The notes beneath the pieces were generated by a model, which saw only the letters and a program-made list of their open reading frames with translations, had not been told where the DNA came from and made no database searches. The position numbers were made by a program, and so were the translations under genes. Shown here one piece after another: positions 1 to 42,574 of a stretch of DNA of 42,574 nt (within the stretch, counting starts at the first letter, position 1; every line of letters begins with the position of its first letter). The DNA comes from Nitrospiraceae bacterium (lineage in GTDB: Bacteria > Nitrospirota > Thermodesulfovibrionia > UBA6902), in the NCBI GenBank assembly GCA_003599025.1, contig QZIL01000115.1, positions 1 to 42,574 of the forward strand, given 5' to 3'.

Positions 1-60
1 GGGTGTATTCTCCTTTCTTGTTCCTGCACAGAACAATGGAGAATACACCCTTTATTTTTT
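1..60 (+). terminator. Long-stem rho-independent terminator at the window edge
   Basis: Positions 1-13 (GGGTGTATTCTCC) are the exact reverse complement of 38-50, and an inner pair TTGTTC (18-23) / GAACAA (31-36) extends the stem. A T-rich run follows at 51-60. This looks like an intrinsic terminator for a gene that ends to the left of the window. The stem is longer than usual, so the end of a small palindromic repeat is an alternative. Confidence 0.6.
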
Positions 61-136
61 TACCTCAAGAATTTACACATAAGATTTTACGCTACCATAG
101 AATAAATGAGATAGTTATTAACGAAAGAATGTATTT

Positions 137-244
137 ATGCCTCCAAAGGGACGAGGATATAAATCATATCTCGAAAGAGTCAAAGACCTGACAGACGACC
201 TGGGACATACAAACTCATATCCGTATTTGTTAACCACTTCATAA
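137..244 (+). other. Possible 35-residue ORF or gene remnant
   Basis: ATG at 137 opens a short frame with a charged, protein-like composition (MPPKGRGYKSYLERVKDLTD at its start) that ends with TAA at 242-244. Its ribosome-binding site is weak and I recognise no family. It could be the N-terminal remnant of a decayed gene. The rest of 61-350 is AT-rich and shows no other gene. Confidence 0.2.
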
Positions 245-293
245 CGGCTCCATACTATGAGGGATTTTTTCTCCATATTTGCTAAAATTTACC

Positions 294-305
294 AACTCAT
301 GAGTT
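294..305. promoter_or_regulatory. Perfect 12-bp palindrome upstream of the HNH gene
   Basis: AACTCATGAGTT is a perfect palindrome 45 bp before the HNH start codon. It could be an operator, but no regulator gene adjoins it and chance is a real alternative. Confidence 0.25.
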
Positions 306-350
306 TCAATTTAAATAAATTAGGACACTCAAGGATGAGGATATAATTTC

Positions 351-1337
351 ATGCACCCACTTGAACATTACGTAAGACTGTTCAGCAATTTACGCCGTGC
401 ACCCGGATCTATCTGGCCTGATACAACAAAGAACCAGGCTCCCCATAAACCAATACTGTTATTTTCAGTCCTGGATATGGCTGCCATAGGACAGTTACCT
501 TCAAATTATATAGACATTTCTGGTGATCTGAATGAGTTGAATGATCTTTTTCATACTTATTGGAATAGAGTTGTACCGTCGGGACAGATAAGCAGCATAG
601 CCTTCCCATTTTCACGATTACATAATGAAGGCTTCTGGAAATTAGTGCCTAAACCCGGCAATGCGAAAGACCTCTCCTGGATTTCTAATATCAGTACAGT
701 AAGCCAGCTCCGTGACAGGGCACTTGGTGCAGAAATAGACAAGGATCTTTTCTACTACATGCAGGATGATAAAAACAGAAATATGCTGAGACAGGCCCTC
801 CTGCAGTCGTACTTTTCGGAACAGGCGCAGAGAGAAATTGAGGCACAAACCCGGATAATTACTGAGGCTTATTCTTACAGCCTTGAGTTAATACAGAGAT
901 CGCATGAACCAATAGTTAGCGCTATTGTTGAGACAGATATATACAAACCATTACATGTTCGTGATCAGGGGTTCAGGAGAGCGGTTGTTACAACATATGA
1001 CCATCGCTGTGCATTATGCGGGGTAAGAATGATAACTCCAGAAGGTCACACCGCAGTTGATGCTGCACACATTGTTCCTTGGAGTGAAAGTCATAATGAT
1101 GATATTCGGAATGGGATGGCCTTGTGCAAATTATGCCACTGGACTTTTGACGAGGGGTTTATAGGAGTATCAGAAGGCTATACCGTACTTGTAGCCCATC
1201 AGCTTGCCAGTAAACCGAATATGCCTGGTTTGCTTTACACTCTGCAGGGGCGTTCAATCATTCCTCCGACAGATAAAGATCTGTGGCCGTCACAGGAGTA
1301 TCTTAAGCGGCACCGGCATAAATTTGATCTCTATTAA
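351..1337 (+). CDS. HNH endonuclease with N-terminal sulfur-binding-like domain (candidate type IV restriction enzyme)
   Basis: The 328-residue protein has two recognisable parts. Residues about 25-100 resemble the phosphorothioate-DNA-binding SBD domain of ScoMcrA-type enzymes: an HKPILL segment at 32-37 and the signature IAFPFSRLHNEGFW at 83-96. Residues 217-270 form a zinc-supported HNH nuclease, with CALC (220-223), DAAHIVPW (237-244), Asn254-Gly255 and LCKLCHWTFD (258-267). Known relatives cut DNA carrying phosphorothioate modification, so a role in restricting modified foreign DNA is likely but inferred. The middle (about 110-210) is helical and unassigned. The ATG at 351 has an AAGGATGAGG ribosome-binding site. 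A HIT gene follows 7 nt downstream. No dnd modification genes lie in the window, as expected for a stand-alone modification-dependent enzyme. Confidence 0.82.
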   Translation: MHPLEHYVRLFSNLRRAPGSIWPDTTKNQAPHKPILLFSVLDMAAIGQLPSNYIDISGDLNELNDLFHTYWNRVVPSGQISSIAFPFSRLHNEGFWKLVPKPGNAKDLSWISNISTVSQLRDRALGAEIDKDLFYYMQDDKNRNMLRQALLQSYFSEQAQREIEAQTRIITEAYSYSLELIQRSHEPIVSAIVETDIYKPLHVRDQGFRRAVVTTYDHRCALCGVRMITPEGHTAVDAAHIVPWSESHNDDIRNGMALCKLCHWTFDEGFIGVSEGYTVLVAHQLASKPNMPGLLYTLQGRSIIPPTDKDLWPSQEYLKRHRHKFDLY

Positions 1338-1344
1338 TAAACTT

Positions 1345-1713
1345 ATGAACTGTCCATTTTGTAATATGAGAGACGATGGGATAGTCCTGAAAAATGATCT
1401 TTGTTACGCACGCTATGACAAATATCCAGTTAATAAAGGGCATCTGCTTATTATTACATTCAGGCATTTCGATAATTATTTCGATGCGACTGATGAAGAG
1501 AAGCTCGCCCTCATCAATTTAATAGATAGATCAAAAGTATTTTTATCAGCAAAATTCAATCCTGACGGCTTTAATATCGGCATCAACAGCGGTGAGGCAG
1601 CAGGTCAGACAGTGATGCATTTTCACTGCCACGTTATTCCACGATATACAGGAGATGTCAAGAACCCAAGGGGAGGTGTCAGGGGGGTGGTCCCTCATAA
1701 GATGAATTATTGA
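1345..1713 (+). CDS. HIT-family nucleotide-binding protein
   Basis: The 122-residue protein is a compact histidine-triad hydrolase or transferase. The triad is in HFHCHVIPR, with His92, His94 and His96. The N-terminal CPFC and the segments GHLLIITFRH and FNIGINSGEAAGQTV are typical. Members hydrolyse or transfer nucleoside phosphates, commonly splitting AMP from a phosphoramidate, acyl or dinucleotide substrate; the substrate here is unknown. I chose ATG 1345 because the upstream in-frame codons lie inside the HNH gene and give no family similarity. The start is 7 nt after the HNH stop and has no clear Shine-Dalgarno sequence, so translational coupling is likely. The pairing with a restriction-type nuclease may be functional or only positional. 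Confidence 0.88.
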   Translation: MNCPFCNMRDDGIVLKNDLCYARYDKYPVNKGHLLIITFRHFDNYFDATDEEKLALINLIDRSKVFLSAKFNPDGFNIGINSGEAAGQTVMHFHCHVIPRYTGDVKNPRGGVRGVVPHKMNY

Positions 1714-1764
1714 GAAGTTAAGCTAATACTGGATTAGTTAATTATGCAGGGCCATGAGAACGTC

Positions 1765-2093
1765 TTACTGCTTCAAGATCTTTTTGATCTGTATTCTAAG
1801 CTCAGGAATTTCAGAGGTTATGATATTCCAGATAATATCATAATCAATGCCAAAGTAATCATGGACCAACTTGTCTCTGGTACCGGCCATAGCCCGCCAG
1901 TCAACAGTATCATGTTTTTTCCTGAAATCATCCGGAAGTTTTTTGACAGCTTCTCCAATTATCTCAATACTGCGGACAAAGGCCCTTTTGAGAGTTTCAT
2001 CTTTAGGAATTGTTTTTTACTAAGTCCTTCTGATCTGTTTGTAGTATAGTTTGCTTCATCAAGGATATGCCAGAGGTATTCCTTATAAGACAT
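1765..2093 (-). pseudogene. HepT-like HEPN-domain (DUF86) gene, frameshifted
   Basis: Read on the minus strand, ATG 2093 starts MSYKEYLWHILDEANYTT and continues to QFLK. One base is then missing at the A-run at 2001-2004, and the frame runs into an early stop. In the next frame the rest of the family continues unbroken: DETLKRAFVRSIEIIGEAV and RDKLVHDYFGID, ending with TAA at 1765-1767. Corrected, the protein would be 109 residues, the normal length. RDKLVH is the HEPN RX4-6H RNase motif. In MntA/HepT pairs the HEPN protein is the toxin, silenced by AMPylation by the MNT partner. The start overlaps the end of the MNT gene by 11 nt, the usual arrangement. Either the toxin gene is dead or the base loss is an assembly error in a homopolymer. 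Confidence 0.8.
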
Positions 2094-2388
2094 ATTCGAT
2101 TTCTTTAAGAATATGAGGTTTCAGATAGGGACTCAGGCTTTCAGGCGTTATCAGCTCAACTTTACGATGAAGCAGGTCTTCAAGAAGATAGGCAAGATGG
2201 ATGAAATTTTTAAAATTCTTCTTCCCGCGCATAAACTCAACGATCAGATCAACATCGCTTTCTTTGTTCTGTTTCCCTTTAACGAACGAACCAAAAAGTC
2301 CGATCCGTTTTACGCCGAGTCTTTCTATTTCCTGCCTGTGAGCGAAAAGGATATTTGAGACATCTTTTTTGGTTTGAACAATTTTCAT
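2083..2388 (-). CDS. MntA-like minimal nucleotidyltransferase (antitoxin of a HEPN/MNT pair)
   Basis: This is a small protein of about 101 residues with the pol-beta nucleotidyltransferase signature GSFVKGKQNKESDVDLIVEF: Gly-Ser, then the metal-binding Asp-x-Asp in SDVDL. In the known MntA/HepT systems such proteins AMPylate and inactivate the HEPN RNase toxin. An ATG at 2406 is also in frame. It directly abuts a TATAAT hexamer at 2408-2413, and the AGAGG ribosome-binding site lies between it and ATG 2388, so 2388 is the better start. The 3' end overlaps the frameshifted HEPN gene, so this antitoxin may now be orphaned. The family call is firm; current activity is unknown. Confidence 0.85.
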   Translation of the reverse strand: MKIVQTKKDVSNILFAHRQEIERLGVKRIGLFGSFVKGKQNKESDVDLIVEFMRGKKNFKNFIHLAYLLEDLLHRKVELITPESLSPYLKPHILKEIEYVL

Positions 2389-2407
2389 AGCAGCTGACCT
2401 CTGCATA

Positions 2408-2413
2408 ATTATA
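2408..2413 (-). promoter_or_regulatory. TATAAT -10 element for the MNT/HEPN operon
   Basis: On the minus strand TATAAT ends just before an ATG at 2406, placing transcription start near 2400 and supporting translation from 2388. The -35 region is poor. Confidence 0.4.
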
Positions 2414-2588
2414 CCAAAAAATCAGACCAAAGATTCGCATTTTTCATCAATTGTCCCTTCGTGAAAACAAACTGCTGCTCTAAACCACTTGGGATGTGTT
2501 GGAGCTGAAGAATCAGAATGAGGCTCTCTTGATTGCAATTAATCCTCCTTTCTTTAATAAAGAAAAACCGTTAACACTTCTTTTACTG

Positions 2589-3569
2589 TCAGACCCTGTA
2601 ACTCCTTCTCCTTGAATAGCTTGAGATGCAGCCGGTCTGATCGCTTTCATCTACCCTGAAAAATGACGCATGAATAACCTCAAGCTGATGCTCAAGGTTA
2701 GAGCCGACCACCTGTTTCCCATGAAATCTGTAATCCCAACCGTATCCGACGGATTTATGTTTTTCCTCTCTGCAGGCCCTTATCTCATCCATAAATGAAG
2801 CGGCATTGTCACTTTTTTTACCATTGCCGGTTTTTTCCCTTAACAGGATCGCATCCATTGCGTAGCTTTTCACCAGCTTCGGATGGAGGACCTTGTAAGC
2901 CTTTTCATTGGGGATGATATCGAGTCCGGCAACTTTTCCGTTAATAAGGACGAGCAAACCCTGCTGTTGGGGATTATGCGTCAGAGTCTTCAGAAATTCA
3001 TCAAGATCATGTTTTCTTTTCTCATATACGTCCTTCATCGCACCTGTCTGAGAATGGACATCCTCGGTCTCTGACATGGAAGAAATACAATTCCATATTA
3101 CATGCTGGTCGGATTCGTACCGGTCATGCTTCGTTAGTGAGTCTGAGACAGACGCTGACTTGCGGCCCCGGATCATTGAGGAGAGCACCAGGTCGGAATC
3201 ATGGAATTCCCTTGATGCATACTGCCACCGGCCCTGCTCTGTACAACTGACCGGGATTATGGTTTCTGAATGCTCCCGAAGCAGGATAGATGTATTGACT
3301 ATCCTGTTCTGCTTTGCCCCTAGAAGTTCCTCTCCATCAAGGAGGAACACCGGTATATCGGCCTTATTTATGACCTTCAGTTCCGGTACTGATCCGAGCT
3401 CACTTGCCTCGGTCACCGTGATAAGTTGATTCATCAAGGCCTCACTGAGGGTAAGAAATTCAAGGCATTCATTCAGCGGGGAGAAAACAGGCAGTACCGC
3501 CATATTTTTAAACTGCTGCATCCTGCCAAATTTGACTTTTGACAAATAACTGTCTAATGACGAATTCAT
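2589..3569 (-). CDS. ARPP-1 family protein (formerly DUF6569)
   Basis: This 326-residue soluble protein has no signal peptide. Its N-terminal half matches the ARPP-1 pattern: KNMAVLPVFS, LTLSEALMNQLITVTEASE, GSVPELKVINKADIPVFLLD, GEELLGAKQNRIVNTSILL and ETIIPVSCTEQGRW. The family is widespread but its biochemical function is not established. The C-terminal third is basic and Ser/Arg-rich, ending in SYSRRRSYRV. The start is supported by an AAAGGAG site about 8 nt before ATG 3569. The gene lies head-to-tail with the small HExxH protein at 3655-4050, separated by about 85 nt, and may be co-transcribed with it. Confidence 0.8.
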   Translation of the reverse strand: MNSSLDSYLSKVKFGRMQQFKNMAVLPVFSPLNECLEFLTLSEALMNQLITVTEASELGSVPELKVINKADIPVFLLDGEELLGAKQNRIVNTSILLREHSETIIPVSCTEQGRWQYASREFHDSDLVLSSMIRGRKSASVSDSLTKHDRYESDQHVIWNCISSMSETEDVHSQTGAMKDVYEKRKHDLDEFLKTLTHNPQQQGLLVLINGKVAGLDIIPNEKAYKVLHPKLVKSYAMDAILLREKTGNGKKSDNAASFMDEIRACREEKHKSVGYGWDYRFHGKQVVGSNLEHQLEVIHASFFRVDESDQTGCISSYSRRRSYRV

Positions 3570-3654
3570 TTATGACTCCTTTTATCAGGAAATAAATTGT
3601 TAAAATCAGCCATGTCCCCTAACATTATGGAGTTCAACCTCCAAAACCCTTATA

Positions 3655-4050
3655 TCAATGCCTGCTCGACTCACAGGCAGCTTCAATCTTCCTGAAACGG
3701 TTGCCGTGGCCCGCAGATCCTTCCGTGAGGTATTCTATCAGGTGAACACACTCGTGTCTTAAAATACTGAGACCGCGATCATCTTCTTCAGCGCAGGTCT
3801 CGATGTTCATGAGAATTTCCCACCCTTTCTCCGGGCACCACTGTATTCGGCCATGGTAAGGGTAATACCCCTCCCTGACGTACATTGGCCTGAGTATGAT
3901 GCTTTTGGGGAGTTTGACCCTGAAGGGTCGGGCCATCTTTTCGAGCATTGATTTCATTCTGGACTTGTAATACTTAAATAGAACGGCCACCTCGGGATTG
4001 TCTTTGTAACGGCCCTTGATGATGATGTTAATTCCCATGGATTTCTTCAT
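3655..4050 (-). CDS. Small SprT-like HExxH metalloprotease (LRPM zincin A)
   Basis: The protein is about 131 residues long. HECVH (about 99-103) is a zincin active-site motif, followed by GSAGHGNRF (about 112-119), which could supply a third zinc ligand and resembles the SprT/WSS1 layout. An ILRPMYV segment (about 52-58) lies before the active site, and a similar VLRPMKV occurs in the second small zincin at 5512-5898. Peptidase activity is inferred from the motif only. There is no signal peptide or membrane segment, so it is probably cytoplasmic. A TTG at 4059 is also in frame, but ATG 4050 sits better behind AAGGA. It is divergent from the WYL regulator at 4272, with an operator-like palindrome between them. 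Confidence 0.7.
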   Translation of the reverse strand: MKKSMGINIIIKGRYKDNPEVAVLFKYYKSRMKSMLEKMARPFRVKLPKSIILRPMYVREGYYPYHGRIQWCPEKGWEILMNIETCAEEDDRGLSILRHECVHLIEYLTEGSAGHGNRFRKIEAACESSRH

Positions 4051-4212
4051 CTGCTCCAAATTCCTTCCGCTTAATGCTTACATGGATGCGGGGCTGCTTC
4101 ATGCTTCTGTAGCGCCCCCTCTTTAATAATTATCGATGTTGGACCACCATAATATTGTCTTTTTAATGTATGTTAATTCATGACCTCCCCCAGGGGATGT
4201 CCTATATGGTTG

Positions 4213-4234
4213 TTTTACGCGATATCGTGTAAAA
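4213..4234. promoter_or_regulatory. 22-bp near-perfect palindrome, candidate WYL operator
   Basis: The half-sites are TTTTACGCGAT (4213-4223) and ATCGTGTAAAA (4224-4234). All pairs match except 4219/4228. The site ends 37 bp before the WYL-regulator ATG and lies in the divergent spacer with zincin A. Its size and symmetry fit a dimeric HTH regulator, and autoregulation is the simplest reading. The operator role is inferred. Confidence 0.55.
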
Positions 4235-4271
4235 TCTTGTAGAACACTCTCGTAAAGAGGACGGTGGGTTC

Positions 4272-5234
4272 ATGGGCAATAAGGCTATTTACGAAAGATT
4301 CGCGTGGTTTGACAGCAAGGTCAGGGCAGGCAAGCATCCCAATGCCACCATGCTTGCCGGGAAGTTTGAGATATCCGTTAAGACTGCCCAGCGGGATATC
4401 GAGTTCATGAGGGACAGGATCAGATGCCCCCTTGTTTATGATAAAAGCAGAAAGGGCTACTACTACGAAAATGACAGTTTTTCCCTCCCGATAACCTACC
4501 TCTCCGGCGACGAACTCACCATGCTTCTGCTGGCGCGAAAGCTGCTTCAGGACATAAACGGTGAATACATAAAAAACGAACTGTCGGCAATTATGGGAAA
4601 GATCACCGGCATACTTGAAAAGCATATGGAGAAGGCTGATGTCATTGACCAGGCCCTTTCCTTTCAGTTTATTCAATATTCCCCAGTTGAAGAGGAGGTA
4701 TTCAAGAGCATCCTCGAGGCCTGTCTTAAAAGAAACAGCCTGAAGTTCTCCTATTACTCACCTGCCAAAGATGAACACACTGAGAGGATGGTTGACCCTT
4801 ATCATTTATTAAATTATATGGGCACATGGCATCTGATCGCGTATTGCCAGATACGGGGAGATATCAGAGATTTTGTCCTGACGAGAATGAGCAATCTTGA
4901 GCTGACCGACAGCAAGTTCACATTTAAGAAAGACTTCAACCTGAAAGCCTTTCTTCAGGCCTCGTTCGGTATTTACAAAGGCAAACGCACGGAAATGGTG
5001 ACACTGCGGTTTTCACCCAAGCGGTCCCGGTGGATCAAAAACCAGATATGGCAAAAGGACCAGAAAGTACGTATCCTTGATGACGGCTCTCTCGAACTGA
5101 GCTTCCCGGTGGCATCATTTATGGAAATCGAGATGGAGGTATTGAGCCATGGTCACGATGTTGAGGTTATTGCTCCACAGGCATTCAGGGCGTTGATTAA
5201 GGCAGAGGCTGTAAAGATTGCCGGGATTTATTGA
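4272..5234 (+). CDS. HTH-WYL domain transcriptional regulator
   Basis: This 320-residue protein has the usual WYL-regulator layout. An N-terminal HTH spans about residues 5-66, with MLAGKFEISVKTAQRDIEFM as the recognition region and KGYYYEND as the wing end. The WYL domain follows at about 145-225 (SLKFSYYSP, VDPYHLLNYMGTWHLIAYC). The C-terminal WCX region is at about 240-320 (VTLRFSPKRSRWIKNQIW, SHGHDVEVIAP). WYL proteins sense ligands, in some cases nucleic acids, and often control defence or DNA-damage genes. The start has a GAGGA site about 10 nt upstream. The small zincins on both sides (3655-4050 minus and 5512-5898 plus) suggest it controls them and itself; this is inferred from position. 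Confidence 0.88.
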   Translation: MGNKAIYERFAWFDSKVRAGKHPNATMLAGKFEISVKTAQRDIEFMRDRIRCPLVYDKSRKGYYYENDSFSLPITYLSGDELTMLLLARKLLQDINGEYIKNELSAIMGKITGILEKHMEKADVIDQALSFQFIQYSPVEEEVFKSILEACLKRNSLKFSYYSPAKDEHTERMVDPYHLLNYMGTWHLIAYCQIRGDIRDFVLTRMSNLELTDSKFTFKKDFNLKAFLQASFGIYKGKRTEMVTLRFSPKRSRWIKNQIWQKDQKVRILDDGSLELSFPVASFMEIEMEVLSHGHDVEVIAPQAFRALIKAEAVKIAGIY

Positions 5235-5370
5235 ATTGAAATATCTTAAATGTAGGACACTGGTTGGGTTTTTTATGTATATGCAATACATATTGACTGA
5301 AACACCTGTAACCGTCCCCTCTTATACCATCATTTAAATCACGAAGTGCATCAAGCACTCTCTTATCATC

Positions 5371-5410
5371 ATGAAACCCGGTTCTCTTAATTCTCCGGGT
5401 TTCATCTTTT
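5371..5410 (+). terminator. Intrinsic terminator after the WYL gene
   Basis: ATGAAACCCGG (5371-5381) pairs exactly with CCGGGTTTCAT (5395-5405) across a 13-nt loop, followed by CTTTTT. It lies about 140 nt after the WYL stop codon and separates that gene from zincin B. Confidence 0.7.
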
Positions 5411-5511
5411 TCACATAAAAAACATAGGACACAGTATGGGATAGATCGTGTCATATAATAGAACTCATAGAAAAAATCAATTTTAATTGAGAGTGATAGG
5501 GGGGCGCTAAT

Positions 5512-5898
5512 TTGAAAATTAAAATAGTTACAAAGAAAAAAGACCATGAGCAGAAACTTCTCAAACTTGTCCCGTATCAAATCGGTATGATGAAAGCACT
5601 CAGCGAAGAGTACAAGTTCAAAAACCCGCAGGAAGTGGTCCTCCGACCGATGAAGGTAGTCAACCGCCCAACCGAAAGCCACTGCCTGGCATGGGCAGGG
5701 TATAATTTGACAACCGGGTATTACGTCTCAATGATAATGTCGCTATTTAACGCCGGACTTCGCTATGAACTGGACGTCCTGTCCCATGAGATGGCACACA
5801 TAGCTGTATGCCAAAAGCTGAAACGGTGGGGGCATCCGCCACTCCATGAAGAGATGTATAAATTCGCCCATGTATGGGTTAAAAAGAGGGTCAGGTAA
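5512..5898 (+). CDS. Small SprT-like HExxH metalloprotease (LRPM zincin B)
   Basis: This 128-residue protein starts with TTG at 5512 behind a strong AGGGGGG site. The active-site motif is HEMAH (92-96), followed by His108 and His112 in WGHPPLHEEM as possible third zinc ligands. VVLRPMKV (42-49) matches ILRPMYV of zincin A, so the two are probably distant paralogues rather than unrelated peptidases. The layout resembles SprT-like proteins, but no zinc ribbon follows. Protease activity is inferred. There is no export signal. A TATAAT hexamer at 5454-5459 could be its own -10 element, which with the upstream terminator suggests a separate transcript from the WYL gene. Confidence 0.7.
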   Translation: MKIKIVTKKKDHEQKLLKLVPYQIGMMKALSEEYKFKNPQEVVLRPMKVVNRPTESHCLAWAGYNLTTGYYVSMIMSLFNAGLRYELDVLSHEMAHIAVCQKLKRWGHPPLHEEMYKFAHVWVKKRVR

Positions 5899-6051
5899 TG
5901 TTAAGATTCTACCGGATCTGCATTTTATATATCCTTTATCGCTACTTGTTTACTAATCACAATAAGAAATATTTATCAGATTGACACATCCTATTACATT
6001 TCAGTTTGAATTATAAATTATAATACTTAGAGGCCAATGGGGAGGTTTTAA

Positions 6052-6354
6052 TTGTCTAAGATTAATCGCAGGTACAGAGTCATTATTCCGTATAGTGAAC
6101 CGACATTCGTTGCACATAAAGGCATACAGCGGAAAGAGCCATTTCGGGCCGAATATTTTATTACTGCAGGCTCAGCAAAACAGGCCCAGAAAGATGCAAT
6201 CATTCAATTCAAGCAAGATACAACACATGCACATGTAGGATGGGTCCGGATTCCCGACTATAATGGAATTGAGGTGACAGTGGCACCGGAGAAACAAATT
6301 GTAAGTGACCAGCAGGAGATTTATCCCGGACCGGATAGAAGGGAAAAAAACTGA
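6052..6354 (+). CDS. Small uncharacterised protein
   Basis: I do not recognise this 100-residue protein. It starts with TTG at 6052 behind a clear GGGGAGG site, which argues that it is real. It is basic at the N-terminus (MSKINRRYRVIIPYSEP), mixed alpha/beta in composition, and has a hydrophilic Pro/Arg-rich tail (YPGPDRREKN). There are no cysteines, signal peptide or membrane segment. The segment AKQAQKDAIIQFKQDTTHAH looks helical. A bidirectional terminator at 6551-6582 follows. It may belong to the WYL/zincin neighbourhood because of position and strand only. Confidence 0.6.
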   Translation: MSKINRRYRVIIPYSEPTFVAHKGIQRKEPFRAEYFITAGSAKQAQKDAIIQFKQDTTHAHVGWVRIPDYNGIEVTVAPEKQIVSDQQEIYPGPDRREKN

Positions 6355-6550
6355 ATTTGCTCTGAATAATAAATTTCAAACGCTTATTTTAAGATTTCCC
6401 CAGTGAGTATTGGTTCTCTGTAAGCTGGTATTCTTACCATAGTTATACCTCTGAATTGTTGAATCAATGATAGTCTGCAATTTCTACTTTATCTGGTCCA
6501 CATTCGCCTCATTCAAAACATATTCGATGAGGATGGTACATACTGGGTAT

Positions 6551-6582
6551 AAAAAAAGATCTGAGATAACCCAGATTTTTTT
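6551..6582. terminator. Bidirectional intrinsic terminator
   Basis: A run of seven A residues, then ATCTG (6559-6563), an 8-nt loop, CAGAT (6572-6576) and a run of T. The symmetry lets it act for the plus-strand gene ending at 6354 and the minus-strand PEP-CTERM gene ending at 6605. A weaker outer pair CTGGGT (6543-6548) / ACCCAG (6569-6574) offers an alternative fold. Confidence 0.6.
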
Positions 6583-6604
6583 AGAAAATTAAGTTAGATA
6601 AATC

Positions 6605-7270
6605 TTACTTATTCATTCTAATGAATCTTCTTCCCGCTAAAAGTGTCCCCCCTATTACAAAGAGAATAGAACTAATGGGTTCGGGAACTACTCCATGGCC
6701 GGTAAGTTCAGTGACAACAGGAGGCGTGTTCCCGTTATTACCACAATATACGTAGCATACTGCTTTAACATAACCTACGCCAGGTACAAACCACTCATCC
6801 CAATATTCAGAAGGGTTTCCAATAGATGTTCTTCTATGAACATAAGCATTGTCAAATGTATCATAAGGGACCACCACTTGCGCGTCGTCGTCGATGATTT
6901 CTACAGTTTCTGTTGCTTTAGACCACATAGTTCCCACTGGAGCTATTTGCCAAAATGTTTCTTCATTGCCATTATCATAAGAATAAAAAGCAGTTTCTGT
7001 AGACCTCACAGTAGTCTGGTAATAACTTCCTGATCCATCTTCATTGATCAGATCAACCAAGAAATATGATTTACTGTTAATAGTCGTATTACCCGTAACC
7101 TGAATACGTGAAGTCCATTGATGCTGAGGATCGGCAGAATCATAATTGTTATATTCATACCAATCCCCGATCTGCATAGGCCAAAATGGTGTAACAGCAG
7201 AGGCGGTGCTTGAGATAACTAGAAGTGATAAAACAAAAAACAATATTTTGACTTTGACAAGCATACTCAT
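6605..7270 (-). CDS. PEP-CTERM sorting-domain protein
   Basis: This 221-residue exported protein has a signal peptide at residues 1-25 (hydrophobic ILFFVLSLLVISSTASA). The C-terminal sorting signal is complete: VPEP, then a hydrophobic segment (ISSILFVIGGTLLAG) and a basic tail RRFIRMNK. Such proteins are processed by exosortase and displayed at or released from the outer surface, often with exopolysaccharide. The central domain is aromatic- and Asp/Thr-rich, with no enzyme motif I recognise. GAGGAGG precedes ATG 7270 with good spacing. A sigma-54-type promoter sits at 7334-7349, which fits the sigma-54 control known for PEP-CTERM genes. No exosortase gene is in the window. Confidence 0.88.
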   Translation of the reverse strand: MSMLVKVKILFFVLSLLVISSTASAVTPFWPMQIGDWYEYNNYDSADPQHQWTSRIQVTGNTTINSKSYFLVDLINEDGSGSYYQTTVRSTETAFYSYDNGNEETFWQIAPVGTMWSKATETVEIIDDDAQVVVPYDTFDNAYVHRRTSIGNPSEYWDEWFVPGVGYVKAVCYVYCGNNGNTPPVVTELTGHGVVPEPISSILFVIGGTLLAGRRFIRMNK

Positions 7271-7333
7271 TTGCTTTGTCCTCCTCGTTTAGTTAATTAT
7301 TAGTAGTTATTGGAGAAGCCTCATAATTATCAC

Positions 7334-7349
7334 TGCAAAGTTCCTGCCA
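7334..7349 (-). promoter_or_regulatory. Sigma-54 promoter for the PEP-CTERM gene
   Basis: On the minus strand TGGCAGGAACTTTGCA matches the -24/-12 consensus TGGCACG-N4-TTGCW with one mismatch and exact spacing. Transcription would start near 7323, giving a leader of about 50 nt before ATG 7270. An activator (PrsR or NtrC type) would be needed and is not in the window. Confidence 0.7.
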
Positions 7350-7594
7350 GCTTGAAACTCCCTGATTATTCAAGAAACCGCTTCTATCATTTCACTCATC
7401 GCACATGTGCGGGCTGTACGTAAGATGAACTGCTGCACATTAATCTGATCTGCCCATCCGGGAATAACTTTCGTGATATAGGAGGATAGTTGAGGAATTC
7501 AGGAATAACCCGTTGTCATCTCAGGACATGGGACATTTGAAAATCGAAATAACCCGTGGATAAGATAAAAAACTGTAGGAATGGATGTATGTAA
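7350..7594. other. Intergenic region with a palindrome and a spaced direct repeat
   Basis: No gene is seen here. CGCACATGTGCG (7400-7411) is a perfect 12-bp palindrome lying upstream of the sigma-54 promoter, where an enhancer-binding activator would bind. AATAACCCGT occurs twice, at 7504-7513 and 7558-7567. Neither has a proven role. Confidence 0.35.
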
Positions 7595-8248
7595 CTACGG
7601 CTGACACGCCTTCACACAAAGCCCGCAGATAAACTGCCCCACATTATGGGCCTTGGCAAAGTATTTCAGTTTCTCAAGACAGGCTATCTTGTTCCAATCC
7701 TTGTGAGAGTCTTTGATGGCATTGACCGGGCAAATCTCAATGCATTTCCTGCATGTGCCGCAATCCCTTTCAACAGGAGAGTCTGTTTTAATCGGCATGT
7801 CGGTCAGTATCGTAGCGAGCCTGATCTTTGAACCGTATTCAGGGTGCACCAGCAGATTGTTTCTTCCTATCCAACCTATGCCGGCACGAAGAGCAATCAT
7901 CTTGTGGGAAAGGTGGGCTGTCTGTGCCTCCCAGTCCACTATCTGGCTTGCCGGGATAGGCATGGCATTGTAACCCTCATTCTGGATCATGACAGATAGC
8001 TTGGCTGCAGTCTGGTCAAGAAGCCAGTTGATCATCCTGTAATTGTGCAGATAGTGGCGGGTCGGTCCGATGATGCAGCCCCTTAATACAGCGGCAGAGA
8101 CTCTTGACCCGATTGATATCCCATAAGACAGGCCTTCGGTCTGATCCAGAGGCAGCGCATCAAAGTGGGTCCTGAGGTCTTCTATCTGTGCGGCTCCAAA
8201 CGCAGTAGCACCTGACGAATGAGCAATGGCCTTCAGTTCTTCATACAT
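7595..8248 (-). CDS. QueG-like 4Fe-4S double-cluster protein
   Basis: This 217-residue protein is related to epoxyqueuosine reductase but shorter than true QueG (over 300 residues), because it lacks the C-terminal HEAT-like part. Conserved parts are RAGIGWIGRNNLLVHPEYGS and the two-cluster ferredoxin region: CGTCRKCIEICP, then Cys in IACLEKL and ICGLCVKAC. These cysteines fit two [4Fe-4S] clusters. It probably does a redox reaction in the cytoplasm; its substrate is not known, and queuosine synthesis should not be assumed. Its start is 4 nt after the stop of the TlpA-like gene with no clear ribosome-binding site, so translational coupling is likely. Confidence 0.75.
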   Translation of the reverse strand: MYEELKAIAHSSGATAFGAAQIEDLRTHFDALPLDQTEGLSYGISIGSRVSAAVLRGCIIGPTRHYLHNYRMINWLLDQTAAKLSVMIQNEGYNAMPIPASQIVDWEAQTAHLSHKMIALRAGIGWIGRNNLLVHPEYGSKIRLATILTDMPIKTDSPVERDCGTCRKCIEICPVNAIKDSHKDWNKIACLEKLKYFAKAHNVGQFICGLCVKACQP

Positions 8249-8252
8249 CAGC

Positions 8253-8768
8253 CTATAACCACTTCTCGATCAGTTTTATCTGCTCTTCACTGTCCCAGGC
8301 CTTCGGGCCGACCAGCTTTTCCCTGACTATTCCCTCTTTATCAATGATAAAGGTCTCAGGTACACCTGTAATCCCGAACTTCTTTGCAGCATCGTTGTCA
8401 GGACTTATAAGTGTAGGTATATTGAGAATATGCGTCCTTTTATACGGTTCCAGGTTTGCAGGGTCGTCCCTGAAAAGCATACCGAGCATCTGAAAGGGTT
8501 TTCCCTGCATTTTATTGTTAAGCGCATCTTTTGAGGGCATCTCTGATTCGCAGGTGGTGCACCAGGTGGCCCAGAAATTTATAAACACGACTTTTCCCCT
8601 GAGGTCAGAGAGTTTCCAAATTTTTCCGGTGGAATCAGGGTAGCTGAAATCCGGGGCAGGTTTGCCAACTGAGGCGATCTCTTCATATTCTTTTGTACCG
8701 GGCATAAGAAACAGAAGCGCAGCACCGATTGCAATGATAATTATTAAAACTGGTCCTTTGTAATTCAT
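8253..8768 (-). CDS. TlpA/ResA-like membrane-anchored thioredoxin
   Basis: The 171-residue protein has an N-terminal membrane anchor (residues 5-23, VLIIIIAIGAALLFLM) and a periplasm-facing thioredoxin fold of the AhpC/TSA-Redoxin type. The redox motif is WCTTC in NFWATWCTTCESEMPS, and the cis-Pro loop is GVPETFIID. Relatives reduce disulfides in apocytochrome c or other exported proteins. GGAGG lies 7 nt before the ATG. It is probably in one operon with the QueG-like protein downstream. The exact substrate cannot be read from the sequence. Confidence 0.88.
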   Translation of the reverse strand: MNYKGPVLIIIIAIGAALLFLMPGTKEYEEIASVGKPAPDFSYPDSTGKIWKLSDLRGKVVFINFWATWCTTCESEMPSKDALNNKMQGKPFQMLGMLFRDDPANLEPYKRTHILNIPTLISPDNDAAKKFGITGVPETFIIDKEGIVREKLVGPKAWDSEEQIKLIEKWL

Positions 8769-8885
8769 TTATCGTCCTCCATGGAGTCTTGAATGCAACT
8801 ATTCTATAAAGCAATTATGAACATAATGTGAAAAGGCGGTATTTATTATACCCTAATGCAGTATCTTAATCTCCATCAGATATAA

Positions 8886-9356
8886 TCACACTGCTTTCAG
8901 AAGACAGACGGCCTGGGCAGCTATTCCCTCGCCGATCCCTGTAAACCCCATGCCTTCATTTGTCTTGGCTTTAATATTGACTATGCCGGGCAGTATCCCG
9001 GCGGCTGATATATTCTTTTTCATCAGGTCAATATAAGGCTGGAGTTTTGGCTGTTCTGCTATGACCGTCGAGTCAATCCATAAAATTTCAAAGCCGTTCT
9101 TCTTCACAAGCTCAACGGTCGTTGAAAGTAATTTAATACTTGAAGCGTCTTTCCACCTGCTGTCTGTGTCTGGAAAGTGTGTACCGATATCACCCGCTCC
9201 CAAGGCTCCCAAAATGGCATCAATTATTGCATGGCACAATACATCTGCATCCGAATGACCGAGAAGCCCCTTGCCAAAAGGGATGTCAACCCCGCCGATT
9301 ATAAGCTTTCTGTCCTCAACCAGCCTGTGCGAATCATAGCCTGAACCTATTCTCAT
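8886..9356 (-). CDS. ispF: 2-C-methyl-D-erythritol 2,4-cyclodiphosphate synthase
   Basis: This 156-residue enzyme of the MEP pathway cyclises CDP-methylerythritol 2-phosphate with release of CMP. The metal ligands Asp8 and His10 (GYDSH) and His42 (in [10 protein letters not shown]) are present, as are the flexible-loop segment [11 protein letters not shown] and the C-terminal substrate region [19 protein letters not shown]. The length is normal. Its ATG overlaps the ispD stop by 4 nt, so the two are translationally coupled and catalyse steps of the same pathway. Confidence 0.96.
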
Positions 9357-10072
9357 AATGAATGCTGCTCCTTCTCAAGCAGAAATTCCACCATCTTAAG
9401 GTCCTCAGGGGTTGTAACCTTTATATTGAAAGGGCTGCCTTCGATTATCCTGACCCTGCCGCCTGCCCGCTCCACAAGGGCAGCATCGTCCGTCCCGTAA
9501 AAGCCGTCTTCATAGGCCTTGTCATAGGCCTTTTTGATCACCCTGAAAGAAAAGAATTGCGGGGTCTGGACTGCCCTGACCCTGTCACGGTCCAGGGTTG
9601 AAACTACTTTCCCTTCTGCATCTATTTCTTTAATCGTGTCCTTTAAGGGGACACCCGGAATTACCCCTTCAACATCTTTTATTTCATATAAAAGTTTATC
9701 AACCATACCCTCTGGTATATATGGCCTTACACCGTCGTGAATCAGTACATAGCTGTTTCTGTAATGATCAGTCCCGTCCATGTCAATCAGTCTGAGGGCA
9801 TTATAAATAGAGTCCTGTCTTTCCGCTCCTCCCGGTGCAATCCTCCTGATCCTGTCCAGATGGTAATGTTTTGCCATTTCATTGAACCGGTCTGTATCTT
9901 CCTCTCTGATTACAGGGATTATTTCCGCTATCGAGCCTTCATTATGCAGACGTCTCAGGGTATAAATGAGGAGAGGGACACCGTTTATACTGACAAATGT
10001 CTTTCTCCTTGATGGGTCAAATCTTTTGCCGAGACCTGCTGAAGGCACTATGGCGATAATCTTTATGTCCAT
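9353..10072 (-). CDS. ispD: 2-C-methyl-D-erythritol 4-phosphate cytidylyltransferase
   Basis: The 239-residue enzyme transfers CMP from CTP to methylerythritol 4-phosphate. The nucleotide-binding loop is [10 protein letters not shown] (9-18) with Lys16, followed by RRKTF with Lys24. IHDGVRPYI and the C-terminal [13 protein letters not shown] are family hallmarks. The start overlaps the stop of the upstream PIN-TRAM gene by one base (TAATG). This gene order, PIN-TRAM, ispD, ispF, is common in several bacterial phyla. Confidence 0.96.
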
Positions 10073-11076
10073 TAATGCCGGGCCATCTGACGTTCTTCTC
10101 TTTCTGCGTCTTCCTTGAGTTTCGCAAATATCATTCTCCCGGCCGTTGTCTGAAGGACGCTTGTAACAGCCACGTCCATCTGCTGATTGATCTTTTTTCT
10201 CGCATTATCTACAACAACCATTGTCCCGTCATCCAGATAACCAACACCCTGGTTCGATTCCTTGCCTTCTTTGGATATAAAAATATTCATGGTCTCGCCT
10301 GGCAGCACAACCGGCTTAAGCGCGTTCGCAAGCTCATTGAGATTAAGCACGGTAACACCCTGGAGCTCCGCTACCTTGTTAAGGTTGAAGTCATTGGTTA
10401 TTATTTTAGCGCCAAGCAGTCTGGCCAGGGCCACCAGTTTGGCATCAACTTCCTTTATCTTCGGAAAATCTTCATCAACAATCTTTACTGTTATATTGTT
10501 CATCTTCTGGATCTTGTGCAGAATATCAAGGCCCCTCCTGCCGCGGGCCCTCCGCAGGGAGTCCGCTGAATCCGCGATATGCTGAAGCTCCTGCAGAATA
10601 AACTGGGGGATAATGAATGTGCCTTCAATAAAGCCGGCCTCACAAACATCCACTATCCTGCCGTCTATAATTACGCTGGTATCAATGACCTTTGCATATC
10701 CCTCTTCTACCCTGCTCTTGAAGGCCTTCACAATGCTCGATATGGTAAAGTCCTTTCCTGCCCTCAGTCCAAGCAGCAGGCCGCTATAGCCAAATACCGT
10801 GTTAAAGATAACACCTATATAGGTCCCGTCCATACTGGTGAAAATAGTCTTTAGCGGTAAATATATCAGTTTGGCAAACAACAGCCCGATTGATAAACCG
10901 GCCAGTCCGCCAAGCACTGTGCCGAAGCCTACCATGGTCAATACGTATTCCAGTGCCAGTGCAATGGCACCGACCCCGGCACCCCACAGGATCCCCTGAT
11001 AACTCAGGCCCTCTCTTATGCCTATAGCAAATCCGCCACCTACAAATACGAGGAAAAATATAATTTTGTATAACAT
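10072..11076 (-). CDS. PIN/TRAM-domain integral membrane protein (YacL-type)
   Basis: The 334-residue protein has about four membrane helices in residues 1-105, a PIN nuclease domain at about 128-255 and a TRAM RNA-binding domain at about 262-325. The PIN acidic residues are visible in VIDTSVIIDGRIVD, QFILQELQHIAD, RGRRGLDIL and IITNDFNLNKVA. The architecture matches the YacL family, membrane-tethered putative RNases. No RNA target is known. It heads the ispD-ispF operon, 19 nt after the degP stop. Confidence 0.92.
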   Translation of the reverse strand: MLYKIIFFLVFVGGGFAIGIREGLSYQGILWGAGVGAIALALEYVLTMVGFGTVLGGLAGLSIGLLFAKLIYLPLKTIFTSMDGTYIGVIFNTVFGYSGLLLGLRAGKDFTISSIVKAFKSRVEEGYAKVIDTSVIIDGRIVDVCEAGFIEGTFIIPQFILQELQHIADSADSLRRARGRRGLDILHKIQKMNNITVKIVDEDFPKIKEVDAKLVALARLLGAKIITNDFNLNKVAELQGVTVLNLNELANALKPVVLPGETMNIFISKEGKESNQGVGYLDDGTMVVVDNARKKINQQMDVAVTSVLQTTAGRMIFAKLKEDAEREERQMARH

Positions 11077-11095
11077 TTTTCTCTCCTCTGTTTCT

Positions 11096-12571
11096 TTAAG
11101 AAAATGTTTTCAAGGTGATATAAAACTTGTTTCCGCTTCTGTTTATGAAAAGTAAGACCGTATCTCCGGCCCTTATGCCCGGCAGTATTTTATTGAAATC
11201 ATTCAGGTCCCTGATCCTTTTCTTATTGACTTCCTGGACCAGGTCGCCTTTCTTCAGTCCAGCCTCCTCGGCAGCGCTGTCAGGATCGACTTTCACTATT
11301 ACAACTCCCTTGTCGTTCTTCGAGAGACCGAGCTGTTTGGCAATGTCACGGGTAAGGTCCATTACGCTCATCCCTGCCAGGGCCTTGTTTTTTGTAAACA
11401 TATCATCCATAGTCTCTTCCCTGTCTGCATGTGCCAGTTCCTGCGGGTACTCAGTTATGCCTACATTTGCCGTCTGCGTCCTGCCGTCGCGCAGGACTTC
11501 CAGCCTGATCCTGCTTCCGACTTTGCTCTGGGCCACTATGTTTCTCAGTGACTCGACGTTTCTGATCTCCCTGCCGTTAATCTCAAGAATCACGTCCCCC
11601 CTCCTGATACCGGCCTTCTCAGCAGGGCTTCCCTTAAATACATCAGTAACCAGAGCTCCTGAGGATTTTTTCAGGTCAAATTCATTAGCGAGTTCAGGGG
11701 TCAGGTTTTGTATAGTTATACCCAGCCACCCGCGCGTAACCTTGCCTTCGTTCATGAGTTGCGTCATAACAGACTTTGCCATATTGCTCGGCACCGCAAA
11801 CCCTATTCCCTGATAACCCCCTGTCCTTGAAAAGATGGCTGTATTGATACCCACAAGCTCTCCTTTTATATTTACAAGCGGCCCTCCTGAATTACCCGGA
11901 TTGATGGCTGCATCTGTCTGTATAAAATCTTCATAATCTGCAATACCGACATTCGCCCTGCCGAGGGCGCTGACTATCCCCATTGTAACGGTATGTCCCA
12001 AACTGTATGGATTGCCGAAAGCCAGCACAAATTCACCGACCTGAAGCTTGTCGGAATCGCCCCATTTTATGGCCGGAAGGTTCGTTGCCGATATTTTTAT
12101 TACTGCAAGGTCTGTCTTGGGGTCTGTGCCGATAATTTTACCTTTATAGTTCTGCTGATCAAACAGGGTCACCTTGATTTCATCCGATTTTTCCACAACG
12201 TGGTTATTCGTAATTATGTATCCGTCAGGAGATACAACAACCCCTGAGCCCAGACTCTGTTCCTTCCATTTTTTGGGGATATCAAAAGAATCAAATAAAT
12301 CGTTGAAAGGGCTGTCAAAGGAGTGGGGATTCGGAGATATGTCCTTGCGCGCGACGGTCTTTGAAGTGGAGATGTTGGCAACAACAGGGCTGATTACATT
12401 GGCCACACCCGAGAAGGCAACATTTTCTCCTGATAGCTCCTTGGGCAGCTGGAGATTGTACATATAAGGAGGAGAGGCTGGTCTGGAAGAAAATAAGTCA
12501 GTTCTGTTGCCTATTATATAACCGGAGACTAAGGCAAGAAATATCAATACAACTATCGTTATTTTCTTCAT
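11096..12571 (-). CDS. degP: DegP/HtrA-type periplasmic serine protease with two PDZ domains
   Basis: The 491-residue protein starts with a signal or anchor segment (residues 4-21). The trypsin-like triad is His124 (ITNNHVV), Asp154 (TDLAVIKI) and Ser228 (NPGNSGGPL). Two PDZ domains follow: about 290-375 (RGWLGITIQNLT, GSPAEKAGIRRGDVILEING) and about 395-485 (DSAAEEAGLKKGDLVQEVN). HtrA proteases degrade misfolded envelope proteins. No ribosome-binding site precedes the ATG, and a -35/-10 pair places transcription start within 1-2 nt of it, so a leaderless mRNA is likely. It is divergent from bioA. Confidence 0.95.
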   Translation of the reverse strand: MKKITIVVLIFLALVSGYIIGNRTDLFSSRPASPPYMYNLQLPKELSGENVAFSGVANVISPVVANISTSKTVARKDISPNPHSFDSPFNDLFDSFDIPKKWKEQSLGSGVVVSPDGYIITNNHVVEKSDEIKVTLFDQQNYKGKIIGTDPKTDLAVIKISATNLPAIKWGDSDKLQVGEFVLAFGNPYSLGHTVTMGIVSALGRANVGIADYEDFIQTDAAINPGNSGGPLVNIKGELVGINTAIFSRTGGYQGIGFAVPSNMAKSVMTQLMNEGKVTRGWLGITIQNLTPELANEFDLKKSSGALVTDVFKGSPAEKAGIRRGDVILEINGREIRNVESLRNIVAQSKVGSRIRLEVLRDGRTQTANVGITEYPQELAHADREETMDDMFTKNKALAGMSVMDLTRDIAKQLGLSKNDKGVVIVKVDPDSAAEEAGLKKGDLVQEVNKKRIRDLNDFNKILPGIRAGDTVLLFINRSGNKFYITLKTFS

Positions 12572-12578
12572 TTTCTAA

Positions 12579-12607
12579 ATTATACCTTGGTTACAGGGCC
12601 TTGTAAA
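12579..12607 (-). promoter_or_regulatory. degP promoter, leaderless start predicted
   Basis: On the minus strand the -35 is TTTACA (12607-12602), the spacer is 17 bp and the -10 is TATAAT (12584-12579). The expected start point falls at 12571-12573, at the degP ATG itself. It overlaps the bioA promoter on the other strand. Confidence 0.6.
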
Positions 12608-12615
12608 CTTATAAT
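12587..12615 (+). promoter_or_regulatory. bioA promoter
   Basis: The -35 is TTGGTT (12587-12592), the spacer 17 bp and the -10 TATAAT (12610-12615), predicting a start near 12622 and a leader of about 110 nt. The elements interleave with those of degP, so the two polymerases cannot bind together. Confidence 0.6.
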
Positions 12616-12699
12616 ATAACATACATTAATTTTTATATAAGGGATAAGTTGAAAAATCAGAAAAGGTATTGGAGACTTTGACAATTCAATTTATCAATG

Positions 12700-12713
12700 G
12701 TAACTTTAGTTAC
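12700..12713. promoter_or_regulatory. GTAACT-TT-AGTTAC inverted repeat in the bioA leader
   Basis: The two 6-bp halves are exact inverted copies separated by TT, 21 bp before the bioA ATG. It could be an operator of a biotin regulator, but the match to known BirA sites is poor. Confidence 0.3.
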
Positions 12714-12734
12714 AAAGAAGAACAGGAATGTACT

Positions 12735-14093
12735 ATGAGCATCCAGTCTTACAAAAGACAGATTGAAAAGCTTGACAAGAAGCATCTCTGGCACCCCTTT
12801 ACTCAAATGAAGGAGTGGGAGCAGGAAAGCCCCCTGATTATTACTGAAGGACGGGGTTCTTTTCTTAAAGACATATACGGGAAGTGGTATATTGACGGGG
12901 TCTCTTCGTTATGGGTAACAGTCCATGGCCACAGGAAGAAAGAGATAGATGATGCAGTAAAAGGCCAGATAGACAGAATCAGCCACTCCACACTACTCGG
13001 CCTGACCCATCCGCCTGCTGCAGAACTTGCCGGCAGACTGGTGCGGATAGCTCCCAAAGGTCTTTCAAGGGTATTTTATTCTGATAATGGATCTACCTCA
13101 GTAGAAATAGGCCTTAAGATGGCTTTTCAGTACTGGCAGCACAAAGGAAACAGGCGCAAGACAAAATTTATATGTCTTAATAATTCATACCACGGTGACA
13201 CAATAGGTGCGGTCAGCGTAGGCGGGATTGATCTGTTTCACAGTATATTTTCTCCGCTGCTTTTTGAGTCCTGCAAGGTCCCTTCTCCGCATTGTTACAG
13301 GTGCGAACTCGGGAAAGAATATCATTCATGCGGATTGTTTTGTCTTAACGCAGCTGAAAAGATAATAAAAAAACATAAACTGGAACTGGCCGCATTGATC
13401 ATCGAGCCTCTTATGCAGGGAGCAGGCGGCATGATTGATGCACCGTCGGGATATTTAAAGGGGATCCGACAATTATGCAATAGTTACGATGTTCTTATGA
13501 TTGCAGACGAGGTGGCTACCGGCTTTGGAAGGACAGGAAAGATGTTTGCCTGCGAACATGAAGACGTGCAGCCGGATATCCTCTGCCTTGCCAAGGGGAT
13601 CACAGGCGGCTACCTGCCACTTGCTGCTACCCTGGCAACAGAAGAAATCTACACTGCATTTCTTGGAAATTACAGTGAATTAAAGACCTTTTTCCACGGC
13701 CACACTTATACAGGTAACCAACTCGCCTGTGCCGCTGCCATAGCAAATCTCGATTTGTTTAAGAAAGAAAAAACCCTGCAAAAGCTCGGGAAGAAGATTG
13801 AAATACTGACAGGTGAATTGCTCAGTATGGCGACCTTCAAACATGTCGGAAACATCAGACAAAAGGGTTTCATGGTAGGGGTAGAGCTTGTAAAGGACAA
13901 AAAAACCGGTGAGCCGTACCCTCTTGAGGATAAAATCGGCTGGAAGGTCTGTTATGCAGCAAGGGAAAAAGGGCTTATCATAAGGCCCCTTGGCAATGTT
14001 ATCGTCCTGATGCCTCCGCTTAGCATATCTGCCCAGGAACTGAAAAGCCTCACCAGGATAACTGGTGAGGCCATAGCCGACATAACCGAATAA
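12735..14093 (+). CDS. bioA: Adenosylmethionine-8-amino-7-oxononanoate aminotransferase
   Basis: The 452-residue, PLP-dependent, class-III aminotransferase converts KAPA to DAPA in biotin synthesis, using S-adenosylmethionine as amino donor. Diagnostic parts are LWHPFTQM (18-25), DGVSSLWVTVHGH (54-66), the IADEV aspartate (Asp258) and Lys287 in AKGITGGYLP. I chose ATG 12735 behind AGGA; a frame opening at TTG 12669 adds 22 residues unlike the family. A cysteine-rich insert, CYRCELGKEYHSCGLFC (187-203), is unusual and might bind a metal. A 9-bp hairpin (CCTCACCAG at 14048-14056 with CTGGTGAGG at 14062-14070) lies in the last codons. No other bio gene is nearby. Confidence 0.95.
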   Translation: MSIQSYKRQIEKLDKKHLWHPFTQMKEWEQESPLIITEGRGSFLKDIYGKWYIDGVSSLWVTVHGHRKKEIDDAVKGQIDRISHSTLLGLTHPPAAELAGRLVRIAPKGLSRVFYSDNGSTSVEIGLKMAFQYWQHKGNRRKTKFICLNNSYHGDTIGAVSVGGIDLFHSIFSPLLFESCKVPSPHCYRCELGKEYHSCGLFCLNAAEKIIKKHKLELAALIIEPLMQGAGGMIDAPSGYLKGIRQLCNSYDVLMIADEVATGFGRTGKMFACEHEDVQPDILCLAKGITGGYLPLAATLATEEIYTAFLGNYSELKTFFHGHTYTGNQLACAAAIANLDLFKKEKTLQKLGKKIEILTGELLSMATFKHVGNIRQKGFMVGVELVKDKKTGEPYPLEDKIGWKVCYAAREKGLIIRPLGNVIVLMPPLSISAQELKSLTRITGEAIADITE

Positions 14094-14105
14094 ATCAGCA
14101 AGTTT

Positions 14106-14267
14106 CTAGTTCATTCTTCTTTCAATAAACTCTTCAAGGTATTGCACCAGCTTGGGGTTATTGATAGAAACGTAGTATAGCTCATCCTCCGGGTTCCGCT
14201 TATAGTATGCTAAAAAGTCCCTGAACAGTTTTTTCTCAGTCACATTCATTACCATATAGTTATACAT
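14106..14267 (-). CDS. Small uncharacterised protein (53 residues)
   Basis: Minus-strand ATG 14267 has an AAGGTG ribosome-binding site 5 nt upstream and an intact frame to TAG at 14106. The protein is charged and helix-rich; it starts MYNYMVMNVTEKKLFRDFL and contains YYKRNPEDELYYV and LVQYLEEFIERRMN. I recognise no family. It lies convergent to bioA in an otherwise empty 399-bp gap, and its codon use looks coding. It could be a small regulatory or adaptor protein. Confidence 0.5.
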   Translation of the reverse strand: MYNYMVMNVTEKKLFRDFLAYYKRNPEDELYYVSINNPKLVQYLEEFIERRMN

Positions 14268-14341
14268 ATTCACCTTCTTTCTTTGTCCTGCTACCTTAAG
14301 TTAGATATCGGCACATCTGGATGGAACTTTAATAATAAAAG

Positions 14342-14421
14342 AAGGCACAAAATGAATAAAAACCGCACATGCTCTTTATATCCTTCTAAAGCCTTTGTGC
14401 CTTTGCCCCTCTGTGCCTTGG
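14342..14421. repeat. Word-repeat hairpin upstream of purL
   Basis: AAGGCACAAA (14342-14351) is the exact reverse complement of TTTGTGCCTT (14394-14403), and related words (CTCTGTGCCTT) continue to about 14421. It belongs to the same style of short-word inverted element seen in purL and between the rib genes. Confidence 0.55.
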
Positions 14422-14427
14422 CAGTTA

Positions 14428-14457
14428 ATGACAGGGCTTTTTTAAAAATGATACAAT
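14428..14457 (+). promoter_or_regulatory. purL promoter
   Basis: The -35 is ATGACA (14428-14433), the spacer 18 bp and the -10 TACAAT (14452-14457), giving a start near 14464 and a leader of about 29 nt to ATG 14493. Confidence 0.5.
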
Positions 14458-14492
14458 AGCCTCTGCTAAGCTGTTCCCCATGGAGAAATAAG

Positions 14493-17400
14493 ATGGCCTT
14501 GATGCACTTTTACAGAGCCCCTGCCCTATCAGGAGCACAAAAAAATGAACTTCTTGCTCTTGTCAGGCAGAAGATTTCGCCGGCAGTTGGAGATATCAAA
14601 ACCGAATACTGCTTTAATATAGAGGTGGTCGGCCCGCTGGACAAAGATGAACTGGGCATCCTCCGCTGGCTGCTGTCCGAGACATTTGAGCCGGAGAACT
14701 TCTCTGACAAGAGTTTCTTAGGACAGAACACAGAGCACAGAACACAGAGCACAGACAATAAAAATATCATAGACGGTCTGGGCTCCGGGCTCTGGGCTCT
14801 TGATTCTGTTTTAGAAGTCGGGCCTCGCATGAATTTTACGACTGCATGGTCGTCAAATGCCGTTTCAGTGTGCCATGCCTGCGGACTTAAAAAGATAATC
14901 CGGATTGAACGCTCCCGCAGATATAACTTTAAATTCAGTAAAGATGAACCCCATACCCTTAACCAAAAAGAAGATTTTTACCAGTCACTCGTCACTCATA
15001 ACTCATCACTGTTTTATGACCGGATGACCGAATGTCCGTATCCGGAACCGCTGACCACGTTTGAGACCGGCGTTAAACCGGAACCCGTATTTGAAATACG
15101 CCTTAAAGAAGATGGTAGATCAGCACTCGAAAAGATCAATAAGTCAATGGGGCTCGGGCTTGATGACTGGGACATTGATTACTACTATAACCTCTTTGTT
15201 AATGACATAGGCAGAAACCCCACCAATGTCGAATGTTTTGACCTGAGCCAGTCAAACAGCGAGCACTCGCGCCACTGGTTTTTTAAAGGAAGACTGATAG
15301 TTGACGGCAAAGAAGTGCCTGAGGACCTTATCAGAATAATCCAGAAGCCGCTGAAGAAAAACCCTGCAAACAGCGTCATTGCATTTAAGGACAATTCCAG
15401 TTCTATCAGGGGATATGAGATTACTACGATCATTCCTGATAATCCTCTTGCACCAGCAGCTTATAAAAAGGCCGGGGTGACATATGATGTTATCTTTACT
15501 GCAGAGACCCATAATTTCCCGAGCGGGGTGGCACCGTTTCCGGGGGCTGAGACAGGCACCGGTGGAAGGATAAGGGACGTCCAGGCCACAGGCAAAGGCG
15601 GGCTTGTGATTGCAGGGACTGCTGCATACTGCGTCGGGAATCTCCATATGCCCGGTTATGAACTACCATGGGAAGACAAGTCATTCAGCTATCCGCCCAA
15701 CCTTGCCTCCCCTCTCGATATTGAAATACAGGCCAGCAACGGCGCATCTGATTACGGCAATAAATTCGGGGAACCTGTTATTCAGGGATATACGCGCTCA
15801 TTTGGAATGAGGCTGCCTGAAGGGGAGCGTTATGAATGGCTCAAACCGATAATGTTTACTGCAGGCGTAGGCCAGATGGATGCAGCGCATATAAACAAGG
15901 GTGAACCTGAACAGGGGATGCTGGTTGTAAAGATCGGGGGCCCGGCATACAGGATAGGCATTGGCGGCGGGGCGGCATCAAGCATGATACAGGGGGAAAA
16001 CGTTGCTGAGCTTGATTTTAATGCTGTCCAGCGCGGTGACGCTGAGATGGAACAAAAGATGAACAGGGTCATGCGCGCATGCGTTGAAATGGGCAGCGCA
16101 AATCCCATTGTCAGTATTCACGATCAGGGCGCAGGGGGTAACTGCAATGTCGTAAAAGAGATCATTTACCCTGCCGGTGCAAAGATCGAGGTCAGAAAGA
16201 TCCAGATTGGTGACAGCACCCTCTCGGTCCTTGAAATATGGGGGGCAGAGTATCAGGAGCAGAACGCGCTGCTTTTAAAAAAGGAACACCTTGAGATATT
16301 CAAAAACATGTGCCTGCGCGAAAAGATACCGTTTGCTGTCATCGGCACAGTCACAGGAGACGGCTTCGCAGTGCTTTATGATGAGACCGACGGGAGCACG
16401 CCTGTTAATCTTGATCTGGCCAAAATACTGGGGGACATGCCGCAGAAGACCTTTCACCTCGACCGTGTCAGCCTTAAAACCTTTCCATTAACATTGCCCG
16501 AAGACTTAACCGTAAAAGATGCTCTCGAAAGGGTATTGCGCCTGCTCTCAGTAGGATCAAAGAGGTTCCTCACCAATAAGGTCGACCGCAGCGTCACTGG
16601 TCTTATTGCGAGACAGCAGTGCTGCGGACCATTGCAGTTGACTGTCTCTGATGTTGCGGTTATAGGCCAAAGTCACTTCGGGTTGACCGGGGCCGCTATC
16701 TCCATAGGTGAGCAGCCGGTAAAGACTTTGATAGACCCGGCTGCCATGGCACGTCTGTGTGTCGGAGAGGCACTAACAAATATTGTCTGGGCAAAGCTCA
16801 GTGCCCTTGAAGACATAAAATGCTCCGGCAACTGGATGTGGGCTGCAAAGCTGCCCGGAGAAGGTGCTAAATTGTATGATGCGGCTGTAGCGCTCAGCAA
16901 TATATTGATCAGTCTCGGAATAGCGGTTGACGGCGGCAAGGACAGCCTTTCAATGGCAGCACAAGTCAGAACACAGACAACAGAAGACAGAGCACAGAGC
17001 ACAGACAACAGACAACAGACAACAGAAACGGTTAAGTCACCCGGGACGCTGGTGATATCTGCATATGCGACCTGTCCTGATATTACAAAGGTGATGACCC
17101 CTGATATAAAGAGACCGGGGCAGAGCAAACTGATCTTTATCGATCTGGGTGACGGGAAAAACCGCCTCGGCGGAAGCGCACTAGCACAGGTATACAATCA
17201 GACCGGCAACGAAGCACCGGATGTTGATGACCCGGAGCTGCTGAAACGAGCATTTAACGCTGTCCAGATCCTGATTGAAAAAGACCTTATACTTTCCGGC
17301 CACGACAGGAGCGACGGCGGGTTGATTACGACATTGCTTGAAATGGCGTTTGCAGGAAACTGCGGAATGGATGTAGAGACAGGAAATAGCGGGGAAGCGC

Positions 17401-18617
17401 GGAAGCGGGGAAGTGCGGAAGTAAAAGAAGAAAAATCACCCGAACTATCTTTCTTGTTTGCCGAAGAACTCGGTCTCGTGATTGAGTATCTGCCCGAAAA
17501 GGAAGACGAAATAATTTCTATTTTTAATAAGTTCTCCGTCCCGTGCGAAATCATTGGCAAAACATTATCTGAAAAAAGGATCAAAATTGACTTCCGCGCT
17601 TCATCACTTCCGCGCTTCATCACTGTTCTCGATGATGACATGCGGGTACTGAGAGGCATATGGGAAGAAACGAGTTATCAGCTTGAACGCCTGCAGGCTA
17701 ACCCTGAATGTGCTGAGGAAGAGAAAAAGAATATATATGACAGGAATGGACCTAAATACGTTATACCTTTTAAACCGGAAGAGACCAAACCGCAGTCCCT
17801 GTCCCCTAAGGTCGCGATTATCCGTGAAGAGGGCAGCAACAGCGACAGGGAGATGACATCCGCTTTTTATCAGGCGGGGTTTGAGACATGGGACGTAACC
17901 ATGACCGATTTTCTTGAGGACAGGATATCGCTCGCCGGTTTTAACGGGCTCGCATTTGTCGGCGGGTTCAGTTATGCTGATGTCCTTGACTCTGCAAAAG
18001 GCTGGGCCGGGGTCATCAGGTTCAATAAAAAAATATGGGATGAATTCCAGAAATTTTATAACCGGAAAGACACCTTCAGCCTTGGCATATGCAACGGGTG
18101 TCAGTTAATGGCGCTTCTTGGATGGGTGCCGTGGCAGGGCATTAAAAACAGCATCCAGCCAAGGTTCATTCATAATGTGTCCGGACGTTTTGAGTCCAGA
18201 TTTTCCACAGTAAAGATCCTGCAGAGTCCCTCTATAATGCTGAAGGGCATGGAGGGTTCCAGCCTCGGTATCTGGGTCGCTCATGGTGAAGGGAGGGCAT
18301 ACTTCCCGGATGAGACTATTCTAAAAAGAATAGATACAGAGAATCTCGCCCCTGTACGCTATGTGGATGACAGTAATGAGATCACACTTAAATATCCGTT
18401 TAACCCCAATGGCTCTTCCCTCGGGATCGCAGGGCTTTGTTCACCGGATGGCAGACATCTTGCTGTAATGCCGCATCCTGAACGGACCTTTCTCAAATGG
18501 CAATGGCCATGGATGCCGGAGAATATAAGGGGTCATGGCGGGACAGATTCACAGGCATCACCGTGGCTGAAGATGTTTCAGAACGCAAGGGAATGGTGCG
18601 ATATAAACAGTTCATAG
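14493..18617 (+). CDS. purL: Phosphoribosylformylglycinamidine synthase, single-chain, with fused glutaminase
   Basis: The 1374-residue enzyme makes FGAM from FGAR, glutamine and ATP in purine synthesis. It has an N-terminal PurS-like region, two AIRS-like synthase halves (for example HNFPSGVAPFPGAETGTGGR, SDGGLITTLLEMAF) and a C-terminal class-I glutaminase with Cys1200 (GICNGCQL), His1328 and Glu1330 (MPHPERTF). The usual length is near 1300. The excess sits in low-complexity insertions, at about residues 77-106, 164-173, 823-846, 964-977 and 1033-1044, encoded by short-word repeats. All keep the reading frame, so the gene looks intact. GGAG lies about 10 nt before the ATG. purF follows after 65 nt. 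Confidence 0.96.
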   Translation: MALMHFYRAPALSGAQKNELLALVRQKISPAVGDIKTEYCFNIEVVGPLDKDELGILRWLLSETFEPENFSDKSFLGQNTEHRTQSTDNKNIIDGLGSGLWALDSVLEVGPRMNFTTAWSSNAVSVCHACGLKKIIRIERSRRYNFKFSKDEPHTLNQKEDFYQSLVTHNSSLFYDRMTECPYPEPLTTFETGVKPEPVFEIRLKEDGRSALEKINKSMGLGLDDWDIDYYYNLFVNDIGRNPTNVECFDLSQSNSEHSRHWFFKGRLIVDGKEVPEDLIRIIQKPLKKNPANSVIAFKDNSSSIRGYEITTIIPDNPLAPAAYKKAGVTYDVIFTAETHNFPSGVAPFPGAETGTGGRIRDVQATGKGGLVIAGTAAYCVGNLHMPGYELPWEDKSFSYPPNLASPLDIEIQASNGASDYGNKFGEPVIQGYTRSFGMRLPEGERYEWLKPIMFTAGVGQMDAAHINKGEPEQGMLVVKIGGPAYRIGIGGGAASSMIQGENVAELDFNAVQRGDAEMEQKMNRVMRACVEMGSANPIVSIHDQGAGGNCNVVKEIIYPAGAKIEVRKIQIGDSTLSVLEIWGAEYQEQNALLLKKEHLEIFKNMCLREKIPFAVIGTVTGDGFAVLYDETDGSTPVNLDLAKILGDMPQKTFHLDRVSLKTFPLTLPEDLTVKDALERVLRLLSVGSKRFLTNKVDRSVTGLIARQQCCGPLQLTVSDVAVIGQSHFGLTGAAISIGEQPVKTLIDPAAMARLCVGEALTNIVWAKLSALEDIKCSGNWMWAAKLPGEGAKLYDAAVALSNILISLGIAVDGGKDSLSMAAQVRTQTTEDRAQSTDNRQQTTETVKSPGTLVISAYATCPDITKVMTPDIKRPGQSKLIFIDLGDGKNRLGGSALAQVYNQTGNEAPDVDDPELLKRAFNAVQILIEKDLILSGHDRSDGGLITTLLEMAFAGNCGMDVETGNSGEARKRGSAEVKEEKSPELSFLFAEELGLVIEYLPEKEDEIISIFNKFSVPCEIIGKTLSEKRIKIDFRASSLPRFITVLDDDMRVLRGIWEETSYQLERLQANPECAEEEKKNIYDRNGPKYVIPFKPEETKPQSLSPKVAIIREEGSNSDREMTSAFYQAGFETWDVTMTDFLEDRISLAGFNGLAFVGGFSYADVLDSAKGWAGVIRFNKKIWDEFQKFYNRKDTFSLGICNGCQLMALLGWVPWQGIKNSIQPRFIHNVSGRFESRFSTVKILQSPSIMLKGMEGSSLGIWVAHGEGRAYFPDETILKRIDTENLAPVRYVDDSNEITLKYPFNPNGSSLGIAGLCSPDGRHLAVMPHPERTFLKWQWPWMPENIRGHGGTDSQASPWLKMFQNAREWCDINSS
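14723..14809. repeat. Complete word-repeat hairpin inserted in frame in purL
   Basis: The left arm (14723-14757) is made of ACAGAACACAGAGC words. The right arm (14775-14809) is the inverted form of related words (GGGCTCTGGGCTCTTG, ending ATTCTGT). The element is 87 bp, exactly 29 codons. PurL homologues join this region directly to EVGPRMNF, so the encoded residues look like an insertion. Confidence 0.7.
14983..15010. repeat. Short-word tract in purL
   Basis: GTCACTCGTCACTCATAACT and following ATCACT form degenerate repeats of a 6-7 nt word, encoding SLVTHNSSLF just before the conserved DRMTE. No opposite arm is evident. Confidence 0.5.
16960..17029. repeat. CAGA/ACAACAGA word tract in purL
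   Basis: About 70 bp of ACACAGACAACAG and GAGCACAGAGCACAG words encode a Gln/Thr/Arg-rich insert (RTQTTEDRAQSTDNRQQTT) between the conserved SMAA and VKSPGTLVIS. The words match those of the purL element at 14723 and the ribH-nusB spacer at 30540. Only one arm is present. Confidence 0.65.
17382..17422. repeat. GGAAGCG word tract in purL, left partner
   Basis: Tandem degenerate GGAAGCG words encode a basic insert (GNSGEARKRGSAEV). GAAGCGCGGAAG at 17394-17405 is the exact reverse complement of CTTCCGCGCTTC in the tract at 17590-17623. Confidence 0.6.
17590..17623. repeat. 16-bp tandem duplication in purL, right partner
   Basis: CTTCCGCGCTTCATCA occurs twice in direct succession (17591-17606 and 17607-17622). 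It is complementary to the tract at 17382-17422, about 180 bp upstream, so the two could form a long stem in the mRNA. Confidence 0.65.
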
Positions 18618-18682
18618 GGGTTAGTGATTAGTTTTTGGGAAATGTTATACTATGATTCGAATGAATACAGTCAGTTTCAGGC

Positions 18683-20146
18683 ATGTCCTTGAATAATATC
18701 AGCAAACTTATCAATAACATCAGGCCGGGGCATCTCCCCTATTCATCATTATCGGAAGATAAATTCCATGATGAATGCGGGGTGTTCGGTGTTTTTGGTC
18801 ATTCCGAGGCCGCCAATCTGACCTATCTCGGCCTTCATGCCCTTCAGCACCGTGGGCAGGAGGGAGCTGGCATATGCTCTTCAGACGGCAAACAGGTATA
18901 TATAGAGAAGTCCATGGGCCTGGTCGCGGATATTTTTTCCGAAAAAAGACTGAAGCGGCTCCCCGGCAATATCGCTATCGGACATAACCGATATTCAACC
19001 GCAGGGTCGAGTTCCCTGAAAAATGTCCAGCCCTTAATGGTCAATTTCTCCCTTGGCTCCCTCGCGATCGCCCATAACGGGAACCTTGTCAATGCCCTCG
19101 AGCTGAAAAGCGAGCTTGAGGCACACGGGGCGATCTTCCAGTCAACGGCAGACAGTGAAGTCATTGTCCATCTTATCGCAAGTTCCAGGGCCGGTGGCCT
19201 GCACGAACGCATCATTGATACCATGAAGAGCCTCTCCGGGGCTTACAGCCTGCTGCTGATGACAGAAAATGAACTTATCGCGGCAAGGGACCCCTTCGGT
19301 TTCAGGCCCCTGAGCATTGGTAAATATGACGGTGCCTATGTAGTAGCATCCGAGAGCTGCGCCTTTGACCTCATCGGGGCAAAGTATGTCCGGGATGTTG
19401 AACCCGGCGAGATGGTCATTATAAATAAAGACGGCATCCAGCACATCAGGACGCTCCCGTCACAGAGACACGCGTTCTGCGTCTTTGAATTTATATACTT
19501 TGCAAGACCGGACAGCAATATATTCGGCAACCGCAATGTCAATAAAAAGAGGAAAGAGTTCGGCCGTCAGCTCGCAAGGGAATATCCTGTTGATGCAGAC
19601 CTGGTCATTGCTGTGCCTGATTCAGGAATACCGGCTGCCCTCGGTTTCGCAGAAGAGAGCGGGATCCCTTTTGATCAGGGCCTTATCAGAAACCACTATG
19701 TGGGCCGCACTTTTATTGAACCGAGACAGTCGATCAGGCATTTCGGGGTGAAGATAAAGCTGAACCCCATACGCCAGATCCTTGAAGGCAAACGGGTGGT
19801 GGTGGTTGATGATTCGATAGTAAGAGGGACCACCAGCAAGAAGATCGTCAAAATGATAAGGGAAGGCGGAGGTGCCAAAGAAATCCACATGAGAATAAGC
19901 TCCCCTCCCACAATCGGTCCCTGTTTCTACGGAATCGACACCCCTACAAGAAAAGAGCTGATAGCATCGACCCACACAGAAAACGAGATAAGAAAATATA
20001 TTACAGCCGACAGCCTTCATTATTTAAGCCTTGAAGGATTATTAAAGGTCGTGCCGAACCCGGAAAAATACTGCACTGCGTGCTTTAATGACAACTATCC
20101 TGTGCTTACACGGCAGGACAGGATTGAACAGGTAGAGCTCTTTTAG
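18683..20146 (+). CDS. purF: Amidophosphoribosyltransferase
   Basis: The 487-residue enzyme performs the first committed step of purine synthesis, making phosphoribosylamine from PRPP and glutamine. The N-terminal nucleophile is Cys32 in DECGVFG, so about 31 propeptide residues would be removed. The PRPP loop is [16 protein letters not shown]. Cysteines equivalent to the Bacillus-type [4Fe-4S] ligands are present ([25 protein letters not shown] and KYCTACF), which suggests an oxygen-sensitive Fe-S form. It lies 65 nt after purL; the spacer holds a short GTTAGTGATTAGT word tract (18621-18633). The ribosome-binding site is weak. Confidence 0.96.
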
Positions 20147-20252
20147 GGTGGGCCTAAAGTTCATAAAAAAATTTCCGAAAATATTAACCGGAGCACCATT
20201 AATAATCAAAACCTGATCAAGGGTAAAAACGGATTTTTAAAAGTTTCAGGAA

Positions 20253-21719
20253 ATGTCAAATAGACTTTCCAGGTTCATTCAATTAGGAATCGTTGGCATC
20301 TGGCTCTGCCTCATAGCTGTTCTTGTTTATCGTCACTATATCTCGGGCACTGAATTGTCCGCTCTCCAGACCGTAACCGGAAACCAGTTCAAAACAAGCG
20401 AAGAGTGGCTGGGTGTCTATTTTCAGAATAAGAAAATCGGGCACATCCGGACATCCTCTGAAAAGATAGGGGAAGAGTACAGGTTTACCCAGTCCGGAGA
20501 AACCGAAGTCACCAGGGACGGCAGCACCATCAAAAACATTACAAGCTTTAAATGCCTTACAGACCTTACATACAGGATCAAGTCCTTTGAATTCGAAAAC
20601 AGGTCAGGGGATACCTATTATAAATCTCACGGAGAACTCGATAAAGACAATGTGCTGCAGGTTTTTATTGAGACCGATAAGCAGAAAAAGACCGAAACCA
20701 TTGACATTCATGGCCAGCCTTACCTTGCCGCAACTGTCAAACATGCGCTTTTTGCACTGGGACTTGAAAAGGGCAGGCGCTTCAGTATTCCACTGCTCAA
20801 CATTATTTCATTACGAGTTACAGATACAGCAGTTGAAGTCCGGGAACTGGTCCCTGTTAAAGCGGGTATAAACGTCAACACCGTCTACCAGTTAAAGATC
20901 GGCGATACTGTTTCGTGGATAAGCGATGGCGGTATTACGCTGCAGGAAAAATATTCCTCCGGGGTCCTTTATCTGGCGGAAAAAGAGGCCATGGCAAAAT
21001 CAAAAGATACCAGGACTATTTTCGATTATCTTGCGATGCCGGTCCTGAAAACAAATAAACTGTTATCGAATACTGACGATCTTTCAGGTATCAAATTGAA
21101 GATTACCGGTCTTGATATACAGAGGTACCCTTTGCTGAATGAGGGACGCCAGGTCTTGACCGGAGACATCCTGGAGATACGCAAAGAGAATGATGATCTA
21201 TTAAAGGATAAGACCTATGACCTGCCTTATACAGGCAGTGACATGGACCTGTTCCTGGGCGCTACCCCCTTTGTCCAGAGCGACCATCATACGATCATAT
21301 ATAATTCAAAGAAATTCGCTGCTGTCGAAAAAAATGCATTAGGCCTGGCACGGTTTCTGACATCCAACTTATATTTAACAGTTAAAAAAACACCCTCCTT
21401 TCATTTAATCCCTGCCATGGAGATTTTCAACATGCCGGCCGGAGAGAGCAATGAGCATACAGTCCTGTTCACATCTTTTGCGAGGGCCGGGGGAATGCCT
21501 GCAAGAATGGTCGGGGGCCTTGTGTACCTGAATGGTCACTTCTACTATCATACATGGCCTGAGGTCTGGGTGGGTCAATGGGTGCCGGCAGACCCCACAA
21601 TGGGCCAGTTCCCGGCTGATGTAACGCACATCCGCCTTATGGAAGGAGACATAGATAAACTGGCTTCACTGGGAGAAGTTATCAGGAACATGAAAATTGA
21701 TATAATGGAGGCACTATGA
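20253..21719 (+). CDS. Transglutaminase-like membrane-anchored protein with Ser in place of the catalytic Cys
   Basis: The 488-residue protein has one N-terminal membrane helix (about 9-27). A long extracytoplasmic region with beta-rich repeats follows, and a transglutaminase-like fold lies at about 355-450. The fold's core is visible: ESNEHTVLFTSFARAGGMPA, then YYHTWPEVWV (His433) and WVPADPTMGQ (Asp447). Active members have GDCxEH; here the matching residues are GESNEH, with Ser399 replacing Cys, so a loss or change of activity is expected. The stop overlaps the start of an ABC ATPase by 4 nt, and a permease follows, so it may be a periplasmic part of that exporter system. Confidence 0.78.
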   Translation: MSNRLSRFIQLGIVGIWLCLIAVLVYRHYISGTELSALQTVTGNQFKTSEEWLGVYFQNKKIGHIRTSSEKIGEEYRFTQSGETEVTRDGSTIKNITSFKCLTDLTYRIKSFEFENRSGDTYYKSHGELDKDNVLQVFIETDKQKKTETIDIHGQPYLAATVKHALFALGLEKGRRFSIPLLNIISLRVTDTAVEVRELVPVKAGINVNTVYQLKIGDTVSWISDGGITLQEKYSSGVLYLAEKEAMAKSKDTRTIFDYLAMPVLKTNKLLSNTDDLSGIKLKITGLDIQRYPLLNEGRQVLTGDILEIRKENDDLLKDKTYDLPYTGSDMDLFLGATPFVQSDHHTIIYNSKKFAAVEKNALGLARFLTSNLYLTVKKTPSFHLIPAMEIFNMPAGESNEHTVLFTSFARAGGMPARMVGGLVYLNGHFYYHTWPEVWVGQWVPADPTMGQFPADVTHIRLMEGDIDKLASLGEVIRNMKIDIMEAL

Positions 21720-22474
21720 TAATACTTGATCAGGTTGTAAAGAGATACGGAGATCATATTGCTGTCAACAATGTCAGTCTGAAGGCTCAGGCCGGTGAGA
21801 TATTCGGTTTTCTTGGCCCCAATGGAGCGGGCAAGACAAGTACGATAAAGATGATCATGGGCCTTATGAAGCCGTCTTCCGGCACTATAACAATCGGCGG
21901 GCATGACATACAGAAAGACCCTGTTTCAGCAAAAAAAATCCTCGGATATATCCCGGACCGTCCGATTCTCTATGAGAAGCTGACTGCGTGGGAATATATA
22001 AAGTTCATCGCAGGACTTTATAACGTTGATAAAAAAGACATGGAGGTAAGGGGCAGGAAATATCTCGACATCTTCAGTCTGGGCGACCGGCTGAACGACC
22101 TTGTCGAGAATTTCTCGCACGGGATGAAGCAGAGGCTCAACCTGTCTGCCGTGTTCATGCGTAATCCGAAGGTGCTGATTCTGGATGAGCCGCTTATCGG
22201 GCTTGATCCGAGGGGCGCCCGGCTTTTTAAGGAGATACTGCATGCCTCACGCAATAACGGGATGTGCATTTTCATTTCAACCCACATACTTGAGATAGCT
22301 GAGCAGATGTGCGACAGAATGGCCATCATTAATAAGGGCAATATTATTGCAACTGGCACTGCGGGCGACATCAGGGAGCGGGCAGATTCTTCTGAAAGCA
22401 ATCTTGAACAGGTGTTTCTCCATTTAACAGGAGGAGAAGACGTTATGAACATTGTTAAAGAGCTGCAAAAATAA
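21716..22474 (+). CDS. ABC transporter ATP-binding protein
   Basis: The 252-residue ATPase has Walker A GPNGAGKTS (34-42), signature NFSHGMKQRL, Walker B VLILDEPLIGLDPRG and the switch His in FISTHILEIAEQM. The short size and sequence place it with ABC-2 type export or drug/lipid exporters. It overlaps the transglutaminase-like gene (ATGA) and is followed after 12 nt by its likely permease. The substrate is not known. Confidence 0.93.
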   Translation: MIILDQVVKRYGDHIAVNNVSLKAQAGEIFGFLGPNGAGKTSTIKMIMGLMKPSSGTITIGGHDIQKDPVSAKKILGYIPDRPILYEKLTAWEYIKFIAGLYNVDKKDMEVRGRKYLDIFSLGDRLNDLVENFSHGMKQRLNLSAVFMRNPKVLILDEPLIGLDPRGARLFKEILHASRNNGMCIFISTHILEIAEQMCDRMAIINKGNIIATGTAGDIRERADSSESNLEQVFLHLTGGEDVMNIVKELQK

Positions 22475-22486
22475 TACGCATATTTC

Positions 22487-24187
22487 ATGAAAGAACTTAT
22501 AGCCATTTTCTCACCCCAGTTGTGGACTTTTAAAAACAGCCTGCTGCGTTCCGGCAGCGCGGCCTATGTGAAAGCAGTATTTATACTGCTGCTGGGAGCT
22601 GGTTTCTGGACTGCGGCCCTCCATTATCTTACAATTGTGCTCACACGCCTTCAGGGGATGGAGGGGAATGTCGGTATTCTCATCGCCTTAAAAGGGCTTA
22701 CGCTGCTGCTGCTGCTCATTTTCTTTCTATTGATATTCAGCAGTCTGCTCTCAGGGATAAACAACTTCTATCTGTCAAATGACCTGCCGGTGGTCCTTAC
22801 ATCTCCTGTATCATGGGAAAATATTTATCTCTCAAAGTGGCTGGAGACTGCGGTTAAATCCTCATGGATGATATTATTTGCAGTGCTCCCTGTATTTATT
22901 GCACTGGGGCTGGTTTTAAAGGCTGCGGCAGGCTACTACTTTATTCTGCTTCCGGTGCTGACCGTTTTTTTCCTGATTCCTGTGGGAATCGGGGTGATAA
23001 TAAGCATTATACTCATGGCGCTGGTGCCTGCAAAGAGGGCCAGAAACATATTTGTTTTCCTCGGCCTGATGATAGTGGCACTCCTTTTTTTACTCTTCAG
23101 GTTCCTGAGGCCCGAGCGTTTTGCCAATCCTGAATGGTTTGCAAACCTGACCATCTTCCTTTCTGAAATGAAGCTGCCGGTTTCCGTGCTCCTTCCAAGC
23201 ATGTGGGCCACCGAGACGCTAATGCCTTTTTTCAGGGAAGGAGGCGGCACTGCTTTCTTTTACATTTCCCTTCTCCTGTTTACAGCAGGCGCTTTTATTG
23301 TATTCGGCAACTGGCTGTTCAGTGTTTTTTTCTATTCCGGCCTCATTAAGGCCCAGCAGTCGGGCAGGAACACTACAGTGGGACAGGGAAGTGCATTGCT
23401 GAAGTTATCGTCCCTTTGCCTTTCATTAGTGAAAGGCTACAGAAGGGCGCTCATTGAGAAAGACCTGGTGACCTTTTTTCGTAATGTCAGGCAATCGTCG
23501 CAGCTGCTCCTGCTCTTTGCTATTATTGTTATCTATCTATTCAGCATAAAGGCCCTGCCCCTTGAATGGGGGACTTACCTGAGCCTGCAGCTCAAATATA
23601 TTATTTCCTTCCTTAATATAGGGATTGTCGCGTTTGTTATTACAGCAGTGGCTGCACGTATCGTACTCCCGTCAGTAGAAAATGAAGGGAGGGCCTTCTG
23701 GATAATCCGCGTCTCACCGGTCGGGATGCGGGGGTTTCTCTGGAGCAAGTTCGTGATGGCCTTTTTCCCTCTTCTGCTGCTGGCACAAACGCTTATTGTG
23801 ATTTCCAATTTATTGCTTGGGGTCAGGGTATGGTTTATATTGTTAGGAGCTGGTACCTGTCTGGTACTGGTCGCCTCAATAACGGCCCTTGCCATAGGCA
23901 TCGGAGCGTATAATTCAAGGTTTTCCCCGGCTGACACAGACCGGGAACAGTCAGGATTGCAGGGAACGGCCTTTATGCTGCTGGCATTTGCAGTAATATT
24001 AATAACCATCATGCTCGAGATCATTCCTACGTTAAGCTTATTTATGAAGGAAGTGAGCGAATCGGTCCTTACAGTCAGAGGCTGGACCATCATCGGGATT
24101 TTGTTCTCTGCTGTCCTGGTGCTGAACAGCATCGTTGCATGGGCTGCGATGAAACTTGGTGAAAATAAGCTGACGGCAATGGAATGA
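22487..24187 (+). CDS. ABC transporter permease
   Basis: This is a 566-residue, very hydrophobic protein with about twelve predicted membrane helices, for example at 26-50, 65-87, 118-140, 150-180 and 187-204, with further groups beyond residue 340. There is no signal peptide. It is the membrane partner of the ATPase 12 nt upstream, and the two with the transglutaminase-like protein form one transcription unit. I recognise it as an ABC-2-like exporter subunit but cannot name the cargo. The next gene is separated by about 184 nt, with T-rich sequence at 24190-24207. Confidence 0.82.
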   Translation: MKELIAIFSPQLWTFKNSLLRSGSAAYVKAVFILLLGAGFWTAALHYLTIVLTRLQGMEGNVGILIALKGLTLLLLLIFFLLIFSSLLSGINNFYLSNDLPVVLTSPVSWENIYLSKWLETAVKSSWMILFAVLPVFIALGLVLKAAAGYYFILLPVLTVFFLIPVGIGVIISIILMALVPAKRARNIFVFLGLMIVALLFLLFRFLRPERFANPEWFANLTIFLSEMKLPVSVLLPSMWATETLMPFFREGGGTAFFYISLLLFTAGAFIVFGNWLFSVFFYSGLIKAQQSGRNTTVGQGSALLKLSSLCLSLVKGYRRALIEKDLVTFFRNVRQSSQLLLLFAIIVIYLFSIKALPLEWGTYLSLQLKYIISFLNIGIVAFVITAVAARIVLPSVENEGRAFWIIRVSPVGMRGFLWSKFVMAFFPLLLLAQTLIVISNLLLGVRVWFILLGAGTCLVLVASITALAIGIGAYNSRFSPADTDREQSGLQGTAFMLLAFAVILITIMLEIIPTLSLFMKEVSESVLTVRGWTIIGILFSAVLVLNSIVAWAAMKLGENKLTAME

Positions 24188-24371
24188 TGTTTTTCACGCT
24201 TTTTTTAGTCAAAACAATTAACAACATTTTTTGTCTGTTTATTCAACGCATTAGTTGAAGATCATCCCTTCTTTGCTTTACACAAAATATTGATTGTGAT
24301 AATATTTAGGCTGGTTAAGGTATAATTATCTTCCTGTAAACCATCATATCTCTTTGGAGTAATAATAAATT

Positions 24372-25367
24372 ATGAAAATTGCCATTGGTCTCGACATAGG
24401 CGGCACAAACACTAAGACAATTATTGCCGCGCAGAATGGAGAGGTCCTTTTAAGCCGCAAAAGCCCGACCCCTGTTTCAACTGAAAAAGACAGGGAAAGG
24501 ATCGAAAACCGGCTGGTTACCAATTTAAAAGAATTCTTGAATGATGAGGCAGCAAAACAGATCATCTCTGATTCCTCGGAATTGGCAGGCATCGGTATCG
24601 GCGTTGCAGGACTCATAGACAGGAGGCGTGGCCGGATAATTCAGTCTCCCAATATTTCCTCATTAAATGGCGTAGCCATGAGAGAAGTCTTTGAGAAGGA
24701 ATTTTCTCTGCCTGTTATTCTCGAAAATGATGCCAACGCATATGCTTATGGAGAAAAATGGATCGGAGCAGGAAAAGATCTGGAGAACTTTGTTGTCCTC
24801 ACATTAGGCACCGGGCTTGGCGGCGGACTGATTTACAAGGGGCGCTTATATGAAGGACCGATGGAGGTCGGCCACATGACTATCGTGCCGAGCGGCCGCT
24901 ACTGTACCTGCGGCAGTTCCGGGTGCCTTGAGTCTTACGCATCAGGAAGGGCCATAGTGGACCGGGTCATATCTTCACTCGAAAAAGGCACCGAGAGCCT
25001 GCTGTCAAAATGCTGTGACGGCAATATCTATAAAATAACACCGGAAGTGATATATGAGACCGCCCTTGAAGGAGACAGCCTGTGCAGGGAGGTATTCAGA
25101 GAGGTCGGACAGTTTCTGGGTATCGGGATTGCCAACCTTATAAATATACTCGGTATCGATGCTGTGATAATCGGCGGTGGACTTATAGGTGCATGGGACA
25201 TGTTTATTGATGAATTATCAAAAGAGGCCCAGAAAAGGGCATTTAAACTTCTTTCAACAGATGTAAAGATCCTCAAGAGCGCATTGACAAAGGACGGGGG
25301 TTCAACTGGTGCAGCCGGGCTTCTCTTTAATATGACAGCCGGAGTTGCCAACCAGACGGCCTCATAA
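24372..25367 (+). CDS. ROK-family sugar kinase, glucokinase-like
   Basis: The 331-residue kinase has the ATP-binding DIGGTNTK (8-15), [21 protein letters not shown] and the ROK zinc site [15 protein letters not shown], with an upstream GHMTI histidine. ROK kinases phosphorylate glucose or related hexoses, or act as regulators; no HTH domain is present, so a kinase is likely. A TATAAT hexamer at 24321-24326 could be its -10. GGAG lies about 12 nt before the ATG, a long spacing. lepA starts 4 nt after its stop. Confidence 0.9.
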
Positions 25368-25371
25368 AATC

Positions 25372-27165
25372 ATGTCCGGAAGTAACATCAGAAACTTTTC
25401 CATAATCGCCCACATCGACCACGGCAAATCCACCCTTGCTGACCGCATACTTGAAGTAACAGGTGCACTCACACAGAGGGAAATGACCACCAATCAGGTG
25501 CTGGACTCCATGGACCTGGAGCAGGAACGGGGAATAACCATCAAGGCCCACGCAGTAAGGCTTAACTATAAGACACTGGACGGACAGGATTATATCCTGA
25601 ATCTGATTGACACCCCAGGACACGTTGATTTTTCCTATGAAGTATCAAGAAGCCTGGCCTCTTGTGAAGGGGCAATTCTTATAGTTGATGCATCACAGGG
25701 AGTGGAGGCGCAGACCCTCGCAAATACGTATCTGGCTCTTGACCATAATCTTGAGATAATACCGGTCATAAACAAAATCGATCTTCCCGGCGCTGAACCT
25801 GAGCGGGTAAAGGCTGACATCGAGGAATCTATCGGCATTGATTGCAGCGATGTACTCCTGACGTCAGCAAAAGAGGGCACCGGTGTCAGGGACGTGCTTG
25901 AAGCAATAGTCAAAAAAATCCCTCCTCCAGTCGGGAGCAGCGACCTTCCGCTTAAGGCCCTGATCTTTGATTCGTGGTTTGATAACTACCAGGGGGTCAT
26001 AGTGCTGGTCCGTGTTTTTGACGGCGAGCTGCGCAGGGGCACAAAAATCCTGTTTATGGCAACCAACACAACTTATGAGGTGCTGGAGGTCGGGGTGTTC
26101 ACTCCGATCAAGAAACCGGTCGATGTCCTTAAAGCCGGAGAAGTCGGTTATATAACCGGGGCCATACGAAATGTATCAGATACAAAAGTCGGTGACACGA
26201 TAACTTATGCGGATAATCCCGCTTCCGAACCATGTCCCGGCTATAAAGACATAAAGCCGATGGTATTTTCCGGCCTGTATACTGTAGAAACCAATCAATA
26301 CGCAGATCTTAAAGATGCGCTGGCAAAACTCAGCCTGAATGACTCGTCTTTCAGGTTTGAACCTGAGTCCTCCACCGCACTGGGTTTCGGCTTCCGCTGC
26401 GGCTTTCTCGGACTGCTCCATATGGAGATCATCAAGGAACGGCTCGAAAGGGAGTTCCAGCTCAACCTTGTGAATACAGCTCCTACTGTTGTTTACAGGA
26501 TCATCCTGACAGACGGGAGCGATATGTTCATCGACAGCCCGGCAAAACTTCCGGACAAATACGACAGGATCGAGGAGCCTTATGTAAAGACAACAGTGTT
26601 TGTCCCTTCAAAATATATAGGCCCGATCCTAGACCTCTGCCAGGAACGACGCGGGGTCCAGAAAGACTTTAATTATATCGGCAAAGACAGAATTGTTGTA
26701 ACATATGAGCTTCCACTGAATGAGATTTTGTGGGACTTTTATGATAAACTAAAATCCTCGTCAAGCGGCTATGCCTCCATGGATTACGAGTTTCTCGGAT
26801 ACCGGGAGTCAAAACTCATCAAGCTCGATATCCTTCTTAATGGAGAACCGGTTGACGCCCTTTCATTGATTGTTCATAAGGACAAGGCGTATTATAAGGG
26901 CAAACAGGTTGCTGAAAAATTAAGGGAAGTCATCCCGAGACAGCAGTTTGAAGTCATAATTCAGGCTTCCATCGGGAGCAAGATAATTGCACGGGAAACT
27001 ATAAAAGCGATCAGGAAAAACGTCCTCGCAAAGTGCTACGGGGGCGATATAACCAGAAAAAGAAAGCTCCTTGAAAAACAGAAGGAAGGAAAACGCCGCA
27101 TGAAGATGGTCGGCAGGGTCGAAATCCCGCAGGAGGCATTTCTGGCGGTGCTGAAAGTGAAATAA
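25372..27165 (+). CDS. lepA: Elongation factor 4, ribosome back-translocating GTPase
   Basis: The 597-residue GTPase acts on stalled ribosomes. It has the G1 loop AHIDHGKST (13-21), [18 protein letters not shown] and the LepA C-terminal domain ([37 protein letters not shown]). The length matches the family. An upstream in-frame start at 25345 would overlap the ROK gene and add 9 non-family residues; ATG 25372 gives the standard N-terminus. There is no strong ribosome-binding site, so coupling to the ROK gene is likely. A word-repeat hairpin starts right after the stop. Confidence 0.97.
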
Positions 27166-27166
27166 T

Positions 27167-27229
27167 AGTGTCAGTGAATAGTGACAGTGTCGGCTTTCAT
27201 TTCTGACACTAATAACTGACACTGACACA
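27167..27229. repeat. AGTGTCAG word-repeat hairpin between lepA and lepB
   Basis: AGTGTCAGT (27167-27175) pairs with ACTGACACT (27215-27223), and both arms contain further AGTGACAGTGTC-type words. It starts two bases after the lepA stop codon and fills about half the spacer. Confidence 0.7.
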
Positions 27230-27293
27230 AACACATGCATGAGCGTGAGTTGTAACCACTCAATTATCAGGTTAAACGTGGAGAACACAATAA

Positions 27294-28004
27294 TTGGCAG
27301 CTAAAAGAAAATCAAAGCTCAGGGAATATACAGAAGCTATCATCATAGCCGTTTTTCTGGCCCTCCTGATCAGGGCCTTTATTGTCCAGGCATTCAAGAT
27401 CCCTTCAGGTTCGATGATACCTACCCTTCTGGTTGGTGACCATATCCTGGTTAATAAATTCACGTACGGGGTAAATGTGCCCTTTACAGACAACAGGGTG
27501 CTGATCTTCAACCAGCCCAAAAGAGGCGATGTGATCGTCTTTTCCTTTCCGAAAAACAGGGAGATGGAAGAATGTACAAGTGTCTCTAAAAATATCTCAA
27601 CCAGGCTGAGTAATGCATGGAGCAGCGGGAACCCTTTCTATCTGTTCAAGGATGATTGCAAGGATTTTATTAAGCGGGTCGTTGCTGTTGGAGGGGACAG
27701 GATTGAGGTCCGGAACAAATACGTTTATGTAAACGGGACCCCCCTTGTTGAGCCTTATGCCATCCATAATGACCTGTCGATTGAGGGGGCCCCGCGGGAC
27801 AATTTCGGCCCCTTTACAGTGCCGCGCGGAAGTTTTTTTGTAATGGGAGACAACCGTGACCAGAGCTACGACAGCCGTTTCTGGGGCGTTGTGGACATGG
27901 ATGAGATTAAAGGCAAGGCATTTATAATGTACTGGTCCTGGGATGCTGAGGGGAGCCTTTTAAGCCAGGTCAGGTGGGGCAGATTAGGAAAGTTGATTCA
28001 TTAG
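27294..28004 (+). CDS. lepB: Type I signal peptidase
   Basis: The 236-residue inner-membrane peptidase removes signal peptides from exported proteins. One N-terminal helix spans about 13-32. The catalytic Ser40 is in PSGSMIPTLL and the general base Lys127 in KRVVAVGGDRIE; GDNRDQSYDSRFWG is box E. The start is TTG at 27294 with GTGGAG upstream, and it gives the normal short N-terminus. Word-repeat hairpins flank the gene on both sides. Confidence 0.96.
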   Translation: MAAKRKSKLREYTEAIIIAVFLALLIRAFIVQAFKIPSGSMIPTLLVGDHILVNKFTYGVNVPFTDNRVLIFNQPKRGDVIVFSFPKNREMEECTSVSKNISTRLSNAWSSGNPFYLFKDDCKDFIKRVVAVGGDRIEVRNKYVYVNGTPLVEPYAIHNDLSIEGAPRDNFGPFTVPRGSFFVMGDNRDQSYDSRFWGVVDMDEIKGKAFIMYWSWDAEGSLLSQVRWGRLGKLIH

Positions 28005-28007
28005 AAT

Positions 28008-28080
28008 ATAGTGACAGTGTCAGTTGTTAGTGTCAGACAGTTTCCTATTTACTGACACGGACACTATTCACTGACACTTA
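28008..28080. repeat. AGTGTCAG word-repeat hairpin between lepB and ribE
   Basis: AGTGTCAGT (28016-28024) pairs with ACTGACACT (28070-28078), and GTGTCAG (28030-28036) with CTGACAC (28052-28058). The words are the same as in the lepA-lepB spacer but arranged differently, so it is not a simple copy. Confidence 0.7.
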
Positions 28081-28089
28081 AATTAATTT

Positions 28090-28728
28090 ATGTTTACAGG
28101 TCTTGTTGAAACATCCGGTACAGTAACCACTGTCAGAAATACAGGCAACGGCATCATACTGTCTGTAAAGCCTCTTTCTGAATTTGAGGTCAGCCTGGGC
28201 GACAGTGTTTCTGTAAACGGTGTATGCCTGACAGTCACAAAGCATAACGGAGACATTTCTTTTGACGTGTCTCCGGAGACGCTGCGGAGCACTAATCTTG
28301 GAAATTTAAAAATCAGCGATAAAATAAATCTTGAGCGCGCATTGAGATTAAGCGACCGTCTGGGCGGTCATCTTGTCACAGGCCATGTCGACAACATCGG
28401 CATTGTCCTTGGGAAAAAGCAGGTCGGGGAATATACATTTTATACGTTTGAAGCCCCGGCGGACGTACTGAAATATATTGTCAAAAAAGGCTCGGTTGCG
28501 ATTGACGGCATAAGCCTGACTGTTGTTGATCTTGACCACCGGTCATTCAGTGTAGCAATTATTCCCCATACAGCAGCAGCCACTAATATAGGCGGCAGGG
28601 GCATTGGAGACAGGGTCAATCTCGAAGCGGACATTATAGGCAAGTATGTTGAAAAACTGCTTGGAAAAAAGGAGACGGACACAGGTCTCATGGAACTGCT
28701 CAGGGAGAAAGGTTTTACAAATGAGTAA
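28090..28728 (+). CDS. ribE: Riboflavin synthase, alpha chain
   Basis: The 212-residue enzyme joins two molecules of dimethyl-ribityl-lumazine to give riboflavin. It has the hallmark MFTGLVE N-terminus and two lumazine-binding repeats, each with a GxSLT/GVCLTV-type core (VNGVCLTV and IDGISLTVV). The length is normal. The 3' end overlaps ribBA by 8 nt. The cluster holds ribE, ribBA and ribH but lacks ribD. No FMN riboswitch is visible before it; the spacer is a word-repeat hairpin. Confidence 0.96.
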
Positions 28729-29968
28729 GAAAAAGGCGACGAAACCAAAGGCCGCATCAAAATTAAAATTCAATACAATAAAAGAGGCCATAGACGATAT
28801 TAAAGAAGGCAAAATGGTCATCCTCATCGATGACGAAGACAGGGAGAATGAGGGCGACCTTACGATCGCTGCTGAAAAGGTCACTCCCGAGGCGATCAAC
28901 TTTATGGCAAAGTACGGCAGGGGCCTGATATGCCTGTCTTTGACCCCTGAGCGAGTTGAGCACCTTAAGCTCCCCATGATGGCTGATATGAATACCTCGC
29001 GTTTCGGCACTGCCTTTACCATATCCATCGAAGCAAAGCGCGGGGTCACAACCGGGATCTCGGCAGCTGACAGGGCAAAGACCATAAAGACCGCCATTCA
29101 TCCGAGATCAAAACCGGATGATATCGCACGGCCCGGACACATCTTTCCATTAAGGGCTCAGCCCGGCGGTGTGCTCCAGCGAGCAGGTCAGACCGAAGGG
29201 TCTGTTGACCTGGCACGGCTGGCAGGCCTTAATCCTGCAGGGGTCATCTGCGAGATCATGAATGATGACGGGACAATGGCACGTGTGCCGGAGCTTGCAA
29301 GGTTTGCCAGAAAGCACGGACTGAAAATGGTCACCATAAAGGACCTTATTCAGTACAGGATGCAAAATGAATGTCTTGTTACGAGGCTTGCTTCTACAAC
29401 AATCCCAACTTCCTTTGGCGGTGAATTTACAGCCATTGTCTTCGGGAACCGGGTCGATGATTCCCAGAATGTCGCACTGGTAAAAGGGCACATATCTCCG
29501 GATGATGAGGTCCTTGTCAGAGTACATTCAGAATGTCTGACCGGTGATGTCTTTTCCTCAAGGAGATGTGACTGCGGTTCACAGCTGCATAAGGCAATGG
29601 CGATGATCCGGAAGGAAGGCAAGGGTGTAATTCTTTACATGAGACAGGAAGGCAGAGGCATAGGGCTCGTCAATAAATTAAAGGCATATGCGCTCCAGGA
29701 CCAGGGGCTCGACACTGTAGAGGCCAATGTAAAGCTCGGGTTTAAGGCCGATCTGAGAGATTATGGAATCGGCGCCCAGATACTGGTTGAACTCGGAGTG
29801 CGGAAGATGCGCCTTATGACCAATAACCCCAAAAAACTGGTTGGCCTTGAAGGATACGGGCTGAGTGTTGTGGAAAGGGTGCCTATTGAGGTCAGCCCGC
29901 ATGAAAAAAACATCAAGTATCTTTCGATTAAAAAGAAGAAACTCGGCCATATGCTGGAGAAAGTATAA
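28721..29968 (+). CDS. ribBA: Bifunctional DHBP synthase / GTP cyclohydrolase II
   Basis: The 415-residue protein performs the two entry reactions of riboflavin synthesis. The N-terminal DHBP synthase has [11 protein letters not shown] and [20 protein letters not shown]. The C-terminal GTP cyclohydrolase II has the zinc cysteines in [20 protein letters not shown] and [10 protein letters not shown] Lys/Ala-rich leader of about 20 residues ([17 protein letters not shown]) precedes the first domain. ATG 28721 overlaps the ribE end; a frame opening at 28646 gives no family sequence. Confidence 0.97.
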
Positions 29969-29974
29969 ATATTT

Positions 29975-30060
29975 AGCTGGTAGTTAGTAGTAAGCGGTAA
30001 GTAGTTATGGGTAGCATGTCTTACGCCTCAGCTACTTACTACCATTAACTTGCTACTTAT
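29975..30060. repeat. GTAGTAAG word-repeat hairpin between ribBA and ribH
   Basis: The left arm has GTAGTTAGTAGTAAGCGG-type words and the right arm CTACTTACTACC and TTGCTACTT. GTAAGTAG (29997-30004) pairs with CTACTTAC (30032-30039). The word differs from those in neighbouring spacers but the design is the same. Confidence 0.65.
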
Positions 30061-30074
30061 TCAAAGGAGGGAAC

Positions 30075-30536
30075 ATGAAAAAATTCGAAGGAGAGCTTCA
30101 GGCAAAAGGACTTAAGTTCGCTGTCATCATAAGCCGTTTTAACGATTTTATAACCGCCAAACTTCTGGACGGAGCAGTCGATGCCCTCATTAGGCACGGC
30201 GCTGCAGAGCAGAACATAGATGTAATAAAGGTCCCGGGTTCCTTTGAGATCCCTCTTACCGCAAAGATTGTTGCGGGGAAAAAGACCTACGACGCAGTCA
30301 TATGTCTGGGTACAGTTATCAGGGGGGCCACCCCTCATTTTGATTATGTTGCCTCTGAAGCAGCCAAGGGCATAGCAATAGCCTCAATGGACACTGGTGT
30401 CCCGATAGCTTTCGGTGTACTTACCACCGACACTATCGAACAGGCTGTTGAAAGGGCAGGGACCAAAAGCGGCAACAAGGGCTGGGACGCTGCGATGGTC
30501 GCCATTGAGATGGCACAGTTGTTAAAGAAGTTATGA
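30075..30536 (+). CDS. ribH: 6,7-dimethyl-8-ribityllumazine synthase
   Basis: The 153-residue enzyme condenses DHBP with the ribitylaminouracil to give lumazine, and usually forms icosahedral shells. Recognisable parts are [27 protein letters not shown] and [18 protein letters not shown], which carries the catalytic His. AAAGGAGGG lies just before the ATG, the strongest ribosome-binding site in the operon. It sits between two word-repeat hairpins. Confidence 0.97.
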
Positions 30537-30539
30537 AAT

Positions 30540-30659
30540 CAGAACCCAGAACAAAGAACAAAGAACACAGACTACTGCCAAGTTTCACTATTACGTCGGT
30601 CTATTGTGTGTTGTTTTTTGTCTTTTCTCTGTGCTCTGGGTTCTGTGCTCTGGGTCCTG
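30540..30659. repeat. CAGAACAC word-repeat hairpin between ribH and nusB
   Basis: CAGAACCCAG (30540-30549) pairs exactly with CTGGGTTCTG (30636-30645). The left arm continues with ACAAAGAACAAAGAACACAG and the right arm with CTGTGCTCTGGGTCCTG. The words match two tracts inside purL, 13-16 kb away. Confidence 0.7.
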
Positions 30660-30663
30660 CCTT

Positions 30664-31131
30664 ATGACAAAGCGTCGACGATCGAGAGAATACGCACTGC
30701 AGATACTGTTTCAGCTTGATATGACGGGCAAGGCATTTAGTGAAGAAATCTGGAATGAGTTCTGGGAAGGCAATGCTGAGGAGCCTGAGGTAAAGGAATT
30801 TACCCGCGATATCGTAGCAAGCACCCTGAAAAATATAAAAGAGATCGATGAAGTCATAACAAAAGCGGCTGAGAACTGGTCTATCGACCGTATGGCTATA
30901 ATTGACAGAAACATCCTTCGCTCAGCCACCTGCGAACTTTCATACAGGACTGATATCCCCAGCTCTGTTGCCATCAATGAGGCCCTTGAGATCGCAAAGA
31001 AATATTCCACAGAAGAGTCCGCGCCCTTCATTAACGGCATCCTGGACAGGATCGCTCATCCGGAAGACAAAAAGACAGTAAACAAAAAAGGGCAACTCAA
31101 AAAAAAGAAACAGGATCTTTCTCCTAAATAG
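30664..31131 (+). CDS. nusB: Transcription antitermination protein NusB
   Basis: The 155-residue, all-helical RNA-binding protein pairs with NusE (S10) in rRNA antitermination. Recognisable parts are RRSREYALQILFQLD, WSIDRMAIIDRNILRSATCE and SSVAINEALEIAKKYSTEES with FINGILDRI. It ends in a Lys-rich tail. ATG 30664 lies at the end of the word-repeat hairpin; an earlier frame opening at 30604 would translate the repeat arm and is not used. The ribH-nusB order is conserved in many bacteria. Confidence 0.95.
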   Translation: MTKRRRSREYALQILFQLDMTGKAFSEEIWNEFWEGNAEEPEVKEFTRDIVASTLKNIKEIDEVITKAAENWSIDRMAIIDRNILRSATCELSYRTDIPSSVAINEALEIAKKYSTEESAPFINGILDRIAHPEDKKTVNKKGQLKKKKQDLSPK

Positions 31132-31135
31132 AAAA

Positions 31136-31164
31136 CTCCCGCAGCATATGATCTGCCGCGGGAG
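31136..31164 (-). terminator. Intrinsic terminator for the small minus-strand gene
   Basis: CTCCCGC (31136-31142) pairs with GCGGGAG (31158-31164). On the minus strand the stem is followed by TTTT. On the plus strand the hairpin lies just after nusB but lacks a T-run. Confidence 0.55.
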
Positions 31165-31189
31165 CTATGCGTTTACTTCCGGACTTCCC

Positions 31190-31495
31190 TTAGCCACCGC
31201 CGTATCCGGCAGCAGGCATATCTCTATCGGTAGTTGGAACAGACACGGTAGTTTCACTCTTCAGACCAAACTTGCTCCAGTCAACCGGGCAGGATTTTGC
31301 GAAAATCTCCAGCTTCCAGTCTATTGACTGAACAAGTTCATCAAGGTGCCTTACATGAGAGGCCAGCACTGTTCTGTTCTTTGAATCCATACCTTCGATC
31401 TGGCCCTTTAATCCCATGAGCCTGTTCTTCATATCGGAGAGTTCACCATACAGGGAGTCACAATATCCTTTTATGTCAGCATGTTTGACTGCCAT
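31190..31495 (-). CDS. Small helical protein of unknown function
   Basis: The protein is about 101 residues long, and I recognise no family. Residues 5-70 are predicted helical with heptad-like spacing (DIKGYCDSLYGELSDMKNRL and HVRHLDELVQSIDWKLEIF). This is followed by a short Cys/Trp segment (SCPVDWSKFG) and a flexible tail ending AAGYGGG. ATG 31495 lies 8 nt after AGGAGG, better than the ATG at 31501, which is only 2 nt away. The gene has its own terminator (31136-31164) and a hairpin just before the ribosome-binding site, so it is expressed separately from nusB and purB. Confidence 0.65.
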   Translation of the reverse strand: MAVKHADIKGYCDSLYGELSDMKNRLMGLKGQIEGMDSKNRTVLASHVRHLDELVQSIDWKLEIFAKSCPVDWSKFGLKSETTVSVPTTDRDMPAAGYGGG

Positions 31496-31513
31496 GATCA
31501 TGACCTCCTTTCT

Positions 31514-31529
31514 CAGGCCTTGAGGCCTG
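31514..31529 (-). promoter_or_regulatory. Leader hairpin next to the ribosome-binding site
   Basis: On the minus strand CAGGCC-TCAA-GGCCTG forms a perfect 6-bp stem ending a few bases before AGGAGG of the gene starting at 31495. It could affect mRNA stability or translation. Confidence 0.35.
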
Positions 31530-31743
31530 CCAGCGGACGGTGTAAATCACCGCCCTGCGCCTTCTCCTGATTTCATCGTAGCGCGATTCAGGCGAACTGT
31601 CAATAGGCATAATATTGCTTAGATTCAATCAGTTGCAGGCCTAATAAAATCCCCTTAAATTTTCTCCATTATATACGGCAGGTTATGCAGCTCTTATGAT
31701 ATAGTAGTAACTCATATTTAAACTTATAGTCAGGAGGTCAGAG

Positions 31744-33039
31744 GTGATTCCACGTTATTCAAGGCCTGAAATGGCAAAAATATGGGAACCTGAGAACAAG
31801 TTCCAGAAATGGCTCGATGTAGAGATCGCAGCATGCGAGGCATGGGCGAAATTGGGAGAGATACCGAAAAAGAGCCTCGCCGTAATAAAGAAAAAAGCCG
31901 CGTTCGATATCAAACGCATAGATAAAATTGAATTGACGGTAAAACATGACGTCATCGCATTCCTGACGTCCGTTGCTGAGAAAGTCGGCCCTGATTCGCG
32001 CTACATCCACAAAGGCCTGACGTCTTCAGACATAGGGGACACAGCACTGGCCCTTTTGATGCGGGAAGCAGCCGATATCATTATTAATGATATTCATCAA
32101 TTAATGAAGGTCCTGAAATCCAATGCCTATAAATACAAAGACACCCTGCAGATGGGCAGGAGCCACGGCATTCATGCTGAGCCGACTACATTCGGTCTCA
32201 CCTTTGCGCTCTGGTATGAAGAGATGAAGCGCAACCTCACAAGGATGAAGACAGCCCGGGAGACCATCAACTACGGCCAGCTCTCAGGCCCGGTCGGAAC
32301 TTTTTCGAGTCTTCCGACTTCGATCGAAAAATATGTTTGCAAGAAACTCGGCCTCAGGCCCGACCCGATAGTCACACAGGTCATTCAGAGGGACCGGCAT
32401 GCCGAGTATATGAACACACTGGCTCTCATCGCCGGAGCAATTGAAAAGATGGCAGTTGAAATCCGCCACCTTCAGAGGACTGAGGTGCTTGAGGCAGAGG
32501 AGCCCTTTGAAAAAGGCCAGAAGGGTTCATCTGCCATGCCGCATAAACGCAATCCCGTTGGAAGCGAAAACCTCAGCGGGCTGTCGAGGGTGGTACGCGC
32601 TAATGCGATGGCTGCCATGGAAAATATCCCTTTATGGCATGAGCGTGATATCAGTCATTCCTCTGTTGAGAGGATCATAGTTCCTGACAGTACAATTCTG
32701 ATAGATTACATGCTTGTACGGTTGACCGGCATCTTAAAGGGCCTTCAGGTCTATCCGGAACGGATGAAGGAAAACATCGACAGGAGCTACGGCCTTTACT
32801 GCTCCCAGCGCGTGCTTCTTAAACTGACAGAAAAGGGGATGAGCCGGGAGGATTCCTACAGCCTCGTGCAGAAGACCGCGATGGAGAGCTGGAAAGGGAG
32901 AAAGCCTTTCAGTGACCTTTTGAAACAAGAACCATCAATTACCAGATACCTGTCCGCAAAAGATATTGATGACCTCTTTGATTTTAAATTCTACACAAAG
33001 CATGTGGATTATATCTTTAAGCGGGTGTTTAAATCGTAG
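31744..33039 (+). CDS. purB: Adenylosuccinate lyase
   Basis: The 431-residue fumarase-superfamily lyase acts twice in purine synthesis, releasing fumarate from SAICAR and from adenylosuccinate. The superfamily signature is SSAMPHKRNPVGSE; GRSHGIHAEPTTFGL carries the conserved His, and TSSDIGDTA is also typical. The length is that of the Bacillus type. The start is GTG at 31744 behind AGGAGG. It is a third purine gene in this window with purL and purF, though on a separate transcript. Confidence 0.96.
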   Translation: MIPRYSRPEMAKIWEPENKFQKWLDVEIAACEAWAKLGEIPKKSLAVIKKKAAFDIKRIDKIELTVKHDVIAFLTSVAEKVGPDSRYIHKGLTSSDIGDTALALLMREAADIIINDIHQLMKVLKSNAYKYKDTLQMGRSHGIHAEPTTFGLTFALWYEEMKRNLTRMKTARETINYGQLSGPVGTFSSLPTSIEKYVCKKLGLRPDPIVTQVIQRDRHAEYMNTLALIAGAIEKMAVEIRHLQRTEVLEAEEPFEKGQKGSSAMPHKRNPVGSENLSGLSRVVRANAMAAMENIPLWHERDISHSSVERIIVPDSTILIDYMLVRLTGILKGLQVYPERMKENIDRSYGLYCSQRVLLKLTEKGMSREDSYSLVQKTAMESWKGRKPFSDLLKQEPSITRYLSAKDIDDLFDFKFYTKHVDYIFKRVFKS

Positions 33040-33058
33040 GGGCGAGGTTTTCTCGCCC
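33040..33058 (+). terminator. Hairpin directly after purB
   Basis: GGGCGAG (33040-33046) pairs with CTCGCCC (33052-33058) across a GTTTT loop, starting immediately after the stop codon. No T-run follows, so it may be a Rho-dependent or mRNA-stabilising end rather than a classical terminator. Confidence 0.4.
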
Positions 33059-33126
33059 TGCTCGATGAGGGGCTTTCGTTCTCATTAATAATGTCTGTTT
33101 ATTAACTATTGAGAATTTCAACCGCA

Positions 33127-33216
33127 TGTCATTCCCGCAAGCGAAGCGCATCCGGAATCTTTCCGCAAAAAGATTCCGGATACCCAAACATCGGGCACAG
33201 GAAAGCCGGAATGACA
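33127..33216. repeat. TGTCATT-ended palindromic element (MITE/REP-like)
   Basis: The terminal inverted repeats are TGTCATTCC (33127-33135) and GGAATGACA (33208-33216). Inside, ATCCGGAATCTTT (33150-33162) pairs exactly with AAAGATTCCGGAT (33169-33181). The whole element is 90 bp and intergenic. No transposase is present. Similar TCATTCCC palindromes are scattered in many bacterial genomes. Confidence 0.7.
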
Positions 33217-33282
33217 GAATTAGCGATTTTTTAAACAGACTCTAAATAGTCGTGCTCCTTAAAGAAGGGAGCGGAAAGACAT

Positions 33283-33771
33283 CTACTTCTTTCTCGGGGT
33301 CTTGTAAATGAACAGGTCTTCGCTCGTTATCTCGTGAAAATGGTCGGCCTCGTCCATTAATATCCTGGCGGTTGTCTGTCTGACAGCGGCAATTTCCACC
33401 CTGACACCCTGCCCTTTCAGGTGTATCACCAGCTCAACATAATCCGAGTCGCCTGACATGATTATGATGGTGTCAACCTTTGAAGCAAGCTGGGTCGCCT
33501 TGATTGAAAGCGGGATATCAGCGGACTTGTGACAGGGGATGACTGACCCGTAATAGTTCTCGTGGAGCCTCTCGGCGAATTTTGATGAAATGGACTTTCC
33601 TTCCCGGAAATAAAGCAGCCTGTTCAGGCCCCGGTCCTTGAGCAGCTTTGGTATCAGCTTGTCAAAATTGATCATTGCATTCTTTGAATGAGAAAGCTCA
33701 TGGATACTGCGTTCAATGTTGTTGCCGTCGCACAGGATAGCAACTGACTGGTTAATGAATATATTTTCCAT
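33283..33771 (-). CDS. NYN-domain (LabA/DUF88-type) PIN-like protein
   Basis: This 162-residue protein has the NYN nuclease core: AILCDGNNIERS with Asp15, a central strand-helix region (GLNRLLYFREGKS) and IIIMSGDSDYVELVIHLKGQ with the acidic pair GDSD. Such PIN-fold proteins are predicted RNases, but few have been tested. It starts 1 nt after the stop of the PurC-like gene, and the two are very likely cotranscribed and coupled. The functional link between the two is not evident. Confidence 0.82.
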   Translation of the reverse strand: MENIFINQSVAILCDGNNIERSIHELSHSKNAMINFDKLIPKLLKDRGLNRLLYFREGKSISSKFAERLHENYYGSVIPCHKSADIPLSIKATQLASKVDTIIIMSGDSDYVELVIHLKGQGVRVEIAAVRQTTARILMDEADHFHEITSEDLFIYKTPRKK

Positions 33772-33772
33772 A

Positions 33773-35062
33773 TTACCTCGAATTCAATTTTTCATATTCT
33801 CTGATTTTGCCGGATGTAATGTAGTAATCCAGCTCCCTGTTTGCGATTCGCCTCGCCTCCCTTTTGAGGTCCTGCTTACTGTCAAGGACATAACTCTGGA
33901 TCATCAGGAATTTTTCTGTCTGTATATCGAGAAAGACATTGTCCACGACAGGCGTGCCAGCAAATTTCTTTTTTGCCTGTCCTTCCTTTAATACGTCAGT
34001 AAATGGCCTCCCTGATTGCGCGGCAATCTTCTTGGCCTCGTTAACAGCATCTATCCAGTCTGAATGCATGATCTTATAGTAGTCCCGCATCGCCTGTTTA
34101 TTGAAATGAACAAAGTATGATCTGTCCTTGCGCTTCATGTTGAATGTGACCCTCACTGAGTCTGTATCGATCGTGTCCACAAAGAGGAGTTTCTTCCCGT
34201 CCCTCGCGATCTCCCACTTCAGGTCCCACAGGGAAAGCCCCATCCCGTCAAATATCTGCTGAAGCATGTATGCGCCGAGCATTGCCATGGCAAGAGACTT
34301 TGAAAAGGTATCGCCGTCCACGCCAGAGATCATTGCTGCCTCCTGGCGGCTGATGTTCCTGTCCTCAGGTTCGTACTTGGTCGTCAGATCGACAATGGGA
34401 GGATCAAACCGTGTCCATGGGCTCAGCGAACTTACGCCCAGTTCATTAAGATATGCCTTTTTATCTGCATCGCCAAGACGGTCATACTTTCTCAGTATAG
34501 ATGAGCCCGTGGTTATGCCAAGCCTTACGATGTATTCAAGCGGTATCACATTACGGTCGATATGGTGGTATTTTTCATAATCATAAAAATGCCGGCCCAT
34601 GAATTTTTTCAATACCGGTTTTTCTACCGTATATTTTTTTATTAGCGTAAGATTGCTGAGTGTACCGGGAAAGCCTTTGGCATAGACCTTTCCTGTCCTG
34701 CGTTCAACCATTCCAAGGTGGTGAGTGGGGGCACCGCTCTTAGTGAATCCGGACAGTACCTTATTGATAAGTCCGGATTTGTCTTTCTGCAATAACTTGC
34801 CCTTGCCGGAAAGTCCCTCAGCCAGCCTCTTCCATGATTTCGGGTTCTGCAGCTCCTGAAAAACCAGATGCCTGAAGCCAGCCCTCCCGGTGTCACTGCC
34901 TTCAATATTGAAGATTGTGCCGACATCAAATACCGATCCGCCGGAAGATGTTTCGCTTATTATGAGATCTGAGTGCCCCGGTACATTGTAGAGCTTCTGC
35001 ACCGAGCCCAAATATAACGGCCTGCCGGTTTTTAAATTAATTTTCTTTGGAAATACACTCAT
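33773..35062 (-). CDS. Divergent SAICAR synthetase-like (PurC family) protein
   Basis: The 429-residue protein keeps recognisable PurC elements in order: GSVQKLYNV (20-27; compare GKVRDVYEV), SVFDVGTIFN (43-52), IPLEYIVRLGITTGSSILRK (173-192), LTTKYEPEDRNIS (226-238) and LWDLKWEIARDGKKLLFVDT (279-298). It is much longer than ordinary PurC (about 240-300 residues) and its motifs deviate from the consensus. It may be the organism's SAICAR synthase or a paralogue with another substrate. ATG 35062 lies behind GGAGG; an earlier ATG at 35095 lacks a site. The NYN gene follows. Confidence 0.72.
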   Translation of the reverse strand: MSVFPKKINLKTGRPLYLGSVQKLYNVPGHSDLIISETSSGGSVFDVGTIFNIEGSDTGRAGFRHLVFQELQNPKSWKRLAEGLSGKGKLLQKDKSGLINKVLSGFTKSGAPTHHLGMVERRTGKVYAKGFPGTLSNLTLIKKYTVEKPVLKKFMGRHFYDYEKYHHIDRNVIPLEYIVRLGITTGSSILRKYDRLGDADKKAYLNELGVSSLSPWTRFDPPIVDLTTKYEPEDRNISRQEAAMISGVDGDTFSKSLAMAMLGAYMLQQIFDGMGLSLWDLKWEIARDGKKLLFVDTIDTDSVRVTFNMKRKDRSYFVHFNKQAMRDYYKIMHSDWIDAVNEAKKIAAQSGRPFTDVLKEGQAKKKFAGTPVVDNVFLDIQTEKFLMIQSYVLDSKQDLKREARRIANRELDYYITSGKIREYEKLNSR

Positions 35063-35179
35063 CACTACCTCCGGTAAACAGTCTGTGAAAAACAATTCAG
35101 GGTATTAAGCTAACTGTTTAAAGGCCAATTAGTCAATGACTTTTCGGGGAGTATGCGGAGGTCCAGCCTGCATATATTT

Positions 35180-36139
35180 CTAACCCATAATATTTTTAAA
35201 CGATTCCAAGAGGGCGCTGTTGGTCGGATATTTCTGAAGGAGTTCGATAAGTTTTTCCATGGCGGCAACACTATTCATCCCTGCCAGGCCCCGGTACAGC
35301 AATTGAAGACATCTGTACTCTTCAGGTTCGAACAAAAGCTCGGCACGCCGGGTAGCGCTCTTTGATACATCTATTGCCGGGAACACCCTCTTTTGTGCCA
35401 GTTCTTTTGAGAGCACCAGTTCCATATTGCCAGTACCTTTAAACTCCTCAAATATGACATTATCCATAGCGCTTCCAGTATCTACCAGGATCGTGGCAAG
35501 GATTGTTATAGAGCCCATGTCCTCTACATTGCGTGCAGTACCGAAAATACGGCGGGGCACTTCAAGCGCACCGGCAGTCACCCCTCCTGACATCGTACGC
35601 CCCCTGCCCCGGTGCTGTGCGTTATGCACACGCGCCAGACGCGTAAGTGAGTCAAGCAGTATCATCACATTGTGCCCTGCTGCAGCTTCCTTGAAGGCCT
35701 CTGCTATCACCTCATCAACGATCTTGATATGGCTTTCATGACCGTGGTCCATAGACGAGGAATATACCCTGGCATTAACACTTCGCCTGAAATCAGTCAC
35801 CTCTTCGGGCCGCTCATCAACGAGCAGGCAGTATACCTTCATGTCAGGATACCCGTTTGTTACTGCATTAGAGATGTTCTTTAAGAATGTTGTCTTGCCC
35901 AGTCCGGGCGATGATACAACAAGGGCGCGCTGCCCCATCCCTATCGGACAAACCAGATCAAATGCACGCACAGACAGATCATCACTGCCCTTTTCAAGAA
36001 CAATTCGAGTATGCGGATTTACAGCTGTACCCGCAAGAAACTTTTCCTCATCAGCTGAAACAACCCTGCGCGCAGGTGCCTGCCGACGCAACTGCGGTCG
36101 TGGTGTCCCGCGCCGCGGATTAAAACGATACGAACTCAT
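35180..36139 (-). CDS. rho: Short Rho-like ATPase lacking the N-terminal RNA-binding domain
   Basis: The 319-residue protein matches the Rho motor domain closely: DERPEEVTDFRRSV (108-121), ILLDSLTRLARVHN (160-173), MSGGVTAGAL (183-192) and FEEFKGTGNMEL. Walker A is SSPGLGKT (76-83), unlike the usual PPKAGKT. Rho proteins have about 420 residues; here the N-terminal helical and cold-shock (primary RNA-binding) regions are replaced by about 40 residues rich in Arg and Pro. AAGGAG precedes ATG 36139 and no longer in-frame start exists, so this is the native protein, not a truncated reading. It could be a second Rho, a regulator of Rho, or a specialised helicase. Confidence 0.85.
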   Translation of the reverse strand: MSSYRFNPRRGTPRPQLRRQAPARRVVSADEEKFLAGTAVNPHTRIVLEKGSDDLSVRAFDLVCPIGMGQRALVVSSPGLGKTTFLKNISNAVTNGYPDMKVYCLLVDERPEEVTDFRRSVNARVYSSSMDHGHESHIKIVDEVIAEAFKEAAAGHNVMILLDSLTRLARVHNAQHRGRGRTMSGGVTAGALEVPRRIFGTARNVEDMGSITILATILVDTGSAMDNVIFEEFKGTGNMELVLSKELAQKRVFPAIDVSKSATRRAELLFEPEEYRCLQLLYRGLAGMNSVAAMEKLIELLQKYPTNSALLESFKNIMG

Positions 36140-36419
36140 ATATACTCCTTATTTTTTAACAGCAGGTCGTTATCCTGGAGATTTTGAATTTTTTCTATGC
36201 AGCTCCCGGAGATCTGAATACCTGAGTGTCCATAGCACGTCAATCCCCCTCCGTAATTTTAGCAGATATCTCTTTTTTATGTATACGCTGTTATTTTTTC
36301 CACCTTATTTCAGTCACCTGGGCTGATGCTAACAAATATCTTTCATAGTATCTCCATAATATTCCCAATTTGGCTTCATTTTATTTAAAATCATATTCAT
36401 GCTAAAAAAGGAACTTAAT
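36140..36419. other. AT-rich intergenic region
   Basis: There is no gene between the divergent Rho-like and Ap4A phosphorylase genes, apart from the overlapping leader frame below. The sequence is AT-rich, especially 36340-36420, and probably holds both promoters, but I could not assign clear -35/-10 pairs. Confidence 0.4.
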
Positions 36420-36458
36420 ATGATCTGTATCAGGACCGTAAGTGAATATAATACCTGA
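36420..36458 (+). other. Possible 12-codon leader peptide overlapping the Ap4A phosphorylase start
   Basis: ATG 36420 with GGA 7 nt upstream encodes MICIRTVSEYNT, and its TGA (36456-36458) lies inside the next gene, whose GTG start is at 36442. It could couple or tune translation, or be chance. Confidence 0.2.
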
Positions 36459-37365
36459 ACAAATGTGGACCCCGGGCAGGCTCTGGTCCAGTATTGTCAG
36501 CAGTACTCAGCATGCACTGAAGACGGGTGCGCTTATGCCGATCTCTACGGAAACGAGCTGGATAACTGACAGCGGAATTGACTTTCAGATCAGAGTTGTT
36601 TCAAGCCTCCGTCATAAAAGGGAGGCCGGGAAGCGGGAAGAAGACAAAGCATCTGCAGGTCAGAAAAGGCCCAATCCCTTTTTGCCCTATGAGAAAGACA
36701 TGTTCGTCTCTGACATAACTCCTTCACACCTGTGCCTCTTAAATAAGTTCAATGTAATCGACTATCACCTGCTCATTGTTACCCGTGAGTTTGAGGACCA
36801 GGAGATGCTGCTTACCCTGCGGGATTTTGAAGCTGTCTGGATGTGTATGGCTGAATTTGAAGGCCTCGCGTTTTATAACGGCGGTGTAGTCGCAGGGGCC
36901 AGCCAGCCCCATAAGCACCTGCAGATGGTCCCTCTGCCAATTGGAGACAGAGGCTGTTCATTACCCATAGACCCCCTGATCAGAAGTTCGCAGGCAGACG
37001 GTCTTTTACGTTATTCCCGTGAGTTGCCGTTCATACATTCTATCGCGTTCCTTGACCGGTCAATTGCCGGATATCCCGGTGACGCAGCTGAAGTCACACA
37101 CCAGCTCTACCGCATGATGCTTAAAAAAACAGGCCTGAATGAAGTTGCTCAATTGACAGAAGAAAAGCAGTCCGGCCCGTACAACCTGTTATTCACCCGC
37201 GACTGGATGCTGCTGGTGAAACGGAGCACAGAGTTTTTCGGTACCATATCCGTGAATGCACTGGGGTTTGCCGGAGGGCTTCTGGCAAGAGATGATCAGG
37301 AGATGAAACTGATCAGAGACAGCGGGCCGATGACGATACTAAGACATACTGCGGCAGCGGATTAG
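36442..37365 (+). CDS. Ap4A phosphorylase / ATP adenylyltransferase-like protein (HIT superfamily)
   Basis: The 307-residue protein resembles Apa1/Apa2-type diadenosine tetraphosphate phosphorylases. The active-site triad is HKHLQ in QPHKHLQMVPLP (His157, His159, Gln161), preceded by NGGVVAGAS. An N-terminal domain (NPFLPYEKDMFVSDITPSH, LNKFNVIDYHLLIVTREFED) and the C-terminal ATP-transferase part (PYNLLFTRDWMLLVKRS) are both present. It would split Ap4A with phosphate to ADP and ATP, or act on related nucleotides. The start is GTG at 36442 with AGGA upstream. The family match is good; the true substrate is untested. Confidence 0.85.
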   Translation: MNIIPEQMWTPGRLWSSIVSSTQHALKTGALMPISTETSWITDSGIDFQIRVVSSLRHKREAGKREEDKASAGQKRPNPFLPYEKDMFVSDITPSHLCLLNKFNVIDYHLLIVTREFEDQEMLLTLRDFEAVWMCMAEFEGLAFYNGGVVAGASQPHKHLQMVPLPIGDRGCSLPIDPLIRSSQADGLLRYSRELPFIHSIAFLDRSIAGYPGDAAEVTHQLYRMMLKKTGLNEVAQLTEEKQSGPYNLLFTRDWMLLVKRSTEFFGTISVNALGFAGGLLARDDQEMKLIRDSGPMTILRHTAAAD

Positions 37366-37556
37366 GCTTATATGCAGGTTGAACCTCTTGTGGCACACGC
37401 TGGAATCGAATAAATAAGGATGAAATCATCATTATCTTAAAGATATCGGGTTAACTGAAATTCAGGGATATCAGGGTCAGACTGTTATTCAGACCTGATA
37501 AATGTATTAGTATCTATCATCGTAATCCGCTCAAATCTGCTATCATACTTATCACT

Positions 37557-38030
37557 ATGATGAACATAAAAATATGCCCTGATTGCGGGACTGAATATTT
37601 CTCACATATCCGGGACTGCGCTGATTGCGGCACGGTCCTTCTTCTGCCTGAGGAAAACAAGAATCTCCAGGAAGAGCGGAAACGCTGCAAAGATAAACTC
37701 CTTGAGAAGCCTGTAGTTGTCAGAGAGGGCGATCTGGACTGGTTGAATGAATTGTACAATGTCCTGATTGATGCCTCTATCCCATGCGTTATTAATGTTG
37801 ACAGATGCATAAAAGGCTGCGGTACTCATCCTCACCAGCTGCTGGTATCAGAGACTGATGCAGTAAGGGCAAATGAAATAATAGAAGAATATTTCATGAG
37901 TCTCCATCCGGAAATGCAGGCCTCAAATAAGATCAGGGAATGCGACGAATGTCCGGCATGCGGTACTCCTGTGAATTCAGACAGTGTTGAGTGCCCGGAC
38001 TGCGGACTGCGTCTTCTGATAATTGAATAA
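37557..38030 (+). CDS. Zinc-ribbon protein with central DUF2007-like domain
   Basis: The 157-residue protein has a zinc ribbon at each end: CPDCG...CADCG at about 7-25, and CPACG...CPDCG at about 132-152. The middle contains LDWLNELYNVLIDASIPCVI and HQLLVSETDAVRANEIIEEY, a pattern similar to DUF2007-like, PII-related ferredoxin-fold domains. No enzyme motif is present, so it may be a regulatory or adaptor protein. It has two adjacent ATG codons at its start. The upstream region has a bulged inverted repeat (37470-37478 / 37492-37499). Confidence 0.7.
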   Translation: MMNIKICPDCGTEYFSHIRDCADCGTVLLLPEENKNLQEERKRCKDKLLEKPVVVREGDLDWLNELYNVLIDASIPCVINVDRCIKGCGTHPHQLLVSETDAVRANEIIEEYFMSLHPEMQASNKIRECDECPACGTPVNSDSVECPDCGLRLLIIE

Positions 38031-38058
38031 TTCTACAGAGGATGTGTCCATGCTTTAA

Positions 38059-38856
38059 TCAATAAAGCGGCCCGTACAGATCAGGCCGTCTGGCCTTTAA
38101 AAGATCATTATACTGATTCAAAACCTTGTCTCTTGCAGTCGTAGGATCGATAGAGACTGACATCAGTGACTCTTCATCGTCAGATGCCCTTACCAGTATT
38201 TCACCCCTTGGAGAAACAACCTCGCTTTTGCCAATAAACGTGAGGGACTGGTCCGGCCTCCTGTGTTCAGTGCCGATGCGGTTAGCTGTAACAGCGAACA
38301 CCCTGTTTTCAAGACACCTGACCGGCATTGAGTCAGGGCAGAACGGCAGCACCAGGTTTGAGGGATGGGCAACCACTTCAGCGCCGAGAAGCGCGAGGCT
38401 CCTCATGGATTCAGGGAAGAACCAGTCAAAGCATATCTTTATCCCTATGCGGCCGATCTTTGTGTCCCAGACCCTGAACCCTGTGTCTCCGGGCGTAAAG
38501 TAGAGAGTCTCTTCAGAGAAAAGATGCGTCTTGCGGTAAAAACCGATAAACCCTTCGGGTCCGGTAAAGACTGCTGAATTATAAAATTTGTCTCCTGCCC
38601 TCTCAGGAAGCCCCGCAACAATATAGATATTTTTTTCATGCGACAATTCTATAAGGGCCTCTGTTGTGGGGCCCTTCGGGACCTGCTCAGAGAGATCATC
38701 GACCTCGTCTTCAGAGATGAACTGGTAGCCGGTCGCAAAAAATTCCGGGAGCACAAGGAGATGGGCATCCGTGTCCTTTATCGCAGTCACAACCTTGTTT
38801 ATGTTCTTCTCTTTTTCCCCGAATGCAGGGCTGAACTGATAGAAGCCAACTTTCAT
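38059..38856 (-). CDS. Nitrilase-superfamily amidase (omega-amidase-like)
   Basis: The 265-residue hydrolase has the full catalytic triad: Glu38 (LPEFFATGY), Lys109 (GFYRKTHLF) and Cys142 (IKICFDWFFPES). Relatives hydrolyse amides such as alpha-ketoglutaramate or N-carbamoyl compounds; the precise substrate is not clear. There is no signal peptide. It is convergent with the zinc-ribbon gene and separated by only 28 nt from its end. A TGTCATT palindromic element lies upstream. Confidence 0.9.
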   Translation of the reverse strand: MKVGFYQFSPAFGEKEKNINKVVTAIKDTDAHLLVLPEFFATGYQFISEDEVDDLSEQVPKGPTTEALIELSHEKNIYIVAGLPERAGDKFYNSAVFTGPEGFIGFYRKTHLFSEETLYFTPGDTGFRVWDTKIGRIGIKICFDWFFPESMRSLALLGAEVVAHPSNLVLPFCPDSMPVRCLENRVFAVTANRIGTEHRRPDQSLTFIGKSEVVSPRGEILVRASDDEESLMSVSIDPTTARDKVLNQYNDLLKARRPDLYGPLY

Positions 38857-38931
38857 GGGAATAATATATCACTAATCAGGTTCATTGTCTAATTAGTATC
38901 TGTTATGGAAAGTGATAATTTGATATTAACA

Positions 38932-39005
38932 TGTCATTTCGAGCAAAGCGAGAAATCTCAATCTGTTGCAATACCGAAAGATTTCTCCCGCTGGTCGAAA
39001 TGACA
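38932..39005. repeat. TGTCATT-ended palindromic element (MITE/REP-like)
   Basis: The terminal inverted repeats TGTCATTTCGA (38932-38942) and TCGAAATGACA (38995-39005) are exact, and AGAAATCT (38951-38958) pairs with AGATTTCT (38980-38987). The total is 74 bp. The ends share TGTCATT with the element at 33127-33216, so both may belong to one superfamily. Confidence 0.7.
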
Positions 39006-39080
39006 GTCCAGCTAAGGAAGTATTTTATAGTTTCAGCAACAGGAGCTAATTAACAATATCATCTATAAGCTCTCAGTCGG

Positions 39081-39102
39081 GATCGACTCGTACCGAGCGA
39101 TC
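39081..39102. other. Stable hairpin in the spacer
   Basis: GATCG-A-CTCG pairs with CGAGCGATC around a TAC loop, with one bulged A. It lies before the DUF5666-type gene in a 372-bp gap that otherwise holds the palindromic element and the promoter described below. It could be the end of a short transcript. Confidence 0.35.
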
Positions 39103-39133
39103 ATTATTATTGACAGATAAGCGTGATGAGGAC

Positions 39134-39169
39134 TTCTTTAATCTTTCTTTAATGATCCACTGTTAAGAT
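39134..39169 (+). promoter_or_regulatory. OmpR-type tandem box and -10 of the DUF5666/cytochrome operon
   Basis: TTCTTTAAT occurs twice (39134-39142 and 39145-39153), with an exact 11-bp period, the spacing used by OmpR/PhoB-family regulators. TAAGAT (39164-39169) sits 10 bp downstream as a -10, with no good -35, as in PhoB-activated promoters. An OmpR-family regulator begins at 42074. Confidence 0.5.
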
Positions 39170-39228
39170 GATTGCAGGGATTCGGAAAGGAATTCTAAAC
39201 ATGAACAAACCTTAAAGAGGAGGATATA

Positions 39229-39861
39229 ATGAAAACCAAATTAATAACATTGATAGTCGGGGTAGCCATTTCATTACTTGCAGGCATTGCACATGCCAGT
39301 GATGATCATAGCGAACACGGAGAATACCAGAACTATAATAAGGGAGCATATCCCGGCAAATTCTACGGCACAGTCGAGCGCATGCCGGAGGCTGGCTGGA
39401 ACGGGATCTGGGTTATTAACGGAAGAGACGTCCTTGTGACCGGGAAGACCAGGATCGAGGAAGAATACGGGAAGGCAGCTCCGGGTGCTTATGTTGAAGT
39501 AAAAGGCGATTACTCAGGCAAGACATTCACCGCTTACAAGATTGAGGTAAAGGGAGAGAAAAGACATCAGGAAATCGCCCCTTCGCCTGAACAGTCCTCT
39601 AACGGCAAACCACGTGATTATTCCACGCATCAGGACAAGGTCTTCAACAGCAGGTTTGAGGGAGTGATCGAAGCCCTGCCTAAAGCTGGCTATGAAGGCC
39701 TTTGGATAATCGACGGCAGAAAGATTGAAGTGACCACAAAAACAATTATCAGCGAAACAGGCAGCGGGGCAGCTGTCGGGGCCTTTGTAAAAGTAAAAGG
39801 CAGCCGCAGCGGGGAAACGATCACTGCCTATGAGATTGAAATAGAAGGCAAAGGAAAGTAA
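39229..39861 (+). CDS. Periplasmic protein with two DUF5666-like domains
   Basis: The 210-residue exported protein has a signal peptide at 1-23 (ending AHA). Two copies of one beta-rich domain follow: about 43-105 (FYGTVERMPEAGWNGIWVIN) and about 142-207 (FEGVIEALPKAGYEGLWIID). Both have the DUF5666 pattern of G-W-I-(D/N)-GR, then T-K-T, then G-A-(Y/F)-V-(E/K)-VKG and TAY-(K/E)-IE. A His/Asp-rich stretch (SDDHSEHGEYQNY) follows the signal peptide. AGAGGAGG precedes the ATG. Function is unknown, and a b-type cytochrome follows 59 nt later, so a respiratory or metal-related role is possible. Confidence 0.8.
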   Translation: MKTKLITLIVGVAISLLAGIAHASDDHSEHGEYQNYNKGAYPGKFYGTVERMPEAGWNGIWVINGRDVLVTGKTRIEEEYGKAAPGAYVEVKGDYSGKTFTAYKIEVKGEKRHQEIAPSPEQSSNGKPRDYSTHQDKVFNSRFEGVIEALPKAGYEGLWIIDGRKIEVTTKTIISETGSGAAVGAFVKVKGSRSGETITAYEIEIEGKGK

Positions 39862-39920
39862 GCCTGCTAAGGCTGCAGGGACCTGGACTTTAAAACGGTC
39901 CGGAATAAAGGAGTCATAAT

Positions 39921-40661
39921 ATGACACAAATTAAAATATGGGATATACCGACACGCCTGTTTCACTGGCTGCTGGCGGCTGCAGTCCTGACGGCATTCGG
40001 CATCGCACAGTTTGTGCCGGACGAGGACCCTCTGTTTTCCATTCACGCGCTTATCGGGCTGGTGACAGGATTGATGGTGCTCTTCAGGATAATCTGGGGG
40101 TTTGCGGGCTCAAGGTATGCCCGTTTCAATTCATTCACATTCAGTCCCGGAGAGTTTGCCAGCTATATAAGAGACGCTTTCAGCGGAAAGGGAAAACGGT
40201 ATATGGGCCACAACCCCGGATCGGGTTACGCTGTATATATCATGCTGGTCCTCCTGTCTGGCCTCATCACAACAGGAGTGCTTGGTCAGGGTGGAAATGA
40301 GAGTTTCGAGGAACTGCATGAGCTGTTTGCGTATGTAATGACCGCTGTAGTGGCTGCACACCTGGCTGGTGTGCTCCTGCATACGGTCAGGTATAAAGAG
40401 AACATCGTTTTCAGCATGGTAACCGGCAACAAGGACGGCGGCGAGAATGAAGGGATATCATCGACCAGACCTCTGGCAGGGGCCGCTTTCCTGCTTTTAA
40501 CCGGATTGTGGACAGCGGGTCTATTCAGCAGCTTCGACCCGAATACAAAGCAAACGATTCTTCCTGTCATAGGAGCTAGTATTCAGCTTGGTGAAATTGA
40601 AGGCAACGAGGAAGGGCATGAAGGCCATCAACGCAATCATCACGAAGACAGAGATGATTGA
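39921..40661 (+). CDS. Cytochrome b561-type membrane protein with His-rich tail
   Basis: The 246-residue protein has about five membrane helices. The cytochrome b561 features are IWDIPTRLFHWLLAAAV (heme His15), FSIHALIGLVTGLMVLFRIIWG (His43), and the third and fourth helices with LHELFAY and HLAGVLLHTVRY. Such proteins pass electrons across or within the membrane, often to or from periplasmic partners. The C-terminus, EGHEGHQRNHHEDRDD, is His/Glu/Asp-rich and could bind metal. AAAGGAG lies before ATG 39921. It is in one operon with the DUF5666-type gene. Confidence 0.88.
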   Translation: MTQIKIWDIPTRLFHWLLAAAVLTAFGIAQFVPDEDPLFSIHALIGLVTGLMVLFRIIWGFAGSRYARFNSFTFSPGEFASYIRDAFSGKGKRYMGHNPGSGYAVYIMLVLLSGLITTGVLGQGGNESFEELHELFAYVMTAVVAAHLAGVLLHTVRYKENIVFSMVTGNKDGGENEGISSTRPLAGAAFLLLTGLWTAGLFSSFDPNTKQTILPVIGASIQLGEIEGNEEGHEGHQRNHHEDRDD

Positions 40662-40754
40662 CAGTGACAAATGCTTAGAGTGTGGACATGGTTAATTACG
40701 TAATAATAAAAGGATTTGTTCGGGAAGTTTTACGGTTTCGGTATATAATTGTAG

Positions 40755-42077
40755 ATGATGAACGCGGCCCCTGAGAAAAAGCTGTCCCTGTTTGATTCAA
40801 CATGCATAATTGTCGGCATCATAATAGGTGCCGGCATTTATGAGACAGGCCCGCTTGTGGCTGCAAGCATGGGCAGCGGATCGGGGGTCATAGGCATCTG
40901 GCTTGCCGGAGGACTGCTTGCTCTGACAGGGGCATTATGTTATGCGGAACTGGCCACCGCTTATCCGCGCGAGGGAGGAGATTATGTGTATCTGAGCCGC
41001 ACATACGGCAGCGCATCGGGTTATATCTTCGGCTGGTCACAACTGGCCATCATACGGCCGGGTGACATAGCGCTCATGGCCTTTGTCTTCGGGAGATATG
41101 CTGAAACGCTTTATGCCCCGTCTGAAAACGTGCGGGTAATGTATGCTGTATCAGTGGTTGTGCTTCTGACAGTAATCAATATGCTCGGTGTCAGGGGCGG
41201 TAAATGGACACAGAACATTTTAACTGTGATCAAGACCCTCGGTCTGCTGGCGATTGTTACTGCCGGCATGCTCGCACCAGGGGCATCAAAGGCAGCGGGA
41301 CCGGCTTCCCTTTCGATGGGGGGGCTTGAACTCGCCCTAATACTTGTTTTGTTTACATATGGCGGCTGGAACGAAATGGCTTATGTGGCTGCAGAGATCA
41401 AACGGCCTGAGAGAAATATAGTCCGCGCCCTTGTAACAGGAACGGTAGCAGTGGCTGCATTATATGTTCTGGTCAATATCGCATTTCTCCATGCACTCGG
41501 GTATGAAAAGACTGCCGCCTCACAGGCTGTAGCCGTTGACACCGTCTCCGCGATATTTCCCTATATTGCCGGCAAGGCCATCAGCGTCCTTATATGTGTC
41601 TCAGCCCTCGGGGCTGTCAACGGGCTTATTTTCACCGGAGCGCGTATCTCATACGCACTCGGCACTGAGCACGCTTCATTCCGGGGCCTTGGAAAATGGA
41701 GCAACCGCTTCGGCACGCCGGTATGGGCGCTTATCGCACAGGGATGCCTCAGCGCAGCGATCATCCTCTTTGCCGGTTCATTTATTGATACGATACTCTA
41801 TACTGCCCCGGTGGTATGGCTGTTCTTTCTTGCTACCGGTCTGTCTGTCTTTTTACTGAGGAAAAAAGAACCGGGGACAGAGCGTCCGTATAAGATTACC
41901 GGCTACCCTGTGGTTCCGATTATTTTTTGTGCCTGCTGCGTATTCATGCTCTACAGCTCGGTTTCCTACGCCCTCAGGAACAAACCGGCCGGACTGCTGG
42001 TCATGACTGTCGCACTGCTGGCAGGAGCGCTGGTCTTCCGGTTTACTGAGGTGAAGAAAAAGAAGGAGAGCAAGTGA
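40755..42077 (+). CDS. APC-superfamily amino acid permease
   Basis: The 440-residue protein has about twelve membrane helices and the APC helix-1 motif IIVGIIIGAGIYETGP. EGGDYVYLSRTYG and NEMAYVAAEIKRPERNI are typical of the LAT/APA branch of neutral or cationic amino acid transporters. TATAAT at 40744-40749 ends 5 nt before the ATG, with no clear ribosome-binding site, so a leaderless transcript is possible although the -35 is poor. The stop overlaps the response-regulator start by 4 nt. Confidence 0.9.
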   Translation: MMNAAPEKKLSLFDSTCIIVGIIIGAGIYETGPLVAASMGSGSGVIGIWLAGGLLALTGALCYAELATAYPREGGDYVYLSRTYGSASGYIFGWSQLAIIRPGDIALMAFVFGRYAETLYAPSENVRVMYAVSVVVLLTVINMLGVRGGKWTQNILTVIKTLGLLAIVTAGMLAPGASKAAGPASLSMGGLELALILVLFTYGGWNEMAYVAAEIKRPERNIVRALVTGTVAVAALYVLVNIAFLHALGYEKTAASQAVAVDTVSAIFPYIAGKAISVLICVSALGAVNGLIFTGARISYALGTEHASFRGLGKWSNRFGTPVWALIAQGCLSAAIILFAGSFIDTILYTAPVVWLFFLATGLSVFLLRKKEPGTERPYKITGYPVVPIIFCACCVFMLYSSVSYALRNKPAGLLVMTVALLAGALVFRFTEVKKKKESK

Positions 42078-42574
42078 AGGTCCTTGTTATTGAAGATGAG
42101 AAAGACCTTGCCGCAATAATAAAACAGGGGCTCGAAGAAAACACCTTCACTGTAGAGGTATGCAGTGACGGCGAGGAAGGACTCTTCATGGCTGAGAATT
42201 ATCCTTATGACGCGATCGTGCTGGATATCATGCTGCCGACAATGGATGGGTTTACGGTACTGGACAGGCTGAGGGCAAAGAAAGTCAAAGTGCCGGTCCT
42301 TGTGCTGACTGCGCGTGGAGGGATGGGAGACAAGGTCAGGGGCCTGGACAAGGGGGCTGATGACTATGTTGTGAAGCCTTTTGAATTTCCTGAGCTGGTC
42401 GCACGGCTTAAGGCCATCATACGGAGACATAAGGGAGAAGCATCCCCCCTGATTTCAATAGACGACCTTACAATAGACATAAATTCAAGAACGGTCAAAC
42501 GCGGAAAACAGGAGATAAAGCTCTCTTCTCGGGAATACAAGATCCTTGTGTATCTCGCCCTGAACAAAGGGAGG
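42074..42574 (+). CDS. OmpR-family response regulator, 3' end cut by window
   Basis: GTG 42074 overlaps the permease stop (GTGA) and opens MKVLVIEDEKDLAAIIKQGL. A receiver domain follows, with the acidic pocket IEDE, the phosphoacceptor Asp in YDAIVLDIMLPTMDG, the switch Thr in VLVLTARGGMGD and the KPFEFPELVARL Lys. A winged-helix start (IKLSSREYKILVYLALNKG) then runs off the window edge after 167 codons. It is probably paired with a histidine kinase just beyond. The promoter at 39134-39169 carries a box of its type. Confidence 0.93.
   Translation, partial: MKVLVIEDEKDLAAIIKQGLEENTFTVEVCSDGEEGLFMAENYPYDAIVLDIMLPTMDGFTVLDRLRAKKVKVPVLVLTARGGMGDKVRGLDKGADDYVVKPFEFPELVARLKAIIRRHKGEASPLISIDDLTIDINSRTVKRGKQEIKLSSREYKILVYLALNKGR

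Follow-up and report, generated by a model that had tools for sequence, protein, structure and literature searches.

A single promoter box, set at a fixed distance from a -10 element, precedes immune genes of several kinds, nearly always in one class of Nitrospirota, lies near genes for a WYL-domain regulator and co-occurs with them across genomes, and is found before seven genes for minimal SprT-like zincins. It may well mark a class-wide antiviral regulon of the Nitrospirota, in which one WYL activator uses one promoter code before unlinked immune systems (CRISPR-Cas, DrmD/Hsp70, ARPP-1 and restriction-modification) and the immune effectors that it induces include SprT-like proteases. WYL control of single defence loci has been published (PMC9122601, PMC9122588, PMC9122589), and the known WYL regulators of immunity mostly act at one locus or island; a promoter code common to several systems would show that the cell can raise them together. 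A literature search, mostly outside subscription journals, found neither a WYL promoter code described as common to several Nitrospirota defence systems nor SprT-like zincins described as defence genes. The box would offer a simple search for new defence genes in the phylum, by looking downstream of it, and nominates the SprT-like zincins, ARPP-1, a TPR protein and Hsp70 as candidate immune effectors.

The window, i.e. the whole 42,574-nucleotide stretch analyzed (contig QZIL01000115.1 of a Nitrospiraceae bacterium), carries two small genes for HExxH proteins, zincin A and zincin B, on either side of the WYL gene (Table 1). This arrangement, with the motifs HECVH and HEMAH, had been described in the initial annotation, and both it and the ARPP-1 and HNH nuclease neighbors named there proved genuine. 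An MNT/HEPN pair had also been proposed; its MNT component stood, and Pfam recognized no HEPN partner in the ORF at 1744-2049 (+), which codes for a 101-aa protein without a family match and is missing from the syntenic locus of genome G044. The ORF at 6052-6354 (+) encodes an orphan 100-aa protein without a relative in any of the loci compared. The HNH protein resembles the NCBIfam phosphorothioate-dependent restriction enzymes, scoring 139 bits where the cutoff is 180. An Rfam scan over positions 3500-6500 gave no match.

Table 1. Genes and promoter boxes of the island around the WYL gene.
Feature	Position	Strand	Remarks
HNH endonuclease	351-1337	+	HNH_2 1.2e-11; same island
HIT-domain protein	1342-1713	+	profile match; syntenic in G044:C184
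MNT-type nucleotidyltransferase	2083-2406	-	PADLOC PDC-S09, 1.4e-34
ARPP-1 domain protein	2589-3569	-	329 bits (Pfam); 85 bp after zincin A, same strand
Zincin A (P0001)	3655-4059	-	134 aa, SprT-like; RHECVH...GHG; starts at TTG, or at an ATG three codons on
Promoter box 1, TAGGACATCCCCTGGGGGAGGTCATGAATTAACAT	4170-4204	-	points at zincin A, beyond it ARPP-1
WYL-WCX regulator (P0003), N-terminal HTH	4272-5234	+	320 aa
NERD-domain helicase remnant	5320-5412	-	formerly divergent from zincin B
Promoter box 2, TAGGACACAGTATGGGATAGATCGTGTCATATAAT	5425-5459	+	points at zincin B; three mismatches, -10 intact
Zincin B (P0002)	5512-5898	+	128 aa, SprT-like relative; TTG start; SHEMAH...GHP

A common promoter element

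Alignment of intergenic DNA yielded a motif that reads toward the zincins, ARPP-1 and the TPR gene, with the consensus TAGGACAY-N4-TGGGGGAGGTC-N6-TANNNT. Box 1 matches this consensus perfectly (PWM score 42.2 bits), while box 2 is degenerate at 27.7 bits, against 44.4 bits for the syntenic site in G044 and 40.3 bits for the G033 site; the PWM scan of the window found no further site above 6 bits, and 425 kb of Markov sequence gave no hit at 20 bits or more. A pattern search run without the -10 part recovered 43 sites with at most one mismatch in 396 genomes of the phylum, nearly all of them within the window's own class, versus about 9 for reversed-pattern controls; among 150 relatives the figures were about 33 and 9. 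Since TANNNT recurs at one and the same offset, exactly seven bases past the GGT, in 34 of the 42 distinct sites, with no other offset holding it in more than 3, we interpret the box as a promoter. With a spacer of 17 bp, the -35 hexamer would coincide with the variable N4. The box has two half-sites, one on each side of the absent -35, and their distance from the -10 is fixed. The consensus contains no inverted repeat of the type seen in BrxR operators. None of 2.9 million viral contigs carried the box, and a search of the window's genome allowing up to three mismatches returned the two window sites and two likely chance sites, versus nine control matches. At G296:C5 (L017/L118), two divergent boxes stand back to back before a zincin, the second without a close gene.

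The genes behind the box include those of several defence systems. The seven boxed zincins come from both clades of the family described below (two in the window, two in G044 and one each in G033, G296 and L052); boxless zincins occur in G373, G326, G099 and Nitrospira. In seven genomes, the box precedes cas3 of type I operons (G077, G109, G298, G339, G353, G373 and G410), and other targets are Cas6 (G060, G339), Hsp70 (G119, G298, G373; 58-68% identical to the G044 Hsp70), ARPP-1 (G044, G054), the TPR protein (G044, G073, G384), the type III modification gene Mod (G373, G410) and a WYL gene (G298), as well as a Cas4-like PD-(D/E)XK nuclease, a DnaQ-like exonuclease and a HIRAN gene. Several of these, for example Cas6, Mod and the cas3 genes of G339, G353, G373 and G410, were named from their translations, without a profile search. 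The box before DrmD scores 20.6 bits in G044, and the site in G033 only 8.4 bits. Because the zincins share their promoter box with antiviral genes, we regard them as members of a common defence switch rather than as a stand-alone pair; the earlier suggestion that placed them among defence genes next to a WYL regulator is supported.

Two further proteins recur in these settings. Four genomes have an Hsp70 with a TPR tail (L011:8759-11149; also L119, L120 and L105; 58-68% identity) behind a box or next to boxed genes, and this Hsp70 is a candidate defence gene. The TPR protein (L010:8073-9083; also L023, L066 and L096; 38-49% identity) is found in four genomes directly after a WYL gene or a box. 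G292 and G012, members of different families, carry an apparently identical boxed locus with a DnaQ-like exonuclease and ORF6N (L070, L081), which reflects either recent transfer or shared contamination.

Association of the box with WYL genes

Among about 37 WYL loci picked regardless of the box, some of which contributed sites to the matrix, 17 have a box within about 1.5 kb, and the fraction is 12 of 16 where the HTH shares 62% identity or more with that of P0003. Across 187 genomes, the WYL HTH was detected in 16 of 27 box-bearing genomes (G033 being counted with a remnant only) versus 24 of 160 boxless ones. WYL-positive genomes average about one box each (0.90, versus 0.08 in WYL-negative genomes; Fisher p=3e-6, Mann-Whitney p=3e-8), and the association is seen within family f17 (p=0.017) and also beyond it (p=0.004), these p-values treating as independent genomes that are not fully so. 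Nine of the ten multi-box genomes are WYL-positive. On the other side, 24 of the 40 WYL-HTH genomes have no box at up to one mismatch, and 11 box-bearing genomes, several about 95-100% complete, lack the WYL HTH; a Pfam WYL search found nothing in most of the latter.

These WYL-negative genomes give some room to a possible, if less probable, reading in which the box is a genuine promoter element of defence genes but is read by a protein other than P0003 (a different transcription factor, or else an alternative sigma factor), the WYL gene being merely a frequent member of the regulon. That the box drives the WYL gene itself in G298, and that elsewhere it often lies just downstream of the WYL gene and drives the next gene, would fit such a reading. 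However, the WYL-negative genomes mostly hold a single box, as relics or recent transfers would, and these boxes may be just that: G012 and G292 carry their identical locus and G033 retains its WYL remnant. Moreover, box frequency tracks similarity to the P0003 HTH, and the canonical -10 speaks against an alternative sigma factor.

P0003 as a predicted activator

P0003 is the probable reader of the box. Its WYL (2.1e-21) and WCX (1.7e-16) domains both score over their cutoffs, with a weak N-terminal HTH_11 match (16.3 bits, cutoff 25). PafBC (1.6e-18) and DriD (1.5e-11) are among its best-scoring solved relatives in the PDB; BrxR covers only residues 136-208 (E=4e-8), a partial rather than a full-length match. 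DriD and PafBC are WYL activators that respond to single-stranded DNA (PMC12340889, PMC11804915). DriD places its DNA-binding domains to either side of a poor -35, with a spacing to the -10 that does not vary, and it turns on the operon that runs divergently from the gene for DriD (PMC12340889); box 1 similarly sits between the WYL gene and the divergent zincin A, at which it is aimed. P0003 is probably a DriD/PafBC-like activator, the zincins belonging to the antiviral regulon that it would control, and we infer that the box is its binding site.

Accordingly framed as a proposal, the mechanism would begin with P0003 sensing nucleic acid derived from infection or damage (the ligand being single-stranded DNA in DriD and PafBC). 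P0003 would then bind the half-sites TAGGACAY and TGGGGGAGGTC, between which the -35 hexamer is missing, and bring sigma70 RNA polymerase to the -10, six bases further along. Depending on the genome, this would turn on type I CRISPR-Cas, DrmD-type helicases, Hsp70, ARPP-1, the TPR protein, type III restriction-modification and the zincins, and the last might cut DNA-bound proteins, either in DNA-protein crosslinks or on phage DNA, by analogy with SprT/SPRTN.

The converse, that P0003 represses box promoters in the manner of BrxR and CapW and frees the defence genes upon ligand binding, draws on the link of BrxR, CapW and Sll7009 to the control of defence loci, BrxR and Sll7009 being repressors (PMC9122601, PMC9122588). 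We consider it unlikely, in that the box offers no -35 element to occlude and lacks the inverted-repeat form of BrxR operators, and P0003 is closer to PafBC and DriD than to BrxR and CapW in the PDB comparison. Activation is preferred because the relatives of P0003 are activators, the box shares the DriD geometry and box 1 is placed as described.

The resemblance to each of these regulators is nevertheless partial. DriD, from Caulobacter, has the HTH-WYL-WCX architecture and a similar length, and its site spans a poor -35 with constant spacing to the -10; like box 1, this site lies between the regulator gene and a divergent operon, which DriD activates (PMC12340889). However, its sequence similarity to P0003 is low, its site (ATACGAC-N7-GTCGTAT) is near-palindromic whereas the box is asymmetric and longer, and its targets are damage genes rather than defence genes. 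The mycobacterial activator PafBC, the closest solved relative by sequence, likewise serves promoters without the usual -35 from a site near the -10 (PMC11804915), but works as a heterodimer and has a -26 motif of its own, whereas P0003 is encoded by a single-WYL gene. BrxR, CapW and Sll7009 share with P0003 the tie to defence loci, CRISPR-Cas included; they mostly serve one locus each, in contrast to a box that is dispersed and common to many systems.

A family of minimal SprT-like zincins

Zincin A passes the Pfam SprT-like profile PF10263 (29.9 bits, cutoff 25.6), while zincin B by itself scores 11.4 bits, under the cutoff; of its relatives, L014 (28.2 bits) and L054 (27.9 bits) pass and L004 (24.8 bits) falls below. 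The H, E and H of HExxH and a downstream third His are invariant in the 11 members compared. In a single direct BLASTP comparison, the two window zincins match weakly (E=0.002, 23% over 84 aa) with the LRPM segment aligned, in keeping with the annotated view that they diverge strongly otherwise. The zincins of G033 and G044:C172 match both and are thus intermediates, and hhalign comparison of separate profiles for the zincin A and zincin B clades gave 99.4% (E=1e-21) in an alignment of 112 columns that keeps both the LRPM segment and the HExxH...H ligands in register. Together, the intermediates and the clade-profile match imply a similarity beyond chance; the LRPM kinship, whose loss in profile comparison had been set beforehand as a refutation, survives. 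Recent tandem duplication was rejected, as the tree places them in two old clades (support 92/95, forks drawn open), each with members in other Nitrospirota. By these sequence criteria they are distant paralogs of one small SprT-like family.

AlphaFold models of zincins A and B are confident (pLDDT 90 and 94); the top Foldseek matches against the PDB are weak and mostly zincins, none significant, and a PDB sequence search with the zincin profile returned nothing usable. Like SprT-like/SPRTN proteins, these zincins combine HExxH with a distal His, and several match Pfam SprT-like; they differ in being minimal (mostly 125-150 aa), with no extra domains recognized and a distinct LRPM segment, and in our analysis they were found in Nitrospirota only. 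Activity on DNA-bound protein is a prediction from the SprT/SPRTN analogy. Searches for close relatives of zincin B in viral contigs and plasmids, and of L014 in plasmids and phages, gave no match. Two distant SprT-like stretches occur in viral contigs (L057, L058).

Decay and variation of the island

Orthologs of P0003 are common across the window's class. The zincin-WYL-zincin order was found in this window only, no other searched contig having the trio, and about 27 other WYL ortholog loci have no zincin within 1.5 kb. G044 has two zincins on separate contigs, each near a WYL gene or WYL remnant. One of these contigs, G044:C184, is syntenic with the window at the DNA level through HNH-HIT-ARPP-1-WYL, with island blocks mostly 81-92% identical (92% at the HNH/HIT junction, 73% around zincin B) and a zincin 65% identical to zincin B. 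It lacks the 544-bp stretch holding zincin A, its WYL gene is degraded, and DrmD and an Hsp70-like gene lie between WYL and the zincin B ortholog, followed by a second Hsp70 gene; the first (L011 6110-7528) was named by reading, its sole Pfam match being a weak one to FtsA. In G033, DrmD is accompanied by a sacsin-like ATPase, and a NERD helicase gene runs divergently from the zincin. A remnant of this helicase, 31-33 aa long, lies just upstream of zincin B in both the window and G044; along 31 aa, the window copy shares 64.5% identity with the intact protein of G033 (DNA 81% over 80 bp). On account of this remnant, the window reads as a partly decayed defence island and not as a compact two-protease system.

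Such decay raises the doubtful alternative that the trio is an accident of gene gain and loss, with zincins and WYL functionally unlinked. Its single occurrence, the missing zincin A at the syntenic locus, the NERD remnant between WYL and zincin B and the degraded WYL gene of G044:C184 all agree with it; against it, the box is kept at the seven zincin genes, two of which (G296, L052) lay outside the motif discovery set. The dedicated two-zincin and WYL module proposed initially, for which the window gene order and the two WYL-associated zincins of G044 might speak, is very improbable given that the trio did not recur. The zincin-WYL link is thus a common promoter box rather than a fixed gene pair.

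In G044 and G033, the zincin has as neighbor an SNF2 helicase that matches PADLOC DrmD of DISARM (2.9e-159 and 1.3e-110, respectively). In contrast to DISARM, DrmD is the only component recognized in these selectively scanned neighborhoods; DrmA, DrmB and DrmC were not noticed in the stretches read, which instead have Hsp70 or the sacsin-like ATPase and NERD helicase. In Nitrospira, a boxless zincin (L054:10001-10384) adjoins a CRISPR-like repeat array and cas-like genes, as read by eye.
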